DNA from: Candidatus Magnetomicrobium cryptolimnococcus
Lineage (GTDB): Bacteria; Nitrospirota; Thermodesulfovibrionia; Thermodesulfovibrionales; Magnetobacteriaceae
NCBI GenBank assembly: GCA_018606805.1
Contig: JAGYWI010000002.1
Location: 248,001-312,000, forward strand
Length of the DNA: 64,000 nt
Reading direction: 5' to 3'
The notes beneath the pieces were generated by a model. It ran no database searches, was not told the DNA's origin, and worked only from the letters and a program-made list of their open reading frames with translations. The translations under genes and the position numbers were made by a program. Below, in pieces: positions 1 through 64,000 of the stretch (position 1 is the first letter of the stretch; each line of letters begins with the position of its first letter).

Positions 1-1522
1 GACTACCACTAATGTGCCCAGTTAAATCTTTTTTAGCCTCATCCAATTTTTTTATAAAACCGTTAATAATTCTTTTCCTTTTAAATAAAATAACACTGCC
101 GGCAAAAAGCATTCCTATAGAGGTTATAATCCCCCCTGTAATATCAATAAGCGCTATGTGCGTTGCTGCCATAATGATAGCCCCAAGCGCTGCTATTGTA
201 CCGGCTTGAAGTATCTCTTCCGAAAATTCCGTTATCTTTTTGTCCACTATGAGGTTGTCCGTAACCTCAAGTAAATCCGATACACGCTGAAGTGCTTCAC
301 GACACTGCCTATCTATACTGCCAGTATCTTGAAGTTTTATCCTGTAATCAATTTCAGTCTTTAATCCATTAACTAGTCCTTCCAAGGAGGTTTCAAATGT
401 ATGTAATCCATCACTTATTTCCTTATTAATACCATCAGTTAAAGAGTTAAAAAAAACATCTTGCAGGCTTTTAATCCAGACTTCCATAGAAAGCTCTTTT
501 TTATAAAGCTTACCAATGGATTTAGAAAAAATATTTATAATATTTAAACCATCACCGAACTCTTTAGTTATGTCCTCAGCTAAGTCATCATAAATGCTGG
601 CTATTTTATCAACTATCTGATTAATATCTGCCTCATGCGTCTGCTTAAAATTTAATATATCCCGTTGAATTTTTTTCTTTAACTCAATATCTTTATTAAG
701 AGATAGCTGCTGCTCAATAAACTTATTCTTAATCCGTCTCGTAAAAACCATAGCAGATTTAATAGCTGACTCCAATTTAGCACCATAGTGCCTGCCTCCA
801 GACACCGTGGCCTTTATGAAATCCCTAAATTCTTTAAAGCCACTTTTTTCAACACCATTTAGCTCATCTTTAGCAGAGGTGATAAATACAGCCGGCTCTT
901 TTATATTTCTTGCAATGGCAAGCTGCTTTACTTCCTTACAGTTGACAACTATCTCATTATACGAGGCCCTATCCGCCTGCTGTAAAACAAAGACAATATT
1001 TCGCTCCCACTTGTCCTTAATTACATCAAGGAGCTCCCACGCTGATTGTGTGTACGGATTAACAGCAGAAAATACGAATATTATCAAATCCGCTTGCGGT
1101 ATATACCTTTCTGTTATTTCATCATGCCCCTTTATTATTGTGTTCGTACCAGGCGTATCCACTATACATAACTTTTCAAGGATGTCAAACGGATAATAAA
1201 TACGCTCAACTGTATCAGAAACCTTCTGTCGTGTTTCTACCTTTGCATACGCAATCTCCAGTATATGATCTGTACATGGATCAGGCGATACCTTTGTTAT
1301 TTCCTGATTCAATAAGGCATTTATAAAACTGCTTTTACCCGCCTTTACTTCACCAACAACTACAAATAAAAACGGCGTATTCATATTCTTAATTAACTTA
1401 AGTATGCCCCTTTGTTCCTCCTCACACTTGCTACACTCTTTAGCCGACAATAGCAGATTTGTTAGTAAGTCTATCAGCGTAGACCTAAATTGCTCATATT
1501 TTTGATTGATTACATCTGCCAT
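1..1522 (-). CDS. Dynamin-like GTPase, C-terminus cut by window edge
   Basis: The frame is open from an ATG at 1522 to the left edge (over 500 residues). The N-terminal GTPase domain shows a Walker A loop GEVKAGKSS (about residue 56), the G3 motif VDTPGTN, and a long helical segment. Near the left edge (about 105-225) there are two hydrophobic stretches (AGTIAALGAIIMAATHIALI and GGIITSIGMLFAGSVILF), the usual paired membrane segments of bacterial dynamin-like proteins. Family knowledge: these proteins bind and remodel membranes. The gene diverges from rpsB. The stop codon lies outside the window, so partner genes cannot be seen. The family call is firm; the exact role is unknown. Confidence 0.85.
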   Translation of the reverse strand, partial: MADVINQKYEQFRSTLIDLLTNLLLSAKECSKCEEEQRGILKLIKNMNTPFLFVVVGEVKAGKSSFINALLNQEITKVSPDPCTDHILEIAYAKVETRQKVSDTVERIYYPFDILEKLCIVDTPGTNTIIKGHDEITERYIPQADLIIFVFSAVNPYTQSAWELLDVIKDKWERNIVFVLQQADRASYNEIVVNCKEVKQLAIARNIKEPAVFITSAKDELNGVEKSGFKEFRDFIKATVSGGRHYGAKLESAIKSAMVFTRRIKNKFIEQQLSLNKDIELKKKIQRDILNFKQTHEADINQIVDKIASIYDDLAEDITKEFGDGLNIINIFSKSIGKLYKKELSMEVWIKSLQDVFFNSLTDGINKEISDGLHTFETSLEGLVNGLKTEIDYRIKLQDTGSIDRQCREALQRVSDLLEVTDNLIVDKKITEFSEEILQAGTIAALGAIIMAATHIALIDITGGIITSIGMLFAGSVILFKRKRIINGFIKKLDEAKKDLTGHISGS

Positions 1523-1686
1523 AATTAGTTATGTTAGTCTAATATATTTATTTTTAAATATCAACATTTATAAAAGATAGAATAAAATGGACAAGGACGC
1601 TCTTGCAGTGCCATTAGGTTATACCTTAATAAAAAAGGTTTGCAAAAAAAAATCGCTATATTTTTTGTTATACTTAATGTTTATCC

Positions 1687-1715
1687 TTGTAATCGAGAAA
1701 GGAATATGCTATTAT
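1687..1715 (+). promoter_or_regulatory. Putative sigma70 promoter of the rpsB operon
   Basis: A TTGTAA box (1687-1692) and a TATTAT box (1710-1715) are separated by 17 bases, upstream of rpsB. This would give a leader of roughly 125 nt. Prediction from sequence only. Confidence 0.5.
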
Positions 1716-1758
1716 TAGATTTGTAAATTCACACGCTACTGAATTGTTTATAAAAAAA

Positions 1759-1838
1759 ACCGGTCCTTAGCGGGTTTCATCGGAAGGGCTACTTAAAATG
1801 GCTAATTGTAGCGGAGGAATAAAAACCGGTAGGAGGAG
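1759..1838 (+). promoter_or_regulatory. Structured rpsB leader with Shine-Dalgarno
   Basis: Two ACCGGT boxes (1759-1764 and 1825-1830) can pair with each other and enclose a smaller GCTAC/GTAGC helix (1788-1792 with 1808-1812). A strong AGGAGGAG ribosome-binding site (1831-1838) follows directly. Ribosomal-protein leaders are often autoregulatory, so S2 feedback control is a reasonable inference, but the known gammaproteobacterial rpsB motif was not demonstrated here. Confidence 0.35.
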
Positions 1839-1847
1839 TATTTGTAG

Positions 1848-2627
1848 ATGGTTGTATCAATGAAAGAGCTGTTGGAGTCTGGTGTACATTTTGGTCATCA
1901 GGTAAAGCGTTGGAATCCAAAGATGAAGAAGTTCATTTTTGGTGAGCGTAATGGTATTTATATAATTGATTTACAAAAGACAGTAAAAGGTATAGAGGAG
2001 GCGTTTAATTTTGTGAAAGAAGTAGCTGCTATGGGTCAGGAGGTGTTGTTTGTTGGCACAAAAAAACAGGCACAGGATGCAGTGGCAGAGGAAGCTGAGC
2101 GGTCTGGGGCTTTTTATATAAACCAGAGGTGGCTTGGTGGTATGCTGACAAATTTTTCCACTATTAAAAAAAGCATTGAAAAACTTAAGAAGATTGAAGG
2201 CATGAAGGATGATGGCACGTACGAGGTATTGCCCAAAAAAGAGGTTGCTGCTTTAGAGAAAGAGCGTTCGAAGCTACAAAAGAATCTTGGTGGTATAAAG
2301 GAAATGAAGGCATTGCCGGGTGTTGTTTTTATAATAGACCCACGTCGTGAAAACATTGCCGTAAAGGAAGCGCGAAAACTGTTTTTACCAATAGTAGCAA
2401 TTGTGGATACTAATTGCGACCCGGATGAAATTGATTATGTAATACCTGGTAATGATGATGCTATAAGGGCAATTAAGCTATTAACGGGCAAAATGGCTGA
2501 TGCCATCGTGGAAGGTAGAGCGATACTAGCGAAGGAGGCTGATCAGGTAAGCCAAGATGCCCAAATTGAGGAAAAGGCTAAGATTGATGACAAAGTTGTA
2601 CAACTTGGTGATGAGGGGGTGGCGTAA
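1848..2627 (+). CDS. rpsB: 30S ribosomal protein S2
   Basis: A 259-residue protein, normal length for S2. It has the conserved opening [13 protein letters not shown], the [10 protein letters not shown] segment and [12 protein letters not shown] near the C-terminus. S2 is assembled late on the small subunit and helps bind S1. The ATG is preceded by AGGAGGAG at 9-nt spacing. It is the first gene of rpsB-tsf-pyrH-frr, and its TAA shares a base with the tsf ATG, indicating translational coupling. Confidence 0.97.
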
Positions 2628-3244
2628 TGGCTATTTCTGCTAGTATGGTAAAGGATTTGCGGGAAAAAACTGGGGCTGGTATGATGGACTGTAAGAAAGC
2701 GCTTGCAGATGCTGATGGGGATTTTGAAAAGGCCGTGGATGTTCTTAGGAAAAAAGGGCTTGCCAGTGCCGCTAAAAAATCTTCAAGAAAGGCCTCTGAG
2801 GGGCTTATCTATTCTTACATACACATGGATAAACTTGGTGTTATGATAGAGTTAAACTGTGAAACTGATTTTGTAGCCCGCACAGACAAGTTTAGGGAGT
2901 TGGCTAAAGATATTGCTATGCACACGGCTGCTGCTAATCCTGCTTACCTTGATGTAGATGAAATACCGGCTCAAGTTATTGAGAGGGAAAAGGAAATTTA
3001 CAGAGAACAAGTAAAAGGAAAACCTGCAAATGTGATAGATAAAATCCTTGAAGGTAAGCTTGAGAAATTTTATAGTGAAAGTTGCCTTTTAAGGCAGGTT
3101 TTTGTAAAAGACCCTGAACAGAAATTGACAATAAAGGACATTATTACAGAAAAGGTAGCAACGCTTGGGGAAAACATTGTCATACGCCGTTTTGTAAGGT
3201 TTCAGCTTGGGGAAAAGCAAGAACAAACCGAACAGGCAGAATAA
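2627..3244 (+). CDS. tsf: Elongation factor Ts
   Basis: The N-terminal UBA-like region contains KDLREKTGAGMMDCKKAL and the core has LNCETDFVARTDKF, both EF-Ts hallmarks. EF-Ts is the nucleotide exchange factor for EF-Tu. At 205 residues this is the short form lacking the duplicated core of the E. coli protein (about 280), as in many deep-branching bacteria. The start overlaps the rpsB stop by one base. Confidence 0.97.
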   Translation: MAISASMVKDLREKTGAGMMDCKKALADADGDFEKAVDVLRKKGLASAAKKSSRKASEGLIYSYIHMDKLGVMIELNCETDFVARTDKFRELAKDIAMHTAAANPAYLDVDEIPAQVIEREKEIYREQVKGKPANVIDKILEGKLEKFYSESCLLRQVFVKDPEQKLTIKDIITEKVATLGENIVIRRFVRFQLGEKQEQTEQAE

Positions 3245-3273
3245 TAGGGGCGTTGTTATTTTAAATTGAAAAA

Positions 3274-3993
3274 ATGATGGTAAATGCAAAATACGAAAGA
3301 GTACTCATTAAGTTAAGTGGTGAGGCCCTTATGGGTGAGCAGGGCTATGGTATATCTGCCGCGATGTTGCACTTTGTGGCCTCAGAAATTAAATTAGTAG
3401 TGGAGCTTGGCGTACAGGTGGCCATAGTAAATGGCGGTGGTAACATATTTAGAGGGGTTAAATCAACAGTTGAAGGGCTTGATAGGGCTACGGCTGATTA
3501 CATGGGGATGCTTGCTACTGTAATAAATGCCTTAGCCTTACAAAATGCGCTGGAACAAAAAGACGTGCCAACTAGGGTGCAATCAGCAATAGAGATGCGA
3601 GAACTAGCAGAGCCATATATAAGAAGAAAGGCTATAAGGCATCTTGAAAAAAACCGTGTGGTTATATTTGCAGCTGGCACAGGCAATCCTTATTTTACAA
3701 CAGATACGGCAGCATCGCTTAGAGCTATGGAAATTGACGCTAACGTTATAATTAAGGCTACAAAGGTTGATGGCATATATTCAGAAGATCCAATAAAAAA
3801 TCCCTATGCTATTAAGTTTGAGCAAATATCTTATCTTGATGTTATAAAGAAGGGCCTTTCTGTGATGGACTCTACCTCTATTACCTTATGTATGGATAAC
3901 AAACTTCCAATTATGATATTTAATCTGAAAAAACCCGGTAATTTAAAAAAGGCTATATTAGGAGAGAGGATCGGTTCTATTATCACAGATTAA
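3274..3993 (+). CDS. pyrH: Uridylate kinase (UMP kinase)
   Basis: This 239-residue amino-acid-kinase-fold protein converts UMP to UDP. Visible motifs are [11 protein letters not shown] at the N-terminus, [10 protein letters not shown], the UMP-site region [16 protein letters not shown], and the nucleotide-site region [13 protein letters not shown]. It starts 29 bases after tsf and belongs to the conserved operon. Two ATGs lie side by side at the start (3274 and 3277) and the ribosome-binding site is weak, so the first residue is uncertain by one. Confidence 0.96.
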
Positions 3994-4021
3994 ATAATAA
4001 AAACCGGAGGCTTATAAAATT

Positions 4022-4579
4022 ATGGATAAGGAGTTTAAAAAGAAACTAACCTATAATATGGACTTAGCAATAGAGCGTTTAAAAAAGGATATTACATCAA
4101 TTCGTACAGGCAGAGCCAGTCTGTCTATACTTGATGGGGTTCATATTGATTATTATGGTAAGCCAACACCAATAAATCAGGTGGCTGTTTTATCTGTGCC
4201 GGATTCTCAAACAATTACTATTGCGCCTTGGGAAAATAGGCTTATTTCTGATATAGAGAAGGCTATTTTAAAGTCCGATCTCGGTCTTAACCCGTCAAAC
4301 GATGGAAAGGCTGTCAGGCTATCTATTCCACCATTAACGGAAGAACGAAGAAAACAGCTTGTTAAGGTGCTTAAGAAAAAGGGTGAAGAGTCAAAGGTTG
4401 ATGTAAGGAATATCCGAAGAGATTTTAATGAGCAAATCAAAAATATCGAAAAAGAAGGGCATATCAGTCAAGATGAGACAAAGCGCGGTCAGGCGGAAAT
4501 CCAAAAAATTACTGACTCTTATATCAAGATGGTAGATGATGTTTTGAGCCACAAGGAAAAAGAGATAATGGAGGTATAA
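4022..4579 (+). CDS. frr: Ribosome recycling factor
   Basis: The 185-residue length is typical. Conserved stretches include IRTGRASLSILDG, the YYGKPTPINQVA turn, and the C-terminal DVRNIRRDFNEQIK and helical ending. RRF splits the post-termination ribosome together with EF-G. The start is 28 bases after pyrH, with GGAGG upstream (AACCGGAGGCTTATAAAATT). This completes the rpsB-tsf-pyrH-frr order. Confidence 0.97.
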   Translation: MDKEFKKKLTYNMDLAIERLKKDITSIRTGRASLSILDGVHIDYYGKPTPINQVAVLSVPDSQTITIAPWENRLISDIEKAILKSDLGLNPSNDGKAVRLSIPPLTEERRKQLVKVLKKKGEESKVDVRNIRRDFNEQIKNIEKEGHISQDETKRGQAEIQKITDSYIKMVDDVLSHKEKEIMEV

Positions 4580-4586
4580 CTAAGCA

Positions 4587-4739
4587 ATGCAATCTAATTT
4601 TATGCTAAAAGTGGAAGATGCTAAACTACCAGATATCCAAAAGGCCCTAAAGAGTGCTGGTGTTAAAGTAAAGAGCATTGTTGAGATATATAAAGAAGGG
4701 GATAACAAAGGCGTTTCAGAAGAAACCCCTAATACTTAG
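4587..4739 (+). CDS. Small hypothetical protein, 50 residues
   Basis: An ATG at 4587 opens seven bases after the frr stop and encodes 50 residues (MQSNFMLKVEDAKLPDIQKA...). The predicted pattern is beta-helix-beta (FMLKVEDAKLPDIQKALKSA, then VKVKSIVEIY), a plausible compact fold. The stop overlaps the last bases of the convergent truA gene. Position at the end of the operon and reasonable composition suggest a real gene. No family recognised. Confidence 0.5.
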   Translation: MQSNFMLKVEDAKLPDIQKALKSAGVKVKSIVEIYKEGDNKGVSEETPNT

Positions 4740-5503
4740 TAATATACCTTTTCAAGAAACAATCCTTTTGCCGGAGCTGTAGGGCCTGCAGTTTTCCGGT
4801 CTTTACTTTTTAGTATACTATCTATCTGATGAGGTAAGATTTTGTACTTACCTACTTCAACTAAGGTGCCAACTATGTTTCTTACCATATGCCGCAGAAA
4901 TCCATTTGCCTCTATCGTTATTTTTATAAAATTACCTGTTAAATTGGTAAACATAAAATTAATACTATTTAATTGTTCAATATCAACAATAAAGACCTCC
5001 CGCACACTCTCTTTTATGTCGCTATTGGCTGCTGAAAAAGCCTTAAAATCATGTATCCCTATTATGCGTCTGGAGGCTTCAACTATTTTTTCCATATCAA
5101 GTGTTTTTTTGATTTGCCATAAATACCTATCAAGTAAAGCACTTTCTATGTGATCATTTTTTATAATATAAAAATATCGTTTTTTTTGGGCATTATATCT
5201 CGGATGAAAATCAAGTGGCACAGCGTAGGCATCAAGTATCCTTATATCTCTTGGTAGTATAGCGTTTAATGCCCTCATAAACACTTGCGGGGAATGCACA
5301 CTAATAGTACTAAATGTAGCACTTTGACAAAGCGCATGTACCCCTGTATCAGTTCTACCTGAGGAGATTACGCTTATATCCTCCCCACAGATTCTAACGA
5401 GTGCACTTTCCAATGCCCCTTGGATAGTTACCGTATCAGGCTGGCGTTGCCAACCCTTATAATTAGTCCCATCGTATTGAATGGTTAAACATATTTTATT
5501 CAT
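4736..5503 (-). CDS. truA: tRNA pseudouridine(38-40) synthase
   Basis: TruA isomerises uridines 38-40 in the tRNA anticodon arm. The 255-residue protein starts MNKICLTIQYDGTNYKGWQRQ. It carries the catalytic aspartate in SSGRTDTGVHALCQ (about residue 52) and the conserved GNGFLRHMVRNIVGT-like segment (here EANGFLRHMVRNIVGTLVEVG). It converges on the rpsB operon. The upstream gap (5504-5678) holds a palindromic repeat. Confidence 0.96.
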   Translation of the reverse strand: MNKICLTIQYDGTNYKGWQRQPDTVTIQGALESALVRICGEDISVISSGRTDTGVHALCQSATFSTISVHSPQVFMRALNAILPRDIRILDAYAVPLDFHPRYNAQKKRYFYIIKNDHIESALLDRYLWQIKKTLDMEKIVEASRRIIGIHDFKAFSAANSDIKESVREVFIVDIEQLNSINFMFTNLTGNFIKITIEANGFLRHMVRNIVGTLVEVGKYKILPHQIDSILKSKDRKTAGPTAPAKGLFLEKVYY

Positions 5504-5533
5504 AAAATGCCATTAAGTTAAGGAAAAAGAGGA

Positions 5534-5574
5534 GTGGGGGAAAACCTTTTTTGACAAAAAGGTTCTTCCCCCAC
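5534..5574. repeat. GGGGGAA/TTCCCCC hairpin repeat, copy 1
   Basis: The left arm GTGGGGGAAAACCTTTTT pairs with AAAAAGGTTCTTCCCCCAC around a short loop. It is followed by CACCCCCTTTCCTAAAACTTTTA, also found beside the copy inside the glycosyltransferase gene (about 6470-6535). It lies between the GT4 stop and truA, so it could act as a terminator for the GT operon. Other copies sit in places where termination makes no sense. Confidence 0.75.
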
Positions 5575-5678
5575 ACCCCCTTTCCTAAAACTTTTAGCTT
5601 GTTATCTCTTTAGTTATACTTCTACCTTTGCTATACTCTAACTAAAAATTCCTTAACTTATTATCTTTCACTACATTT

Positions 5679-7010
5679 CTATACCAAATATATAGCAATT
5701 AATTTATTCATATATTCATCTTTAGTATAAAACATATTAACCAATTCTTTCCCATTTTGTCCAAGTTTGTCTCGTAGTGTATTATCCTCTAATAATAATT
5801 TGATTTTAAAAGCCATGTCTGTAATATTACCTTGTTTTACGATAAAACCGTTGATGCCATCTTTAAGCCATTGGGCAATTCCCCCGCAGTCAAAACCAAC
5901 CACTGGCACTCCAAATGCCATCGCCTCGATTCCAACCATACAAAATGATTCCGGTATCATTGAAGGCACTACGACTACATAGGCTTTGCTGTAGTGTGCG
6001 CATAGATTTTCGTAAGATAGCCAGCCAGTAAACTCTACTCTATCCGAAAGACCGTACATTTTTATAAGACTAATGGTATTATTTTGTTCACTTCCATCAC
6101 CTACAATATTAGCCAGCCAACTTAGGTTATCTATTTGTTTTAAGACTTCAATAAACTGTATAATCCCTTTACTTTTGTCAAGTCTTCCGACGTAGAGAAT
6201 TATCTTATTTAAAGCTTTTTTGTTCGCTGGTAATTGTTTTTCTGTATATAATGGTAACAGTGTTATATTTTTTTTATTAAATCCATTTCTGATAAGCTCC
6301 TTGTACATATATGTGCTTGACACTATTAATCTATTAACGGATTTTGTAACAAACATTTCCGCTGCTACTACAATAAACTTGCGCAAGTTGGCTAAAATAT
6401 TGTTTTTTATTATATAGCAGATTTTGGTATATTTAAATACAATTTTTAAATTTAATCTAAATATGCGGTTTAAAAGTTTTAGGAAAGGGGGTGCAGGGGG
6501 AATAACCCTTTTGCCTAAAAGGGTTTTCCCCCTGCAAACGTCTTTGATTAAATCGAAATCCGCTATAAAAGGATAGCATTTCTGTATAAAACAACTAATG
6601 CCTATAGGATATGGGCATAACATGCTGGTTTTTAAAACCTTCCAATTACAATATGCTGGACAAAACAGGCGTGTATCGTGTACGGTTTTAACGGTAGGCC
6701 AGTGTTTAACGATGTATTTTAAAACAATAGGGCTTACGAAATTTTGTGTATTATGTATGTGTATAATGTCTGGTTTTTCTGAGTGTAAAATCTTTTTAAA
6801 TTCTTTAAAAACCCTACAAGCGCTTCTAATACCATATGATGGTTCTATTTGGTAGTTTTTAATGTTTATTATAGTTGAGTAAGCCCTTGACCTTGAGGAA
6901 ATAACTATTACTTCATGTCCATTTTCCTTTAGGTAGGTACAAATATCTAGTAGATTTTTTTCAGTTCCACCAAAAACAGGAAAATGCTCATTTATGTGAA
7001 CAACTTTCAA
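5679..7010 (-). CDS. GT4-family glycosyltransferase with in-frame palindromic repeat
   Basis: This 443-residue GT-B enzyme transfers a sugar from a nucleotide donor. The N-terminal domain starts MKVVHINEHFPVFGGTEKNL with the glycine loop. The C-terminal domain has ILYVGRLDKSKGI, a loop GDGSEQ and the E-x7-E donor motif in PESFCMVGIEAMAFGVPVVG. Residues about 157-178 (VCRGKTLLGKRVIPPAPPFLK) are encoded by a copy of the genomic hairpin repeat, in frame, in a variable part of the acceptor domain. It is the last gene of the surface-glycan operon and directly abuts the GNAT gene. Acceptor and sugar are unknown. Confidence 0.88.
   Translation of the reverse strand: MKVVHINEHFPVFGGTEKNLLDICTYLKENGHEVIVISSRSRAYSTIINIKNYQIEPSYGIRSACRVFKEFKKILHSEKPDIIHIHNTQNFVSPIVLKYIVKHWPTVKTVHDTRLFCPAYCNWKVLKTSMLCPYPIGISCFIQKCYPFIADFDLIKDVCRGKTLLGKRVIPPAPPFLKLLNRIFRLNLKIVFKYTKICYIIKNNILANLRKFIVVAAEMFVTKSVNRLIVSSTYMYKELIRNGFNKKNITLLPLYTEKQLPANKKALNKIILYVGRLDKSKGIIQFIEVLKQIDNLSWLANIVGDGSEQNNTISLIKMYGLSDRVEFTGWLSYENLCAHYSKAYVVVVPSMIPESFCMVGIEAMAFGVPVVGFDCGGIAQWLKDGINGFIVKQGNITDMAFKIKLLLEDNTLRDKLGQNGKELVNMFYTKDEYMNKLIAIYLV
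6470..6535 (-). repeat. Hairpin repeat copy 2, inside the GT4 coding sequence
   Basis: TGCAGGGGGAATAACCCTTTT pairs with AAAAGGGTTTTCCCCCTGCA (6492-6535). The adjoining CACCCCCTTTCCTAAAACTTTTA tail matches that of copy 1. The repeat is read through in frame without a stop codon. Confidence 0.8.
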
Positions 7011-8069
7011 TTAATACCTGTCAAGGTCTCCGTAAGTTAAGTGCCAATTTTTGTGGTCTTGCAGATAGCTTTCTTCCTGAATATCCTGATAAAATGGAAA
7101 AAATACGACCGGAAAGGGTTTAAAAGCCTCATGCTCTATAAACTTAGCCTCTTTTATAACCGTTATCATAGGGTCATCTTTCATTAGGGCAAAGAGTACG
7201 TAGTCAACATCGTGTTTTAACATGTATTTAAGTACTCCGGCAATTAGTGCGCTTGGATTTTCACTATATACAAGATCGTTTATATAACCAGCGGTGGCGT
7301 CATCTGTATTTACTATTTTACAAACGGCAAAGCCTGTAAGGGTTTTATTTTTTTCACAAACTATAATTTGGTTTTGTGGGTTTTTATACCGCCAGTTTAG
7401 ATACTCTTCCTTACGTACTGCCCATATACCGTAATTATGTTTTATTTTAGCCCATAGGTTATCAACTCTATTATCAAACGAATCTATTAATTTAATTGTT
7501 GCCTTAGTGCTGTATATATTAATTTGTACAAGAAAAAACAATTGGCTTATCTTATGGATTAGCTGTAGCACTATTTGTGGTATACTTTTAAATCGCCTTT
7601 TAATCATAGTTTTTATACTTAATCTTCTAAAAAAAGGTATCATCGTGGCAATATCTTTGTAGCCAAGCATCCGCTTGCCAACCATATATGCCTTTTCATT
7701 TGGAAAACCGAAACCAAAATAACTATATTTTTTAGTAATCTCAACATTATGCTTAAAGAGATTTTTAAATACACTAACACTTACCTTACTATCAGGTGCT
7801 ATCATGGAATCTACAGGCGAGGGCACTTTTACCACCTTTTCACCTATTTGCAGCTCAACTGCCACACTTGCATAATGGCCAATAATTTCCCCATTACGCA
7901 CAGCTAAGGATATCCAATCCCCCGGTTCTTTTACTGCTGGATTTTCAACAAACTTCCACTTCCACTCATCAATGCTTCTTTCCTCTTTAAAAACCTTACA
8001 AAAGAGGTTATTGATCTTCTCTTCATCTCCTTTTTTGTACTGTCTTATGTCTATATGGTCATTTACCAT
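7011..8069 (-). CDS. GNAT-superfamily acetyltransferase-like protein
   Basis: At 352 residues this is larger than a single GNAT domain. The N-terminal half (IDIRQYKKGDEEKINNLFCKVF, then SLAVRNGEIIGHYASVAVEL) is a typical GNAT start. The second half (VRKEEYLNWRYKNPQNQIIVCEKNKT...GFAVCKI) repeats the pattern, so a tandem fold is likely. Such proteins are common in polysaccharide clusters, where they acylate sugars. The start overlaps the deacetylase stop by seven bases, and its stop abuts the GT4 start. Substrate unknown. Confidence 0.75.
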   Translation of the reverse strand: MVNDHIDIRQYKKGDEEKINNLFCKVFKEERSIDEWKWKFVENPAVKEPGDWISLAVRNGEIIGHYASVAVELQIGEKVVKVPSPVDSMIAPDSKVSVSVFKNLFKHNVEITKKYSYFGFGFPNEKAYMVGKRMLGYKDIATMIPFFRRLSIKTMIKRRFKSIPQIVLQLIHKISQLFFLVQINIYSTKATIKLIDSFDNRVDNLWAKIKHNYGIWAVRKEEYLNWRYKNPQNQIIVCEKNKTLTGFAVCKIVNTDDATAGYINDLVYSENPSALIAGVLKYMLKHDVDYVLFALMKDDPMITVIKEAKFIEHEAFKPFPVVFFPFYQDIQEESYLQDHKNWHLTYGDLDRY

Positions 8070-8848
8070 ATGGCAACCTCCGTTAATCTCTTATACTCTT
8101 TGGACGTACATACGATGAAAACCTCAGCCCAGCCACCTCTGCCTGAAATGGCTGCGTAGTATTTATTAAGCCCTAAAAATACCTCACAGAGGTCTATGTT
8201 TTCCATCTGTGATATATGTGCCCTTACGGCTTCCTTTTTGATTTCTATGTATGGCGTTATGTCTACAGAGCAATTAAACACTGTGAGGGGATTCCATATG
8301 CCAAAGGTGTAACACAGCATTGCTGGTAAAGTATTGACAGCAGAAAGAAAAATCCTGTTAGTTAGCCTGTGGTCGTTGTGGCTATCCATAAAAAAAGGTA
8401 AAAATATTGCCTCTGGTTTAAATGTTTTTAATATTTCAGTTAAGCGTGCAACATTTGCACTATTAAAGGCAAGTTCCCCGTCTTTATTGTTTAGAAAAAG
8501 GACGTTCTTAATCCCTACGATAGATGCTGCTTGTCTAGCCTCTTGCTGTCTTATACAAACCAGCTTATCTTCTTGTATCGTTGTACTGCCGCGTCTGCCA
8601 TCTGTCATATAAACTGACATGATTTGAGCCCCCCTTAGGTGATACATATGCAGCAGCCCCGCACAGCCTAATATATCATCATCCGGGTGGGGCGATAACA
8701 CAAGCACGCGCCTTTGTGTAAAATCATCGTGCGTAGATAGCCTTAATGTATTAAAAACATCCACGTACTCTCTCATATGTTTGGGCAGTATTTTTTTATA
8801 GGTATATCTTAATATAGCCCTTAGCATTAGTTTATGATAAGTAGCCAA
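8063..8848 (-). CDS. PIG-L/LmbE-family deacetylase
   Basis: This family removes N-acetyl groups from sugars such as GlcNAc conjugates, using zinc. The zinc-site motif HPDDD is in VLSPHPDDDILGCAG (about residue 53), and the second histidine motif is in MDSHNDHRL. Length (261) is normal. It overlaps the upstream phosphodiesterase gene by 17 bases and the downstream GNAT gene by seven. Pairing with a GNAT protein suggests that an amino sugar is deacetylated and then re-acylated; this is inference. Confidence 0.85.
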   Translation of the reverse strand: MATYHKLMLRAILRYTYKKILPKHMREYVDVFNTLRLSTHDDFTQRRVLVLSPHPDDDILGCAGLLHMYHLRGAQIMSVYMTDGRRGSTTIQEDKLVCIRQQEARQAASIVGIKNVLFLNNKDGELAFNSANVARLTEILKTFKPEAIFLPFFMDSHNDHRLTNRIFLSAVNTLPAMLCYTFGIWNPLTVFNCSVDITPYIEIKKEAVRAHISQMENIDLCEVFLGLNKYYAAISGRGGWAEVFIVCTSKEYKRLTEVAIW

Positions 8849-10508
8849 GATTTCTTAGATTCTCTTCAACCTCTTTTCTTTCTTCTTCATCAAAAGAGCC
8901 ATTTGCGGCTTTTTGAACTTGCCCGCTATCTTCTTCTTTATAGTAAGATGGTTTATGCTTTGCTAAAAACCCATATTCAATAGCATCTTTGATAATAACC
9001 CCGTCCATATCGTCTGGTATGGGTACACCCATTAAGTATAAAATGGTTGGTGCTATGTCCATTATGCTATGTTTGGTTAGGTTAACGCCAGTTTTAGTGT
9101 GTGTGCTGCGCATCATAAAAATACCATTCATACGGTGTGTCGCTGGTGAGGGGTCTTCTGGTGTTTCAAAAAGTTCATCGCCAAAAATGTCAACCCTATA
9201 GGCATATTCAATATTTGACGTTAGTGCAATGATATCCGGCGCATCTTCTAAATATGGCCCGTGGTAAATCTCCTCTTTTTTATAAACTGCTTCCATTACC
9301 TTTTTATTTGTAAGTGGGTCAACCAAATCACGGAGCTTATTTACAATTGACGTACAAATGGCATTGTAATCCTCCGGTTTAACACACCCGTTTGGTTGTT
9401 TACCCTTTAAGTTTATCCGTATAACGCCGTCAGTCCATGTCAAGTTGGCATATGCTGATGTCTTTTGCCAATCTATGAAATTGCTCGGATGTCTTTGTTT
9501 TGGTACTATGTATGGTAGATTTTTTCTTTTAATAAAATCAGGCAGCAGGGAATTTATAAATGGTAAGCCAACTCGTTCCATAAGCGTTTCAATTGGTTTT
9601 TTGCGTATTTCAACCGTCTGTTTTTTAAAAGAGACATTGGTTTTTAGTGTAAGGAAACCTTCCTGCTTTAACCATCTATTTATGTAGAAAAAGCGTTTTA
9701 ATGGTCCACAACCGTGGTCAGACATAACTATTAAGGTGCCACCAATGCCTATTAGCTTTAATATTTCTTGTAAGTAGCTATCAAGTTTTTCATAAAACTG
9801 GAAGATAATATTGCCATATTTTTTAGCTTCATGTGGATGCCTCTTAGCATAGTCTTCATCTAAGTATTTAAATGCTGCATGCTGAATAAAATCACTACCG
9901 CGAAGTACTACCATGAAAAAGTTAATGGGATTTAGTTTTTTAATCAAATATCTAACAGCCTTCATACGCATTTCTGTATAATCGTACAGGTGCTGGAGGG
10001 CATTAAGTGTGCCCTCTGAGGCGTGTTTACGTAACTCATTATCAATCATGTATGGACCAATTTGTGCAATTAACTCTGTATGCAAATCCGGTGGAAAGGT
10101 AAAAATACTTTCCTTTGATGGTACCGGCATACCTGAAATCATACACCCGTTTACCTGCTGTGGTGGATAGGTCAGAGGAATATCAACGAGTGCTATCTTT
10201 TTATCTTTATCAAAGTAATCCCATATTTTTTTTGCCTTAATCGAATGGCTTGTAACGAAGCTTGTTTCGTAGGAGTCTAACATCGTCTCAAAAAAACCAT
10301 AAACGCCATGTTTGCCGGGGTTTTTACCAGTCATAAAAGAAGACCAAGCAGGCGGAGTTACTGGTAGTACTGTTGATTCAAGCTCTCCCCATACGCCTGT
10401 TGACATCATCATTGAAAACGCCGGCAATTTACCAGCCTCAACCATTGGTTTTATAATATCAAGTGTAGCGCCATCAAGGCCAAGTACAAAAAAATTAACA
10501 AATGCCAC
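8832..10508 (-). CDS. Alkaline-phosphatase-superfamily phosphodiesterase, paralog 1
   Basis: A 558-residue type I phosphodiesterase/nucleotide pyrophosphatase-like enzyme. The first metal site is FVLGLDGATLDII (residues 7-19), followed by TPPAWSSFMTGKNPGKHGVYGFF around the likely nucleophile. SDHGCGPL carries the later metal ligands, and THRMNGIFMM is near the end. The C-terminus reads EENLRNLGYLS, matching the tail of paralog 2. No signal peptide is obvious. It lies two bases from the propeller gene, in one operon. The reaction is probably phosphoester or phosphonate-like cleavage or transfer; the substrate is unknown. Confidence 0.82.
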   Translation of the reverse strand: MAFVNFFVLGLDGATLDIIKPMVEAGKLPAFSMMMSTGVWGELESTVLPVTPPAWSSFMTGKNPGKHGVYGFFETMLDSYETSFVTSHSIKAKKIWDYFDKDKKIALVDIPLTYPPQQVNGCMISGMPVPSKESIFTFPPDLHTELIAQIGPYMIDNELRKHASEGTLNALQHLYDYTEMRMKAVRYLIKKLNPINFFMVVLRGSDFIQHAAFKYLDEDYAKRHPHEAKKYGNIIFQFYEKLDSYLQEILKLIGIGGTLIVMSDHGCGPLKRFFYINRWLKQEGFLTLKTNVSFKKQTVEIRKKPIETLMERVGLPFINSLLPDFIKRKNLPYIVPKQRHPSNFIDWQKTSAYANLTWTDGVIRINLKGKQPNGCVKPEDYNAICTSIVNKLRDLVDPLTNKKVMEAVYKKEEIYHGPYLEDAPDIIALTSNIEYAYRVDIFGDELFETPEDPSPATHRMNGIFMMRSTHTKTGVNLTKHSIMDIAPTILYLMGVPIPDDMDGVIIKDAIEYGFLAKHKPSYYKEEDSGQVQKAANGSFDEEERKEVEENLRNLGYLS

Positions 10509-10509
10509 T

Positions 10510-12051
10510 TTATCGTACCTCTAATGCCTTTAATTGAATACTTTTTTCACTATAAAGCGTACCATCAAGGCTATCTAAAAGCCGTACGGTTACAAATCCG
10601 CCGCCTTGTGTAAGCTCTAACGGTAGCATGTGGTGGCTTTCCACAGTTTTTTCAGCACTAATTGTAACTTCATTATTATTAGCTATTGAAATATCCCTAC
10701 CGGCTGAGTCTTTGGCAAATACCTTTAAATCCGTCTTATAATCAGTTAATGCACTATTTATTAGCTTAATGGTTAAATTAGCACTGCCACTATCATTAAT
10801 CTCAACTTGCGGATAGGGTTCTCCAACTGCCACTACGGTGTGCTCTATGGATATATACATTGTACCGTCATTATCAATGGCGGATGCGGTATTTAACATG
10901 CCGCCATTTAGTGTCCATCTGATAATCCCTTTTTGGTTAAATGAATACAGCTTATCTGTAATAGAGGCTACATAAACATTGCCCTCACTATCAACAACAG
11001 GGGCTGCCTCAATAGGTCCGTTTGTTTTATATCGCCAAACGACGTCTCCCTTACTGTTAAGGGCATATATGTGCTTATCCCACGAGCCAACATAGATTAT
11101 GTCTTCCTCTTCATTTGTCCATATGGCAGCCGATGCCCTTATATCATCTGAGGTTTTAAAAGTCCATTTTATAGCGCCACTTGGTGATAAGGCATAAAAA
11201 ATCCCCTCCCTTGACCCTATATAAATGGTTCCATCAGAGCCTATAGCAGGTGTCGTTCTTATGCCGCCATCAAGCTTAAGTTTCCATTTGAGTTTGCCAT
11301 CCGTATGCAGGGCGTACACGTGGTTATCGTATGAGCCTATGTATATGGTTTTACCATCAGCAGAAAGTGCTGGTGATGAGGCACTAATAGCGCCAATGGC
11401 GGTTTTCCATTGAAGGCTGCCATCTGGGTTTAGGGCGTATAGGTGTTTATCCTGTGCGCCAAAGTAGATAATACCCTCCTTATCAATAACAGGTGATGAG
11501 TTTATGCGCCCATCGGTTCTATAGAACCATTTAAGCCTTCCCGTTGGTGTTAAGGCATAGATATTATGATCGCTTGATGGTAGGTATATAGTGCCATCTA
11601 ATGCTATAGCGGGGGAGTTTCTGTTCATATCCCAAGTTTTAAACTTCCAAAGGAGCTTGCCGTTTCTTGATAACGTGTAAAAAGAACCATTATCGCCACT
11701 AACGTATATGTTACCATCAATGCCGATAACCGGAGAGGCTTCTATAAGGCCGTCAATGGGGAATCGCCACTTGATGATAGCCCGCTTTGGTCCTTTAAAC
11801 GGGCTTGCGCCAGTTCGCCTTGAGTTGGTTCTGTATAAAGGGTGTGGGGTTTGGCCAACGCCTGCCGGATTTGTTAACTCTAACGGCTGTTCAAGGGGGT
11901 TTTCTTTTTGTATCTGTTGAGTTTGATAACAGCGATTTAGACATATATTACAGATTTTTTGCTTTATTTCAGCCTTATAAATGTAATAAAGCACAATTAA
12001 GCCAATTATAATAACACTAAAAACAAGACATCTTTTAAATTTTTTAACCAT
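10510..12051 (-). CDS. Membrane-anchored PQQ-type beta-propeller protein
   Basis: A 513-residue protein. Residues about 8-25 (CLVFSVIIIGLIVLYYIY) form one membrane anchor. Then come about eight repeats of the form PAIxxDGTIYIGS...xYALxxxGxLKWxF, the signature of PQQ-binding-like WD propellers (about residues 85-415), and a beta-rich C-terminal domain. The propeller is predicted to face the periplasm. Similar domains are structural or bind PQQ; nothing here proves PQQ binding. Lying between two phosphodiesterase paralogs in an operon, it may be a scaffold for them. Confidence 0.8.
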   Translation of the reverse strand: MVKKFKRCLVFSVIIIGLIVLYYIYKAEIKQKICNICLNRCYQTQQIQKENPLEQPLELTNPAGVGQTPHPLYRTNSRRTGASPFKGPKRAIIKWRFPIDGLIEASPVIGIDGNIYVSGDNGSFYTLSRNGKLLWKFKTWDMNRNSPAIALDGTIYLPSSDHNIYALTPTGRLKWFYRTDGRINSSPVIDKEGIIYFGAQDKHLYALNPDGSLQWKTAIGAISASSPALSADGKTIYIGSYDNHVYALHTDGKLKWKLKLDGGIRTTPAIGSDGTIYIGSREGIFYALSPSGAIKWTFKTSDDIRASAAIWTNEEEDIIYVGSWDKHIYALNSKGDVVWRYKTNGPIEAAPVVDSEGNVYVASITDKLYSFNQKGIIRWTLNGGMLNTASAIDNDGTMYISIEHTVVAVGEPYPQVEINDSGSANLTIKLINSALTDYKTDLKVFAKDSAGRDISIANNNEVTISAEKTVESHHMLPLELTQGGGFVTVRLLDSLDGTLYSEKSIQLKALEVR

Positions 12052-12061
12052 ATCTTTGAAC

Positions 12062-13792
12062 CTAACCTAAATATCCCAGTTGTTTTAAATGTTCCTCAAC
12101 AGCGTTTTTGTCTATTTCGTTGAAATCCTCGCCTTCAACGTATTCAATAATCCCGTTTTGTTGATTTGTAAACCTTGCTGGTGTTGAGTTTGTATATTCA
12201 TGGGTAATCGCCTCCGTAAGGATGCGGCCATCTATGTCTTGCGTTATGGGGTCTTGCGTTACGGGGTCTTGCGGTATGGGTTCATTTAATAAATATAGTG
12301 CTGTTGGCGTTATATCCTCTATCTTAGGGTCATTTATGGGTCCATTTGGTATTATGTTTGGACCTTTTATTATACAGATGCCCTTTGGAAAGCTTGTGTG
12401 GTGGCCTGTTAATCTGTCTTTTGTGTTTAATGTGCGAAAGATTTCAGGATATAGACAATCCTTTCTTATAGAGTATCGTGGGTTTTTAAAAAATATAGCT
12501 AAATCCGGTGCTTCATCCACATACGGGCCACTATATAGCTCATGTTTTTCAAGCACTTTATCAATGAGCTGTTTACCGCTTATATCCTTTTGGCTATAAA
12601 GTGCGCTTTTTAATTCCTCAACTACACGTTTATATCCATTACCAGTGGTTACTATACCAAGAGGCTCTCTGCCTTTGAGATTTATATTTATAGCATAGGA
12701 CGTTGCATAGGCCTTAGTGTTTTGCCAGTCTATAAGCTCCGAGTTTGGTTTTACTTCCTTAAATAAAAACGGTAGGGTTTTGATTTTTATGCTTTTAGGT
12801 AATTTATCAGCAATAAAGTCAGAGCCAAGTTTTTCAAATACCCGGCTAATTGTAACTTCTTTTTTCTTTATTGTAAATTGCAAGCCCTTTTTTAATTTTA
12901 AAAACCCATTATCCATAAGCCACTTGTTTGCATAAAAAATATGATGTAAAGGTCCAAATCCGTGGTCAGAGACAAGGAAAAAGGTTGTATTGCCGTCATC
13001 TAATGCCTTAAAAATCCTACCAAGTGCGTTATCAACCGATTTATAGCCATCAAATACGGCATTTTTGTACTTTTTGGCAAGTGTCGGTTCATATGACGGA
13101 TGCCCGTGGTCCATAAAACACCACAAATGGTGCTGTAAGGCATCTATTGGCAGCATAAACATACTAAAATCATACCGATTTTTACTATGCAGATAAATAA
13201 CAATATCAGTGAGTTTTTCTATAATTAAATTGGAGGTGTTTATTGTTGTATCCAAAAAAGCCTCAAGACTACCTTCAATACGTGAGGTGTGCATTTCCAT
13301 AAATTGCCTTCTTTGGCGTAAAACCGAGCCTAAGTCAATCTCCTTAACTAACTCTGCAAAGAGCCCTTCTGGATATGTTTTAAGCTTATCTGGCTCAATT
13401 AACCGAACCGGGGACACCATAACGCCATTGACCTTAACCGGCGGATATGTAAGAGGCATAGCCGTAACCATCACGGTTTTATTTCTTTCACTAAGGATAT
13501 TCCATATAAGCTTAGTCTTTATATCGCGAGACGTTAACACAGCCCCTTCATCGTAAGAGGTATGTGAGTTAGCTCTAAAATCAAAAAGCCCAAGTTTCCC
13601 CGGATTTTTACCACTTGCACAAACAGGCCAAGCCGGTATCGTATGCGGCGGATAGGTTGACATCATACGTCCCCATACACCGCCGCTCATTATTTTAGAG
13701 AAGTTTGGCAACTCCCCCTTTTCAAGCATTGGCAGTATAATGTCAAAAGTAGCGCCATCTATGGCAATTATTATAATTTTACCTAAATTCAT
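12062..13792 (-). CDS. Alkaline-phosphatase-superfamily phosphodiesterase, paralog 2
   Basis: A 576-residue relative of the gene at 8832-10508, same architecture: IIAIDGATFDIILPMLEKGELP, then PPHTIPAWPVCASGKNPGKLG, SDHGFGPLHH and GHHTSFPKGICI. The tail EEHLKQLGYLG again matches paralog 1. A short repeat (DPVTQDPITQD) near residue 520 comes from a local 15-bp DNA duplication. It is the first gene of the minus-strand operon, behind a 65-bp divergent promoter region. Codons for residues about 50-95 are duplicated next to cas6 (16235-16370). Confidence 0.82.
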   Translation of the reverse strand: MNLGKIIIIAIDGATFDIILPMLEKGELPNFSKIMSGGVWGRMMSTYPPHTIPAWPVCASGKNPGKLGLFDFRANSHTSYDEGAVLTSRDIKTKLIWNILSERNKTVMVTAMPLTYPPVKVNGVMVSPVRLIEPDKLKTYPEGLFAELVKEIDLGSVLRQRRQFMEMHTSRIEGSLEAFLDTTINTSNLIIEKLTDIVIYLHSKNRYDFSMFMLPIDALQHHLWCFMDHGHPSYEPTLAKKYKNAVFDGYKSVDNALGRIFKALDDGNTTFFLVSDHGFGPLHHIFYANKWLMDNGFLKLKKGLQFTIKKKEVTISRVFEKLGSDFIADKLPKSIKIKTLPFLFKEVKPNSELIDWQNTKAYATSYAININLKGREPLGIVTTGNGYKRVVEELKSALYSQKDISGKQLIDKVLEKHELYSGPYVDEAPDLAIFFKNPRYSIRKDCLYPEIFRTLNTKDRLTGHHTSFPKGICIIKGPNIIPNGPINDPKIEDITPTALYLLNEPIPQDPVTQDPITQDIDGRILTEAITHEYTNSTPARFTNQQNGIIEYVEGEDFNEIDKNAVEEHLKQLGYLG

Positions 13793-13801
13793 AGTGGTTT
13801 G

Positions 13802-13823
13802 AGTTATAATATTTACTATAACT
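13802..13823. promoter_or_regulatory. Palindrome in divergent promoter region
   Basis: AGTTATA and TATAACT arms are separated by eight bases, within the 65-bp gap between the divergent phosphodiesterase operon and the GT9 gene. It could be a shared operator or overlap the -10 boxes (TATAAT lies inside). Weak evidence. Confidence 0.3.
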
Positions 13824-13857
13824 TATCGTTGCTATTTAATCAACTACTGAATCGCTG

Positions 13858-14916
13858 ATGAATCTAACGAACATAAATAAAATACTATCAATACACCATA
13901 TGCTTGCAATGGGCGAGGTAGTACTTCTATCGGCAGCATTTAATGTTATTAAGGAAAACTTGCCTGATTCATCAATAACGGTGATAGCCGGCAAGTACGC
14001 CAGCCAATTTTTAAAATCAGTCCCCAACGTTGACAGGGTCTTGCCCATAGAGCGGTTTGGGATTTTTCTAACAAAGGTATCGCGCCTTAAGAGACTTCTA
14101 TATAAGCCGCTCATTAGTCCCTTAATAGCCTCTTTTGTAAAAAGAAATGCCTTTGATTGCGTGTTTATTAGAAATGACGAAAGGCTACCATATACTACTC
14201 AGATACGTCACGGTGTCAAGAATGGGTTAAGTGGTGAGCTAATTTTTTTGAAACCATTATTAGAAAAATACATGAGTAGCCAAAGACATGTGGTTGAGGG
14301 GTATTTTGATATACTAAGAGGGCTTGGTTTTACTATAAATAATACCACTACACCAAAACTCTTAATAAGCGCAGAAGCTACGAAAAAGGCTAAAGAATTT
14401 ATTAAAGGACAAAAAATAGTTGGCATTTGCCCAACAAGTAATCTGAAAATTAAGGGTTGGGATGCTAAAAACACTGCTAAGTTGTGCGATACACTTTCAC
14501 AAAACTATGCAGTGCTTATATTTTCTACAGATAAAACATATGTTCAACTTGTCTCCAGTTTTACAAAATCCAAACCAACGATTATAGGGTATATGGACTT
14601 TGATGTCTTAGTAGCCTTAATAGCTGAGTGTTCGTTATTTATAAGCGTAGATACCGGTCCGATGCACGTTGCTGCTGCTGTTGGAGTGCCTACGGTTGGA
14701 CTTTTTGGACCAACGTCAGGTGTTATGTTTGGCCCCCTTGGAGCAAACTCTACGGTAATTCAAAAAAATAAAATCTGTTCTTATTATAATCCTGATAATT
14801 TTTTTAGTAGTTTCCAGCCTTGCTATTTACAGGATAACTGTCTGTTGCGTGGTACTACTTGTGTGGACTTAATTACAGTTGATGATGTTTTAGAAAAGAT
14901 AACGTTGTTGAGTTAA
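13858..14916 (+). CDS. GT9-family glycosyltransferase (heptosyltransferase-like)
   Basis: A 352-residue GT-B protein of the ADP-heptose:LPS heptosyltransferase family. The N-terminal domain begins NKILSIHHMLAMGEVVLLSAAF. The C-terminal donor domain has SVDTGPMHVAAAVGVPTVGLFGPT (about residues 264-287), which is characteristic. Cys residues near the end (CSYYNP, CYLQDNCLLRGTTC) resemble the terminal cluster of many GT9 proteins. It probably adds a heptose or similar sugar to LPS at the inner membrane. It diverges from the phosphodiesterase operon. Confidence 0.87.
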   Translation: MNLTNINKILSIHHMLAMGEVVLLSAAFNVIKENLPDSSITVIAGKYASQFLKSVPNVDRVLPIERFGIFLTKVSRLKRLLYKPLISPLIASFVKRNAFDCVFIRNDERLPYTTQIRHGVKNGLSGELIFLKPLLEKYMSSQRHVVEGYFDILRGLGFTINNTTTPKLLISAEATKKAKEFIKGQKIVGICPTSNLKIKGWDAKNTAKLCDTLSQNYAVLIFSTDKTYVQLVSSFTKSKPTIIGYMDFDVLVALIAECSLFISVDTGPMHVAAAVGVPTVGLFGPTSGVMFGPLGANSTVIQKNKICSYYNPDNFFSSFQPCYLQDNCLLRGTTCVDLITVDDVLEKITLLS

Positions 14917-14965
14917 GAAGAACGATTTTTTAAAGATAAGAGAGAAACTTTGACAAATTATACCA

Positions 14966-15120
14966 AAAGAAATATGGTTTGCAAAACTTTATATCAAAGA
15001 AAAGGACTAAAGAATGAGGGCGCTGCCCTCATTCTCCCGCCAAAGGGACTAGTCCCTTTGGAATCCCATGTATGGACATCCATACTTTACTCGTTATTTC
15101 TTTGCAAACCTAATTTCTTT
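14966..15120. mobile_element. Three-hairpin miniature element
   Basis: Terminal inverted repeats AAAGAAATATGGTTTGCAAA (14966-14985) and its near complement (15101-15120) enclose three consecutive palindromes: 15012-15034 (arms GAATGAGGGC), 15040-15061 (perfect, CCAAAGGGACT/AGTCCCTTTGG) and 15070-15085 (GTATGGA/TCCATAC). It has no coding content. It fills most of the 353-bp gap between the GT9 gene and the HEPN unit. A clear target duplication was not found. Confidence 0.7.
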
Positions 15121-15166
15121 GAGTATATATTTGCAAAACATTATTTTAAAAAATATTTTAAAAATT

Positions 15167-15189
15167 TGTTATAATATTTTTATATAACA
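15167..15189. promoter_or_regulatory. Palindrome upstream of the HEPN unit
   Basis: TGTTATA and TATAACA arms lie about 80 bases before the gene at 15270, in strongly AT-rich DNA. Possible operator for an autoregulated two-gene unit. Prediction only. Confidence 0.3.
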
Positions 15190-15269
15190 TTATATTGTTG
15201 GTTATATTGAAATTATAAAAGTATGCATCGCATATAAGAGTATAAATACTATCACAGAAAGTAATCATT

Positions 15270-15686
15270 ATGAATGGCATTGATAAATTAGATATTGAAG
15301 AAAGAGTAAAGGACTGGAAAGAGCGTCTCAACAATTTGTATTTACTTGTTGAAAAAACGTTATCTGGCAAAAAGAATATTATATGCAAGAAAAATAGGTC
15401 TACAATTATGTATGAAGAATTAATGCGTAAATATAATGTTAACTCTGAAAATATCCCAATTCTTGATATTTACAAAGATAAAATAATTATTGCTATATTT
15501 GAGCCAATAGGTTTATGGGTGATAGGCGCAAATGGAAGGGTTGATATCCTTACTGAATCTGGAGCTTATATTGTTGTAGATATTGCAGAAAAAGGAAAAG
15601 AACCTAAATGGCAAGTTTTTACACCAAAAAATAGGAGATATAGTAAGGAACTAGATTCATCATTCATTACGGAACTTGTAACCTGA
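15270..15686 (+). CDS. Hypothetical protein paired with HEPN-type gene
   Basis: A 138-residue protein not assigned to a family. The N-terminal third is helical and charged (DIEERVKDWKERLNNLYLLV). The rest is beta-rich (KIIIAIFEPIGLWVIGANGR, then AYIVVDIAEKGKEPKWQVFT), suggesting a small barrel or sandwich. It ends two bases before the start of the RNxxxH protein, so the two are co-translated. In HEPN-based toxin-antitoxin or defence units the partner is often an antitoxin or sensor; that role is possible but unproven. Confidence 0.6.
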   Translation: MNGIDKLDIEERVKDWKERLNNLYLLVEKTLSGKKNIICKKNRSTIMYEELMRKYNVNSENIPILDIYKDKIIIAIFEPIGLWVIGANGRVDILTESGAYIVVDIAEKGKEPKWQVFTPKNRRYSKELDSSFITELVT

Positions 15687-15688
15687 AT

Positions 15689-16150
15689 ATGAATATTTTC
15701 GAAGAATTGGAGATTCAATATAATGAGATTGATAACCAATATTCTTCCGAAGAATTTAAAGCAGTGCAGCGTGGTTGGGTACAAAAAGAAAAAAAATACA
15801 AGCGCAAAAGAGAAATAAATGATCAAGCGTATTTTATATTTATGTTCTCGCGTTTGGAAGATAGAATAAGGGTAGAAAGTGCTAAACTAATAAAGAAAAA
15901 AAAGAGCACAATTAAGTCTTGGAGGCAAAAAGCATCTTGGGAAATATTGCCTAGTAAACCAGACGCAGACTTATATTTTAAAAAAAGGTTAGCTCTATTG
16001 ACCCAAAAAGATGGCAGAGACTTCAATAGGGTTTCCGAATATTATAAAGAACGAAATTCAATTGCACATGGCGGAAGTTTTATTAAGCAGATTAGCATGC
16101 CAATTGTTATAGGAGACCTAAAGAGACTTTATAAAATTTTAAAAACATGA
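15689..16150 (+). CDS. Putative HEPN-like ribonuclease (RNxxxH motif)
   Basis: A 153-residue, lysine-rich, all-helical protein. Near the C-terminus YYKERNSIAHGGSF (residues about 120-133) contains R-N-S-I-A-H, the R-x4-H active-site signature of HEPN RNases found in toxin-antitoxin, Abi and CRISPR-associated proteins. The surrounding pattern (a helix before, a helix after) fits a HEPN fold. It is translationally linked to the gene at 15270 and lies about 370 bp upstream of cas6 on the same strand. Family membership rests on the motif and helicity only. Confidence 0.55.
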   Translation: MNIFEELEIQYNEIDNQYSSEEFKAVQRGWVQKEKKYKRKREINDQAYFIFMFSRLEDRIRVESAKLIKKKKSTIKSWRQKASWEILPSKPDADLYFKKRLALLTQKDGRDFNRVSEYYKERNSIAHGGSFIKQISMPIVIGDLKRLYKILKT

Positions 16151-16234
16151 TTTATACCTTAGCACCTTATGAAAAGGAGAGCTGGGTTGGGGAGTGCGCC
16201 TATGCATGCCATTAAGTTAAGGCATTTTTAGTTT

Positions 16235-16370
16235 AAGCTTAGTCTTTATATAGCGAGACGTTAACACAGCCCCTTCATCGTAAGAGACATGTGAGTTAGC
16301 TCTAAAATCAAAAAGCCCAAGTTTCCCCGGATTTTTACCACTTGCACAAACAGGCCAAGCCGGTATCGTA
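16235..16370 (-). pseudogene. 136-bp duplicated fragment of the phosphodiesterase gene
   Basis: These 136 bases match 13508-13643, inside the paralog 2 gene, with no gaps and three mismatches by eye. The fragment has no start or stop of its own and is in the same orientation as the source. It is preceded by the sequence CCATTAAGTTAAGG, found also beside other repeats. The rest of the 366-bp gap (16151-16516) shows no gene. Confidence 0.85.
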
Positions 16371-16516
16371 CAATCTCTCTCAATAGTATATCAGTCCATC
16401 ATGCCTACAAGTCAATGACATTGGGTGCAAATATTGTAATTTTTATATTAATATTGTAGTATATTTAAAGAAAGTCATTCTTTAAAAAGTTATTTAAATC
16501 GTGTGGGGAGTATAAC

Positions 16517-17428
16517 ATCAAAGAGGCTGATTTTGCTACTATTTACGATCTTATTTCTGGACTGAATATTGTAAGAATAAGATTTGACCTTGAGGTGACA
16601 GGGCGGCTGTACTTTGGCAATGACGAAAAAAAGGGGGACAGGTGGCGTGGTGCCCTTGGCAGGAGATTAATAGCCCTTTCGTGCGCTTATGGGTTAAGCG
16701 AGCCGCAGTGCAGATTATGTGATGTATCTAAGGATTGTTTTTTTTATGGCTATTTTTTTGTGAACAAACCCCACCCCTACGTTATACGGCCGGTTTTAGA
16801 CAAAAAAGAGGTTTATTTAAAGGGTGAGGCATTTTATCTTGATTTTATATTAATAGGTGAGGCAGCACAGCAGATAGAAAAATTTGTTTATGTTATTACA
16901 GATTTAAGTGTTACCAGTATAGACGGTGGCAGAGGAATGTTTGATATTAAAAACATTACTGCGCTTAATGTTAATGATATGGGTGCATGGCAATTAGGTG
17001 AATATAAGACGTTGGTTATAGAGCTTGAAACGCCTATAAAACTAAAAGATGATGCCAATGGGTTATATTTTTCGGAGTTTACATTTTATATTTTTTTTAA
17101 GCATCTAATAAAAAGATTGCTAAATCTTACTAATCTATATGGCGGTTTTGTATCTGTTAATAAAGATGCAATAGAGAAAGAAAAGAAAGCCTTGTTAGAA
17201 ATTGCAAACCAAATTGAGATGAAATCTGTAACTACATGGAAGGATTACGAAAGATATTCGTCAAGACAGAAAAAACATCAAAAGATTGGAGGCCATCAGG
17301 GCACTCTTTATTTAAAAGGAGACTTAGTAAGGTTATATCCATTTTTAAAATTAGGCGAGCTAGTCGGTGTGGGTCAAAATACTACAAGCGGTTTTGGTAG
17401 ATATAAAATTTCAGGTAGTCCTGAATAG
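16517..17428 (+). CDS. cas6: CRISPR pre-crRNA endoribonuclease Cas6, no canonical start
   Basis: Cas6 cuts precursor CRISPR RNA within the repeats. The protein shows RFDLEV, DRWRGALGRRL, a cysteine group CRLCDVSKDC, and the C-terminal glycine-rich motif GVGQNTTSGFGRY. The first ordinary start in frame is GTG 16595, but that drops the first conserved strand (IVRIRFDLEV). The frame is open back to 16469 without ATG, GTG or TTG. An ATC at 16517 sits exactly 6 nt after GGGGAG, so the native ATG may have mutated. The last codons (GGTAGTCCTGAATAG) match the end sequence of local IS1-like elements. Full conserved length is about 303 residues. Confidence 0.8.
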   Translation: MKEADFATIYDLISGLNIVRIRFDLEVTGRLYFGNDEKKGDRWRGALGRRLIALSCAYGLSEPQCRLCDVSKDCFFYGYFFVNKPHPYVIRPVLDKKEVYLKGEAFYLDFILIGEAAQQIEKFVYVITDLSVTSIDGGRGMFDIKNITALNVNDMGAWQLGEYKTLVIELETPIKLKDDANGLYFSEFTFYIFFKHLIKRLLNLTNLYGGFVSVNKDAIEKEKKALLEIANQIEMKSVTTWKDYERYSSRQKKHQKIGGHQGTLYLKGDLVRLYPFLKLGELVGVGQNTTSGFGRYKISGSPE

Positions 17429-17451
17429 ATAGTGTTAGATAACAAATTTGC

Positions 17452-17560
17452 CATTGCAAGGAGCGTAAGCGACGAAGGGTGTGTCGGCGCACCTCCCTTA
17501 ATCCCGCCTTTTATAGAGATTGCAGAGGTGTGCCTACACACCTTCGCTACGCTTGCAATG
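17452..17560. mobile_element. Miniature element between cas6 and RT-cas1
   Basis: It is bounded by CATTGCAAG...GCGACGAAGG (from 17452) and CTTCGCTACGCTTGCAATG (17542-17560), imperfect inverted repeats. A GTGTGTCGGCGCACC-type palindrome lies inside. The same end sequence recurs near 27930-28020. It is followed by a TGGGGCTGAACTATTA tail also present at about 20470 and 54615. A long open frame through it adds 46 spurious residues to RT-Cas1 if the first ATG is used. Confidence 0.65.
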
Positions 17561-17616
17561 ACAGAGTTGGGGCTGAACTATTACTAATTTTTAAGCTTTC
17601 TCATAGGGAGGAAGTA

Positions 17617-18912
17617 ATGGGGCTTTTTGAGGATATATGCTCTTTTAGAAATCTATGTGATGCCTTTGATAAGGTTGAAGAAAATGCAGGGGCTCCGGGA
17701 ATTGATAATATAACTATTGAAGAGTTCTCGGTTAGTCTTAATAGCAGACTTACATCATTAAGGAACTCTCTCCTTGACAAAACTTACCGCTCTTTACCGC
17801 TGCGTAAAATAGGTATAAAAAAATCCGATGGAACGCTTAGAAAACTCCTTATTCCCACAGTAAGAGACAGAGTAGTGCAAACCGCTGCATGTTTTGTGCT
17901 TACTCCACTTTTGGATAAAGAGTTTATGGAACAGGGCTCTGTATTAAGAAAAGAAGATGAGCGGATAGTTATAACAAAGGGTGAGCAGGTAATTAAAGAA
18001 ATTCCAGCTATAAAAATAGACCAGATATTACTTTTTGGGAGCATACAGGTAACCACTCAGGCAATGAAGTATTGCCTTGAGCAAGATATTCCTATAATAA
18101 TACTTTCAAGTACTGGAAAATACTATGGAGCTGTGGAGTCATTCAATTATGTTAACCCAGTACTCCATGCCAAACAGTTTGAGCTTTCAGGCAGCGAAGG
18201 TTTTTCGTTAACCGTTGGTAAAGCCATCGTAAGAGCCAAATTGCTTAATTCCAAAATACTTATGCAAAAATATGATAGAAATAGAAATGAACCTATACTT
18301 GGTACAACTATAAACACTATTAATTCAGTACTAAATAAACTATCTAGCGTGGAAACCATAGCTGAGCTTATGGGTATGGAGGGGGCAGGTTCTGCAGCTT
18401 ATTTTTCTGTCTTAAGGGCTTTAGTAGGCAGTGAGTGGGGTTTTAACGCGAGAAAAAAACAACCGCCTACTGATCCGGTAAATAGTATGCTAAGCTACGG
18501 ATATACCCTGCTCTTTTATAATTTTTACGCATTAGTGCGGTCTCACGGACTGCATCCTTATGCAGGTTTTTTACACGGTATAAGACACGGACATCCCGCG
18601 TTGGTTTCCGATCTTGTCGAGGAATTTAGGGCTCCTGTTGTTGATGCTGTGGTGCTTAATATTATTTCAAGAAACGCTCTAAGTCTTGATGATTTTGATA
18701 TATCAGACAGTGATGGCTTTCCTTGTCTTTTAAAGAGCAATGCAAGGAAGGTTTTTATAAAGGCATTTGAAAGTAAAATGAACAGTCTGATTTTACATAA
18801 AACATCTGGAATTCGCACAGACTACAGGCGATGTATGGATTTACAGGTTCAAATGCTTAAAAGATTAATCGAAGGAACGTTACAGGAATATAAACCATTT
18901 ACGATTAAATAA
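17617..18912 (+). CDS. cas1: RT-Cas1 fusion with deleted RT catalytic core
   Basis: Chosen start is ATG 17617, behind GGGAGGAAGTA. Residues 1-104 are the N-terminus of a group II-intron-like reverse transcriptase: GAPGIDNITIEEF (RT0) and LPLRKIGIKKSDGTLRKLLI plus PTVRDRVVQTA (RT1). The usual continuation (CSFGxRxGRS, the Asp of RT3, YADD of RT5, thumb) is absent. Instead DKEFME runs directly into QGSVLRKEDERIVI, the start of Cas1. The Cas1 part (about 105-431) is full length, with GMEGAGSAAYF (catalytic Glu), GFLHGIRHGHPALVSDLVEEFR (His and Asp/Glu). It should integrate spacers but cannot reverse-transcribe. cas2 follows after two bases. Confidence 0.9.
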   Translation: MGLFEDICSFRNLCDAFDKVEENAGAPGIDNITIEEFSVSLNSRLTSLRNSLLDKTYRSLPLRKIGIKKSDGTLRKLLIPTVRDRVVQTAACFVLTPLLDKEFMEQGSVLRKEDERIVITKGEQVIKEIPAIKIDQILLFGSIQVTTQAMKYCLEQDIPIIILSSTGKYYGAVESFNYVNPVLHAKQFELSGSEGFSLTVGKAIVRAKLLNSKILMQKYDRNRNEPILGTTINTINSVLNKLSSVETIAELMGMEGAGSAAYFSVLRALVGSEWGFNARKKQPPTDPVNSMLSYGYTLLFYNFYALVRSHGLHPYAGFLHGIRHGHPALVSDLVEEFRAPVVDAVVLNIISRNALSLDDFDISDSDGFPCLLKSNARKVFIKAFESKMNSLILHKTSGIRTDYRRCMDLQVQMLKRLIEGTLQEYKPFTIK

Positions 18913-18914
18913 AA

Positions 18915-19190
18915 ATGACATATATAATATCTTACGACATATCGGATGACAACATTAGACTTGGAGTTGGAAAACTTTTGGAAGGTTTTGGGTTGAGGGT
19001 CCAAAAAAGTGTTTTCGAATGTAGGATATCAGACACATACTTTGCTGAGATAAGAAAAACAATTGCAGGTATGATAGATAAAGAAACAGACAACGTAAGA
19101 TACTACAGACTTTGCCGTAAATGTGAGACAGAAGCTGAATTTTATGGAGAGGCTGTTGTTGAGGATGATTGTGGTTTCTTTATAGTTTAG
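18915..19190 (+). CDS. cas2: CRISPR-associated Cas2, first copy
   Basis: A 91-residue protein starting TYIISYDISDDNIR, the Cas2 beta strand with the conserved aspartate, then FGLRVQKSVFEC. Cas2 dimers bridge two Cas1 dimers in the spacer integration complex. It begins two bases after the RT-Cas1 stop, so translation is coupled. A downstream paralog (19313-19588) shares about half its residues. The C-terminus (VVEDDCGFFIV) is complete. Confidence 0.93.
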   Translation: MTYIISYDISDDNIRLGVGKLLEGFGLRVQKSVFECRISDTYFAEIRKTIAGMIDKETDNVRYYRLCRKCETEAEFYGEAVVEDDCGFFIV

Positions 19191-19193
19191 TAA

Positions 19194-19292
19194 TATAGCG
19201 AATTTTGATTTAATGGGTAATAAAAACTAAGGGCTTGCCCCTAGTGGTAGTCCTGAATGGGTAGTGTCGTAATCAAATTGAAATGTGCTATA
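19194..19292. mobile_element. Miniature element between the two cas2 genes
   Basis: Ends TATAGCGAATTTTGATTTAA (left) and AATCAAATTGAAATGTGCTA (right) are imperfect inverted repeats of the TATAGCACATTTCGATTT family, also found nested at about 19845-19993 and 29067-29218. The interior has AAGGGCTTGCCCCTA and GGTAGTCCTGAATGGGTAGTG, the latter like the sequence at the end of cas6. It is about 99 bp long and leaves the cas2 copy 2 ribosome-binding site intact. Confidence 0.65.
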
Positions 19293-19312
19293 GTTTTGGG
19301 GGTGGCTTGTAA

Positions 19313-19588
19313 ATGTTGACAGTCATAACTTACGATATAACAGATGATAGGTGCAGAGAAAAATTATCAAATGAACTTGAAAATTTTGGACTGCGGGTGC
19401 AAAGGAGCGTTTTTGAGTGTTTTTTGACAGAAAGCCTCCTTATAGAGGTAAAAGAAAGGGTAATGTCCATAATAGATGTAGAGCAAGATAGTGTTAGATT
19501 TTATACTCTTTGTAAAACAGATGAAGAATATATTAAATGTGATGGCAATTGTGTAATACACCGGAATGAAGATTATTTTATGGTTTAG
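19313..19588 (+). CDS. cas2: CRISPR-associated Cas2, second copy
   Basis: A 91-residue protein with LTVITYDITDDRCRE and FGLRVQRSVFECF, clearly Cas2 but well diverged from copy 1, so not a recent duplicate. The catalytic-type aspartates in YDITDD are kept and the C-terminus is complete. A GGGGGTGG Shine-Dalgarno precedes the ATG by seven bases. A Cas2 heterodimer, or two alternative adaptation complexes, is possible. No CRISPR array follows it. Confidence 0.92.
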   Translation: MLTVITYDITDDRCREKLSNELENFGLRVQRSVFECFLTESLLIEVKERVMSIIDVEQDSVRFYTLCKTDEEYIKCDGNCVIHRNEDYFMV

Positions 19589-19789
19589 TGATAATTTTTG
19601 TTGCATAATTATTATAGGTTTGTGTATAATTTTAAGAAAAATAAGTCTTTCTGTAGCGCATGAGATTTTGTGAGTTAAAGTAAAGGATTATGTTGTTTGA
19701 TGTAACGATGGAATATATAAGGTATTTGTGGCACTGGAGTTTATGTGTTATAAAATTGAAAGATAAAGGTAGTGTTAGCGGTTTTTAAT

Positions 19790-20070
19790 CAATACCGTTC
19801 GGCATAAATATTGTTTAAATAAAATTTCACAAATTTATAACACCTTTCGATTTGATAAGGACAAAGTGTAGATAATAAAAATAGGGCAGACACATAGGTC
19901 TGCCCCTACAATACCCGTATTTTTGTAGGGGCGAACCTATGTGTTCGCCCTATTTTTGTTACCTATTAAATCGAAATGCGCTAATGACAAATAGACTCAA
20001 AATAAATACACCGTGAAAGTGTTTTTAACTGTAACTATACCATCAGCATAATTAATGCCGAACGGTATTG
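19790..20070. mobile_element. 281-bp miniature element with 9-bp target duplication
   Basis: Perfect 16-bp terminal inverted repeats CAATACCGTTCGGCAT (19790-19805) and its complement (20055-20070) are flanked by direct repeats GTTTTTAAT (19781-19789, 20071-20079). Nested inside is a second element with ends resembling TAGCGCATTTCGATTTAATA and a central hairpin built from AGGGCAGACACATAGGTCTG and GGGGCGAACCTATGTGTTCG. There is no coding content. It lies in the 1025-bp gene-free gap after the second cas2. Confidence 0.85.
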
Positions 20071-20339
20071 GTTTTTAATAGAAGAATTGTAAAAAATATA
20101 CATATAAACTTGATTTTTGTTATACTAATAGTAGAAAGAGGACAGAGGTTTCCTATGCGGTCCAAAGGTGATTTTTTGCACCGTTAATGTTCTTTAACAA
20201 CTATGTATAACGCTCTATTTGCCAGTAATGTCATGTGGTATTTTTAAGTGTAGTGTGTCAAGTATCCCAGTGCAAAGTACAAGGGCAGAGGAGCGTTTAA
20301 CCATGTCGTTATATCGAATAATGGCATGTTGGGCAATCC

Positions 20340-20480
20340 TGACCACTTTGCACCAATATGGAACGTTATTTTAAGAATAACTTACATTATTTGTCCGATT
20401 TATGAATATTTCTCTCCACTTGGAACGCCAACTTTTAATTGCGACACAGTCTTAATGACGAGACAGGGGGCTGGACTATT
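20340..20480. repeat. Copy of a 115-bp repeat with IS1182-like end
   Basis: The stretch starting CACTTTGCACCAATATGGAA is nearly identical to about 27815-27920. It ends AATTGCGACACAGTCTTAATGA followed by GGGGGCTGGACTATTA, the terminal sequence of local IS1182-type elements. The left terminus is missing here. The neighbouring 20080-20340 shows no recognisable gene. Confidence 0.65.
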
Positions 20481-20492
20481 ACGACGATAGAA

Positions 20493-20601
20493 GTTTTAGG
20501 AAGTGCGTAGGCGCACTCCCGTAAGGGGTGCGGGGGGATAACAGGGAGGTGCGCCTCCGCACCCTTTTTATCTAAAAGGGGTTTCCCCCCGTTTTTTTTC
20601 T
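20493..20601. repeat. Compound hairpin repeat, copy 3
   Basis: GTGCGTAGGCGCAC and GGTGCGCCTCCGCACC palindromes sit inside a GGGGGGATAAC...CTAAAAGGGGTTTCCCCCC hairpin, the same family as 33869-33915 and 51798-51922. It lies just after the stop of the hybrid kinase (minus strand) and is followed by a T-run, so here it could terminate that transcript. Confidence 0.65.
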
Positions 20602-20613
20602 TTCCTTAACTTA

Positions 20614-23600
20614 TCATTTCTGTTTGTCTATCCATGCACTTATTAACCTAATTAACATATCAAAATCCACAGGTTTTGTAATATACTCATCAGCTCCTGC
20701 TGCTATACATTTCTGCCTATCATCTTTCATAGCCTTTGCCGTTAACGCTATTATCGGTATATGCCGTATATGTTCATCCCGTCGAATGTTTTTAATTGCC
20801 TCGTAACCGTCCATAACAGGCATCATTATATCCATCAAAATCAAATCTACATTTGGATTTTCCTTTAAAAGCTCAATAGCCTTTTCACCGTTTAAGGCTA
20901 TGAGCGTTTCAGCACCAAACTCTTCAAGTGTTGCAGACATCACAAATATATTTTTCGAATCATCATCAACAATAACGATACGTTTACCGTCAAGAATTCG
21001 CTCCTTATAGAGTGCTTTCTGTGAGTCTTTTTGTTGAAGTTTATCTAGTTTATGCAAAAAAAGCCCGATTTCTTCTTTAAGACGCAAATAGGAATTAGCG
21101 CTCTTTGCTATTATGCTATTTGAATATCTCTCTACTTGCCCTTGCTCTTCTAAGGTTAACTGCCTAGCCGTATATATTACAACTGGAATTTCCAGTTGTT
21201 CATCGCTGATAAATTTACAAATCTCAAGGCCACTGCCGTCTTCCAGCTGAAGGTCTACGACGACGGCATCGTAAATCCCACGTTTAATCTCCTCCTTTGC
21301 CTCCGCAACAGTGGCAACCCCCTTAATATTTACATAATCCTCATCCAAAAACTCCTCAAGGGCATCTCTTTGGTGCTCGTTATCCTCAATAATTAACAAG
21401 TCCTTTGGATATTTTTCTGAAAAACTATCCAGTCTTTTAATGACGTCTTTAATATCTTCATGTGTAACAGGTTTTTTAGTAAACCCAATAGCCCCAAGCT
21501 TTTGAAATGCAATATCCCTCTCCCACCCAGAAAGTATATTTACCGGTATATGCTGTGTATTAATATTTGCCTTTAAACTTTTTAATAGCTCAATGCCATC
21601 CATATCGGGCAGCCCCAAATCAAGGACAATCCCCGTTGGTAGATATTTAACAGCAAGCTCAAGCCCCTCTTTCCCTAAATTAGTAGCCAAGACCTTAAAC
21701 CCATACTCACGTATTTCATCACAAAGCATATCCAAAAACACAAGGTCATCTTCAATTACAAGTATCACACGGTCGCCGTTTGCCACGTTATTTCTGTCAT
21801 CAGTTATGTTTAGGCTTACGTTTTCAGTATTGATATTATGTTCCAGTTCTACCTTTGACGGTTCTACATCAAAGGCGATATTTTCCGTCTTCTTTTCCTT
21901 TTTTATATGAATATTATCAAAAATTTGCTTACCTAAAATTATCGAAGATGGTAGCAAGAGTGTAAACTCACTGCCCTTACCAACTTCACTTGAGACCAGA
22001 ATTCTACCCTTTAAAAGCCGCACAAATTCCTTGCTTATTGAAAGCCCAAGGCCAGTGCCCCCGTGCGTTCTACTTATAGAGCCGTCCACTTGGTGAAATG
22101 CCTCAAATATAATTGAAAGCTTATCTTCAGGAATACCTGCACCAGTATCAATAACAGCCATTTGCACTGGCAAGTCCTTATCCTTACTTGGCGATATTTC
22201 AAAAGACACAGTCCCTTTTTCTGTAAATTTGAAGGCATTTGAAAGCAAATTGCGAATAACCTGAGAGAGTTTTTCCTCATCGGTTGCAATTGTAACATTT
22301 AGGTTATCAGCAACAACAAATTGAAGTCCCTTTTCATTAGCCATGTCTTGAAACATTTCTTTTAAATTATTAGCAAAATCTGTTGTTGAAAAGCTTGTTA
22401 TATTTAAAGATATTTTACCAGCCTCTACTTTAGATAAGTCAAGGATGTCATTAATCAATCGCAAAAGCTCGTTACCGGAGGCATGTATAACATCTAATTT
22501 TTTAACATCATCGGGGCTAAAGTTGTTATTTTTATTTTGACTTAAAAGTTTAGAAAGTAATATTATCGAATTAAGCGGAGTCCGCAGTTCATGAGACATA
22601 TTAGCCAGAAACTCGGACTTATACTTATTGCTTAGCTCAAGTTCCTGAGCCTTTCTATTAAGTTCAGCACGGGTTGCTATTAAGGATTTATTGCGCTCTT
22701 TTAGCTCCTCAGTTTGAGCCTCAAGTTCTTGCTGCTGCTGCTCCATTTGCACGTTTGCCTCTTCAAGTTCCTGTGAACTCCTTCTAAGTTCTTCTCCTAC
22801 CCTTTCAGATTCCTCTAAAAGTACCCGCACCTTTTCTGCCTGTAGTACAGTAAATAAAAAACTAGCAAAAATATTGCTTGCCGCCGCCAAAAACTCCATC
22901 TTTATCTTAGTGTACACCTCATGACTTCCAAGCTCCACAACGCCGTACATTTCTCCCTCGTATAACAATGGAAATGTGTAGGTATTTAGTGGCGGCTCAT
23001 TCGTTGTGCCAGTAGCTATAATAGCCTGTGCCCTTTTAATATTTTTTAAAAGAATAGGTGTACTTTGAAGTGCCACCTGACCAACAACCCCTTCACCAAT
23101 CTTAAACTTGCTGGCAAGGTCCTCTCTTTCCACAAAGGCGTACGATGAGTACTGAGTAAGGTCGCCTGTTTCACTTCTATACAGGTAGAAAGCCCCCAAA
23201 GCAGACTGCGTATACGATGCAATGTACTGCAACGCCTTATAGCCTAACACCTCAACCGTTTGATTGCCAGTAAGCACATTATTAAGACCATTAAGGCCAT
23301 CTTTAAGCCAATTTTGTGTCTCATTTTGTAAAGAACTATCACGCAGCCTATTAGTCATCATAATCAAAGCTGTACCCAGCTCATCCTTATCACTTCTTGA
23401 GGCAACAACTACGTTAAAGTCCCCAGCCGCTATAGCATTTGCCTGCTTTACCACATCACGCAAGACCATAACCATTTGATAGAGGGCTTGTCCCAACATA
23501 TCCTTTTCACCCTTAATCTCGTACTCATGGGAAAAATCCCCCTTTGAGATTTTTTGAGCAACCGTAGCAACCTCACGCAGATTTAAAATCATTTGAGTTA

Positions 23601-25032
23601 TAGCCTGCCCTAAAAAATCGTTACTTCCCTTTATATCAACACTCTTTGTTAGGTCTCCCCTGGCAACTGCATATATAACAGAGGTTATATCCTGCAAAGA
23701 CAGCATCATACTTTTAAGTGCATTGCCTAAGAGGTCTCGCTCAGACTGTACGGTAACCTCATTAGTAAAGTCCCTCAAGGCAACAGCATTTGCCTGCTCA
23801 ATCGTCAATTGTATGTTACTTATTAACCGATTGGTGGATTCAATCATATCACCAACTTCATCCTTTGCCGAATACTCATATTCTTCATCAAGGATTTCGC
23901 CCCTTGCCATATGCCTTAAATGCCTTGTAACAAACAATAGCGGCGGTATCATGCCTCCTATAAATATTTTTATAACTAAGCCTACTGCAAGCAATACTGC
24001 CAATAAAATAATGATAAATGCGTACTTAAAGTTGTGCAGTTTTCGCATGACATCACTTTCATATTGTTGTGAAAATACTATCCAGTAATAGTTTTTATCA
24101 TTTAAGATAGGATAAAATCTAATAAAACTTGTTATTAAGCCATCACCTAAATAAGTACCAGATTCTTCTGTTTTCATCAGTTTAAATATTTCCGGAAAAT
24201 CTCTTGCAAAAGAAGCATCCCCATTTAACTGTGAGGCCCATAACTTGCTCTCATTATGATGGTAAAGATAATCCCCTTCCATATTAATCATATGCAAATG
24301 ATTAACTGCATAACTATTTGTAGCATTTTTTTGTATCTCTTTACTTTCCATAACACTTAAAACTTTATCAGCTAAGACATCAAATACCAAAATCCCCTTC
24401 TTCACACTATTTTTATCAATGATTGGGATAGCATATCTAACTACAGGTATCACCGGTCTTACAATCTTCCCTTTTTCCGTATACAACTGTATATCTGATA
24501 CTGAGACAATCCCTTTTTTCGACATCATAGCATTAGATAAAAAGGTATCAGTAAGGTAGTTAATATCATCTGGATTTAAATCAATAAAAACCTCATCTTT
24601 ATTATGATCATAGATAACCCGTACCTTTATATATCCATCTTGACTAATGAAAAGCAGATTATGAAATTTCTTTTTTGAAACTAATATATCATAAAATATC
24701 CGAACAGTTTCTCTTAACCATCTATCTTTAAAGGATTTTTCACCAACATCTTCCCAACTAAGATAACGCTCAAAACTCATTAACTCAGAAAGAAACACCA
24801 AATCCTGCGGCACACTTCCTAAGTATCTGCTTATTTCAATAGAAAGCATCTTAACTTCATTTATAGCTAAATCAAGGGACTTTTCTCTGTAAGCATCCGT
24901 AGCACTTCTAAACCCGTAATAACCAATAACAGACATTGACAAAAACACGATGATAAATAAAAGCATCCCTAACTTAAATTTAATACTGGTATTTTGAAAA
25001 TTCCATATAAATAACTTATTCAATAAAAACAC
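20614..25032 (-). CDS. Hybrid sensor histidine kinase with three receiver domains
   Basis: About 1472 residues. Order: membrane helix (about 20-42), extracytoplasmic Cache-like sensor (45-335), second helix (about 338-362), HAMP followed by three further HAMP-like repeats with ANAVALRDF, IYAVARGDL, AQKISKGDF and ANAIAAGDF (365-590), GAF (610-765), glutamine/glutamate-rich coiled coil (770-805), HisKA with phospho-His in MSHELRTP (about 811), HATPase with DTGAGIPEDKL and GGTGLGLSIS, then three REC domains with Asp in LDLGLPDMDG, VDLQLEDGSG and MDIMMPVMDG. Likely start is TTG about 25023, six bases after GAGAGGTG. Ligand unknown. Confidence 0.9.
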   Translation of the reverse strand: MFLLNKLFIWNFQNTSIKFKLGMLLFIIVFLSMSVIGYYGFRSATDAYREKSLDLAINEVKMLSIEISRYLGSVPQDLVFLSELMSFERYLSWEDVGEKSFKDRWLRETVRIFYDILVSKKKFHNLLFISQDGYIKVRVIYDHNKDEVFIDLNPDDINYLTDTFLSNAMMSKKGIVSVSDIQLYTEKGKIVRPVIPVVRYAIPIIDKNSVKKGILVFDVLADKVLSVMESKEIQKNATNSYAVNHLHMINMEGDYLYHHNESKLWASQLNGDASFARDFPEIFKLMKTEESGTYLGDGLITSFIRFYPILNDKNYYWIVFSQQYESDVMRKLHNFKYAFIIILLAVLLAVGLVIKIFIGGMIPPLLFVTRHLRHMARGEILDEEYEYSAKDEVGDMIESTNRLISNIQLTIEQANAVALRDFTNEVTVQSERDLLGNALKSMMLSLQDITSVIYAVARGDLTKSVDIKGSNDFLGQAITQMILNLREVATVAQKISKGDFSHEYEIKGEKDMLGQALYQMVMVLRDVVKQANAIAAGDFNVVVASRSDKDELGTALIMMTNRLRDSSLQNETQNWLKDGLNGLNNVLTGNQTVEVLGYKALQYIASYTQSALGAFYLYRSETGDLTQYSSYAFVEREDLASKFKIGEGVVGQVALQSTPILLKNIKRAQAIIATGTTNEPPLNTYTFPLLYEGEMYGVVELGSHEVYTKIKMEFLAAASNIFASFLFTVLQAEKVRVLLEESERVGEELRRSSQELEEANVQMEQQQQELEAQTEELKERNKSLIATRAELNRKAQELELSNKYKSEFLANMSHELRTPLNSIILLSKLLSQNKNNNFSPDDVKKLDVIHASGNELLRLINDILDLSKVEAGKISLNITSFSTTDFANNLKEMFQDMANEKGLQFVVADNLNVTIATDEEKLSQVIRNLLSNAFKFTEKGTVSFEISPSKDKDLPVQMAVIDTGAGIPEDKLSIIFEAFHQVDGSISRTHGGTGLGLSISKEFVRLLKGRILVSSEVGKGSEFTLLLPSSIILGKQIFDNIHIKKEKKTENIAFDVEPSKVELEHNINTENVSLNITDDRNNVANGDRVILVIEDDLVFLDMLCDEIREYGFKVLATNLGKEGLELAVKYLPTGIVLDLGLPDMDGIELLKSLKANINTQHIPVNILSGWERDIAFQKLGAIGFTKKPVTHEDIKDVIKRLDSFSEKYPKDLLIIEDNEHQRDALEEFLDEDYVNIKGVATVAEAKEEIKRGIYDAVVVDLQLEDGSGLEICKFISDEQLEIPVVIYTARQLTLEEQGQVERYSNSIIAKSANSYLRLKEEIGLFLHKLDKLQQKDSQKALYKERILDGKRIVIVDDDSKNIFVMSATLEEFGAETLIALNGEKAIELLKENPNVDLILMDIMMPVMDGYEAIKNIRRDEHIRHIPIIALTAKAMKDDRQKCIAAGADEYITKPVDFDMLIRLISAWIDKQK

Positions 25033-25062
25033 CTCTCTTTAACTTTTCAATAAAAACCAAAA

Positions 25063-25989
25063 CTACTGTAAGGATTTGATTAACTGTAAACGTTTAATAC
25101 ACCAGCCTAAAATTTGCTGAGCATCTCCGGGTACCTTATTTTCATAATACTTTGCAGAAGGTGTCATAGAGTTTACTAAGCCAAGACTGGCTTTAACCGT
25201 TTGAAGCTCAGCTACAACCATCAAAGTCATCTCAAAGACATCCTTTGGATTTATAGACTCGCGTGCCTTAAAGGCATAAAAATCCGTTGTCTCTACACCA
25301 GCCATACCTTGTATTGTTTGCACAACTTTCATTAGTTCATAAGCTGTTGCAAAGGTATCCCTTGGTAAGGCATCCTTATTTTTCTTGGGCGGTATCGTAT
25401 TATCAATTATGTTTAATTTGTCCAGTATAGTAGTAACATCTTCTAATATACGCATACCTTCAGAAAAAACATTAGCAGGCGTAAACTGCTCACCGTTTAG
25501 TAAATCCATTCTGGCAGAAATTACATCAAGCGTAGTGAAGATATCATTAGGAGTTTTCATAGAAAAATCGTCCTTTTGGTTAAAAGCAGTAGTTTCCGTT
25601 ATACCAAGCCTTCTTTTTATAAACTTAAGTTCCATTAGTATCCGCTCAACTTGTTCATACACAAATATCATATCAATCGCCTTAGCTGGCTGCCAAGAAG
25701 ATACTGAAATAATGGGTATATTTAGCTTTTCTCGCAAAATGTTAATTTTAATTAATACCTCATAGGTCTTTTGCCATATATGATGGGGTTTAAAGGCAAC
25801 ATTTCTTTCAACCGGTTTAACATCCTGCACAACATTTAGATGCCTTTCTATACTACTTAGCTCATAGCCAATCTCTATACAACACCTGTAAACATGTACC
25901 CCATCCATTTCCACATCATGATAGCTATAGCCAGACTCTAAAGGTAATAACAAAATACCTATTATGAAAAAAAACATATATTTTTTCAT
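25063..25989 (-). CDS. Secreted repeat protein beside the hybrid kinase
   Basis: A 308-residue protein with a signal peptide (KKYMFFFIIGILLLPLESGYSY). The mature part has about five diverged helical repeats, each starting P-x-D-x-F/A and ending with a leucine-rich helix: TPNDIFTTLDVISARMDLL, PRDTFATAYELMKVVQTI, NPKDVFEMTLMVVAELQT and PGDAQQILGWCIKRLQLI. Family not recognised. It lies 30 bases upstream of the kinase on the same strand, so it is probably co-transcribed and may be a periplasmic sensing partner; that is inference. Confidence 0.75.
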   Translation of the reverse strand: MKKYMFFFIIGILLLPLESGYSYHDVEMDGVHVYRCCIEIGYELSSIERHLNVVQDVKPVERNVAFKPHHIWQKTYEVLIKINILREKLNIPIISVSSWQPAKAIDMIFVYEQVERILMELKFIKRRLGITETTAFNQKDDFSMKTPNDIFTTLDVISARMDLLNGEQFTPANVFSEGMRILEDVTTILDKLNIIDNTIPPKKNKDALPRDTFATAYELMKVVQTIQGMAGVETTDFYAFKARESINPKDVFEMTLMVVAELQTVKASLGLVNSMTPSAKYYENKVPGDAQQILGWCIKRLQLIKSLQ

Positions 25990-26204
25990 GACATTAAATC
26001 ATCCCCTTAGTTTTATAACAAATACTTGCCAACTGCGCATAAATCTTTTTTTTTGACACTATTCATGGCAATCTTTTCTTTTTGTACCAAATCTATTATA
26101 ATAGTCTTATTGATAGTATTATAATGGTTTTTTGAAACTAAAAAAAAGGATATATTATTGTTTATTAAATTAAATCACGCCTATGCACTAATGATTAGCC
26201 AATC

Positions 26205-27695
26205 ATGCCTTTAATTGAACATATATTTAATATTCTTTGCATTGACGACAATGAAAACAATCTTTACACGTTAGAATCTATATTAGCTAATACAGAGGAT
26301 AAATGCAACATATACAAAGCAACCAGTGCCAAAGAAGGGCTTGAAGTGCTACTAAACGTACAAATAGACTTAATATTGCTGGATGTACAAATGCCTGAAG
26401 TAGACGGCTTTGAAACAGCAAGGCTTATTAAGTCTAATAAGAGAACAAAACATATACCAATTATATTTTTAACGGCAATATTCAAGGCTGAAGAGTTTTT
26501 GCAAAAAGGTTATAAGATAGGCGCTATTGAATATATAACAAAACCGATAGATGACAACCAATTTTTAAATAAACTAAATCTCTACCTTAAACTGCTTACA
26601 AAGGAAAAAGAGCTAAGGACAGTAAATAATCTTTTAACCAAAAACATCTACGCCCTAAATGAAAAAACACTCTACCTTGACAAGATACTGTCTTCCACCT
26701 CAAATATTGCAATCGTAGGTACTGATATAGATTTTAAAATTAAATATTTTAATCCAATGGCTGAGGTATTTTCAGGCCTTACAGCAAGTGGTGCGGTGGG
26801 GAATAATCTTATCACATTTTTAGAAAAAGAAAATGTAAATATTGAAAGATTCAAGCAAAATGTTTATAACAATAACGATTATAATGTTTTAATTAAAAAA
26901 AACTGGGCTGGTAAACTTAGATACCTCGATATTAAAATCGTAAAGATTAAAGAAGATAGCAGCAACATAGCAGGTTATTTAATCATAGCTCAGGATACTA
27001 CCTTACAAAAAGAATATGAAGAGGCGCTTATAAGAGACATCGCTGAAAAAGAGGACATGCAAAAACAACTGCAAAACTCTTTAGAAGAAAAAGAACTTTT
27101 ACTTAGTGAAATACACCACCGGGTAAAAAACAACATGCAAATAATCTGTAGCCTTTTAAACCTCCAACTTGATTCTATTGATGATATACACTATAAAAAC
27201 ATGCTTAAAGAAAGTCAACATAGGATAAAATCAATGGCATTGGTTCATGAGAAATTGTATCAGTCAGAAAACCTCAGCGACATTGATTTTACAGACTATA
27301 TAAGACAACTAATTAATGACCTATTTAATTCTTACTGTATACGCAGAAACAAAGTCCGCTTGCAAACAAACCTTAAGCCAGTAAGCTTAAGCATAGATTC
27401 AGCCATACCATGCGGCCTTATAGTAAACGAGATTATATCAAATACTATAAAACATGCCTTTCCTGATGATAGAACAGGAATAGTTGATATAACCCTAAAT
27501 ACCACGGAAGATGGCTCCATAAATCTAATAATAAAAGACAACGGTGTTGGTTTCCCTGAAAACGTTAGCCTTGAAACCTCCGAAACACTAGGACTACAAC
27601 TTATACACTCACTGGCAACTATCCAACTGCAAGGACACATTGACATCTATCAACAGGGTGGTATCACTTATAGCTTGACTTTCAAGGATATTTAG
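26205..27695 (+). CDS. REC-PAS-histidine kinase (HisKA_2 type)
   Basis: A 496-residue cytoplasmic protein. REC domain (about 8-125) with DDN near residue 16, phospho-Asp in LLDVQMPEVDG (about 58) and Lys in ITKPID. PAS domain (about 160-275) starting ILSSTSNIAIVGTDIDFKI. HisKA_2 with EIHHRVKNNMQIICSLLNLQ (His about 304). HATPase with NEIISNTIKHAFPDD and DNGVGFPENV. A receiver at the N-terminus suggests it is the output of a phosphorelay from a larger kinase, perhaps the divergent one at 20614-25032. Confidence 0.88.
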   Translation: MPLIEHIFNILCIDDNENNLYTLESILANTEDKCNIYKATSAKEGLEVLLNVQIDLILLDVQMPEVDGFETARLIKSNKRTKHIPIIFLTAIFKAEEFLQKGYKIGAIEYITKPIDDNQFLNKLNLYLKLLTKEKELRTVNNLLTKNIYALNEKTLYLDKILSSTSNIAIVGTDIDFKIKYFNPMAEVFSGLTASGAVGNNLITFLEKENVNIERFKQNVYNNNDYNVLIKKNWAGKLRYLDIKIVKIKEDSSNIAGYLIIAQDTTLQKEYEEALIRDIAEKEDMQKQLQNSLEEKELLLSEIHHRVKNNMQIICSLLNLQLDSIDDIHYKNMLKESQHRIKSMALVHEKLYQSENLSDIDFTDYIRQLINDLFNSYCIRRNKVRLQTNLKPVSLSIDSAIPCGLIVNEIISNTIKHAFPDDRTGIVDITLNTTEDGSINLIIKDNGVGFPENVSLETSETLGLQLIHSLATIQLQGHIDIYQQGGITYSLTFKDI

Positions 27696-27765
27696 TAATT
27701 AATATAGCTCATTTCGATTTGATAAAAACACTGGAACATTAAGAAGCCAACCCCATGTCTTGTCA

Positions 27766-27932
27766 TTGAGGCTGTGTCGCAATTAAGATTCAACAAAATA
27801 ATTTTAAACCTCCCTCCACTTTGCACCAATATGGAACGTTATTTTAAGAATAACTTACATTATTTGTCCGATTTATGAATATTTCCCTCCACTTTGAACA
27901 CCAACTTTTAATTGCGACACAGCCTCATTGCA
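27766..27932. mobile_element. Miniature element with IS1182-type ends
   Basis: Inverted repeats ATTGAGGCTGTGTCGCAATT and its near-complement ending GACACAGCCTCATT enclose about 165 bp including the repeat also present at 20340-20455. The ends match those around the IS1182-like transposase remnant at 54141-54632, so this looks like a non-autonomous derivative. Confidence 0.7.
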
Positions 27933-28108
27933 AGCGTAGCGAAGGTGCGGAGGCGCACCTCCCTGCAATCTCTCTTTGGTAAAAAACGAGATTGTTTCGT
28001 CGTTACACTCCTCGCAATGACAAATGAACACAAAATAATGCCTCTAAGAGTATTTTAACTCTCACTACACCCTACAGCATAAGTAATGCCGAACGGTATT
28101 GATATTAA
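27933..28108. repeat. Palindromic repeats and right end of a CAATACC element
   Basis: TGCAAGCGTAGCGAAGGTGC with the GGTGCGGAGGCGCACC palindrome is followed by CGTTACACTCCTCGCAATGA, then by about 90 bp similar to 19993-20070 ending ATGCCGAACGGTATTG. The left end of that second element is missing. The remaining gap 28110-28410 is very AT-rich and shows no gene. Confidence 0.6.
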
Positions 28109-28517
28109 ACAAAAAAAAACAAGTGGCATTTTGGTATATAAAATTAACTTTATTTAATTTTACACACCCAAAATTGCTGTTAGTTGTAATCTGGTAGCAT
28201 AAAAATTCCAATCATTTTTAATCTTGGAATATTGGTTTACAACATTTAGTATCATAAGTACTTGTAATATAATAATATTGTTTAAATGAATGCCTCCCTA
28301 CAAATTTAATAAATACATTTTATATGACTTGTATTGTAATTTTTATTTATAGAAAAAAAATAATAATTATTTACTTATACAATAATTATATAACTAAACG
28401 AGGTATATATTATTGACATCCAAAGTAATATCAATTACAATATTGTTATATATTTGTAATATTTCTAAATGCTTTTTATATTTCGATGAGAGTTTTATTA
28501 ATGGGGAGGTAGAGGAC

Positions 28518-28976
28518 ATGAAAAGATTAATAAAAGGCAATAGGTGTTTATCGAAAAAGGCAATAGAAAGGAAAATCAAGATGGCAGCTGGTGAATTTTG
28601 GTTAATGAGGAGGTGGATGATAATATCATGTGCATTATATAGTCCAGTTACAACAGGAGAAATAGCACAAATCTTTGGTGTTGCGCAACAAACTGTAAAT
28701 AATTTATTAAGCGCTTATAAGCGTTATGGCGTAAAGGCAATAGAGACAAACGGAAAGGGACAAAGACAAAGGGCGATTATGAGCTTGGCTGAGGAAAAGG
28801 AGTTTATTACACAGATGAAACGAAAAGTAAATGCTGGGTGGATTGTAACAACTAACGAGGTGCATTTGGAGTTAGAAAGACGCTTAGGTACTACAGTTCA
28901 TAAAAGCACTGTCTATCGAATGTTAAGAAGAAATAACTGGGAAACTGTAATATACAAGCCCTTACCACCGTCTTGA
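28518..28976 (+). pseudogene. N-terminal fragment of an IS630-like transposase
   Basis: The start ATG 28518 follows GGGGAGGTAGAGGAC. About 152 residues cover the two DNA-binding parts of IS630/Tc1-type transposases: a helix-turn-helix (TTGEIAQIFGVAQQTVNNLLSAYKRYG) and a winged helix (VHLELERRLGTTVHKSTVYRMLRRNNW). It stops after KPLPPS, where the DDE catalytic domain normally begins, and no continuation is seen in other frames. It is either a decayed transposase or a stand-alone DNA-binding remnant. Confidence 0.7.
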
Positions 28977-29044
28977 GAGTGGTTACTATTGTTAAGAGAA
29001 TTTGTTTAAATCCCTTTCCGAGATAAAACAAAATACTGTATAAT

Positions 29045-29311
29045 CAATGTCATTAACTTAAGGGTTTATAGCACATTTCGATTTAATAGATAACAAACTT
29101 AAGGGCGAACACGCGAAAGGTTCGCCCATACAAAAACACGTGTACCGTAGTGGCAGACCTTTCGAGTGTCTGCCCTATGTTTTAGTGTTCTTATCAAATC
29201 AAAATGTGCTATATTATGACTCAAGGGGATTTTTAAATGCCTATCATTGCAAGCTGAAAACGAGTAATCTCTCAATGGTTAGAGGATGAATCCGTTAAGT
29301 TAATGACATTG
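29045..29311. mobile_element. 267-bp nested miniature element with 10-bp target duplication
   Basis: Terminal inverted repeats CAATGTCATTAACTTAAGGG (29045-29064) and its near complement (29292-29311) are flanked by direct repeats ACTGTATAAT (29035-29044 and 29312-29321). Nested at about 29067-29218 is a copy of the TATAGCACATTTCGATTT family, whose core has GGGCGAAC and GTCTGCCC hairpins. No coding content. Confidence 0.85.
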
Positions 29312-29326
29312 ACTGTATAATTAATT

Positions 29327-29395
29327 ATGCGGTTTGTAGATATCAAAGGCGATATAGCCTTTAAGAAGGTCTTTGATGATGAAAACAAGAAGGAG
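29327..29395 (+). pseudogene. Remnant of an Rpn/PD-(D/E)XK nuclease gene start
   Basis: ATG 29327 begins MRFVDIKGDIAFKKVF then DENKKE, the conserved opening of Rpn-type recombination-promoting nucleases. Similarity ends after about 22 residues, at the junction with the truncated PIN gene on the other strand. Only the first codons survive. Confidence 0.65.
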
Positions 29396-29699
29396 CGCAG
29401 GAGAGAAACATATTATCCGATGGGTCGTTATTGATAAAATTTACTGATTTTTGGTAATTAACCCATAGACCTATTTTTCGAAAAGTATCCCATAAATCCT
29501 TTATTTCTTTTGCGTATTTATCTTTAATTCGTATAAATTTATCTCGACTCAGAACTTCTTGGTATTCTTTCATAATCTCTTCTGTTAGACACAAAAATAC
29601 CTTTTGCTTAAGAGCTAAATTTAGAATAAGTCCCGGCAAGCTATATTGTTTAAGAAAAGCTGACACTAAAACATTGGTGTCAATTACCACTTTTAGCAT
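29361..29699 (-). pseudogene. PIN-domain toxin, C-terminally truncated
   Basis: A 112-residue frame. LKVVIDTNVLVSAFL has the first catalytic Asp, TEEIMKEYQEVLSR the conserved Glu, and NDPSDNMFLSCA the third acidic site. After FLSCA the usual helix and last conserved Asp (AxxADxxVTGD) are replaced by PSCFHHQRPS, encoded by the antisense of the Rpn fragment. Normal PIN toxins are about 130-140 residues. It is paired with the antitoxin gene upstream. Probably inactive. Confidence 0.75.
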
Positions 29700-29704
29700 A
29701 AAGA

Positions 29705-30022
29705 TTAGTTTTTATTATTTTTTTCTTTCCGATAAGTCTGTATTTCTTCATCAATGTCTTCTCCTGTCATTTGCTCTAAGCCCAATGTTTTAGCGCCAGT
29801 TTGAATTTTAACCAAAAGTTCATCTTCTCCAACTATATTTCTCAAATAGTCTTCAACGCTTAAAATAATCAGCTTAGGCTTGCCTCTACGACTCACCAAA
29901 TAACGGATATTTTTCTTTTCTGTCTCTTTCATTATGGCACCTAAATGGGTTCTAAAAGAAAGAGCGTCAATTATTTTAGTCATATATTTCTTAGTTTCCA
30001 AAAGCAGACTCCTTTTAACCAA
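29705..30022 (-). CDS. Phd/YefM-type antitoxin
   Basis: Core MTKIIDALSFRTHLGAIMKE then YLVSRRGKPKLIILSVEDYL is the Phd fold that binds operator DNA and neutralises a PIN toxin. The upstream limit given is the longest frame (TTG). A TTG about 30001 lies seven bases after AAGGAG, and the family usually begins at the internal ATG about 29983, so the start is uncertain. The partner PIN gene follows within a few bases and is broken, leaving an orphan antitoxin. Confidence 0.8.
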   Translation of the reverse strand: MVKRSLLLETKKYMTKIIDALSFRTHLGAIMKETEKKNIRYLVSRRGKPKLIILSVEDYLRNIVGEDELLVKIQTGAKTLGLEQMTGEDIDEEIQTYRKEKNNKN

Positions 30023-30039
30023 TTACTTAACTAATTGGC
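30020..30039. promoter_or_regulatory. Palindrome at the antitoxin 5' end
   Basis: CCAATTA and TAATTGG arms with a six-base centre lie right at the 5' end of the phd-like gene. Phd-type antitoxins autoregulate by binding such palindromes. Position may be off by one base. Confidence 0.4.
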
Positions 30040-30240
30040 TTAATAATACATTATCATTATAAAGATAAGAAAGTCAAATAGTCTTTAGAGATACAGTTTT
30101 ATTCAAAATGGCCCAAACTATTTATAGCAAAATAAAAATAGTTTGCAATAAATAATGGCTGTATTTTTTATTATACCTCATGAAAATGGTGTTTTGGGGT
30201 TCAAGTTTGTTTGGGTATAATATGCACCTATATGTTGAGT

Positions 30241-33200
30241 TTACGCATTAGCAACGGGCGGCTCTTCTTCTGCGAATTTCATAGAGATTATCTTTGAAAC
30301 CCCCAGCACTTCGCTTGATACCCCATATAAGTGGTTAGCTATCTCCATAGTGCTTCGTTTGTGTGTTATTACGATAAACTGCGTATTGTTAGCAAGTCTT
30401 TTAAGCATAGATGAAAACCGTACGGAGTTTGCCTCATCTAAGGCAGCATCTGCCTCATCTAAGATACAGAGCGGAGTCGGTTTTATTAGAAACCCTGCAA
30501 ATATCAACGATATTGCCGATAGCGTCTTTTCGCCACCTGAGAGCAGATTGATATTTTGAAGCCGTTTACCCGGTGGCTGCACCACTATGTCTATGCCAGC
30601 TTCTAAAATATTTGTTGAATCTGTTAGGATTAAGTCAGCCGTGCCACCTTCAAAAAAGAATGTGAAGGTTTCCTTGAACTTCTCCTTTAGCGTGTTAAAA
30701 GAATCCCAGAGCTTTTTTCTAGTTGTCGTGTTTATTTTGTTTATAGCCTCTTCAAGCTCTGCAATGGATTGTAATAAATCGTTTTGTTGTGTTGTCAAGA
30801 AATCAAACCTGCCCTTTACCTCATCATATTCTTCTATGCTTTGCAGGTTTACAGAGCCAATGGTTTTTAGTTTTTGCTTAAGCTCATCCACTTGGTTTTC
30901 CTCCCCCTCGGAAGGAGTCTCCGCTTCTACCTCTTCAATGTTAGTCTCGTAGTTTTCCGTTACATAGGTTACAATGTTAGCTACCTTTAGTTTTAGCTCA
31001 GCTCGGCGTATTTCCATATCCTTAGTTTTAACATTAATATCGTCTATCTCATGCCTTGTGTGGCTTATGGAGTGCTCTATTTCTTGTATTTCTATCATGT
31101 GGGTGTTAATCTTTTCCTTTTCATTAGCCACCTCCTCTTTTATTTGTGCAAGCTTTACGGAAAGCCCTTGTACTTCTTCTTTCTGATGCTCTACAGTGGT
31201 TTTAAGACCTTGGATTTTAGCTTCAAGACTTATCACCTCATCGGTTGTTGAGCCTAAACGTTTTTCAACAGATTCGATACGTTTTCTAGTGGAAAGCCTT
31301 TCCTTTTCCAAAGACCTCAGTGTTTCATTGGTACGGGTATGTTCCATCTGCTTTTCATGTAAGCTTGAGCGGGTTTTTTCAAGAAGAAGCTTATTTTGCG
31401 CCGTCTGCTCCCTTAGCCTTTCTATCTGCTGGTTCAACTCCTGTTTTTTGGCACCAGTTGTGTCTAACTCTATCTTTTTATTTTCATGTTTAGTGGTTAA
31501 AACACCAAGCTCCTTTTCGTTTTCCCCCTTTTCGGTTTCTATGTACTTTACCTTTCGCCTAAGCCGCTCACCTTCGGCTGCGTGTTTTTTCACTTCTTCC
31601 CGTAGCGCCATTACTTCTTTATCTAAATTTATAATAAACCTATCGTTTTCTTTTATGCTGTCTGCTATGTGCTTTCGTTCCTCACTTACCTTAGTAAACG
31701 ATACCTCAAGCCCTTGCAGTTTTTCAGCGTTAGTCGTAATGTCTTCTTTAAGTGTGCGTATCTGCCTTGTGTGTTTTAAAAGCTCACCGGCCTTACCTAT
31801 AATAACAGCACCGGATGGTTCAACAATGACACCATCTTTGGTTGCAAACATATAACTACAATTATCAGTGCCATTTTGCCTTAAATTAAATGCCGTATCT
31901 ATGTCATCAACAATATAAATACCACTAAGAAGCGCCCTTGCAAGTGCGCTATACTCGGTATCAGTTTGCACAATATCCAAGGCGCTAAGCGCCCCATGCG
32001 GTGAAGTCCCACGACTACCATTATCAACGCTACACCCTGAAAGCTCCACTGCCATAAAGGCGCGTTTTTGCCCCTTTTTTTCTTGGACAAAGCTCACTGC
32101 CTTTTTAATTTCCTCTTTATCGGATACTATAAAGCCACTTAATTTAACCGACAAAGCACTTTCAACCGCCACTTCATACTCAGCAGGCACGTTTAATACA
32201 TGCGGTAACGGTGAAACAATGTTTACAACCCTTTCCATCTCCTCGATACGCAGTGCATTTGACGTTATCTCTTCAAGCGAACTTAGCCGTGCACGATTTG
32301 ACGCAAGTGCTTCCCTTACAGTTTGGATGTCCTTACGCATCTGCTCTATGGTCTTTTCACATATCTCCAGCTGCCCAGCAAGCACCTCCCGACTCTCCCT
32401 GCTTTTTTTTAAGGTGTTTTCCTTTTGTATTACCTTTGCTTGCGTATCTTCCTGCTTTTGCGTGTGAAACGAGGCATCCCGATTAGCCCGCTCAAGGTCG
32501 TCTACCGCTGCTGCTATCTTTTTTCTAAGCCCCTGCATCATGTTTGATATATTGTTAATCTCGTTTGATAGATTAGTGTATCTTTCAGATACCTTAAAAA
32601 GCTCCCCATGTCTTTCCTTAACTTCCGATTCCACACGGTTGAAATCCGCTTCAATATTACCGGTTTGCCCCTTAAGCGCTGCTATTACTTCTTCCATGCT
32701 TGCAAGACTTTTCTTAAGTTCCACCTCATGGGCTTCTATTTCATTTATACGAATAAGCGCCCCTTTGCCCTCATTATCATAATCAACACGTAAAGAACTC
32801 AAATTGTCTATACGCTTTGCCATGTTTTGCTGCTCATTGTCCCAAACGGCAATCTCTTTTTCTTTTTTAGATATATCCCGCTCAAAGGCCTGCTGAGTCT
32901 CTATTAGTTTATCAAGAGCGGCCTTTTGTGCTAAAAGAGAAGTTGCCCTTTCCTCCTTTTCATCTTCAAGGCGCATAAGCCCTTCCTTCAGCCTCTCAAG
33001 GTCTATGCCATAATTTTTAATGTGTTCCTCTGCCTCATGTAAACTGGCCACTAAAACACTATAATCCCGCTTGGCTATCTTTAGCTCCGTTAAACGTAGC
33101 ACTTGTGATAGTTCTTTATATTTAAGCGCCTTCTTTACTTGCCTCTCCAGTGAATTAAGTGAGCGCTTGACCTCTTCTGTTAAATCATTAACACGCGTAA

Positions 33201-33801
33201 GATTGCCAGCGGCAAGGTCTAATTTGGCCTGAGCCTCAGCCTTTTTTACTTTGTACTTCATAACCCCCGCCACCTCTTCAATCAGGAATCGCCGCTCAAG
33301 TGGCTTGGCTTCAAGTATTTCACTAATTCTCCCTTGCTCTATAAAGGAATAACTCTTAACCTCCATCCCAGTATCAAGGAAAATGTCCCGAATATCCTTT
33401 AAACGGCTCTTTTTATTGTTAATCAAGTACTCACTCTCTCCGGAACGAAAGAGTCGCCGACTTACCGTGCAAATATCATCCTTGCGCGACCCCCTACTGC
33501 CATTTCCATTTGCCTCAGCCGCCTGATTCTTTAAATCAGACATGTATAACGTTACCTCAGCCATGCCCTTTGGTTTTTTTTGTGATGAGCCATTGAAAAT
33601 GATTTCTTCCATCTTGTCCCCACGCAAATTCTTAGCACTTTGCTCACCAAGAACCCACCGGAAGGCATCAAATATGTTGCTCTTACCACTACCATTTGGA
33701 CCTACTATGCACGTAATCCCATGGTGCGTTAAAATAGGGGTTTTATCTGAAAAAGACTTGAAACCGTTTAACTCAATTTTCTCAATCTTCATTTGAGACA
33801 A
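30241..33801 (-). CDS. smc: Chromosome segregation SMC ATPase
   Basis: A 1186-residue protein, full family length. N-terminal head with Walker A GPNGSGKSNIFDAFRWVLGE, long coiled coil, hinge around residues 520-680 (LPHVLNVPAEYEVAVESALS and GAVIIGKAGELLKHT), second coiled coil, and C-terminal head with the ABC signature LLSGGEKTLSAISLIFA and Walker B CILDEADAALDEAN. SMC with ScpAB compacts and segregates chromosomes. The long frames on the opposite strand are antisense shadows. Confidence 0.97.
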   Translation of the reverse strand: MSQMKIEKIELNGFKSFSDKTPILTHHGITCIVGPNGSGKSNIFDAFRWVLGEQSAKNLRGDKMEEIIFNGSSQKKPKGMAEVTLYMSDLKNQAAEANGNGSRGSRKDDICTVSRRLFRSGESEYLINNKKSRLKDIRDIFLDTGMEVKSYSFIEQGRISEILEAKPLERRFLIEEVAGVMKYKVKKAEAQAKLDLAAGNLTRVNDLTEEVKRSLNSLERQVKKALKYKELSQVLRLTELKIAKRDYSVLVASLHEAEEHIKNYGIDLERLKEGLMRLEDEKEERATSLLAQKAALDKLIETQQAFERDISKKEKEIAVWDNEQQNMAKRIDNLSSLRVDYDNEGKGALIRINEIEAHEVELKKSLASMEEVIAALKGQTGNIEADFNRVESEVKERHGELFKVSERYTNLSNEINNISNMMQGLRKKIAAAVDDLERANRDASFHTQKQEDTQAKVIQKENTLKKSRESREVLAGQLEICEKTIEQMRKDIQTVREALASNRARLSSLEEITSNALRIEEMERVVNIVSPLPHVLNVPAEYEVAVESALSVKLSGFIVSDKEEIKKAVSFVQEKKGQKRAFMAVELSGCSVDNGSRGTSPHGALSALDIVQTDTEYSALARALLSGIYIVDDIDTAFNLRQNGTDNCSYMFATKDGVIVEPSGAVIIGKAGELLKHTRQIRTLKEDITTNAEKLQGLEVSFTKVSEERKHIADSIKENDRFIINLDKEVMALREEVKKHAAEGERLRRKVKYIETEKGENEKELGVLTTKHENKKIELDTTGAKKQELNQQIERLREQTAQNKLLLEKTRSSLHEKQMEHTRTNETLRSLEKERLSTRKRIESVEKRLGSTTDEVISLEAKIQGLKTTVEHQKEEVQGLSVKLAQIKEEVANEKEKINTHMIEIQEIEHSISHTRHEIDDINVKTKDMEIRRAELKLKVANIVTYVTENYETNIEEVEAETPSEGEENQVDELKQKLKTIGSVNLQSIEEYDEVKGRFDFLTTQQNDLLQSIAELEEAINKINTTTRKKLWDSFNTLKEKFKETFTFFFEGGTADLILTDSTNILEAGIDIVVQPPGKRLQNINLLSGGEKTLSAISLIFAGFLIKPTPLCILDEADAALDEANSVRFSSMLKRLANNTQFIVITHKRSTMEIANHLYGVSSEVLGVSKIISMKFAEEEPPVANA

Positions 33802-33868
33802 ATATTATAGAAGATAAAGTAGAAAAAAAGAATAAAAAAATTGACAAGATTGAAAAAAAGGAAAGGCA

Positions 33869-33915
33869 AGAGCGGGGGGAAACCCTTTTAGGCAAAAAAG
33901 GGGTTCCCCCGCTCT
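33869..33915. repeat. Hairpin repeat copy 4
   Basis: AGAGCGGGGGGAAACCCTTTT pairs with AAAAAAGGGGTTCCCCCGCTCT. It sits between smc and the TPR gene, both on the minus strand, just after the TPR stop, and could terminate its transcript. Confidence 0.8.
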
Positions 33916-33930
33916 TCTAATTTTTTTTCT

Positions 33931-35553
33931 TTATGTTTTTGTAAGTATTTCCTTTGCCTCATTTAGGAATTCATAGCCGGTATCGTAGTCGCCGTTATCG
34001 CAGTAGATCATACCGATATTTTCTAAGGCTTTAGCTTGTGCCTGTTGATTTCCAAGTTCTTTGTGTAATGCTGCTACTTTTTTATGATATTCTATTGCCA
34101 AGTCAAGGTTACCCTGTTCTGTATATATTTGGATGATATTGTCAATATCTTGGACTTGGGCGGCTTTGTTGCCGATTTCTTCATTAATTACGAGGGCTTC
34201 CTTATAGTATTGCAGTGCTTTATTGTAGTCTGTTTTGTTCGAGTAAATGATGCCTAGGTTTCCAAGATGGTTAGCTTGACCTTGCTTATTGTCTAGTTCT
34301 TTATATAAAGAAAGGGCATTATTTATATATGAAAGGGCAGAGTCTGGTTCATTTTTTTCAAGATATATAATACCGATATTTCCTAAATCGAGTGACTGGG
34401 CTTGTTTATCGCCTATTTCTTTATGTAAGTTAAGGGCAGCGTTGAAATGTTGTAAGGCTAAGTCAAATTCCCCTGTTTCCAGATGTACGATTCCTATATT
34501 TCCGAGGTCTTGGGCTTGGCCGGTTTTATTTGCCAGTTCCTTATCAAGAGACAAGGCTCGTTTATGATAATTAAGTGATAGTTTAAAGTCTCCCTTATTG
34601 AAGTATATAATACCGATATGGCCAGCCAGATTTGCTTGCGCTACCTTATTATCTAATTCCTTATTTAGTGATAGTGCTTTAGTTAAGTATTTTAGTGCTA
34701 AATCCAACTCTCCATTATCCGCATAAATATTACCAAGGCCTGTTATTGCGATAGCGGCGCTTTCTCTATCGTCTTTTTCTTTAAATAGTTTAAAGGCGTT
34801 TTTATAGCATTTTATGGCATCTCCACTTCTTGTCATATAGTAAAAGCTATTACCAAGGGCAAGATATGTGGAAGGAACTTCAACAATTTTAATTGAGCGC
34901 TTAAAGTGTGCAAGTGCTGTTTTATATTCATTATTATAATATGCGAGTTCTCCACCTTCGTATTCTGAAAGAGCCTCGTCTGTCATTTTTATAAAATCAA
35001 TTTGTAAGCCCTCAAGTTGTAAGCCTTCAAGTGGTTGAGCGGCGTATTTAAGCATTTCGGTTTCTATTTCGATTCTTATCTTTTCTTTTGGTGGAATTGG
35101 TAGTTTGGTTGGAACGATAGACTGGTCAGTTATTTCTTCCCTTTCTTCCTCTTCCTCACTTATAAGTGCTTCCTCTTCTTCTTCGACTGCCTTTCTTAGT
35201 TCCTGTTCAATGGCCGAGTAATCGATATAATCGCTAGGCTCAGTGGTGGACGGTTGTGCTTGTTCATCGTCCGTGGGGGTTTGCTCTGGTTGTCCTTCTG
35301 GTGGTTGCTCTTCTATGGTTTTTCTTGGGGTTTTTCTTGGGGTTTTTCTTGGGGTTTTTCTTGGTCGTTTGTTTAGGATTTTAAATATTTTTCCTGCAAT
35401 TCCAACAAATAATATAATTATTCCAACAATAAACGTTTTGTTTGACATAAAATGTTTTAAGCTCAAGGAACTAGCTGTGCTACCTTGTAACAATTCCACA
35501 ACGCTATAAGCTGTTATTAATATGCCGGTTATAATAAATATCAAATCAATCAT
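33931..35553 (-). CDS. Membrane-anchored TPR protein
   Basis: A 540-residue protein. Two hydrophobic N-terminal stretches (IDLIFIITGILITAYSVVEL and FIVGIIILFVGIAGKIF) are followed by a basic linker with four PRKT repeats, a low-complexity acidic region (EEEEEALISEEEEE), then about eight TPR units (about residues 205-535) of the form NLGIIYxxKGDxxLALxYxxKAL. TPRs mediate protein-protein contacts. GGAGGTAACCGTTT precedes the ATG. The partner is unknown. Confidence 0.85.
   Translation of the reverse strand: MIDLIFIITGILITAYSVVELLQGSTASSLSLKHFMSNKTFIVGIIILFVGIAGKIFKILNKRPRKTPRKTPRKTPRKTIEEQPPEGQPEQTPTDDEQAQPSTTEPSDYIDYSAIEQELRKAVEEEEEALISEEEEEREEITDQSIVPTKLPIPPKEKIRIEIETEMLKYAAQPLEGLQLEGLQIDFIKMTDEALSEYEGGELAYYNNEYKTALAHFKRSIKIVEVPSTYLALGNSFYYMTRSGDAIKCYKNAFKLFKEKDDRESAAIAITGLGNIYADNGELDLALKYLTKALSLNKELDNKVAQANLAGHIGIIYFNKGDFKLSLNYHKRALSLDKELANKTGQAQDLGNIGIVHLETGEFDLALQHFNAALNLHKEIGDKQAQSLDLGNIGIIYLEKNEPDSALSYINNALSLYKELDNKQGQANHLGNLGIIYSNKTDYNKALQYYKEALVINEEIGNKAAQVQDIDNIIQIYTEQGNLDLAIEYHKKVAALHKELGNQQAQAKALENIGMIYCDNGDYDTGYEFLNEAKEILTKT
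35317..35364 (-). repeat. Four tandem copies of a 12-bp repeat
   Basis: GGTTTTTCTTGG occurs four times in a row (plus strand) inside the TPR gene and encodes PRKT repeats. In-frame 12-bp units are prone to length change by slippage. Confidence 0.9.
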
Positions 35554-35719
35554 AAACGGTTACCTCCTAAGGCAGATAGTTTAATACAGATGGTGGAATT
35601 TAGCAATATGTGCATTTTATGATAGTTTATATTTGAAGATATGAAGTGTATGGGTATACCAAAAAAAGTAAGGGCAAACACATAGGTTTGCTCTTATATA
35701 GACGTACAGGGGTAGTCCG

Positions 35720-36241
35720 CTACTCTTCTTTGTACAAAAATTCTAAGACAATCTCTATCACCTTACTTACTGTTTTAAAGCGAATTTCTTCCCTGTTGCC
35801 AGTAAAATTAAATTTATACGTATGAGCGGTACCGTCGGAGGTGATAAGTGTAGAAAAGACAAGTCCTACCGGTTTATCCGGTGTACCGCCTGCTGGACCG
35901 GCTATGCCTGTAACCGATATTGCATAGCTTGGGTTTAGTTGCTTTTTCCATATACCAAAAGCCATTTCCTCTGCCGTATGGGAGCTTACAGCACCATAAT
36001 TTTTAATGGTATCGGGGCATACGGATAACAAATTTTCTTTAATAGTATTACTGTAAGCTATCACACCGCCTGTGTACATGCTGGAGCTACCGGGTATGGA
36101 GGTTATGAGTGCACCTACAAGGCCACCTGTACAGGATTCAGCCGTACAGATGGATACTCCCTTGTTGGTAGCTATATGTACCAGACGTTTGGCTATTTTG
36201 TATAGTTCTTCAACTTTGGGTTTATCAATATCCAAAAACAT
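35720..36241 (-). CDS. pncC: CinA C-terminal domain amidohydrolase (NMN deamidase-type)
   Basis: A 173-residue stand-alone CinA C-terminal domain. ICTAESCTGGLVGALITSIPGSS and GGVIAYSNTIKENLL are family signatures, with SVTGIAGPAGGTPDKPVGLVF in the second half. Such proteins convert nicotinamide mononucleotide to nicotinate mononucleotide for NAD recycling. The N-terminal molybdopterin-binding-like domain of full CinA is absent. Confidence 0.88.
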   Translation of the reverse strand: MFLDIDKPKVEELYKIAKRLVHIATNKGVSICTAESCTGGLVGALITSIPGSSSMYTGGVIAYSNTIKENLLSVCPDTIKNYGAVSSHTAEEMAFGIWKKQLNPSYAISVTGIAGPAGGTPDKPVGLVFSTLITSDGTAHTYKFNFTGNREEIRFKTVSKVIEIVLEFLYKEE

Positions 36242-36243
36242 TG

Positions 36244-36399
36244 TTAAATAGTCTTATATCCTGGGCAGCCATCAAAACCCTTACATCCTACCTCTCTTAA
36301 CTGACACTCCTTATTTATACATATTGTTTTGACTACCGTTTGGCCTTTTGTTGCGTTTTTTGCTCGTATGCTTTTTCTATCTATGTGCTTTTGTTCCAT
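36244..36399 (-). CDS. Small cysteine-rich protein, 51 residues
   Basis: ATG 36399 opens a 51-codon frame between the fucose genes and pncC on the same strand. The sequence ends CINKECQLREVGCKGFDGC (four cysteines), which could bind a metal or iron-sulfur cluster. Its stop overlaps the start region of pncC. The ribosome-binding site is weak and the family is not recognised. Confidence 0.45.
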   Translation of the reverse strand: MEQKHIDRKSIRAKNATKGQTVVKTICINKECQLREVGCKGFDGCPGYKTI

Positions 36400-36413
36400 A
36401 TTTATCTAAAATG

Positions 36414-37367
36414 CTAAATATTTGGTTGGTTTTCCAAAAACCATTTATACGTACTTGTAAGCCCTTCTTTTAAACCAATTACTGGTTGCCAGCCAAGGGC
36501 GGTTAGTTTGCTAACATCAAGGAGTTTCCTTGGATGTCCGTCTGGTTTACTGCTATCCCAAATAATATCTCCAGTAAAGCCCACAACGTCAGCTACTGAT
36601 TCTGCCAGTTCTTTTATTGTTATATCAAAGCCGCTACCTACGTTAATTATTTCATTTTGGTCATAGTTATTAATAAGAAACACGCAGGCATTTGCCATAT
36701 CATCTACGTGTAAAAACTCCCGCCGTGGTTTACCTGTTCCCCACAGTATGACAGATTCTTTTTTTATCTTAGCACTGTGGAATTTGCTTATAAGGGCTGG
36801 AATAACGTGTGAGTTTCGAAGGTCAAAGTTATCGTATGGGCCATAGAGATTGGTTGGCATTATGGATATGAAGTTTGTTTTATACTGTCTATTATATGAT
36901 TGACAGGTTTTAATGCCGGCAATCTTAGCTAAGGCATACGGTTCATTTGTTGGTTCTAGTTCACCTGAAAGAAGATATTCCTCCTTCATAGGTTGGGTGG
37001 CAAACTTAGGATAAATACAAGAGCTCCCAAGAAACAGCAATTTATCCACCCCATAAAGATACGCGTTATGTATCACATTTGCTTGTATCATCAGGTTTAT
37101 ATAAATAAAATCAGCCGGATATGTATTATTTGCCAAAATCCCGCCAACCTTTGCAGCAGCAACAAATACATACTGAGGGGTTTCTTTTTCAAAGAATTGT
37201 TTGACACTACCTTGGTTTGTCAAGTCAAGTTCTTCGTGTGTCCTTATAATTATATTAGTGTAACCTTCACCTTGAAGCCTACGTACAATAGCGCTCCCCA
37301 CAAGCCCCCTGTGGCCTGCAACATATATTTTGGCATCTTTATTCATCTTCAATATTTTCTCAGCCAC
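36414..37367 (-). CDS. fcl: GDP-L-fucose synthase
   Basis: A 317-residue short-chain dehydrogenase-type epimerase/reductase that turns GDP-4-keto-6-deoxymannose into GDP-L-fucose with NADPH. The Rossmann motif [26 protein letters not shown] (catalytic Ser), YALAKIAG (Tyr-x3-Lys) and [10 protein letters not shown] are all present. Its start overlaps the gmd stop by about 19 bases, so the two are co-translated. The true start may be the internal ATG before [10 protein letters not shown]. Confidence 0.95.
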
Positions 37368-38476
37368 TCAAACCCCTTTTGTTTTATTACTTCCTTACCT
37401 TTGCCTATGGGGATTAGCCCTTCAAGTTCCATATCAGCATCCACCATTATCATAACAAGCTCATCAAACGATACCTTAGCATCCCAGTCAAGTCTGGACT
37501 TTGCATACGACGGGTCTGCCAGTAGAAAATCCACTTCTGTAGGGCGCATATACCGTTTGTCTATCTCCACAATGCTTGCGCCTTGTTTAATGATATGAGA
37601 CAGATTTTCTTTGTGTGAACGCACGATGGCCTTCCTTTCAGTATCCTTACCTTGCCACTCAATCTCAATGCCTACATAACTTAAGGCTGCTTCCAAAAAA
37701 TTCGATACGCTATAACTCCTGCCAGTACCAATGACAAAGTCATCAGGGCTATCCTGTTGAAGAATCAGCCACTGACAATAGACATACTCAGGTGCATAGC
37801 CCCAGTCTCGTTTGGAGCTGAGATTGCCAAGAAACAGTTTATCTTGTTTGCCAGCCATTATCCTTGCAATAGCCCGTGTAATTTTCCTTGTTACAAATGT
37901 TTCACCCCTTCTTGGTGATTCATGATTAAAAAGCATACCGTTTGATACAAAAAGGTTGTACCCTTCTCTGTAATTAATAGCCATCCAATAGGCATACACC
38001 TTGCTTACAGCATACGGACTTCTTGGATAGAAGGGGGTTTTTTCATTTTGAGGCGGAGGGGTTTGCCCAAACATTTCAGAAGAGGAGGCTTGATAAAACC
38101 GTGTTTTGATACCGCTTTTCCTTACTGCCTCTAAAAGCCTTGTAGTGCCAAGCCCTGTAATGTTGCCGGTGTATTCGGGACTATCGAAACTAACGCGTAC
38201 GTGGCTTTGTGCGCCAAGGTGGTAAATTTCATCAGGCGATATGCTGTAGATTAAGGTGGTTAGGCTGCCGGCATCTGAAAGGTCGCTATAATGCAAAAAA
38301 AGCCGTGTATCCGGTTCGTGCGGGTCGGTATATAGATGCTCTATCCGATGCGTGTTGAATGTACTTGCACGACGTATGAGGCCGTGTACTTCATAGTTTT
38401 TATGTAGGAGTAACTCTGCTAGGTACGAACCATCCTGGCCCGTTATACCTGTTATTAAAGCACGTTTTCTATTCAT
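37349..38476 (-). CDS. gmd: GDP-mannose 4,6-dehydratase
   Basis: A 375-residue enzyme making GDP-4-keto-6-deoxymannose, the fucose precursor. [19 protein letters not shown] is the NADP-binding start, and [22 protein letters not shown] (Tyr-x3-Lys) and [17 protein letters not shown] are gmd signatures. It is followed by fcl, giving the two-step GDP-fucose pathway for surface glycans. Confidence 0.96.
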
Positions 38477-38574
38477 AATGTATTATATTATACTGATTTA
38501 CGTGGATTTATTAAATAATTTTTTATACTAAGGGTTTTCCCACGCCAATTTCTTTCCTTATGTCTTTTTTGTCT

Positions 38575-40122
38575 TTATCTTTTTGCAGTTATCCTGAAAA
38601 AAAGCAATTCCTCGATAGCCTCTAAAAGTGGTGGAAAGGTTGTTTTGTCAACAGCTGATATATTTATAGCGCCATACCGTATGGCAAGATAATCGGCTGT
38701 TTCTGCCGGTATCTTATCACACTTATTAAACACTAGCAGAACGGGTTTTTCGTGAAGGTTAAGTTCACGCAATATTAAGTCAACGGCTGTCATGTGTTTT
38801 TCTAAGTGAGGGCTTGCAATATCCACAATGTGTAATAATAAGTCGGCATCTTCCAGCTCTTCAAGTGTGGATTTAAAGGCAGCAACAAGGTCTTTTGGCA
38901 GGTCTCGGATAAAGCCAACCGTATCGGTTATGATAACCTCTCTTTCTCGTGGGAAACGCAGGCGCCTGCTTGTGGTATCCAGTGTTGCAAACATTTTATC
39001 TTCAACAAATGTAGAGCTCTTTGTTAGTGCGTTTAAAAGTGTAGATTTGCCGGCGTTTGTGTAGCCAATGATGGAGACTGTTGGAATGCCGTAGGCTATA
39101 CGTTTTTGTTTACGCTGCAGACGTGCCTTTTGGAGTTTCTCTAGTTCCTTTTCAAGGAGATTTATACGTTGACGTGAGCGGCGTCTATCAACTTCAAGTT
39201 TAGTTTCTCCTGGACCTCTACCACCAATGCCACCCATAAGTCTAGACATAGCCGTACCCTTACCGGTGAGTCGCGGTAGCATATATTTTAACTGTGCAAG
39301 CTCTACCTTAACCTTACCGTCTCGTGAGTGGGCACGCCTAGCAAATATATCCAATATAAGCTGTGAGCGATCTATGACCTTCATTTCCGTTATATCTGTT
39401 ATGGCTTTCACCTGTGATGGTGTTAGGTCTTGATCAAAGACCAAAAGGGTAGCACCCTTTGCAAGGGCATCTATGATGACTTCTTTGAGCCTACCAATAC
39501 CAAGCAGGTATTGAGGGTTGACGGTGCGTGGTCTTTGTATAATTTTATCAAGGACTTCAATATTACTTGATTGAGCAAGCTCGGTAAGTTCATACATGGA
39601 CTCTTCAAGCATAAATTTCGATTGTGTAGACACGCTTACGAGGATTGCCCGTTCGTATCCTTCATCAAGAGTAGTGCCTGCTGCCCGTTGCATTTCCTCT
39701 TCAAGGGCATTTATGTGGGATTTAAAATCCATGTCAAAGTCGTGGAAGCTGCCACTCCACATATCATACGTGGAGTCACTGCCAGTTGGCATTAAGCAAG
39801 CCGCATGGATTATATCACCACCGCTACCATGTAGGGCGTCTGCTGCTATTATGTAGTCAAGGCGCAAAAGCGCCAAATCCGTTAGGTCATCCATAGTCAG
39901 CTCTTCACCTTTTAGGTGGGTATGGATAAGACGCAGTCCTCTTAAGGGTTTTCTACCGAGTGGATACTTTGTTAAATCCGGTATGTTTATTCTTTCGGCA
40001 TCACCAACGATGACATGGGTTATAGTGCCGTCTCGCGCTATAAGGATACCGATTTGCCTTTTGATTGTCCTTGATGTATCGCACAAAAAACGCACTACCT
40101 CAAGCGTTACTACTTTTTGCAC
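38575..40122 (-). CDS. hflX: GTPase HflX
   Basis: A 515-residue ribosome-associated GTPase that rescues stalled or stressed ribosomes. The family-specific N-terminal domain contains LLVFDQDLTPSQVKAI, and the linker has GGIGGRGPGETKLEVDRRRSRQR. The G domain shows GYTNAGKSTLLNAL (about residue 354), DTVGFIRDLP and NKCDKI. It has an extra N-terminal extension of about 150 residues beyond the E. coli type, as in many non-enteric forms. It diverges from the restriction-modification genes. Confidence 0.95.
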   Translation of the reverse strand: MQKVVTLEVVRFLCDTSRTIKRQIGILIARDGTITHVIVGDAERINIPDLTKYPLGRKPLRGLRLIHTHLKGEELTMDDLTDLALLRLDYIIAADALHGSGGDIIHAACLMPTGSDSTYDMWSGSFHDFDMDFKSHINALEEEMQRAAGTTLDEGYERAILVSVSTQSKFMLEESMYELTELAQSSNIEVLDKIIQRPRTVNPQYLLGIGRLKEVIIDALAKGATLLVFDQDLTPSQVKAITDITEMKVIDRSQLILDIFARRAHSRDGKVKVELAQLKYMLPRLTGKGTAMSRLMGGIGGRGPGETKLEVDRRRSRQRINLLEKELEKLQKARLQRKQKRIAYGIPTVSIIGYTNAGKSTLLNALTKSSTFVEDKMFATLDTTSRRLRFPREREVIITDTVGFIRDLPKDLVAAFKSTLEELEDADLLLHIVDIASPHLEKHMTAVDLILRELNLHEKPVLLVFNKCDKIPAETADYLAIRYGAINISAVDKTTFPPLLEAIEELLFFRITAKR

Positions 40123-40277
40123 AGGGATATGCCTTCTATAAATTCTCTCTATATCGTAAATAGCCTTCCGATTAAGGCCTGATGTATTTCCAAAGATAGA
40201 AGCTATAGCTAAATCCCCCTTTAATATATTATAGTATAAAGCGAGTTATTTTGTTGTAAAAATATATATTTTAGCAT

Positions 40278-41900
40278 GTGAAGGTTAAGATTATGTCAGC
40301 AGATGAACTCCTTACCATAAAAGGGGCAAGTGCTTGGGCTACAAAACATTTAGGCAAAACTGTAACTGATTCAAACATAGCATATCTAATTCAGTACGGG
40401 CTAATAAAGAAATTTGGCCAAAATGGTACAACTATGGTTTCTAAGCATGAACTTATCAGCTACTACAAATCGTATAGCGTACGCAGAGAGGTTTCGTGGA
40501 AAAACCAACTGGGCTCGGATTTAAACTGGGCATTATCGTTTGAGCAGTATAAGGAATCCGAAACTACAAAACACGTTCATCGTCTTCATCCATATAAGGG
40601 CAAATTCATCCCACAGCTTGTTGAATATTTCCTTGACAGCCACACCGATAACTTTAAAAAGGCGGTGTATTTTAAAAAAGGTGATATTATCTTAGACCCA
40701 TTTTGTGGCAGCGGCACAACAATGGTACAATGCTCAGAACTTGGTATGCACTGTGTTGGCATTGACATTTCAGCGTTTAACGCCATGATTGGCAACTGCA
40801 AAGTTGATAGATACAATTTCTCAGACCTGCAAGCCGAAATTACTAGAATAACTACGGCACTTAAGCGGTTTCTTTCAAACTCACGTACCATTGAATTTGA
40901 CGAAAAATTATTAAGGGCTCTGGCTGATTTTAATAATAAATATTTCCCGGTACCGGATTATAAATATAAACTTAAACGTGGTGAGATAGATGAGGCCAAA
41001 TATGGTAGAGAAAAAGCGCAGGAATTTCACCCTATTTACAATAAACTTATTGCAGATTATAAAATCAAGTTAAAACAAGATACCTCCGAGACTTTTCTTG
41101 ATAAATGGTACTTACAGCATATACGGCAGGAAATACAATTTGTCTTTAATGAAATCCAAAAGATAAAAACTGCTGAAACTAAAACCATTATGAGGATTAT
41201 TTTAAGCAGAACGATTCGCTCTTGTAGAGCCACAACGCATGCTGATTTAGCAACACTGCTTGAACCGGTTACGGAGGCCTACTATTGTGCAAAACATGGC
41301 AAAATCTGTAAGCCGATTTTTTCCATTCTTAAATGGTGGAATACCTACACAAAAGACACGCTAAAACGCCTTAGGCTGTTTGATAAATTAAAAACCGATA
41401 CATTTCAAGTGTGCCTAACAGGGGATGGTAGAACTATTGATATTATTGGTGAGCTTCAAAAACTAAATCAAGACTTTGCTCAATTAGTTTCTAAAAAGAA
41501 AATCAAGGGGATTTTATCAAGTCCACCGTATGTTGGTTTAATTAATTACCACGAACAGCATGCCTACGCTTATGCTCTTTTTGGCTTTGAAAGAAAGGAT
41601 GAATTAGAAATAGGCTCACTGTACAAAGGGCTAAGCAAAGAGGCTAAGCAGGCTTATATTCAAGGGATTACTGACGTTATAAATAATTGTAAGCGGTTTT
41701 TGGCGGATGACTATGATGTGTTTTTGGTAGCAAACGATAAATACAATATATATCCCATTATTGCAGAAAATGCAGGTATGACAATTGTGAATAAATATAA
41801 ACGGCCGGTATTAAATCGCACTGAAAAAGATAAAACGGCGTATTCGGAAAGCATTTTTCATTTAAAGAGGAAAGAATGTCCCTATCTCAAGAACAAATGA
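40278..41900 (+). CDS. Type II DNA amino-methyltransferase
   Basis: A 540-residue methylase of the N4-cytosine/N6-adenine class. HPYKGKFIPQLVEYFLD is followed by the SAM-binding motif ILDPFCGSGTTMVQC (about residue 140), and the catalytic motif LSSPPYVGLINYHEQ is at about 413. The roughly 270-residue spacer between them is unusually long and probably holds the target-recognition region. The N-terminus looks like a small DNA-binding domain. The stop overlaps the restriction gene by 25 bases. It protects the host against the cognate nuclease. Confidence 0.88.
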   Translation: MKVKIMSADELLTIKGASAWATKHLGKTVTDSNIAYLIQYGLIKKFGQNGTTMVSKHELISYYKSYSVRREVSWKNQLGSDLNWALSFEQYKESETTKHVHRLHPYKGKFIPQLVEYFLDSHTDNFKKAVYFKKGDIILDPFCGSGTTMVQCSELGMHCVGIDISAFNAMIGNCKVDRYNFSDLQAEITRITTALKRFLSNSRTIEFDEKLLRALADFNNKYFPVPDYKYKLKRGEIDEAKYGREKAQEFHPIYNKLIADYKIKLKQDTSETFLDKWYLQHIRQEIQFVFNEIQKIKTAETKTIMRIILSRTIRSCRATTHADLATLLEPVTEAYYCAKHGKICKPIFSILKWWNTYTKDTLKRLRLFDKLKTDTFQVCLTGDGRTIDIIGELQKLNQDFAQLVSKKKIKGILSSPPYVGLINYHEQHAYAYALFGFERKDELEIGSLYKGLSKEAKQAYIQGITDVINNCKRFLADDYDVFLVANDKYNIYPIIAENAGMTIVNKYKRPVLNRTEKDKTAYSESIFHLKRKECPYLKNK

Positions 41901-42652
41901 ATGGTATTGAACATGTTTTGCGTAACAGTTTAAGAAATAAGCTACGAAACTATAAGCCAGAACCAGCATCAATGCCATTTCACACAAGGCTACTTGGCAA
42001 AGACAGGATGGCTCTCTTTTCTTTTGTACACTCGCTAAATACTAATTTTGGTACAAGTATTTTTGAACCTGTTGCCTTAGCCCTTGCATCCACTGGTTTT
42101 GTAAGTGCTACATCGCAACAAATATCTGGGACACAAATTTCATCAAAGGCATACGAGGTTATACAAGGGATTATGAATGATTTAACAATAGCTAAATCAT
42201 CGCCAAATAAACCACAGGAGATTAATGCCATCAGGGCAGTTTGCAGACAGGGAGAAATGAAAACCGTTAAACTAACGAAAGTGGATATTAAACTTATTGA
42301 TGATAATGGAACGGTCTTCTTTTTTGATCTAAAAACAGCAAAACCAAACGCTGGTGCTTTTAAGGAATTTAAGCGTACACTTTTGGAATGGATTGCAGCA
42401 GCGCTTGCTATAAACCCTACGGCAGACGTTCAATCATTTATTGCAATTCCTTATAATCCCTATGAACCGCAACCTTATACCCGCTGGACAATACGAGGTA
42501 TGTTGGACATTGATAACGAACTAAAAGTGGCAAATGAATTTTGGGATTTCCTTGGCGGTATAGGTACATATCAAGACCTGCTTAATATATTTGAAAAAAT
42601 TGGCATTGAGTTGCGACAAGAAATTGATGACTATTTTGCAAAGTATAATTAA
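41876..42652 (+). CDS. Type II restriction endonuclease, MjaII/TdeIII-like
   Basis: A 258-residue protein. The region KLTKVDIKLIDDNGTVFFFD followed by LKTAKPNAGAFKEFKRTLLE looks like a PD-(D/E)XK core (Asp, then D-L-K) and resembles MjaII/TdeIII-type enzymes, which from memory cut GGNCC. It overlaps the methylase gene by 25 bases in another frame, typical of RM pairs. Specificity is inferred from family resemblance only. Confidence 0.78.
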   Translation: MSLSQEQMNGIEHVLRNSLRNKLRNYKPEPASMPFHTRLLGKDRMALFSFVHSLNTNFGTSIFEPVALALASTGFVSATSQQISGTQISSKAYEVIQGIMNDLTIAKSSPNKPQEINAIRAVCRQGEMKTVKLTKVDIKLIDDNGTVFFFDLKTAKPNAGAFKEFKRTLLEWIAAALAINPTADVQSFIAIPYNPYEPQPYTRWTIRGMLDIDNELKVANEFWDFLGGIGTYQDLLNIFEKIGIELRQEIDDYFAKYN

Positions 42653-42675
42653 CTGTTACTGTGTTATAATAAGAG

Positions 42676-42870
42676 ATGAATTTATTAATAGATAAGAATG
42701 AATTGAAAGACTTAATAGGTGAAGTAGTACGACAAGAGTTATTAAAATTTGCAATTAATTTTGTTCCATATGTTTCAGATGAAGAAATGAAAGATATTGC
42801 AAAGTGTTGTAGTGGTGAGGATTTTACCGAAGATAACTTTATAAATATAACAGAATGGCTTGGACGTTAG
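42676..42870 (+). CDS. Probable antitoxin of a RelE-type pair
   Basis: A 64-residue acidic, helical protein (NLLIDKNELKDLIGEVVRQE) ending FINITEWLGR. No clear family. Its last 16 bases overlap the start of a RelE-like toxin, the usual order and coupling of a type II toxin-antitoxin operon, so the antitoxin role comes from context. Confidence 0.6.
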   Translation: MNLLIDKNELKDLIGEVVRQELLKFAINFVPYVSDEEMKDIAKCCSGEDFTEDNFINITEWLGR

Positions 42871-43139
42871 AGTGCAAAAGGGATGTTTTAAAGTTTCTTG
42901 GTAAACAAGATAATGTAATACAATATACTATTAGAAGCCTGTTAAATCTATTACTTGACAACCTTAAGAGTGGGATAGTGCCTTTTAATATTATGGACAT
43001 TAAAAATCTCAAAGGTAAAATGAATGGTTTTATGAGATTGCGTGTAGGTAACATAAGGATAATATTTAAAATTGATATAGAATTGTCTAAAGTAAAAGTG
43101 TATGCAATAAACTATAGAGGTGATGTTTATAAACATTAA
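42855..43139 (+). CDS. RelE/ParE-family toxin
   Basis: A 94-residue protein with the RelE pattern: KFLGKQDNVIQYTIRSLLNLL helix, then NLKGKMNGFMRLRVGNIRII and VYAINYRGDVYK strands. The central Arg-rich LRVGNIRI segment and the C-terminal YRGDVY match mRNA-interferase or ParE-like toxins. It overlaps the putative antitoxin and lies beside the restriction-modification system. Confidence 0.78.
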   Translation: MAWTLECKRDVLKFLGKQDNVIQYTIRSLLNLLLDNLKSGIVPFNIMDIKNLKGKMNGFMRLRVGNIRIIFKIDIELSKVKVYAINYRGDVYKH

Positions 43140-43186
43140 TGGGAGCATTTGGTTTCTTTCAATATATCGTATTAAATCTCGCCGCT

Positions 43187-43411
43187 TCACACTATTACAT
43201 TGCCAAGGTCTTCTTTTATTATCTCTTTCCCTGAAATATCCTTTTCAGCGATTTGACGATTAGATTCCAAAACCAACTGAACTGCTTCCACCAAATTTTT
43301 TTTTGCTTCTTCCAGTGTTGCCCCTTGGGTATTAGCCCCTGGAAGTTCTTCTACGTATCCAATGTAACCATACGGGGATTTCTGAAAGACTGCTGTTAGT
43401 TTTTCACGCAT
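43187..43411 (-). CDS. HicB-type antitoxin, orphan
   Basis: A 74-residue protein. LTAVFQKSPYGYIGYVEELP then GANTQGATLEEAKKNLVEAV is the partial RNase-H-fold of HicB. GGACATTGAATGC precedes the start. No HicA-like gene is found on either side, so the toxin is missing or the protein acts alone. The remaining 250 bp up to the GT9-GmhB gene show no feature. Confidence 0.8.
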   Translation of the reverse strand: MREKLTAVFQKSPYGYIGYVEELPGANTQGATLEEAKKNLVEAVQLVLESNRQIAEKDISGKEIIKEDLGNVIV

Positions 43412-43663
43412 TCAATGTCCTCTTTTAGTGGCTTTAATAAATTCTTAGAATTTTTCTCCCACTAAACAATATTTTTTTAATTATAGAACCTCAATGTCAT
43501 AATCATATTAAGAGGTTTTTCAATATTGTTTATTATAACCTTTAACTATTTAATAATTGAAGAAATATTTTAGCTCTTTCTCAATGTTTTTTAACATGAA
43601 TGAACTATTATGTGTTTTCTTTTTTTCCCTTCAATCTTTAATATGTGTTAAAATAAAAAGATT

Positions 43664-45217
43664 GTGAATATGTCAATAACTAAACATAAGGTTTTAATAA
43701 GGGGCGTCAATTGGCTTGGTGATGCGGTTATGACAACCCCAGCCATAAGGGCATGGGGGAAGGCAAAGAGAGAATCTTCCGTAGCATTGCTTGCAAATGG
43801 ACAAGTGCTACAGTTATTTAAGCATGACCCGCATGTAGAGTCATTTATTGAATATAATAATTTTCATAAAACGCCTATCGGTAAGCTAAAACTAATATCT
43901 AAGCTTAGGGGGGAGCAATTTGTAGAGGCTTTGCTTTTACAAAATGCCTTTGATGCTGCCTTAATAACATTTTTGGCTGGTATAAAGAGCAGGATTGGCT
44001 ACAATCGAGATGGAAGGGGTGTTTTACTTACGAAATCTGTGCCAGTTGATAAGAACATTCTCAAATTGCACCAAATTGATTACTTTCTTAACCTTATAAG
44101 AGCCATTGGAATTACACCAACAACTACCATGCCGTGGCTTTATCTTTTAATGGATGAACGGCTTAGTGCAAGAAGTGAGCTTGATGGGCTAAAAAGACCG
44201 GTTATTGGGATTAACCCCGGAGCTGCCTTTGGGCCTGCTAAGAGGTGGAAGGAGGAGGGCTTTGCGTGCTTAATAAAAAAAATTGTTGCTAATCTTGGTG
44301 GCAGCGTTGTTATCTTTGGTGCATCTGATGATAAGCCTATTGTGGATAGCATAACAAGTTTATTACCTGTACACATAGTAAACGAGTCAGGGGTCTTTGC
44401 TAATTTTTGTGGCAAGACAACAGTAAGGCAGTTGTGTGCGCTTATCAGTGAGTGCGATGCCTTAGTTACGAATGACTCAGGTCCAATGCACGTTGCATAT
44501 GCCGTAGGGACTCCGGTGGTTGCCATCTTTGGCTCAACCGAGCCAGCCTTAACCAGTCCACCTACTGCGCCAAAATACGAGGAGACTGGCTTTTTAAAGG
44601 TAATTTGTAGACATAAAACCAAATGCTCACCATGTTTTGAGCGGGTTTGCAGATATAACCATTATAAATGTCTTACAGACTTAAGCGATGATTACGTGTA
44701 TGAGGCCCTTTGTAGCATAATCCCACAAACGAAAGCTATATTTTTTGACAGAGACGGTACCCTTTGCCACGACGCCCATTATCTGAACTGTTTTGACAAT
44801 TTTAAGGTATTTCCACAAATTGGTTGTCTAAAAGAATTAAAAGATAGCGGCTATAAGCTAATAGGTATTACAAATCAATCAGGTATAGCACGTGGGATTG
44901 TTGATGAGTGGTTTGTTAATGATGTAAATAAGATATTTATAGATAAATATGGGTTTGATGGCTTTTATTACTGTCCACATTTGTCATCGGAAAACTGTGC
45001 ATGTAGAAAACCCTCGCCCGGTCTTTTGTATAAGGCAAGGGCAGAGTTTGGCATTAACCTAAAGGCATCGTATTTTGTCGGTGATAAAGATAGCGATATT
45101 CTAAGCGCCAGCGCTGTTGGTGCAAAGCCGGTGTTTTTTAAATCTGCACAATATGAGCAATCAGTAAATGATGTACCACTTATTAGTTGTCTAACACAAC
45201 TACGTGAGCTTTTGTAA
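43664..45217 (+). CDS. Heptosyltransferase fused to GmhB-type phosphatase
   Basis: A 517-residue fusion. Residues 1-345 are a GT9 heptosyltransferase II-like enzyme: VLIRGVNWLGDAVMTTPAIRA, PGAAFGPAKRW and TNDSGPMHVAYAVGTPVVAIFGST. Residues about 352-517 are a HAD-IIIA phosphatase like D-glycero-D-manno-heptose-1,7-bisphosphate 7-phosphatase: FFDRDGTLCHDAHYL (catalytic Asp), ITNQSGIARG, zinc loop CPHLSSENCACRKPSPG and VGDKDSDILSA. It links heptose precursor synthesis and LPS core transfer in one chain. GTG 43664 or ATG 43670 could start it. Confidence 0.9.
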   Translation: MNMSITKHKVLIRGVNWLGDAVMTTPAIRAWGKAKRESSVALLANGQVLQLFKHDPHVESFIEYNNFHKTPIGKLKLISKLRGEQFVEALLLQNAFDAALITFLAGIKSRIGYNRDGRGVLLTKSVPVDKNILKLHQIDYFLNLIRAIGITPTTTMPWLYLLMDERLSARSELDGLKRPVIGINPGAAFGPAKRWKEEGFACLIKKIVANLGGSVVIFGASDDKPIVDSITSLLPVHIVNESGVFANFCGKTTVRQLCALISECDALVTNDSGPMHVAYAVGTPVVAIFGSTEPALTSPPTAPKYEETGFLKVICRHKTKCSPCFERVCRYNHYKCLTDLSDDYVYEALCSIIPQTKAIFFDRDGTLCHDAHYLNCFDNFKVFPQIGCLKELKDSGYKLIGITNQSGIARGIVDEWFVNDVNKIFIDKYGFDGFYYCPHLSSENCACRKPSPGLLYKARAEFGINLKASYFVGDKDSDILSASAVGAKPVFFKSAQYEQSVNDVPLISCLTQLRELL

Positions 45218-45263
45218 GATACAATTATAAGGGATGATTAAAAAAACACTTCCTCTTTTCTTT

Positions 45264-45707
45264 TTAAAAATGGGAGTCTATCATAAAAGTAACAGGGCCA
45301 TCGTTTACAAGCTCAACTTGCATATTTGCAGCAAAGATACCGGTTTTAGTTTCTATTCCTTCACGTTTGATACCGTCTATAAAGAGTCGGTAATATTCCG
45401 CTGCTACTTCTGGCGTACAAGCTTCATCGAATGATGGGCGGTTGCCTTTTCGGCAATCTGAGGCTAATGTAAATTGAGATACTATTAAAGCTGCAAAACC
45501 TTTATCTTTAACTGATAGGTTCATTTTTCCTGCATTATCTTCAAATATACGTAGGTTGGACACCTTTTTTACTAAATAATCTATATCCTTTGAACTATCT
45601 CCCTTTACTACACAAAGAAAAACGACAATTCCATCTCCGATTACAGCTATAATGTTATTGTCAACTGTAACATTTGCCCGTTTAACCCTTTGGATGAGAG
45701 CCTTCAT
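45264..45707 (-). CDS. dtd: D-aminoacyl-tRNA deacylase
   Basis: A 147-residue protein that hydrolyses D-amino acids mischarged on tRNA. The start KALIQRVKRANVTVDN, the active-site motif SQFTLASDCRKGNRPSF and the C-terminal NDGPVTFMID (the Gly-Pro cis motif) are typical. Its start overlaps the HMA gene stop by 26 bases. Confidence 0.96.
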   Translation of the reverse strand: MKALIQRVKRANVTVDNNIIAVIGDGIVVFLCVVKGDSSKDIDYLVKKVSNLRIFEDNAGKMNLSVKDKGFAALIVSQFTLASDCRKGNRPSFDEACTPEVAAEYYRLFIDGIKREGIETKTGIFAANMQVELVNDGPVTFMIDSHF

Positions 45708-45903
45708 TTATTTTATATCCTAACAGCGTTATTGTCTCTTTTATATCATCTTGTGTAACTACTGATTCATCAAAATCAATGGAGGCCACGCCAACCTCGA
45801 CGGTTAGTCCCCTGATACCATTTAATTTCTCAATAGCCTTCTTTACTCTAGTTACGCAGTGCATGCAGCTCATACCGTCTATATGTATTGTTATATTTGC
45901 CAT
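45682..45903 (-). CDS. Heavy-metal-associated (CopZ-like) protein
   Basis: A 73-residue HMA ferredoxin-like protein. IHIDGMSCMHCVTRVKKAIE carries the metal-binding C-x2-C, and LLGYKI ends the fold. It probably binds copper(I) or another soft metal. No P-type ATPase is nearby. Overlaps dtd. Confidence 0.9.
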   Translation of the reverse strand: MANITIHIDGMSCMHCVTRVKKAIEKLNGIRGLTVEVGVASIDFDESVVTQDDIKETITLLGYKINEGSHPKG

Positions 45904-45964
45904 GGATTTCTACACCTCTTGTAATTTTGTCTTGTTAAGGAAGGGAAATACTACTTACTTGCTT

Positions 45965-46603
45965 TTATTCGTCATGCTCTTTTTGGGTAGTTTTATGTTT
46001 TTCTAACATCTCTTTCACTTTATTATGGTACGAGGTAACGGCCTCTTTTGTTTTTTCGTTAACTTGGCCATCGCTTTCAAGCAGGGCAAACACTTCTGTA
46101 GCTTCGTTGTCTATACTTCTAATCAGTTCATCGTTAACGATGTGCATTTTTTCAACCTTTTCGACAAGCTCGTTAACATTTCCTACAAAGTCTCTCAATA
46201 GGAAGACGTCTTTTTGTCTTAGAAACAAGCGCCGCTTATAGTCCCCTGAAAGTATATGTCCCATATCTTCAATCAAACGATTAAATGGGCTAAACGCCTT
46301 ATAAAAGAGAAATGCCACCAATAGTACAGCAACAAACCCATAACATAAAAAAACAATGAAAAAAGATACCACGCTAATACCGGTAACGGATGCATTTTTA
46401 CTGTCAAGGGCATTTCCAGCAAGCGCAGTAGCCTTTTCATCCCCTGAGCTTGCTCCTAATATATAAGCAAACACTATCGAAATACTTAAAACGGCTATTA
46501 TAGCTCCGATAGCAACTATACTAAATCGCTCCGTTAGAAAAGGTCTTTTATATTTTACAGCCTCTTTATGCGCTTCACCGTTAGACATGTTTAATCTTAA
46601 CAT
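45965..46603 (-). CDS. Two-TM protein with HAMP-like segment
   Basis: A 212-residue membrane protein. Helices at about 28-50 (IVAIGAIIAVLSISIVFAYI) and 78-108 (VVSFFIVFLCYGFVAVLLVA) flank a short periplasmic loop of about 28 residues. A HAMP-like region follows (FNRLIEDMGHILSGDYKRRL), then a charged coiled coil. No kinase or MCP output domain. It may be a signalling partner; function unknown. Confidence 0.7.
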   Translation of the reverse strand: MLRLNMSNGEAHKEAVKYKRPFLTERFSIVAIGAIIAVLSISIVFAYILGASSGDEKATALAGNALDSKNASVTGISVVSFFIVFLCYGFVAVLLVAFLFYKAFSPFNRLIEDMGHILSGDYKRRLFLRQKDVFLLRDFVGNVNELVEKVEKMHIVNDELIRSIDNEATEVFALLESDGQVNEKTKEAVTSYHNKVKEMLEKHKTTQKEHDE

Positions 46604-46785
46604 TAATTAATATTATTTTCAAGTTATTTATACTATAATTAAACTAATAAAAAAAGTATTTACAAAATAACACAGAATGTATAACACGATACAGACAATA
46701 GTAAAAAACAAAATGTAATATGAACTATCACAGCAAATGAAGGGTTCTTAGAACCTATTATTAAATACACGGGGGTATTACTTCT

Positions 46786-47013
46786 ATGGATAAAGAGTCT
46801 AATGTATCAGAAAAAAGCCGTACAATAGCACTGTTGCTAGCATTTTTTTTAGGATGGTCGGGGGCACACCGTTTTTATGTAAATAAGCCAATAACAGGTG
46901 CTATCATGTTATTTACGATGGGTGGCTTTGGTCTTTGGTATTTTATAGACCTAGTATTAATTTCAGCTGGTGTTTTAACCGATAAAGATGGGTTGCCGTT
47001 AACTAAATGGTAA
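46786..47013 (+). CDS. TM2-domain protein
   Basis: A 75-residue protein with KSRTIALLLAFFLGWSGAHRFY then GAIMLFTMGGFGLWYFIDLV, the two-helix TM2 domain. Role unknown in bacteria. GGGGGTATTACTTCT precedes the ATG. Confidence 0.88.
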   Translation: MDKESNVSEKSRTIALLLAFFLGWSGAHRFYVNKPITGAIMLFTMGGFGLWYFIDLVLISAGVLTDKDGLPLTKW

Positions 47014-47097
47014 AGTAATGAAGATTATCTGTAAGGAGGCGCTTTGGAATATTGCCGCCTCTTTACAGATATGGATTTTTATACAAGTAGGTGATAT

Positions 47098-47289
47098 ATG
47101 TATTATTTAGGATGGATGATTGTAATAGTGATTTATATGTTGTGGAAAAGAGATATTCGAAAGGCTCACGAAGCTATTAAGGCTCTTAAGGAATCGTTGC
47201 AAAGCGAAAGAGGAGAGATAGAGAGTCTCAGAAAAAAATATGAGCACTTGATAAAAAGTCAGCCAAATAAGTTCATATCTAATAAATAA
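47098..47289 (+). CDS. Small single-pass membrane protein
   Basis: A 63-residue protein: one N-terminal helix (YYLGWMIVIVIYMLW) and a basic coiled-coil tail (ALKESLQSERGEIESLRKKY). It follows the TM2 gene by 84 bases. No family recognised. Confidence 0.55.
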   Translation: MYYLGWMIVIVIYMLWKRDIRKAHEAIKALKESLQSERGEIESLRKKYEHLIKSQPNKFISNK

Positions 47290-47303
47290 TAATAATGAAA
47301 AAG

Positions 47304-50300
47304 TTACTGCTTAAGAATATCTCTGATTTTTTGTAAAAATAATGTTGGGTGAAAGGGTTTGGAAATATAGTTAATTTCACCATTAAGTATGCCCCGATGA
47401 TGAATAATGTCGTAGGTATAGCCACTGGTGAAGAGTATTTTCAGCCCATTTTTTAACTTGGATAATTCATCCGCTACGTGTTTGCCGTCAAGCCCCGGCA
47501 TAACTACATCTATAATGGCTAAATCAATAGAGTCCATAAACATAGCAAACTGCGAAACGGCATGATGACCGTCTTTTGCCTCTACGACATTGTATCCAGC
47601 ATCTTTTAAAACATTAGAAACGGCTAAACGTAACCGCTCATCATCCTCGGCTACTAAAATAGTTTCCACACCGCGTTCATATATGTTTTGTGGTATAAGC
47701 AAAAGATTATCCGGGGCTTCCTCACTTAATGGGAGGTATATGTTAAAATTAGTACCGACTCCTAATTCAGAATATAGATTTATAAAACCATTGTGCTGTT
47801 TAATGATACCATAAGCAGTAGCAAGTCCGAGGCCAGTACCTTTACCGACTTCTTTGGTTGTGAAAAATGGTTCAAACACTTTATCCTTAACCTCTCTAGG
47901 CATGCCATGCCCTGTATCACTAACTGAAATCATGGCGTACTTACCAATAGAGCCGTATTTATGGCTTTTAATAAACCCCTCATCCATAAAAATACAATCC
48001 ACGCTGATTAACAAAGTGCCACCATCCGGCATAGCATCGCGAGCGTTAGTTGCAAGGTTTATTAAAACCATTTCTATCTGTGTCCTATCAGCTTTTACTA
48101 TGATGCTATCGGCAGTACAGTGGGTTTGCAGCTCTATATGTTCGCCAATTATCCTATTAAGAAATTTACCTATATTGTTAATTAAATGAACAATATCTAT
48201 TGGTTTTGGGTCTATAATTTGTTTTCTACTAAAAGCCAAAAGACTCTTGGTTAAATTAGACGCCCTATCAAGGGAGGCCATTATCTGCTCTACATAGTTA
48301 ACGGCTGTGCTGTTACCAACGATGTATTTTTGTAGTAAAAAAATGTAATTACTAATAGCCGACAGTATATTATTGAAATCATGTGCAACCCCGCCAGCAA
48401 GCTTTCCAATAGCCTCCATCTTTTGCGATTGATACAACTGAAACTCTAACTGCTTACGCTCAGTGATGTCTTCACCAGAGCTTAATATATCCGTAATATT
48501 ACCCCACTCATCCCTCAAGACAGTATTGTGCCACGAAATATACTTTAGCTTACCGTCTCTAACTACAACAGAGTTTTCGTAGTATTCATAATCGGTGATC
48601 TTGTCAGCTAAAATAGCATGAAAAACAGACTTAACGGTACTCCTATTATCATTAGGCAAAAACATATCAAACCAGTTTTGTCCAACAATCTCATCTTCAT
48701 TAAAACCTAAAATATCGCAGCCCTTCTTATTAATAAGCTTAACCTTCTCATCCTTACCAATAAGCACAAAGATGACCCCCGATATGTTTAAATATTTCTG
48801 AAACTTATCCCGCTCAGCTTCAAGCATAAGCTGTGCGTACTTTCGCTCCGTAATATCACTAACCAAGCCATCATATGCTATAACCTCGCGGTTTTCGTTA
48901 AACCTCGGTATCGGTTTATTAGACACCCAACGAATGCTGCCATTTTTGTGTATTATCCTATGCTCAATAGCAGGTATGGAAATCCCCAGCAGTACCTTAT
49001 TCGACTGCTCAAGAACATACTGCCGGTCATCTTCGTATATCATCGTATACCATAAATACGGGTATATATCATACTCATAGTAGGTATATCCAGTAATTGC
49101 CAGACACCCCGGTCCATGCACTGTTGACACCACCTTGCCATCACTGACGTATACGGTGTATACGTAGTCCGTAACAGTCTCTATCAGCTTTTTATAACGC
49201 TCCTCACTTTCTTTTAAGGCCTCATCTTTAACAAGGTCTGAAATGTCCATCATGCTTATTAATAAAGTAGTGATATTATTATAATTTTCCGGAAATAATA
49301 CGTTATACAGTAACTTAATTTCCTTACCGGCTATTGTTTTATTAAAGACAACTTTTTTAAAGAATTTTTTATTGCCAAAAAACGCTATAACAGCTTCTTT
49401 AAAATCATTAAAAGATTTTTCAGTAAATATATTTATTAAAGGACCAAGTATCTGCCCTTTATCAGTAGCTTCAAATATTTTCAGAGCCTCATCATTAACG
49501 TTAGAGATATATATAACTTCGGCAAGATACCTAATATAATCCGGATTTTGGTTAAAGAAATAGGCTAACTCAGAAACCCCAGTGCCCTTAAGACGCAAAA
49601 CCTCTTTTATGGCATCACGCACGTACACTTCCATAATGGCTGTATTTTGATAAATATTACCATACAGCATATCTTTCTTTGTAATCTCAGCTTCAAGCTG
49701 CGTACGCCTAAAACTCTCAGCCCCAAGTTTATCATTTAAAATCCGTATATTTTCATCATAGTAAACAGAGCATTTTTGCAGTGCTGCCAAATGTTGCGAA
49801 ATAGTATCTTGTGCCTTAATGCGCGCTATCGCCCAAGACGTCTCCCTGCTTATACCCACAAGATACAAAAACTCCACCTGTCTTTCCATTAACCGTCGCT
49901 CTTTATGCGTACCAGCAAAGAAAGCCCCTATAACCTTGCTATCAGCTAAAACAGGCATAAGCACAAAGGAAACAAAACCGGTTGCATTCCATAACTGTGG
50001 CCACTGACGCTCCACATCCCAGCAAATATACGGCTCCTTATTAATAAAAACACCACAATAAGGCTCTTTTTCTATATAAATGTTGTTAAACGCAGTTAAA
50101 AACCCCTCCTCAACCCCAGCATGACAACAACACTCAGCCCTACCACTTATACTATCAACCAAATAAAACCCACAACTATTGTAACTGGTATGCTCGGCTA
50201 TTAAATGCACCATACTATTTAGAAAAACTTGTACATTATCCGTTCCATCAGCCAACGACGCTATCTTACTAACTATCTCTTCAATTTTAATAAAAGCCCT

Positions 50301-51710
50301 AAACTCCTCATCCTTTTTACGTCGTTCCGTTATATCATTAAAAATAAGAGCCACATGCCCTTTCTGCGGACAATATACAAATAACTCATAAACACTCTTA
50401 AGTGCACTATAAGTAGCCTCCAAATTAAGCGGCTTGCCAACTAAAAGCACCCGCTCAAAGTACTCTACCCATGGTTTAAGCCCATCAGGCATAACCTCTG
50501 TAAATGGTTTATTAATAAGCCAAAGGCTTTCTAAGTGAAGAAGGTCTAAAGCCTTAGCATTAATTGCAGCAATACGATACTCTTTACAGTTATCAACCAC
50601 TTCGCACAATATATAACCACTTAGCATATTGTTTAAAAGCATGTCATATTGCATTTCCTTTTTTCTAAGGGCATTTTCCATCTCTTTTCTATCACTTATA
50701 TCACAAACAGTACCACAAACCCTAAGTGGAGCACCACTTTCATCCCGTCTTACCACACTGCCCTTAGATATAAACCACTTCCACACCCCATCCTTAGTCA
50801 TTAAACGATATTCAAACTCATATGACGGCGTAAGCCCCTTAAGATTATCATCAAGGCTTTTTAGCGCTGAGCCTCTATCTTCCGGATGCAGAAGTCTTTC
50901 CCAAGCACTTAACGTCATTTCAAATTCAGCTGGAGTAAAACCAAGCATTTTTATAAAATTATGGCTATAATAAACCGTACCAGTGGTAATATCCCAATCG
51001 CCAAAGCCCTCACCACTGGCTTCAAGGACGTTTTCCAAGCGTTCAGATTGCTCTTGCAGAGCCTTATCAGCCCGCTTACGCTCAATGGCAGCTGAAAAAA
51101 TATCCCCAACTAACCGTAAAAGGCTTATATCCCCTTCATTACAAACATTAAGCGAGGTTTCAACGTTAAAACCAAAAAAGCCTATAAATTCATTATTAAG
51201 GATAAGCGGTATCGCCAAAAGAGACTTAATCCCTAATGCCGTCCATATGGCCTTTTCATCAGCAGCCTCTGCTTTAAGCTCATCCATAACAGGTACATAT
51301 AAATGTTCAAAATTGCCCAGCCTTTGCATTATCCACCTGTAACGCCTTAAAGCAGTACCGACAAGTATTCCTTGTCGTGGTTTGACGTGGTTACTATGCC
51401 ATTCATATTCCTTATTTATAACAAAATCGCTCCCCTCGACTAAATATAAATAACATCTATCAACACCAAGAAATAATCCAACTTCTTTTAATGCACTAAA
51501 TATATGTTTATCAACCTCTCCAACGTGCGCCCTTATAAACGACGAGGAAATATCCGCAACAAGCCCCTCCATTGTAAGCCTGCGGTTAAGAGCCTCTTCT
51601 TGATTTTTTCTACTTAACTCTAACTCTTTCAGTTTAGCTAAACCGCTGCGCAGCGTAGATAGCTCGTCTGTATAGTCTTTGTTATAGTTATCGTTTTTTG
51701 TTTCTTTCAA
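47304..51710 (-). CDS. Soluble multi-PAS/GAF hybrid histidine kinase
   Basis: 1468 residues without membrane helices. Order: short coiled coil; GAF (about 50-215); PAS (about 225-345, [20 protein letters not shown]); PAS (355-465); GAF (475-625); PAS-like (655-845); PAS (850-970); PAS (980-1095); HisKA with His in [15 protein letters not shown] (about 1105); HATPase with VSDTGHGMP and [13 protein letters not shown]-terminal REC (1345-1468) with Asp in [11 protein letters not shown]. Soluble PAS/GAF arrays sense redox, gases or small ligands; the ligand is unknown. Divergent from the PocR kinase. Confidence 0.9.
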
Positions 51711-51797
51711 TGATTTACTCGTTAAAATTTATATAAGCGACTTAATTATCATACTAAATTCATGACAAAAATACAACATAATGGATAGAAGAAAAGA

Positions 51798-51922
51798 ACG
51801 GGGAAGAACCCTTTTAGATAAAAGGTGCGTAGGCGCACTCCCGTAAGGGGTGCGGGGGAATAACAGGGAGGTGCGCCTCCGCACCCCTTTTGCCTAAAAG
51901 GGTTTTCCCCCGCTCTTCTATC
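51798..51922. repeat. Compound hairpin repeat, copy 5, in a divergent promoter region
   Basis: GGGGAAGAACCCTTTTAGATAAAAG leads into the GTGCGTAGGCGCAC and GGTGCGCCTCCGCACC palindromes and closes with CTAAAAGGGTTTTCCCCCGC. It lies between two divergent kinase genes, so it is not a simple terminator here. Confidence 0.75.
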
Positions 51923-51980
51923 TTTTTTCTCCTTTTCTGTTCTTTTTCTTTTTCCAAAGCAAATGTTACAATTTATTAGC

Positions 51981-54113
51981 ATGAGAGATGAAGAGTACAA
52001 ATCCTATGGGGACCTAACTTCATTAAATAAAAGCAGAGACCTGTTCAATACGATAGGCAAGGAAACGCTTGAAAGGATAGCGAGAAGTTATCTTGATTTA
52101 CTTGAAACATCATCGGCAATCTATGAAGTTGATGGTAGTTATGCTACAGCGTTGTTTTCGTCCGGTTATTGTAGATTTCTGGATAGTGCCTCAAGGGGTT
52201 TGTGTAATACTGATGATAACGAGGAAGCTATAAATTCTGGTAAATGGTTATGTCATGAATCGTGTTGGACGGATGCTTCAAAAATTGCAGTTCAAACCGG
52301 TGCGCTCTATGATTTAAGTCCCTGCAATGGTGGTATAAATATATATGCAGTGCCGATAAAGGTATCAGGAAAGGTTATTGGCTCATTAAATTGCGGCTAT
52401 GGAAGTCCTCCAACGGATGAGGCAATAATTGATGAGTTAGTTAAAAAATATAATGTTAATAAAGAAAAGCTCACGGAGCTGGCAAGGCAATACCTAGTTA
52501 GACCGGCATACGTTATTGAAGCGATGAAAAGACATATGCAATTAGCGGCAGAGCTAATTGGTGAGATATATGAGCGTAAAAAGTTAGAAGAAAAAATATT
52601 AGAAAAAGAAGAGCAGTTAAGGACAGCATTTGATTTCAGTACAATGGGTATAGCCATAATATCACCGACAAGGGGGTTACTTAACGCTAATGATAGACTT
52701 TGTAAGATGTTTGGGTATACACGTGAAGAGCTTATTAAAATGACATTAGCAGACATTACTTATATAGATGACCTATACAGGGATTTAGCCCTATTTAATC
52801 AAGTGCTTAAAGGTGTAACGGATGGCTATAGGTTGGAGAAACGTTTTATACGTAAAGGTGGAACCGTTATGGATACTACCTTGTGGATAAACTGTAGGCG
52901 AGACGATAGAGGTGATGTTAAGTATTGTGTTGCGTTATTGGAGGATATTTCTAAGCGTAAGATGTTAGAAGAGGAGATACGATTATCAAATGAAATACTT
53001 AATCACATATCCGAGGGGGTTTTTCTTATTAGGGCAGCAGATGGGACTATCGTGTATACGAATCCGCGATTTGATGAGATGTTTAATTATAGTCACGGTG
53101 AGTTATTAGGTAAGCATGTTTCTATTGTAAATGCCCCAACCAATATTGACCCACAGGAGACAGCCCGACGGATTATACTATCTATAGAAGAAAACGGTAT
53201 GTGGCAGGGGGAAATCCTTAATATTAAAAAAACCGGTGAAACATTTTGGTCTTATGCCTCTGTATCAACATTTGAACATACAAGGTATGATACCGTATGG
53301 GTTGCTGTTCATATGGACATTACTGAACGTAAGCGTATAAACGATGAGTTAAAACAACTGACTGATAATCTAAAAATAAGGATAATAGAGGAAGTCAAAA
53401 AAAACAGATTAAAAGACCAGTTAATGTATGAACAATCGCGTCATATAGCAATGGGGGAATTGTTAGTAAATATAGCTCATCAGTGGAGGCAGCCATTAAC
53501 TACAATTGGGCTACTTGTTCAGGATATTAAAGATGCCTATGTGCACAACGAATTAGATTTGAAATATTTGGATAACAGTATAAAGGTGATTATGATTGAA
53601 CTGACTGGGTTGTCTTCTACGATAGATAGTTTCAAAAATTTTTATTTTGATAAACATGAGCGAACACATATTAATATTGCAGTTGAAATAAATAAGGCAT
53701 TAGCGCTTTTGGGGGGATATTTTAAAGAAAGTGGCATAGTGCTTGAAAGTGAATTAGATGAAAACAATATGACTTACGCCTTTCCTAATGAAATATCTCA
53801 GGTCATTCTAAATATATTAAATAACACAAAAGATGTCTTTGAAGCTCGACGCATCCCTAATGGAAGTATTAAAATAAAAAGCTATAAAGACCCTGGCACT
53901 GGCAAAACAATAATAATAGTGGCAGATAATGGCGGTGGAGTACGTAAGGATATTATAGGGCACATATTTGACCCATACTTTACAACTAAGCATAGGTCAA
54001 GAGGCACCGGACTTGGACTTTATATATCAAAATTAATAATAGAAAATCATATGAATGGCACTATAAGCATAAAAAATACAGATGATGGTTGTGAAGTTAG
54101 GATAGAGTTGTGA
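51981..54113 (+). CDS. PocR-PAS-PAS sensor histidine kinase
   Basis: About 710 residues from the ATG before RDEEYKSYG. The N-terminal PocR-type domain (about 15-200) holds conserved cysteines (GYCRFLDSASRGLCN, CHESCWTDASKIAV, LSPCNGG) and is known to bind small organic ligands. Two PAS domains (about 205-330, 340-455), a coiled coil, then HisKA with NIAHQWRQPLTTIGL (about 496) and HATPase with DNGGGVRKDII and RGTGLGLYIS. No membrane helices. The in-frame upstream ATG (51963) has a poorer context. Confidence 0.88.
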   Translation: MRDEEYKSYGDLTSLNKSRDLFNTIGKETLERIARSYLDLLETSSAIYEVDGSYATALFSSGYCRFLDSASRGLCNTDDNEEAINSGKWLCHESCWTDASKIAVQTGALYDLSPCNGGINIYAVPIKVSGKVIGSLNCGYGSPPTDEAIIDELVKKYNVNKEKLTELARQYLVRPAYVIEAMKRHMQLAAELIGEIYERKKLEEKILEKEEQLRTAFDFSTMGIAIISPTRGLLNANDRLCKMFGYTREELIKMTLADITYIDDLYRDLALFNQVLKGVTDGYRLEKRFIRKGGTVMDTTLWINCRRDDRGDVKYCVALLEDISKRKMLEEEIRLSNEILNHISEGVFLIRAADGTIVYTNPRFDEMFNYSHGELLGKHVSIVNAPTNIDPQETARRIILSIEENGMWQGEILNIKKTGETFWSYASVSTFEHTRYDTVWVAVHMDITERKRINDELKQLTDNLKIRIIEEVKKNRLKDQLMYEQSRHIAMGELLVNIAHQWRQPLTTIGLLVQDIKDAYVHNELDLKYLDNSIKVIMIELTGLSSTIDSFKNFYFDKHERTHINIAVEINKALALLGGYFKESGIVLESELDENNMTYAFPNEISQVILNILNNTKDVFEARRIPNGSIKIKSYKDPGTGKTIIIVADNGGGVRKDIIGHIFDPYFTTKHRSRGTGLGLYISKLIIENHMNGTISIKNTDDGCEVRIEL

Positions 54114-54140
54114 TATAATCACTTCTGCTTAGTTATTTTG

Positions 54141-54632
54141 TAATAGTTCAGACCCCTGCCTCGTCATTGAGGCTGTGTCGCAAAAGGAGCAATAAAACAA
54201 AAAGCATTATAGCTCAAAAAAATAGGGGAAAAGTTAAAAGATAATTTTAAAATACAAAAGTTATGTACGAACATTTATGTGGCTAAGCGGTGGCTTAAAG
54301 CCAGACCATAAGACATTATCAGAATTTAGAAGAAAAAAACAAAAGTGCCTTGAAAAAAGTACTAAAGCAATGCGCTCAGTTATGTATAAAACTTGATTTG
54401 ATAGAAGGTAATACACTATTTGTAGATGGTAGCAAGATAAGGAACTGTTAAGTGTAGTACTTAGAAATAGTATACTATGGAAACATAACAATGATATTAG
54501 TAAGTTTAACAGGAAACAAATAAACAAATTTGTCTTATTTTAAATGCCTATGGTTGATTCTTTGCTTCGAATAAGTCTTTTTTGCTTTTTGCGACACAGC
54601 CTCAATGACAAGGCATGGGGGCTGAACTATTA
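54141..54632 (+). mobile_element. IS1182-like remnant with frameshifted transposase piece
   Basis: Outer ends TAATAGTTCAG / CTGAACTATTA and inner ends TTGAGGCTGTGTCGCAAAA (54167-54185) / complement to 54605 are inverted repeats. Inside, FMWLSGGLKPDHKTLSEFRR, then after a frameshift LIEGNTLFVDGSKI, matches IS1182-family transposases near their start. The rest of the transposase is gone. Confidence 0.75.
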
Positions 54633-54700
54633 GCGGTTCTTTTATTTTCACTGTCCTTCATGTTATTGTTAATTTTGTAAACACCCTGTATAATAAGGTT

Positions 54701-54946
54701 ATGGCTAAGACATTAGAACTATATAAAGCATTGAAGGACAAAATCGGGGAAGAAGGCACAAGGGTTATAATAGAAGCCATTGATGAGGTTGCAGAGAAGG
54801 GGCATGCTAACCTTGCTACAAAAGAAGATATTGCAATAGTTAGAACAGAGATGGAAAAATCCAAATCGGAGCTACTCAGATGGATGTTTATCTTTTGGGC
54901 TTCACAGATAGGTATTATCATTGCCCTTATAAAATTACTGCCGTAG
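54701..54946 (+). CDS. Small coiled-coil membrane protein (DUF1640-like)
   Basis: An 81-residue protein: ALKDKIGEEGTRVIIEAIDE, a short coiled coil (ATKEDIAIVRTEMEKSKSEL) and one C-terminal helix (WMFIFWASQIGIIIALIKLL). It resembles CCDC90/DUF1640-type proteins often found near mobile elements. The stop codon lies immediately before the target duplication of the IS1-like element. Confidence 0.7.
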   Translation: MAKTLELYKALKDKIGEEGTRVIIEAIDEVAEKGHANLATKEDIAIVRTEMEKSKSELLRWMFIFWASQIGIIIALIKLLP

Positions 54947-54976
54947 CTTTCAAGGGTAGTCCTAAAGATGTAGTGG

Positions 54977-55207
54977 TTATATAGATACCTCATAACCTAA
55001 AGAATCATTATAGTTATGTATAAAATACCATATTGATCTAATATGATTTACAATTTTCTTTGAAAAAGAAAGTGTCTTTCTTACCAAATAGTTTGTTTTC
55101 CCACTTTCTTTACCAACAGAACGGTGTTTTTTGAAAGGAATAATTTCACCATAGCCAGCCTTCTGTTTATCGGCTATATCTTTATAAATTCTCTTTGGCA
55201 TAAACAC
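54977..55207 (-). pseudogene. IS1-family transposase remnant, left copy
   Basis: A 76-residue frame with HRSVGKESGKTNY followed by LVRKTLSFSKKIVNHI and IWYFIHNYNDSLGYEV, the C-terminus of IS1-family DDE transposases. It lacks the 14 residues (IERLNCTLRQRISR) present in the right copy, an in-frame deletion, and the catalytic N-terminal part. Confidence 0.8.
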
Positions 55208-55313
55208 TCCTTAATTAATTAAATAACACTGTTACATTATAACACAGTAACGATGTTATTTATATACTAAAATCATTATGAATGTTATTTAGAGAATATG
55301 CTAAAATAACCTT

Positions 55314-55895
55314 ATGAACACACAAACATTTGTAAGAGAAATAGAACAGCTAATTCCTCCTATTCCCTTAGAGAGCGATTTTGACCTTACTGAAATAATC
55401 AACGGAGTTGAAATAATGTCCCCCAGCCCTTTTAGTAGACATCAAAAGATTATAACTAACTTATCTTATATAATAATTTCATATATAAGAAAAAATAAAT
55501 TAGGCGAACTATTTATCTCACCCCTCGATGTTATCCTTGAGAAAAATCTAAACCGCTTACAGCCTGATTTACTATTCATTAAAAAAGAAAATACAGCTAT
55601 AGTGCAAGATTGGGTAAGGGGCGTTCCTGATATGGTATGTGAGATTGTGTCTAAAGGTTCTTACCGTAAAGATACCGAAACAAAAAGGGATATATACGAA
55701 CGATACAAAGTCCCCGAATTCTGGATTGTCATACCTGAACTTGAAATAATAAAGATACTCACTCTTAAAGATGATAAGTACACTGTCTTTTCATACGCTG
55801 AAATAGAAGGCGTTGTTACCTCAAAAGTAATAGAAGGGCTTCAAGTTGATATAAAAAGTGTGTTTGAAGACAATACCGTTCGGCATGAATTTTAA
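55314..55895 (+). CDS. Uma2-family nuclease-like protein
   Basis: A 193-residue PD-(D/E)XK fold protein (DUF820/Uma2). PSPFSRHQKIITNLSYIIISYI, SPLDVILEKNLNRLQPDLLF (acidic site), VPDMVCEIVSKGSYRKDTETK and YKVPEFWIVIPE are family features. Uma2 genes are very numerous in some genomes; their role is not settled. It is carried inside the IS1-like composite. Its last codons (NTVRHEF) lie within CAATACCGTTCGGCAT, the end of a local miniature element. Confidence 0.85.
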   Translation: MNTQTFVREIEQLIPPIPLESDFDLTEIINGVEIMSPSPFSRHQKIITNLSYIIISYIRKNKLGELFISPLDVILEKNLNRLQPDLLFIKKENTAIVQDWVRGVPDMVCEIVSKGSYRKDTETKRDIYERYKVPEFWIVIPELEIIKILTLKDDKYTVFSYAEIEGVVTSKVIEGLQVDIKSVFEDNTVRHEF

Positions 55896-55940
55896 AAATA
55901 TTGTATAATAAAATTATAATATATGAAAGGGGGGTTTGTA

Positions 55941-56238
55941 ATGAAAAAAGGAAAGAACAGTTTTTGAAGAAATTATAGAACCAGTTACACAATTAATAAA
56001 GGAAGAAGCAGAAAACATTAAAGATGATTTTACAACATATAAGCTTTGTTTTTACAATTTTACAATTAATATACTATATGCAATATTAAATAACATAAAG
56101 AGTATTATCTTGCTTATAACAGACATAAAGACTTCAATATTAGCAAGAGAGTTAGGTTTAGTTGATGCGTCTAAATCTATGTATTCTGATGCTTTTCTCC
56201 GATATAAACCCTCTATATATAGAAATGTTTTTTCTAAT
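55941..56238 (+). pseudogene. IS4-like transposase N-terminal fragment
   Basis: ATG 55941 after AAGGGGGGTTTGTA encodes MKKGKNS, then a one-base shift near 55960 gives FEEIIEPVTQLIKEEAENIK and later LARELGLVDASKSMYSDAFL then PSIYRNVF, resembling the N-terminal domain of IS4-type transposases. It ends where the right IS1 remnant begins. Confidence 0.5.
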
Positions 56239-56437
56239 CAAAAGACACCGTTCTGTTGGTAAAGAAAGTGGGAAAACAAACTATATTGAAAGATTGAATT
56301 GTACTTTAAGGCAAAGAATTTCACGCTTGGTAAGAAAGACACTTTCTTTTTCAAAGAAAATTGTAAATCATATTGGATCAATATGGTATTTTATACATAA
56401 CTATAATGATTCTTTAGGTTATGAGGTATCTATATAA
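56228..56437 (+). pseudogene. IS1-family transposase remnant, right copy
   Basis: RHRSVGKESGKTNYIERLNC, TLRQRISRLVRKTLSFSKK and WYFIHNYNDSLGYEV form the C-terminal third of an IS1 transposase. It is nearly identical to and inverted relative to the left copy, but without its 42-bp deletion. No catalytic N-terminal region. Confidence 0.8.
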
Positions 56438-56499
56438 CCACTACATTTTTAGGACTACCCTTTCAAGTATATACTTACTTTATACTTAATACTTTATTA

Positions 56500-56976
56500 T
56501 TATTCAGGCAGAAAGTCATAATCACTCAGTTGCTCAAATGTGTATGGACACTCGATAGGCAAAATGTTTTTACTAATACTTGTCTCTTTTTGAAATGATA
56601 CACTTGAATTTTTAAATTCTTCATTAACGATTACCTCTATACCATATTTAAGACTTGGACTATCTTTTAGTAAACGGTTAATCTCTCTCCTTTGAGTATT
56701 TATTGTTTTAATCCAGCTTGTTGAACGTTTATTCTGTTGATACTGCCATTTAAGTAAATTTGTTATTAATCTTTCTAATCTACTTGCCAGCTCTCTTTTG
56801 TCCCTCCTGCTTATACTCTCTAATTCCTCTGCTATGTTCTCTATATCTATTTCGCTAAGTCTACCTTGTTTTAACAGTTCAGCATTATACAAACCCCATT
56901 GATAAAAATCACGCTCATACAATGATTGCTCTGTGGTTGTGTTGGTTATTTGCATTGTAGTGTTTTGATTGTCCAT
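56500..56976 (-). CDS. DUF29-family protein
   Basis: A 158-residue protein. LYERDFYQWGLYNAELLKQG, IDIENIAEELESISRRDKRE and LERLITNLLKWQYQQNKRST are the DUF29 signature. Function unknown; the family is often multi-copy near mobile DNA. It lies just outside the IS1-like composite. Confidence 0.85.
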   Translation of the reverse strand: MDNQNTTMQITNTTTEQSLYERDFYQWGLYNAELLKQGRLSEIDIENIAEELESISRRDKRELASRLERLITNLLKWQYQQNKRSTSWIKTINTQRREINRLLKDSPSLKYGIEVIVNEEFKNSSVSFQKETSISKNILPIECPYTFEQLSDYDFLPE

Positions 56977-57168
56977 AAACTATTGTACCACAACGTATAT
57001 TATTTGCCTAAATTTTTTAAGAATTTTTTTTTATATTATTAAAATAGTGAAAGCTTATAGTCCTTTCTAATTTTTTCTTCTATATTTTTCTTTTCCTTTA
57101 CTATTTCTAAAACCGAAAAGATAATGTACAATGGATTTTATCCTAACAATTAGGGAGGTGTTTTTTAT

Positions 57169-59130
57169 ATGCAAAGATTTAGAAGCATTAAATTCAAGTT
57201 TATGTATTTAATAACGGCGTTATTACTTATTGTTACCGGTTTTGTTATATTCAAAGACATAAGCAGCATGAAGGAATTACTTTACAACGAAAATAAATTG
57301 TTAATAGAGCGCTTTGATGTCAATCTCAAAAAAGATATGGAAGAAAAGGTTGATATTCTTGGCCTTTCCATGGACATGCTCTTGCATAATCCTGAGATAA
57401 TCAAGACATTTGCAAACAGGCAACGTGAACCTTTGGCAAATCTTACTGTTAAATATTATAATGAAATCTTACATGCTAAGTATGGTATTAAGTATTTTCA
57501 TTTCCATTTGCCACCGGCTATCAGCTTTTTACGTGTTAATAATCCTAACAAATACGGCGATGACCTATCGCAAAGCCGAAACATGGTTGTCAACGCAAAT
57601 AAGGACAGGGTTGCTCAAAAGGGTATAGAAGTTGGCAAAAGTGGTCTTGGGCTTAGGGTTATAGAGCCGGTATTTTATGAAGGGGTACATATTGGCAGTA
57701 TCGAGTTAGGGATAGAATTAGAAGATGTTTTAAAAATCATTAAGCAAGAAACTGGTAGTGAATATGCTTTAGGTATCTTTTCTGACATTTATCAAACATT
57801 TAATAAAAACACACAAGATAGTATTATAAATAAAGGCACTGTTTTTTTTGATTTTTCTGAAACACATGTAAAGGGCATTATGAATAAATTTTTTGAAACA
57901 GATAGGGGCAGTTTGGTTAAAATAGACGATAAATATTTTATTGGGAGTTTTTTTGACATAAAGGATTATTCGGATAAGGTTATTGGTAAAATTCTTGTCA
58001 TTAAAAACGTTACCTATGGTGTTAATGTTATGAGGAATAACATTATATTAAAAATCGTATTATATATAGCAGGGGTTTTGGCAATCATAATAGCCATTTT
58101 TGTTGTTACTAATAGACTAATAATACGTCCGCTTGGTGTGGCCATTAATTATACTCAAATGATAGGGGATGGCAACTTGGATATAGTCATAGAGTCAGAC
58201 AGGAATGATGAGATAGGGTTTTTATTTACATCATTAAATAATATGATTATACAAATGACCTCTGTAATAAAAAAGGCTAAAACTGTAGCAGATGCTGTTG
58301 CCCATTCAAGCCATAACCTTAACTTAGCATCTTCTGATATGTATGGCGGTATTGGTAATCAGGCAGACAAGGCATCACAAATAGCAACGGCAGCTACACA
58401 GATGGAGCAAACTACTAAGGAAATAGCTAAAAATACCTCCTCGATAGCCTCCTTTGCCGCAAACACGTTAAATCTTGCAAGGGAGGGGGAAAGTATAGTA
58501 AAAAAGAGCGTACAAGAAGTAAAGAGCATAGAAACCTCCGTATCAGCACTATCTAGCATGATAACAGTGCTTGGCGAAAAATCCAAACAAATAGGTGCCA
58601 TAGTAAACTCCATATACGAAATAGCAGACCAGACCAATCTATTAGCCCTAAATGCCGCCATTGAATCAGCCAGAGCCGGTGAGCTGGGGCGGGGCTTTGC
58701 AGTGGTTGCCGATGAGGTGCGTAAACTTGCTGAAAAAACCACTAAGGCTACTGCTGATATAGGCGTTATGATACAGTCCATTCAAAGTGAAACAAGTAAA
58801 GCTGTAACATCTATGGATGACAGCCTTGAAAAGGTGTCGGCTGGGGTTACGCTTACTGCCAATGCCGGCAAATCCCTTACTAAAATAGTTAGCAGTGTTA
58901 CTGAGCTGCAAGTAAGAGTAGAGGAGGTTGCATCCTCAACAGAGGAGATGATTAACGTAACCACACAGGTTGGCAACGACATAGATATAATTGCCTCCAT
59001 TTCCACTGATAACAAAGAGCATGCTGACCACTTAGCTAAATCTTCCAAAACACTTGAAGAGCTTTCATTAGAGTTAATGGATGTTATTAATCGCTTTCAA
59101 GTAAATGATACGCTTTATATACCTAAATAA
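57169..59130 (+). CDS. Methyl-accepting chemotaxis protein
   Basis: A 653-residue receptor. Membrane helix 1 (about 10-28), a large periplasmic Cache-like sensor (30-285), helix 2 (about 293-315), HAMP (318-370), then the signalling coiled coil with the hairpin tip [20 protein letters not shown] (about 483) and [15 protein letters not shown]. No C-terminal NWETF-type tether. It shows the cell is chemotactic. AGGGAGGTGTTTTTTAT precedes the ATG. Confidence 0.95.
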
Positions 59131-59132
59131 AA

Positions 59133-59381
59133 ATGCTTTGCAATAATAATATACCAAAAAATAAGGGCTTGCCCCTACAGGAAAAAAGTAAAGAATTTAT
59201 AGTCATAGAACTCTTGAGAAAAGGAGTAATATCGCAAGGTAAAGCCTCAGAGTTATTAGAAATAAATAGGTATGACTTTCTTAACTTGATGACAAAATAT
59301 AATATACCAGCAATAGATATGACTGATAAGGAACTGGAACAAGAGCTCAATCAAGATATTTTTAAAGAAGAAATAAGTTGA
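59133..59381 (+). CDS. UPF0175-family small protein
   Basis: An 82-residue protein. KEFIVIELLRKGVISQGKAS then ELLEINRYDFLNLMTKYNIP is the UPF0175 helix-turn-helix-like core, related to antitoxins. Its N-terminus (IPKNKGLPLQ) is encoded by ATAAGGGCTTGCCCCTACAG, also found between the cas2 genes, so the original start may have been altered by a repeat. It lies two bases after the MCP stop. Confidence 0.7.
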   Translation: MLCNNNIPKNKGLPLQEKSKEFIVIELLRKGVISQGKASELLEINRYDFLNLMTKYNIPAIDMTDKELEQELNQDIFKEEIS

Positions 59382-59450
59382 CTTTATATAGAATATAATA
59401 AATTTTTCCATAATTTATCTTGGTATAAACGGGGAATAAGTGATAACACT

Positions 59451-61019
59451 ATGAACATTGACGCTATTAGACAAATTGGCAAAGATTTACTTAAAATGGT
59501 ACCAAAGTACCGTTTTGCAGATAACGCTATGCACAGTATACAGGTAGGGGCAGCTGGGGATAAGACCTTTCCCATGGATAAGGCAGCCGAGGATATAATT
59601 TTAGCTCATCTTAAAGCCTTAAATGAACCCATGATGATAGTTTCTGAGGAGATTGGCTTTGTTAAACTTCATGGTGGGGGGCGCATTACCGTATTGGTAG
59701 ACCCGATAGATGGCAGTAAGAATGCTGTTACGGGGCTGCCTTTTTTTTGTACAACAATGGCGGTTTTGGATGGTAACAAAATCGGTGATGTTTTTTTAGC
59801 ATATACGATAAACTTAATAAGTGGTGATGAGTTTTGGGCAAAAAAGGGCGAAGGGGCATATCTAAATGGAAGGCTTATAAATACGAAAAAAGGCTCTAAC
59901 ATTGACTCTCTGTACTATGAAGTTAGAAATCCGTCAAAGGAAATCCCTATGCTTACAGAGCTATTTGCTAAGGCAACACGCACTCGGTGTTACGGAGCGA
60001 TGGCCTTGGCTTTAGCGCACATGGCAGCTGGAGCCGCTGGCGTTTTTGTTAGTCCATCTAAATCAAGACCTTTTGATTTTGCAGGAGGTGTTTTACTTGT
60101 AAAGGAGGCTGGCGGCATTGTCTCAGACATTAATGGTAATTCCATTGATGACGTAGAGGCTGGGATTAAGCATGCCACTACTATTTTGGCCTCAGCAAAC
60201 ACGGAGATTCACGAAAGGGCTTTAAAACATCTAAGGGAGGAGGCGCTTTTCAAGCACAGTGCCTTTAAATGGGAAGGCGGACTTATTAGGGCTATAGGGG
60301 AGCCGGATTATGTGGAGTTTTCAGAACTGTGCGGCGTAGATGATGCTATAATTAAACTAAAGCAAAACACGGAGCAGTTGCTTTCGGGGCTGCCGGCTAA
60401 CAATGTGCTTTTATGGGGACCAAGAGGCACGGGCAAATCCTCTTGTGTAAAGGCACTACTGAGCTGCTACCAAGCAAGGGGACTCAAAATGATAGAAGCA
60501 GCCAGAGACGATTTAGTAAACGTAAGTGCGCTTTTAAATCTTTTAAGGGGGAGGACTCAGAAATTCATCATTTTCTGTGATGATCTATCCTTTGATAGGG
60601 AAGAAACCGAGTATCGGCACTTAAAGTCTATACTTGAGGGTGGATTAGAGCGAAGACCTGCAAACGTCTTACTCTATGCAACGTCAAACAGACGTCATTT
60701 AATGCCAGAACTTATTTCAGACAATATGCCCGTTAGGGATGCAAACGGTGAACTTCACCCCTGCGACTCTCTTGAAGAGAGGGTCTCACTTAGCGACCGC
60801 TTTGGCTTAAAGGTGGGTTTTAGTAAGTTTGATAAAAATACATATTTAGACATAGTTAACAATTATATTAAAAAACGAGGCATAAAAATACCTGACGATG
60901 AGCTTATAGGCAGGGCTATGGAGTGGTCAATTCGTCAGGGTGGCTACACTGGCAGGGCTGCCAGACAATTTGTTGATAATCTTGAAGGACTGCTTGCACT
61001 TCAAAAAGGGAGGAAATGA
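59451..61019 (+). CDS. Inositol-monophosphatase / AAA (DUF815-like) fusion
   Basis: A 522-residue two-domain protein. Residues 1-265 are an inositol-monophosphatase/FBPase-type phosphatase: IVSEEIG, LVDPIDGSKNAVTG (metal site, about 84) and RPFDFAGGVLLVKEAGGIVS. Residues about 270-522 are a DUF815-type AAA ATPase: VLLWGPRGTGKSSCVKALL (about 322), IIFCDDLSFDREETEYRHLK (Walker B) and LYATSNRRHLMPE. The joined frame is continuous. Substrate and role are unknown. Its stop overlaps the next gene by four bases. Confidence 0.88.
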   Translation: MNIDAIRQIGKDLLKMVPKYRFADNAMHSIQVGAAGDKTFPMDKAAEDIILAHLKALNEPMMIVSEEIGFVKLHGGGRITVLVDPIDGSKNAVTGLPFFCTTMAVLDGNKIGDVFLAYTINLISGDEFWAKKGEGAYLNGRLINTKKGSNIDSLYYEVRNPSKEIPMLTELFAKATRTRCYGAMALALAHMAAGAAGVFVSPSKSRPFDFAGGVLLVKEAGGIVSDINGNSIDDVEAGIKHATTILASANTEIHERALKHLREEALFKHSAFKWEGGLIRAIGEPDYVEFSELCGVDDAIIKLKQNTEQLLSGLPANNVLLWGPRGTGKSSCVKALLSCYQARGLKMIEAARDDLVNVSALLNLLRGRTQKFIIFCDDLSFDREETEYRHLKSILEGGLERRPANVLLYATSNRRHLMPELISDNMPVRDANGELHPCDSLEERVSLSDRFGLKVGFSKFDKNTYLDIVNNYIKKRGIKIPDDELIGRAMEWSIRQGGYTGRAARQFVDNLEGLLALQKGRK

Positions 61020-63634
61020 AGATGACAATGCAACAATATTTTCACGAAACAGTTGAAAAGTATAAAGAAAAAATCGCCTTTAACTATTACGGTAACGACG
61101 AGAAATGGCAAGCGTTGACATACCTTGACCTATACGAGCTGGTACAGGGTATGGCATCCAAACTCAGGCACATGAAGGTTGTAAAGGGCGACAAGGTGGC
61201 AATATGTGCCGAAAATCACCCACACTGGTGTGCGGCGTATCTTGCTATTATTATGCGGGGGGCTATTTGTGTGCCCATAGATAGCGAATTGGGAATACAA
61301 GAGATAGAAAACATCGTCAAAAGCGCTGGTGCTAAAATAATTTTTATGAGCACTTCAATAGCCCCAAAACTTGAAACACTCTCTGTACAAACGATAAGCC
61401 TGCCCTTTACGCTTGAAAAGAAACACTGCCCAGTTTACGAAGTCATCGAATTGGAAGAAACCGACATAGCATCAATAATCTATACCTCCGGCACAACCGG
61501 TACACCTAAAGGAGTTGTGCTTACGCACAGGAATTTTTGCTCAGACGCCGAGGCCGTCATTGAAACCGGCCTCCTTAAAAGTACCGACAGGGTTTTATCT
61601 ATATTGCCACTACACCATACCTACCCTTTTATGTGCACCTTTGTAGTACCCATTGTCTTTGGCGGCGGTACGGTTACCTATCCAAAGAGCCTTAAATCAC
61701 CTGACCTTGTTGATGCCATAAAGACAAAGGGAGTAACTGTACTAATAGGAGTGCCGCGGGTGCTTGAGATGCTATTAAATGGCATAGAAAAAAAGCTTGA
61801 AACACTTCCAAAGCCAGTGTATCCAATGATTAACGGAATAAGGGCTCTTAGTGGCAAACTCAAAACGGCAACCGGTGGGTTTAATCTTGGCTATGCCATA
61901 TTTCAAAACACGATACACAGTGCCTTTGGCACGCAGTTTCGATTTATGGCCTCTGGTGGGGCTAAGCTTAACCCAACTGTTATGATGAAACTTGAAGCGC
62001 TTGGCTTTACCGTCATTGAAGGCTACGGGTTAACTGAAACCTCTCCAGTTTTAACCTTTAATCGTGAAAATAAACGAAAAGCTGGCTCTTGCGGCAAGCC
62101 TTTAAATGGTGTAGACATTAAAATTGCAGCCGAGGGCGAAATCATTGTAAAAGGTCCAATGGTCATGAGCGGTTATTACAATATGCCGGAAGAAACCGAA
62201 AAGGTACTAAAAGATGGTTGGTTTTATACAGGCGACGTTGGACATATAGATAAGGATGGGTATTTGTACATTACCGGACGCCTTAAGGAAGTAATCGTTT
62301 TAAGCTCAGGTAAAAACGTTTACCCTGAAGACCTTGAAAAAAAATACGCCGCTATACCGTTAATCGAGGATATATGTATTTATGGCAGCGGTGATGCCAA
62401 AATTACCCTCCAAGCGTTAATAGTGCCGAATTTCGACTATGCCAAACAGATGAAAATAGCAAACATACACGAGGCTTTAAAATGGGACATCTACGAAGTA
62501 TCCCAAACCCTGCCATCTTACATGCGTATACAAGGCTTTACGCTAACAAAAGAAGCACTGCCCAAAACCCGTCTTGGCAAGATTCAGCGCTTTCGCATAC
62601 ATAAAAAAATAGCCGCAGAGCTTGCGGCAGAAAAACCAACTAAGACACAAAAAGATTTAAATGGGGAAAACGCCTCCAATGGCATACTTTTAAAGGTAAA
62701 GGATACGTTAAAAACCATAGGCGACATCGAACGAGAAATATACAGCACCGATAACATAGAGATAGACCTTGGCTTTGACTCTCTAAAAAGAATAGAAATG
62801 CTGAGTGCCCTTGAGGAAAGTTTTAAGCTAAAACTACCGGAAACCTTTGGCTTAGATATTCAAACAGTAGGTGAGCTTGCAACGGCTATTGCCAACCATA
62901 AAGACAGCGCCAAAGCCTCTGACTACGAAAAGACAACACAAACGGGCTTTGCCGAAATCATTAGTCGCCCACCAAGTCCCAAAGAGTTGCAACTAAGCGG
63001 CATTGGCAATAGCGGTGTTAAAACCATAATAAAAACCCTAGCAACGCCAATGTTAAGCGCAGCCTTTACAAGGCTATTTAATGGCAGCGTTAAGGGCATT
63101 GAAAACCTCCCCAAAACCCCCTACATACTGTGTCCCAACCACGTAAGCTATATAGATGCCCCTGTAGTGTGGGCAGCCATGCCACAATCAATAAGGGAGA
63201 TTCTATATTTTCAAGGCTCAAGGGAGTTTTTCCATAACCGTTCACTTGGCTGGTTTGCAAAGGCAGCTAACGTGATTTTAATAGACCCGGATGCCTATTT
63301 AAAAGGAGCACTGAGCATATCAGCACATTTACTAAGGCAGAGCAAGGCACTTTGCATATTCCCGGAAGGCGGCAGAAGCGACGGCAATATCCAGACATTT
63401 AAAAGGGGCATTGGCGTGCTTTCTTATCATTGCAATGTACCGCTTGTGCCAGTTTATCTTAAAGGTACAGCAGAGACTATGCCAAGGGGACAGGTCTTGC
63501 CAAAGTTATCAGATATTGTTGTATTAATAGGTAACCCTATAGTACCTCAAGATGTTGCAAGTACAGTAAGCGATGTCTATCAGGCTATTGCTGATAAGGT
63601 AAGGGATGAGGTCTTAAGACTAAAAATGCAATGA
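61016..63634 (+). CDS. Acyl ligase-ACP-PlsC acyltransferase fusion
   Basis: An 872-residue three-domain protein. AMP-binding acyl-CoA/ACP ligase (1-545): YTSGTTGTPKGVVLTHRNF (about 155), GYGLTETSPVLTF and YTGDVGHIDKDGYLYITGR. ACP-like domain (about 560-625) with DLGFDSLKRIEM (phosphopantetheine Ser). PlsC-type acyltransferase (about 680-872) with PNHVSYIDAP (H-x4-D) and FPEGGRSDGN. It probably activates a fatty acid, holds it on its own ACP and transfers it to lysophospholipid or glycerol-phosphate. Coupled with the phosphatase-AAA gene. Confidence 0.9.
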   Translation: MKMTMQQYFHETVEKYKEKIAFNYYGNDEKWQALTYLDLYELVQGMASKLRHMKVVKGDKVAICAENHPHWCAAYLAIIMRGAICVPIDSELGIQEIENIVKSAGAKIIFMSTSIAPKLETLSVQTISLPFTLEKKHCPVYEVIELEETDIASIIYTSGTTGTPKGVVLTHRNFCSDAEAVIETGLLKSTDRVLSILPLHHTYPFMCTFVVPIVFGGGTVTYPKSLKSPDLVDAIKTKGVTVLIGVPRVLEMLLNGIEKKLETLPKPVYPMINGIRALSGKLKTATGGFNLGYAIFQNTIHSAFGTQFRFMASGGAKLNPTVMMKLEALGFTVIEGYGLTETSPVLTFNRENKRKAGSCGKPLNGVDIKIAAEGEIIVKGPMVMSGYYNMPEETEKVLKDGWFYTGDVGHIDKDGYLYITGRLKEVIVLSSGKNVYPEDLEKKYAAIPLIEDICIYGSGDAKITLQALIVPNFDYAKQMKIANIHEALKWDIYEVSQTLPSYMRIQGFTLTKEALPKTRLGKIQRFRIHKKIAAELAAEKPTKTQKDLNGENASNGILLKVKDTLKTIGDIEREIYSTDNIEIDLGFDSLKRIEMLSALEESFKLKLPETFGLDIQTVGELATAIANHKDSAKASDYEKTTQTGFAEIISRPPSPKELQLSGIGNSGVKTIIKTLATPMLSAAFTRLFNGSVKGIENLPKTPYILCPNHVSYIDAPVVWAAMPQSIREILYFQGSREFFHNRSLGWFAKAANVILIDPDAYLKGALSISAHLLRQSKALCIFPEGGRSDGNIQTFKRGIGVLSYHCNVPLVPVYLKGTAETMPRGQVLPKLSDIVVLIGNPIVPQDVASTVSDVYQAIADKVRDEVLRLKMQ

Positions 63635-63639
63635 AAAAG

Positions 63640-63775
63640 AAGAGTGGTGGAAAACCCTTTTAGATAAAATGGGTGCGGAGGTGCGCCTCCGCACCCATTA
63701 CGGGAGTGCGCCTCCGCACCTTTGGCGGGAGTGCGCCTCCGCACCTTTGGCGGGAGTGTGAGGGCAGCGCCTTCA
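63640..63775. repeat. Hairpin and GGTGCGGAGGCGCACC-type repeats, copy 6
   Basis: GTGGAAAACCCTTTTAGATAAAATG is followed by GGTGCGGAGGTGCGCCTCCGC palindromes and then by two tandem units of about 28 bp beginning CGGGAGTGCGCCTCCGCACC. The closing arm of the hairpin is missing. It follows the fusion gene stop. Confidence 0.65.
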
Positions 63776-63841
63776 CTGTATATTTGTTTTTTTAATAAGG
63801 AGTTTCATAAACAGTTACAAATTTTAAATACAGACAAATTC

Positions 63842-63871
63842 TTGACATTATATATCAAATTGATATATCAT
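63842..63871 (+). promoter_or_regulatory. Putative promoter overlapped by a palindrome
   Basis: TTGACA (63842-63847) is followed at 16-18 bases by TATATC/TATCAT. The spacer holds ATATATCAA-A-TTGATATAT, a near-perfect 19-bp palindrome suited to a repressor. No clear gene starts before the window ends; a short frame after GGAGGTGCTTAATA stops at once. Confidence 0.4.
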
Positions 63872-64000
63872 AAAGAAAATCATGAATGTCTCAGTAGCTC
63901 AATGGGGAGGGCGATTGAATGACATATCTGTGGTCTTTCTATTTAGAATCGTGGAGGTGCTTAATAATGTTATTTGTCAATTGCGCATAATATTTATTAT

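What the first reader, a model, noticed from the sequence alone, without database searches (positions are those of the whole stretch)
17617..18912. RT-Cas1 fusion that has lost the whole reverse-transcriptase core
Seen: residues 1-104 match RT motifs 0-1 and then join in frame, at DKEFME/QGSVLRKE, to a complete Cas1. RT motifs 3-7, including the YADD box, are absent. Known: RT-Cas1 proteins in type III systems acquire spacers from RNA through an active RT, and are usually about 600 residues or more. Inferred: either decay by an internal deletion at a short similarity (both sides can read ME/TE-QGS), or a protein keeping the RT N-terminus as a structural docking module for Cas2 or Cas6. I do not know of a described clade with this architecture.
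Basis: partly seen in the sequence, partly recalled or inferred. Interest (0 to 1): 0.85.

Follow-up and report, generated by a model that had tools for sequence, protein, structure and literature searches.

The report
RT-Cas1 gutted by internal deletion
A bacterial CRISPR gene that normally copies RNA into DNA and pastes it into the immune memory has lost its whole copying engine through one clean in-frame deletion, leaving an intact pasting enzyme with a short stub: a natural counterpart of a laboratory mutant, sitting in a CRISPR module that looks orphaned and partly decayed.

Summary
Window 17617-18912 (+) encodes 431 aa: residues 1-103 are the N-terminal extension/RT0 and RT1 part of a group II intron-like reverse transcriptase (RT), and 104-431 are a complete Cas1. 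RT motifs 2-7, including the active site, are absent. Intact RT-Cas1 proteins of the same clade (689-692 aa, FADD box present) align end to end with it, about 62% identical in the stub and 57-59% in Cas1. Against them the window gene lacks one continuous block of 254-261 residues, cut in frame with only about 2-3 nt of possible microhomology, so assembly collapse is unlikely. No other in-frame case turned up in the genomes and loci searched; one relative (Candidatus Desantisbacteria) lost the RT core independently, out of frame. No comparable core lies elsewhere in the host genome. The product must be RT-dead. Cas1 and both Cas2 genes look intact, so DNA-only integration is possible, as for laboratory RTΔ-Cas1. 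But cas6 has no ordinary start codon, dispersed repeats lie in the operon, and no cognate array or effector was found, so an orphaned, decaying module is at least as likely. A docking role for the stub is not excluded but has no positive support.

The parts
17617..17925 (+). RT stub: residues 1-103, N-terminal extension/RT0 and RT1 of a group II intron-like RT
   Evidence: TIGR04416 E 4.7e-26; PDB 6ar1 residues 1-103, E 4.4e-16; 57-64% identity to clade RT-Cas1
17923..17928 (+). Deletion join (codons F103/M104); 254-261 residues present in intact relatives are missing here
   Evidence: Protein and DNA comparison with L038, L039, L076
17926..18912 (+). Complete Cas1 integrase domain, residues 104-431, plus stop codon
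   Evidence: PF01867 E 6.7e-87; 74 of 77 residues invariant in relatives kept; E255, H320 and E335 in the conserved columns
18915..19190 (+). cas2 copy a
   Evidence: PF09827 E 1.2e-20; 45-49% identical to the first cas2 of relatives
19313..19588 (+). cas2 copy b
   Evidence: PF09827 E 2.5e-21; 45-51% identical to the second cas2 of relatives
16595..17428 (+). cas6; homologous sequence continues in frame upstream of the GTG but no ATG/GTG/TTG lies there
   Evidence: PF10040 E 5.1e-12; 44-46% identical to relatives; frame read
17429..17570 (+). Dispersed repeat (MITE/REP-like) lying between cas6 and the RT-stub gene
   Evidence: 49 matches, nearly all partial, in the own genome; imperfect inverted repeat 17443-17460/17552-17569
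19262..19292 (.). Small dispersed repeat between the two cas2 genes
   Evidence: Related copy at 29183-29213; motif 7 times in the window against 0.46 expected
16234..16370 (.). 137-nt duplicate (134/137 identical) of part of the phosphatase-like gene at 13507-13643, upstream of cas6

Best explanation
The gene descends from an ordinary fused RT-Cas1 of a clade with tandem cas2 genes. One illegitimate, in-frame deletion removed everything from just after RT1 to the first strand of Cas1 (RT2-RT7, the catalytic aspartates, the RT part that in a solved relative reaches into the Cas1 active site, and the linker). Shown: the stub, the complete Cas1, the clean gap against intact relatives, and no comparable RT core elsewhere in the genome. 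Follows from known biology: the product cannot reverse-transcribe or add DNA tails to RNA, so RNA-derived spacers are out. Inferred: if expressed, Cas1 with the two Cas2 proteins could still integrate DNA, like the laboratory RT-delta-Cas1. But the module around it has no cognate array found, no neighbouring effector, a cas6 without an ordinary start and dispersed repeats inside the operon, so it is probably orphaned and eroding. My split on present state: mostly or wholly inactive relic about 0.55; working DNA-only integrase about 0.35; something else 0.1. The confidence below is for the origin by deletion and the RT-dead, Cas1-intact reading.
For: Stub and Cas1 identities. Intact clade members with the FADD box. 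Clean single gap and 2-3 nt at the join. A second, independent RT-core loss in L075 with other breakpoints and out of frame. RT core in the own genome only as two distant RTs at about 30% identity that look like DGR RTs. Cas1 invariants kept. Literature: RT-delta-Cas1 acquires DNA spacers, and integration rates rise without the RT domain (PMC11014452); an RT active-site mutant loses 20-33% of DNA ligation but over 80% of RNA ligation, and an RT helix enters the Cas1 active site (PMC8102632). Decay signs: no cognate array, cas6 start, repeats in the operon, effectors elsewhere not close to those of relatives.
Against: The stub shows no relaxation on the window branch (6.9% of tree length for the stub, 7.6% for Cas1; 20 of 21 invariant stub residues kept), which fits a recent deletion but also a kept function. 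The reading frame survived and cas1, cas2a, cas2b carry no visible lesion. No reads could be mapped.
Confidence: 0.82

Rival explanations
1. Refunctionalised protein: the RT fingers stub is kept as a docking or regulatory module (for Cas2, Cas6 or Cas1 gating) in a DNA-only adaptation complex.
For: The stub evolves no faster than Cas1 on the window branch; predicted confidently folded with a flexible hinge at 100-105; cas1 and both cas2 intact.
Against: No second genome or clade has the same join; cas6 start lost and no cognate array; the prediction is taught by intact relatives, so it does not show that the stub folds alone.
Confidence: 0.12
2. Assembly or binning artefact: the true gene has an intact RT and the join is a misassembly or a minority variant.
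For: Only one genome carries the join; contigs of two relatives also end or repeat near the RT N-terminal region (L077 contig end; L075 141-nt repeated end).
Against: The flanks share only 2-3 nt at the join, far below any assembly k-mer; the contig is 337 kb; the join is in frame and no orphan RT-core piece exists in the assembly.
Confidence: 0.05
3. The stub is not RT-derived.
For: None found.
Against: Gapless alignment to GsI-IIC RT residues 1-103, TIGR04416 E 4.7e-26, 57-64% identity to the RT N-terminus of clade RT-Cas1.
Confidence: 0.005

Closest known systems
Fused RT-Cas1 of the group II intron-like CRISPR RT lineage (intact clade members L038/G054, L039=L078, L076)
   Same: Same clade, same N-terminus, same Cas1, tandem cas2 genes, separate cas6 (L038, L039)
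   Different: Window protein lacks RT2-RT7; L038 and L039 sit beside III-D-like effectors and 35-nt-repeat arrays, the window gene does not
Laboratory Marinomonas RT-delta-Cas1 (PMC11014452)
   Same: RT domain removed, Cas1 kept; the laboratory mutant takes spacers from DNA
   Different: Natural, keeps the RT0/RT1 stub, no fused Cas6, function untested
Candidatus Desantisbacteria JACQWU010000276.1 (L075)
   Same: RT core lost, RT N-terminus and Cas1 kept, two cas2 genes
   Different: Other breakpoints, out of frame (two overlapping ORFs), CRISPR array still adjacent
RT-free Cas1 of type III systems
   Same: DNA integrase domain only
   Different: These carry no RT stub; the window Cas1 is closest to RT-fused Cas1

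Membership tests
RT-Cas1 fusion (CRISPR-associated, group II intron-like RT) | RT-derived sequence fused in frame N-terminal to Cas1 | tested here: met
RT-Cas1 fusion (CRISPR-associated, group II intron-like RT) | Complete RT domain with motifs 1-7 and the FADD/YADD box | tested here: not met
   Motifs 2-7 absent; no comparable core elsewhere in the genome
RT-Cas1 fusion (CRISPR-associated, group II intron-like RT) | Descent from the RT-Cas1 clade | tested here: met
   Identities and tree among fused RT-Cas1; tandem cas2 as in clade members
Cas1 integrase | Complete fold with the E-H-E/D active-site residues | tested here: met
   PF01867 nearly full length; E255, H320, E335 conserved; Foldseek to Cas1 structures
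Active type III adaptation module | Cognate CRISPR array | tested here: not met
   None in the window and none with the relatives' repeat in the 98.5% complete genome; only the I-B-type repeat found. Arrays with an unrelated repeat were not exhaustively sought
Active type III adaptation module | Adjacent or closely matching type III effector | tested here: not met
   III-A, III-B and III-D effector loci lie elsewhere; the III-D one is only 22-28% identical over its longer matches to that of relatives
Active type III adaptation module | Spacer acquisition | not testable with these tools
   Needs an experiment

The most novel reading that the evidence does not exclude
A standing lineage that shed its RT core yet keeps the RT fingers stub as a structural or regulatory part of a DNA-only Cas1-Cas2a-Cas2b integrase, showing that RNA-based acquisition can be lost by a single deletion while adaptation goes on.
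Probability: 0.12. Interest if true: 0.65.

Novelty: new variant of a known kind. Interest (0 to 1): 0.4.

Why it matters
It is a natural version of the RTΔ-Cas1 construct used in laboratories, and with the Desantisbacteria case it shows that the RT core has been lost at least twice in one small RT-Cas1 clade while Cas1 stayed open. If the protein works, it would show in nature that RNA acquisition is a detachable add-on; if it is a relic, it shows how RT-Cas1 modules decay. The 2017 RT-Cas1 survey discarded short or disrupted sequences (PMC5513706), so such cases would have been filtered out there.

Tried and rejected
Same-join homologues: none in 60 relatives and 296 phylum genomes or 80 GTDB loci; L103, first suspected from its short span, proved to be separate RT and Cas1 genes. 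A first scan of genome contigs with the single protein found nothing because its patterns were too specific. Viral contigs: no relative. RT core in trans: only distant, DGR-like RTs. Microhomology 'ME/TE-QGS': rejected from intact relatives. dN/dS: not attempted, about 40% of residues differ. A literature search for truncated RT-Cas1 gave no described natural case in the held library, but the library is partial and Silas 2016 is not in it.

Full report
What is there. Window 17617-18912 (+) is an open reading frame of 431 residues with a good ribosome-binding site. Pfam finds only Cas1 (PF01867, E 6.7e-87, profile 4-282 of 283). NCBIfam adds group_II_RT_mat over residues 11-106 (E 2.7e-25; 4.7e-26 for the stub alone), ending at profile position 97 of 353. 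Residues 1-103 align without a gap to residues 1-103 of the GsI-IIC group II intron RT (6ar1, E 4.4e-16). The stub is thus the N-terminal extension/RT0 and RT1. Everything from RT2 on, with the catalytic aspartates, is gone.

How it arose. Two genomes of the same order, G054 (L038) and G050 (L039), carry intact RT-Cas1 proteins of 692 and 689 residues with FADD boxes. The window protein aligns with them from end to end, 62% identical in the stub and 57-59% in Cas1. The GTDB scan added L076 (Nitrospirae Kmv42, also intact) and others. Against these the window gene lacks one block of 254-261 residues, between RT residue F103 (LD[KR]EF) and the first Cas1 strand (LLEQGS). At DNA level the two ancestral sides share only about 2-3 nt at the join. 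With so little shared sequence an assembler has nothing to collapse on, and the contig is 337 kb long. No comparable RT core lies elsewhere in the genome; the two weak hits (29-30% identity) are RTs next to asparagine-rich, template-like repeats, probably diversity-generating retroelements.

Is it a lineage? In 60 relatives and 296 genomes across the phylum and in 80 GTDB loci checked ORF by ORF with stub and core profiles built here, no other protein has the stub joined directly to Cas1. One relative, Candidatus Desantisbacteria L075, has lost nearly the same part independently: its RT reads on to about residue 127 and is joined out of frame to the RT-Cas1 linker, giving two overlapping ORFs. 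Some other fused RT-Cas1 genes in the set are broken in Cas1 itself (L092, L093, L129, L130), so decay of such genes is not rare, although single-base errors in draft genomes may explain some.

Is the stub under constraint? Over sites invariant in the other proteins, the window keeps 20 of 21 in the stub and 74 of 77 in Cas1, like intact proteins. On a fixed tree its terminal branch takes 6.9% of the tree length for the stub and 7.6% for Cas1. There is no sign of relaxation. This fits a recent deletion or a retained role, and cannot tell them apart. A structure prediction from 28 sequences gives mean pLDDT 90, with the stub and Cas1 both confident and a low-confidence hinge at 100-105; since intact relatives taught the model, it does not show that the stub folds alone. 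Foldseek matches Cas1 structures, and the Cas6-RT-Cas1-Cas2 complex among them.

The surroundings. Upstream is cas6 (44-46% to relatives), downstream two cas2 genes matching the first and second cas2 of relatives. Tandem cas2 genes are general in this RT-Cas1 clade and mostly absent from other Cas1 loci in the set. In L038 and L039 the module lies beside III-D-like effectors and arrays with 35-nt repeats. In the window there is no array, and the relatives' repeat is absent from the genome; the arrays found carry one repeat, beside a I-B system with its own cas1. The genome has III-B, III-A and III-D effector loci with no array in the 20-kb stretches read and no adaptation genes among the genes identified, and the III-D one is not a close match to that of relatives (22-28% over its longer matches). 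The conserved start of Cas6 lies upstream of any ATG/GTG/TTG in its frame. A dispersed repeat with 49 matches in the genome lies between cas6 and the RT-stub gene, another between the two cas2 genes, and a 137-nt duplicate of part of another gene lies upstream of cas6. This is the look of an orphaned, eroding module, though cas1, cas2a and cas2b themselves are whole.

What it would do. In Marinomonas, removing the RT domain leaves a Cas1 that takes spacers from DNA, loses the link with transcription, and integrates faster (PMC11014452). In Thiomicrospira, an RT active-site mutant loses 20-33% of DNA ligation but more than 80% of RNA ligation, and an RT helix enters the Cas1 active site (PMC8102632). 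By analogy the window protein is RT-dead, freed from that helix, and able at most to integrate DNA. Whether it does so is untested. I put a relic at about 0.55 and a working DNA-only integrase at about 0.35.

Known or new. I found no described natural case in the held papers; the main 2017 survey discarded short or disrupted sequences, and at least one key paper is not held. It is best filed as a new variant of RT-Cas1: it meets descent and architecture but fails the defining complete RT.

Noticed in passing
L155 (G000:C72 near 106467) and L156 (G000:C67 near 2539): Two RT genes next to N/D-rich lectin-like repeats (SWYWSSTSYAVNTDNAWNVNMDNGNVNNDNK) with a matching variable copy nearby in L155: probable diversity-generating retroelements, the RT carrying an extra C-terminal stretch.
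   Followed up: partly
L077/L072 (DRKX01000160.1, G303:C160), contig end: The contig of this relative, whose RT core is intact, ends exactly at the codon where the window deletion joins (F of EFEEC), and its RT N-terminus is not found elsewhere in that assembly. Possibly chance, possibly strain variation at this point.
   Followed up: partly
L075:801-941 and 3750-3890: The first 138 nt of the RT gene (with 3 nt before it) occur twice, identical, the second copy at the contig end after a Phd/PIN toxin-antitoxin pair: an assembly repeat or a second context of the RT gene.
   Followed up: partly
window 18915-19190 and 19313-19588; L075-L090, L092-L094, L097, L106, L113, L124, L129, L130: Tandem, diverged cas2 genes are nearly universal in this RT-Cas1 clade, suggesting a Cas2 heterodimer.
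   Followed up: partly
G000 C21, C25, C51 (L041, L040, L043): Three type III effector loci (III-A, III-B, III-D) without arrays or recognised adaptation genes nearby, beside one I-B system.
   Followed up: partly
L092 (Methylovulum psychrotolerans Sph1): RT-Cas1 split by about 1 kb of inserted sequence inside Cas1, with the RT also in two frames.
   Followed up: no
window 13507-13643 and 16234-16370: 137-nt near-identical duplicate flanking a 2.6-kb stretch with a glycosyltransferase gene and two unknown ORFs.
   Followed up: no
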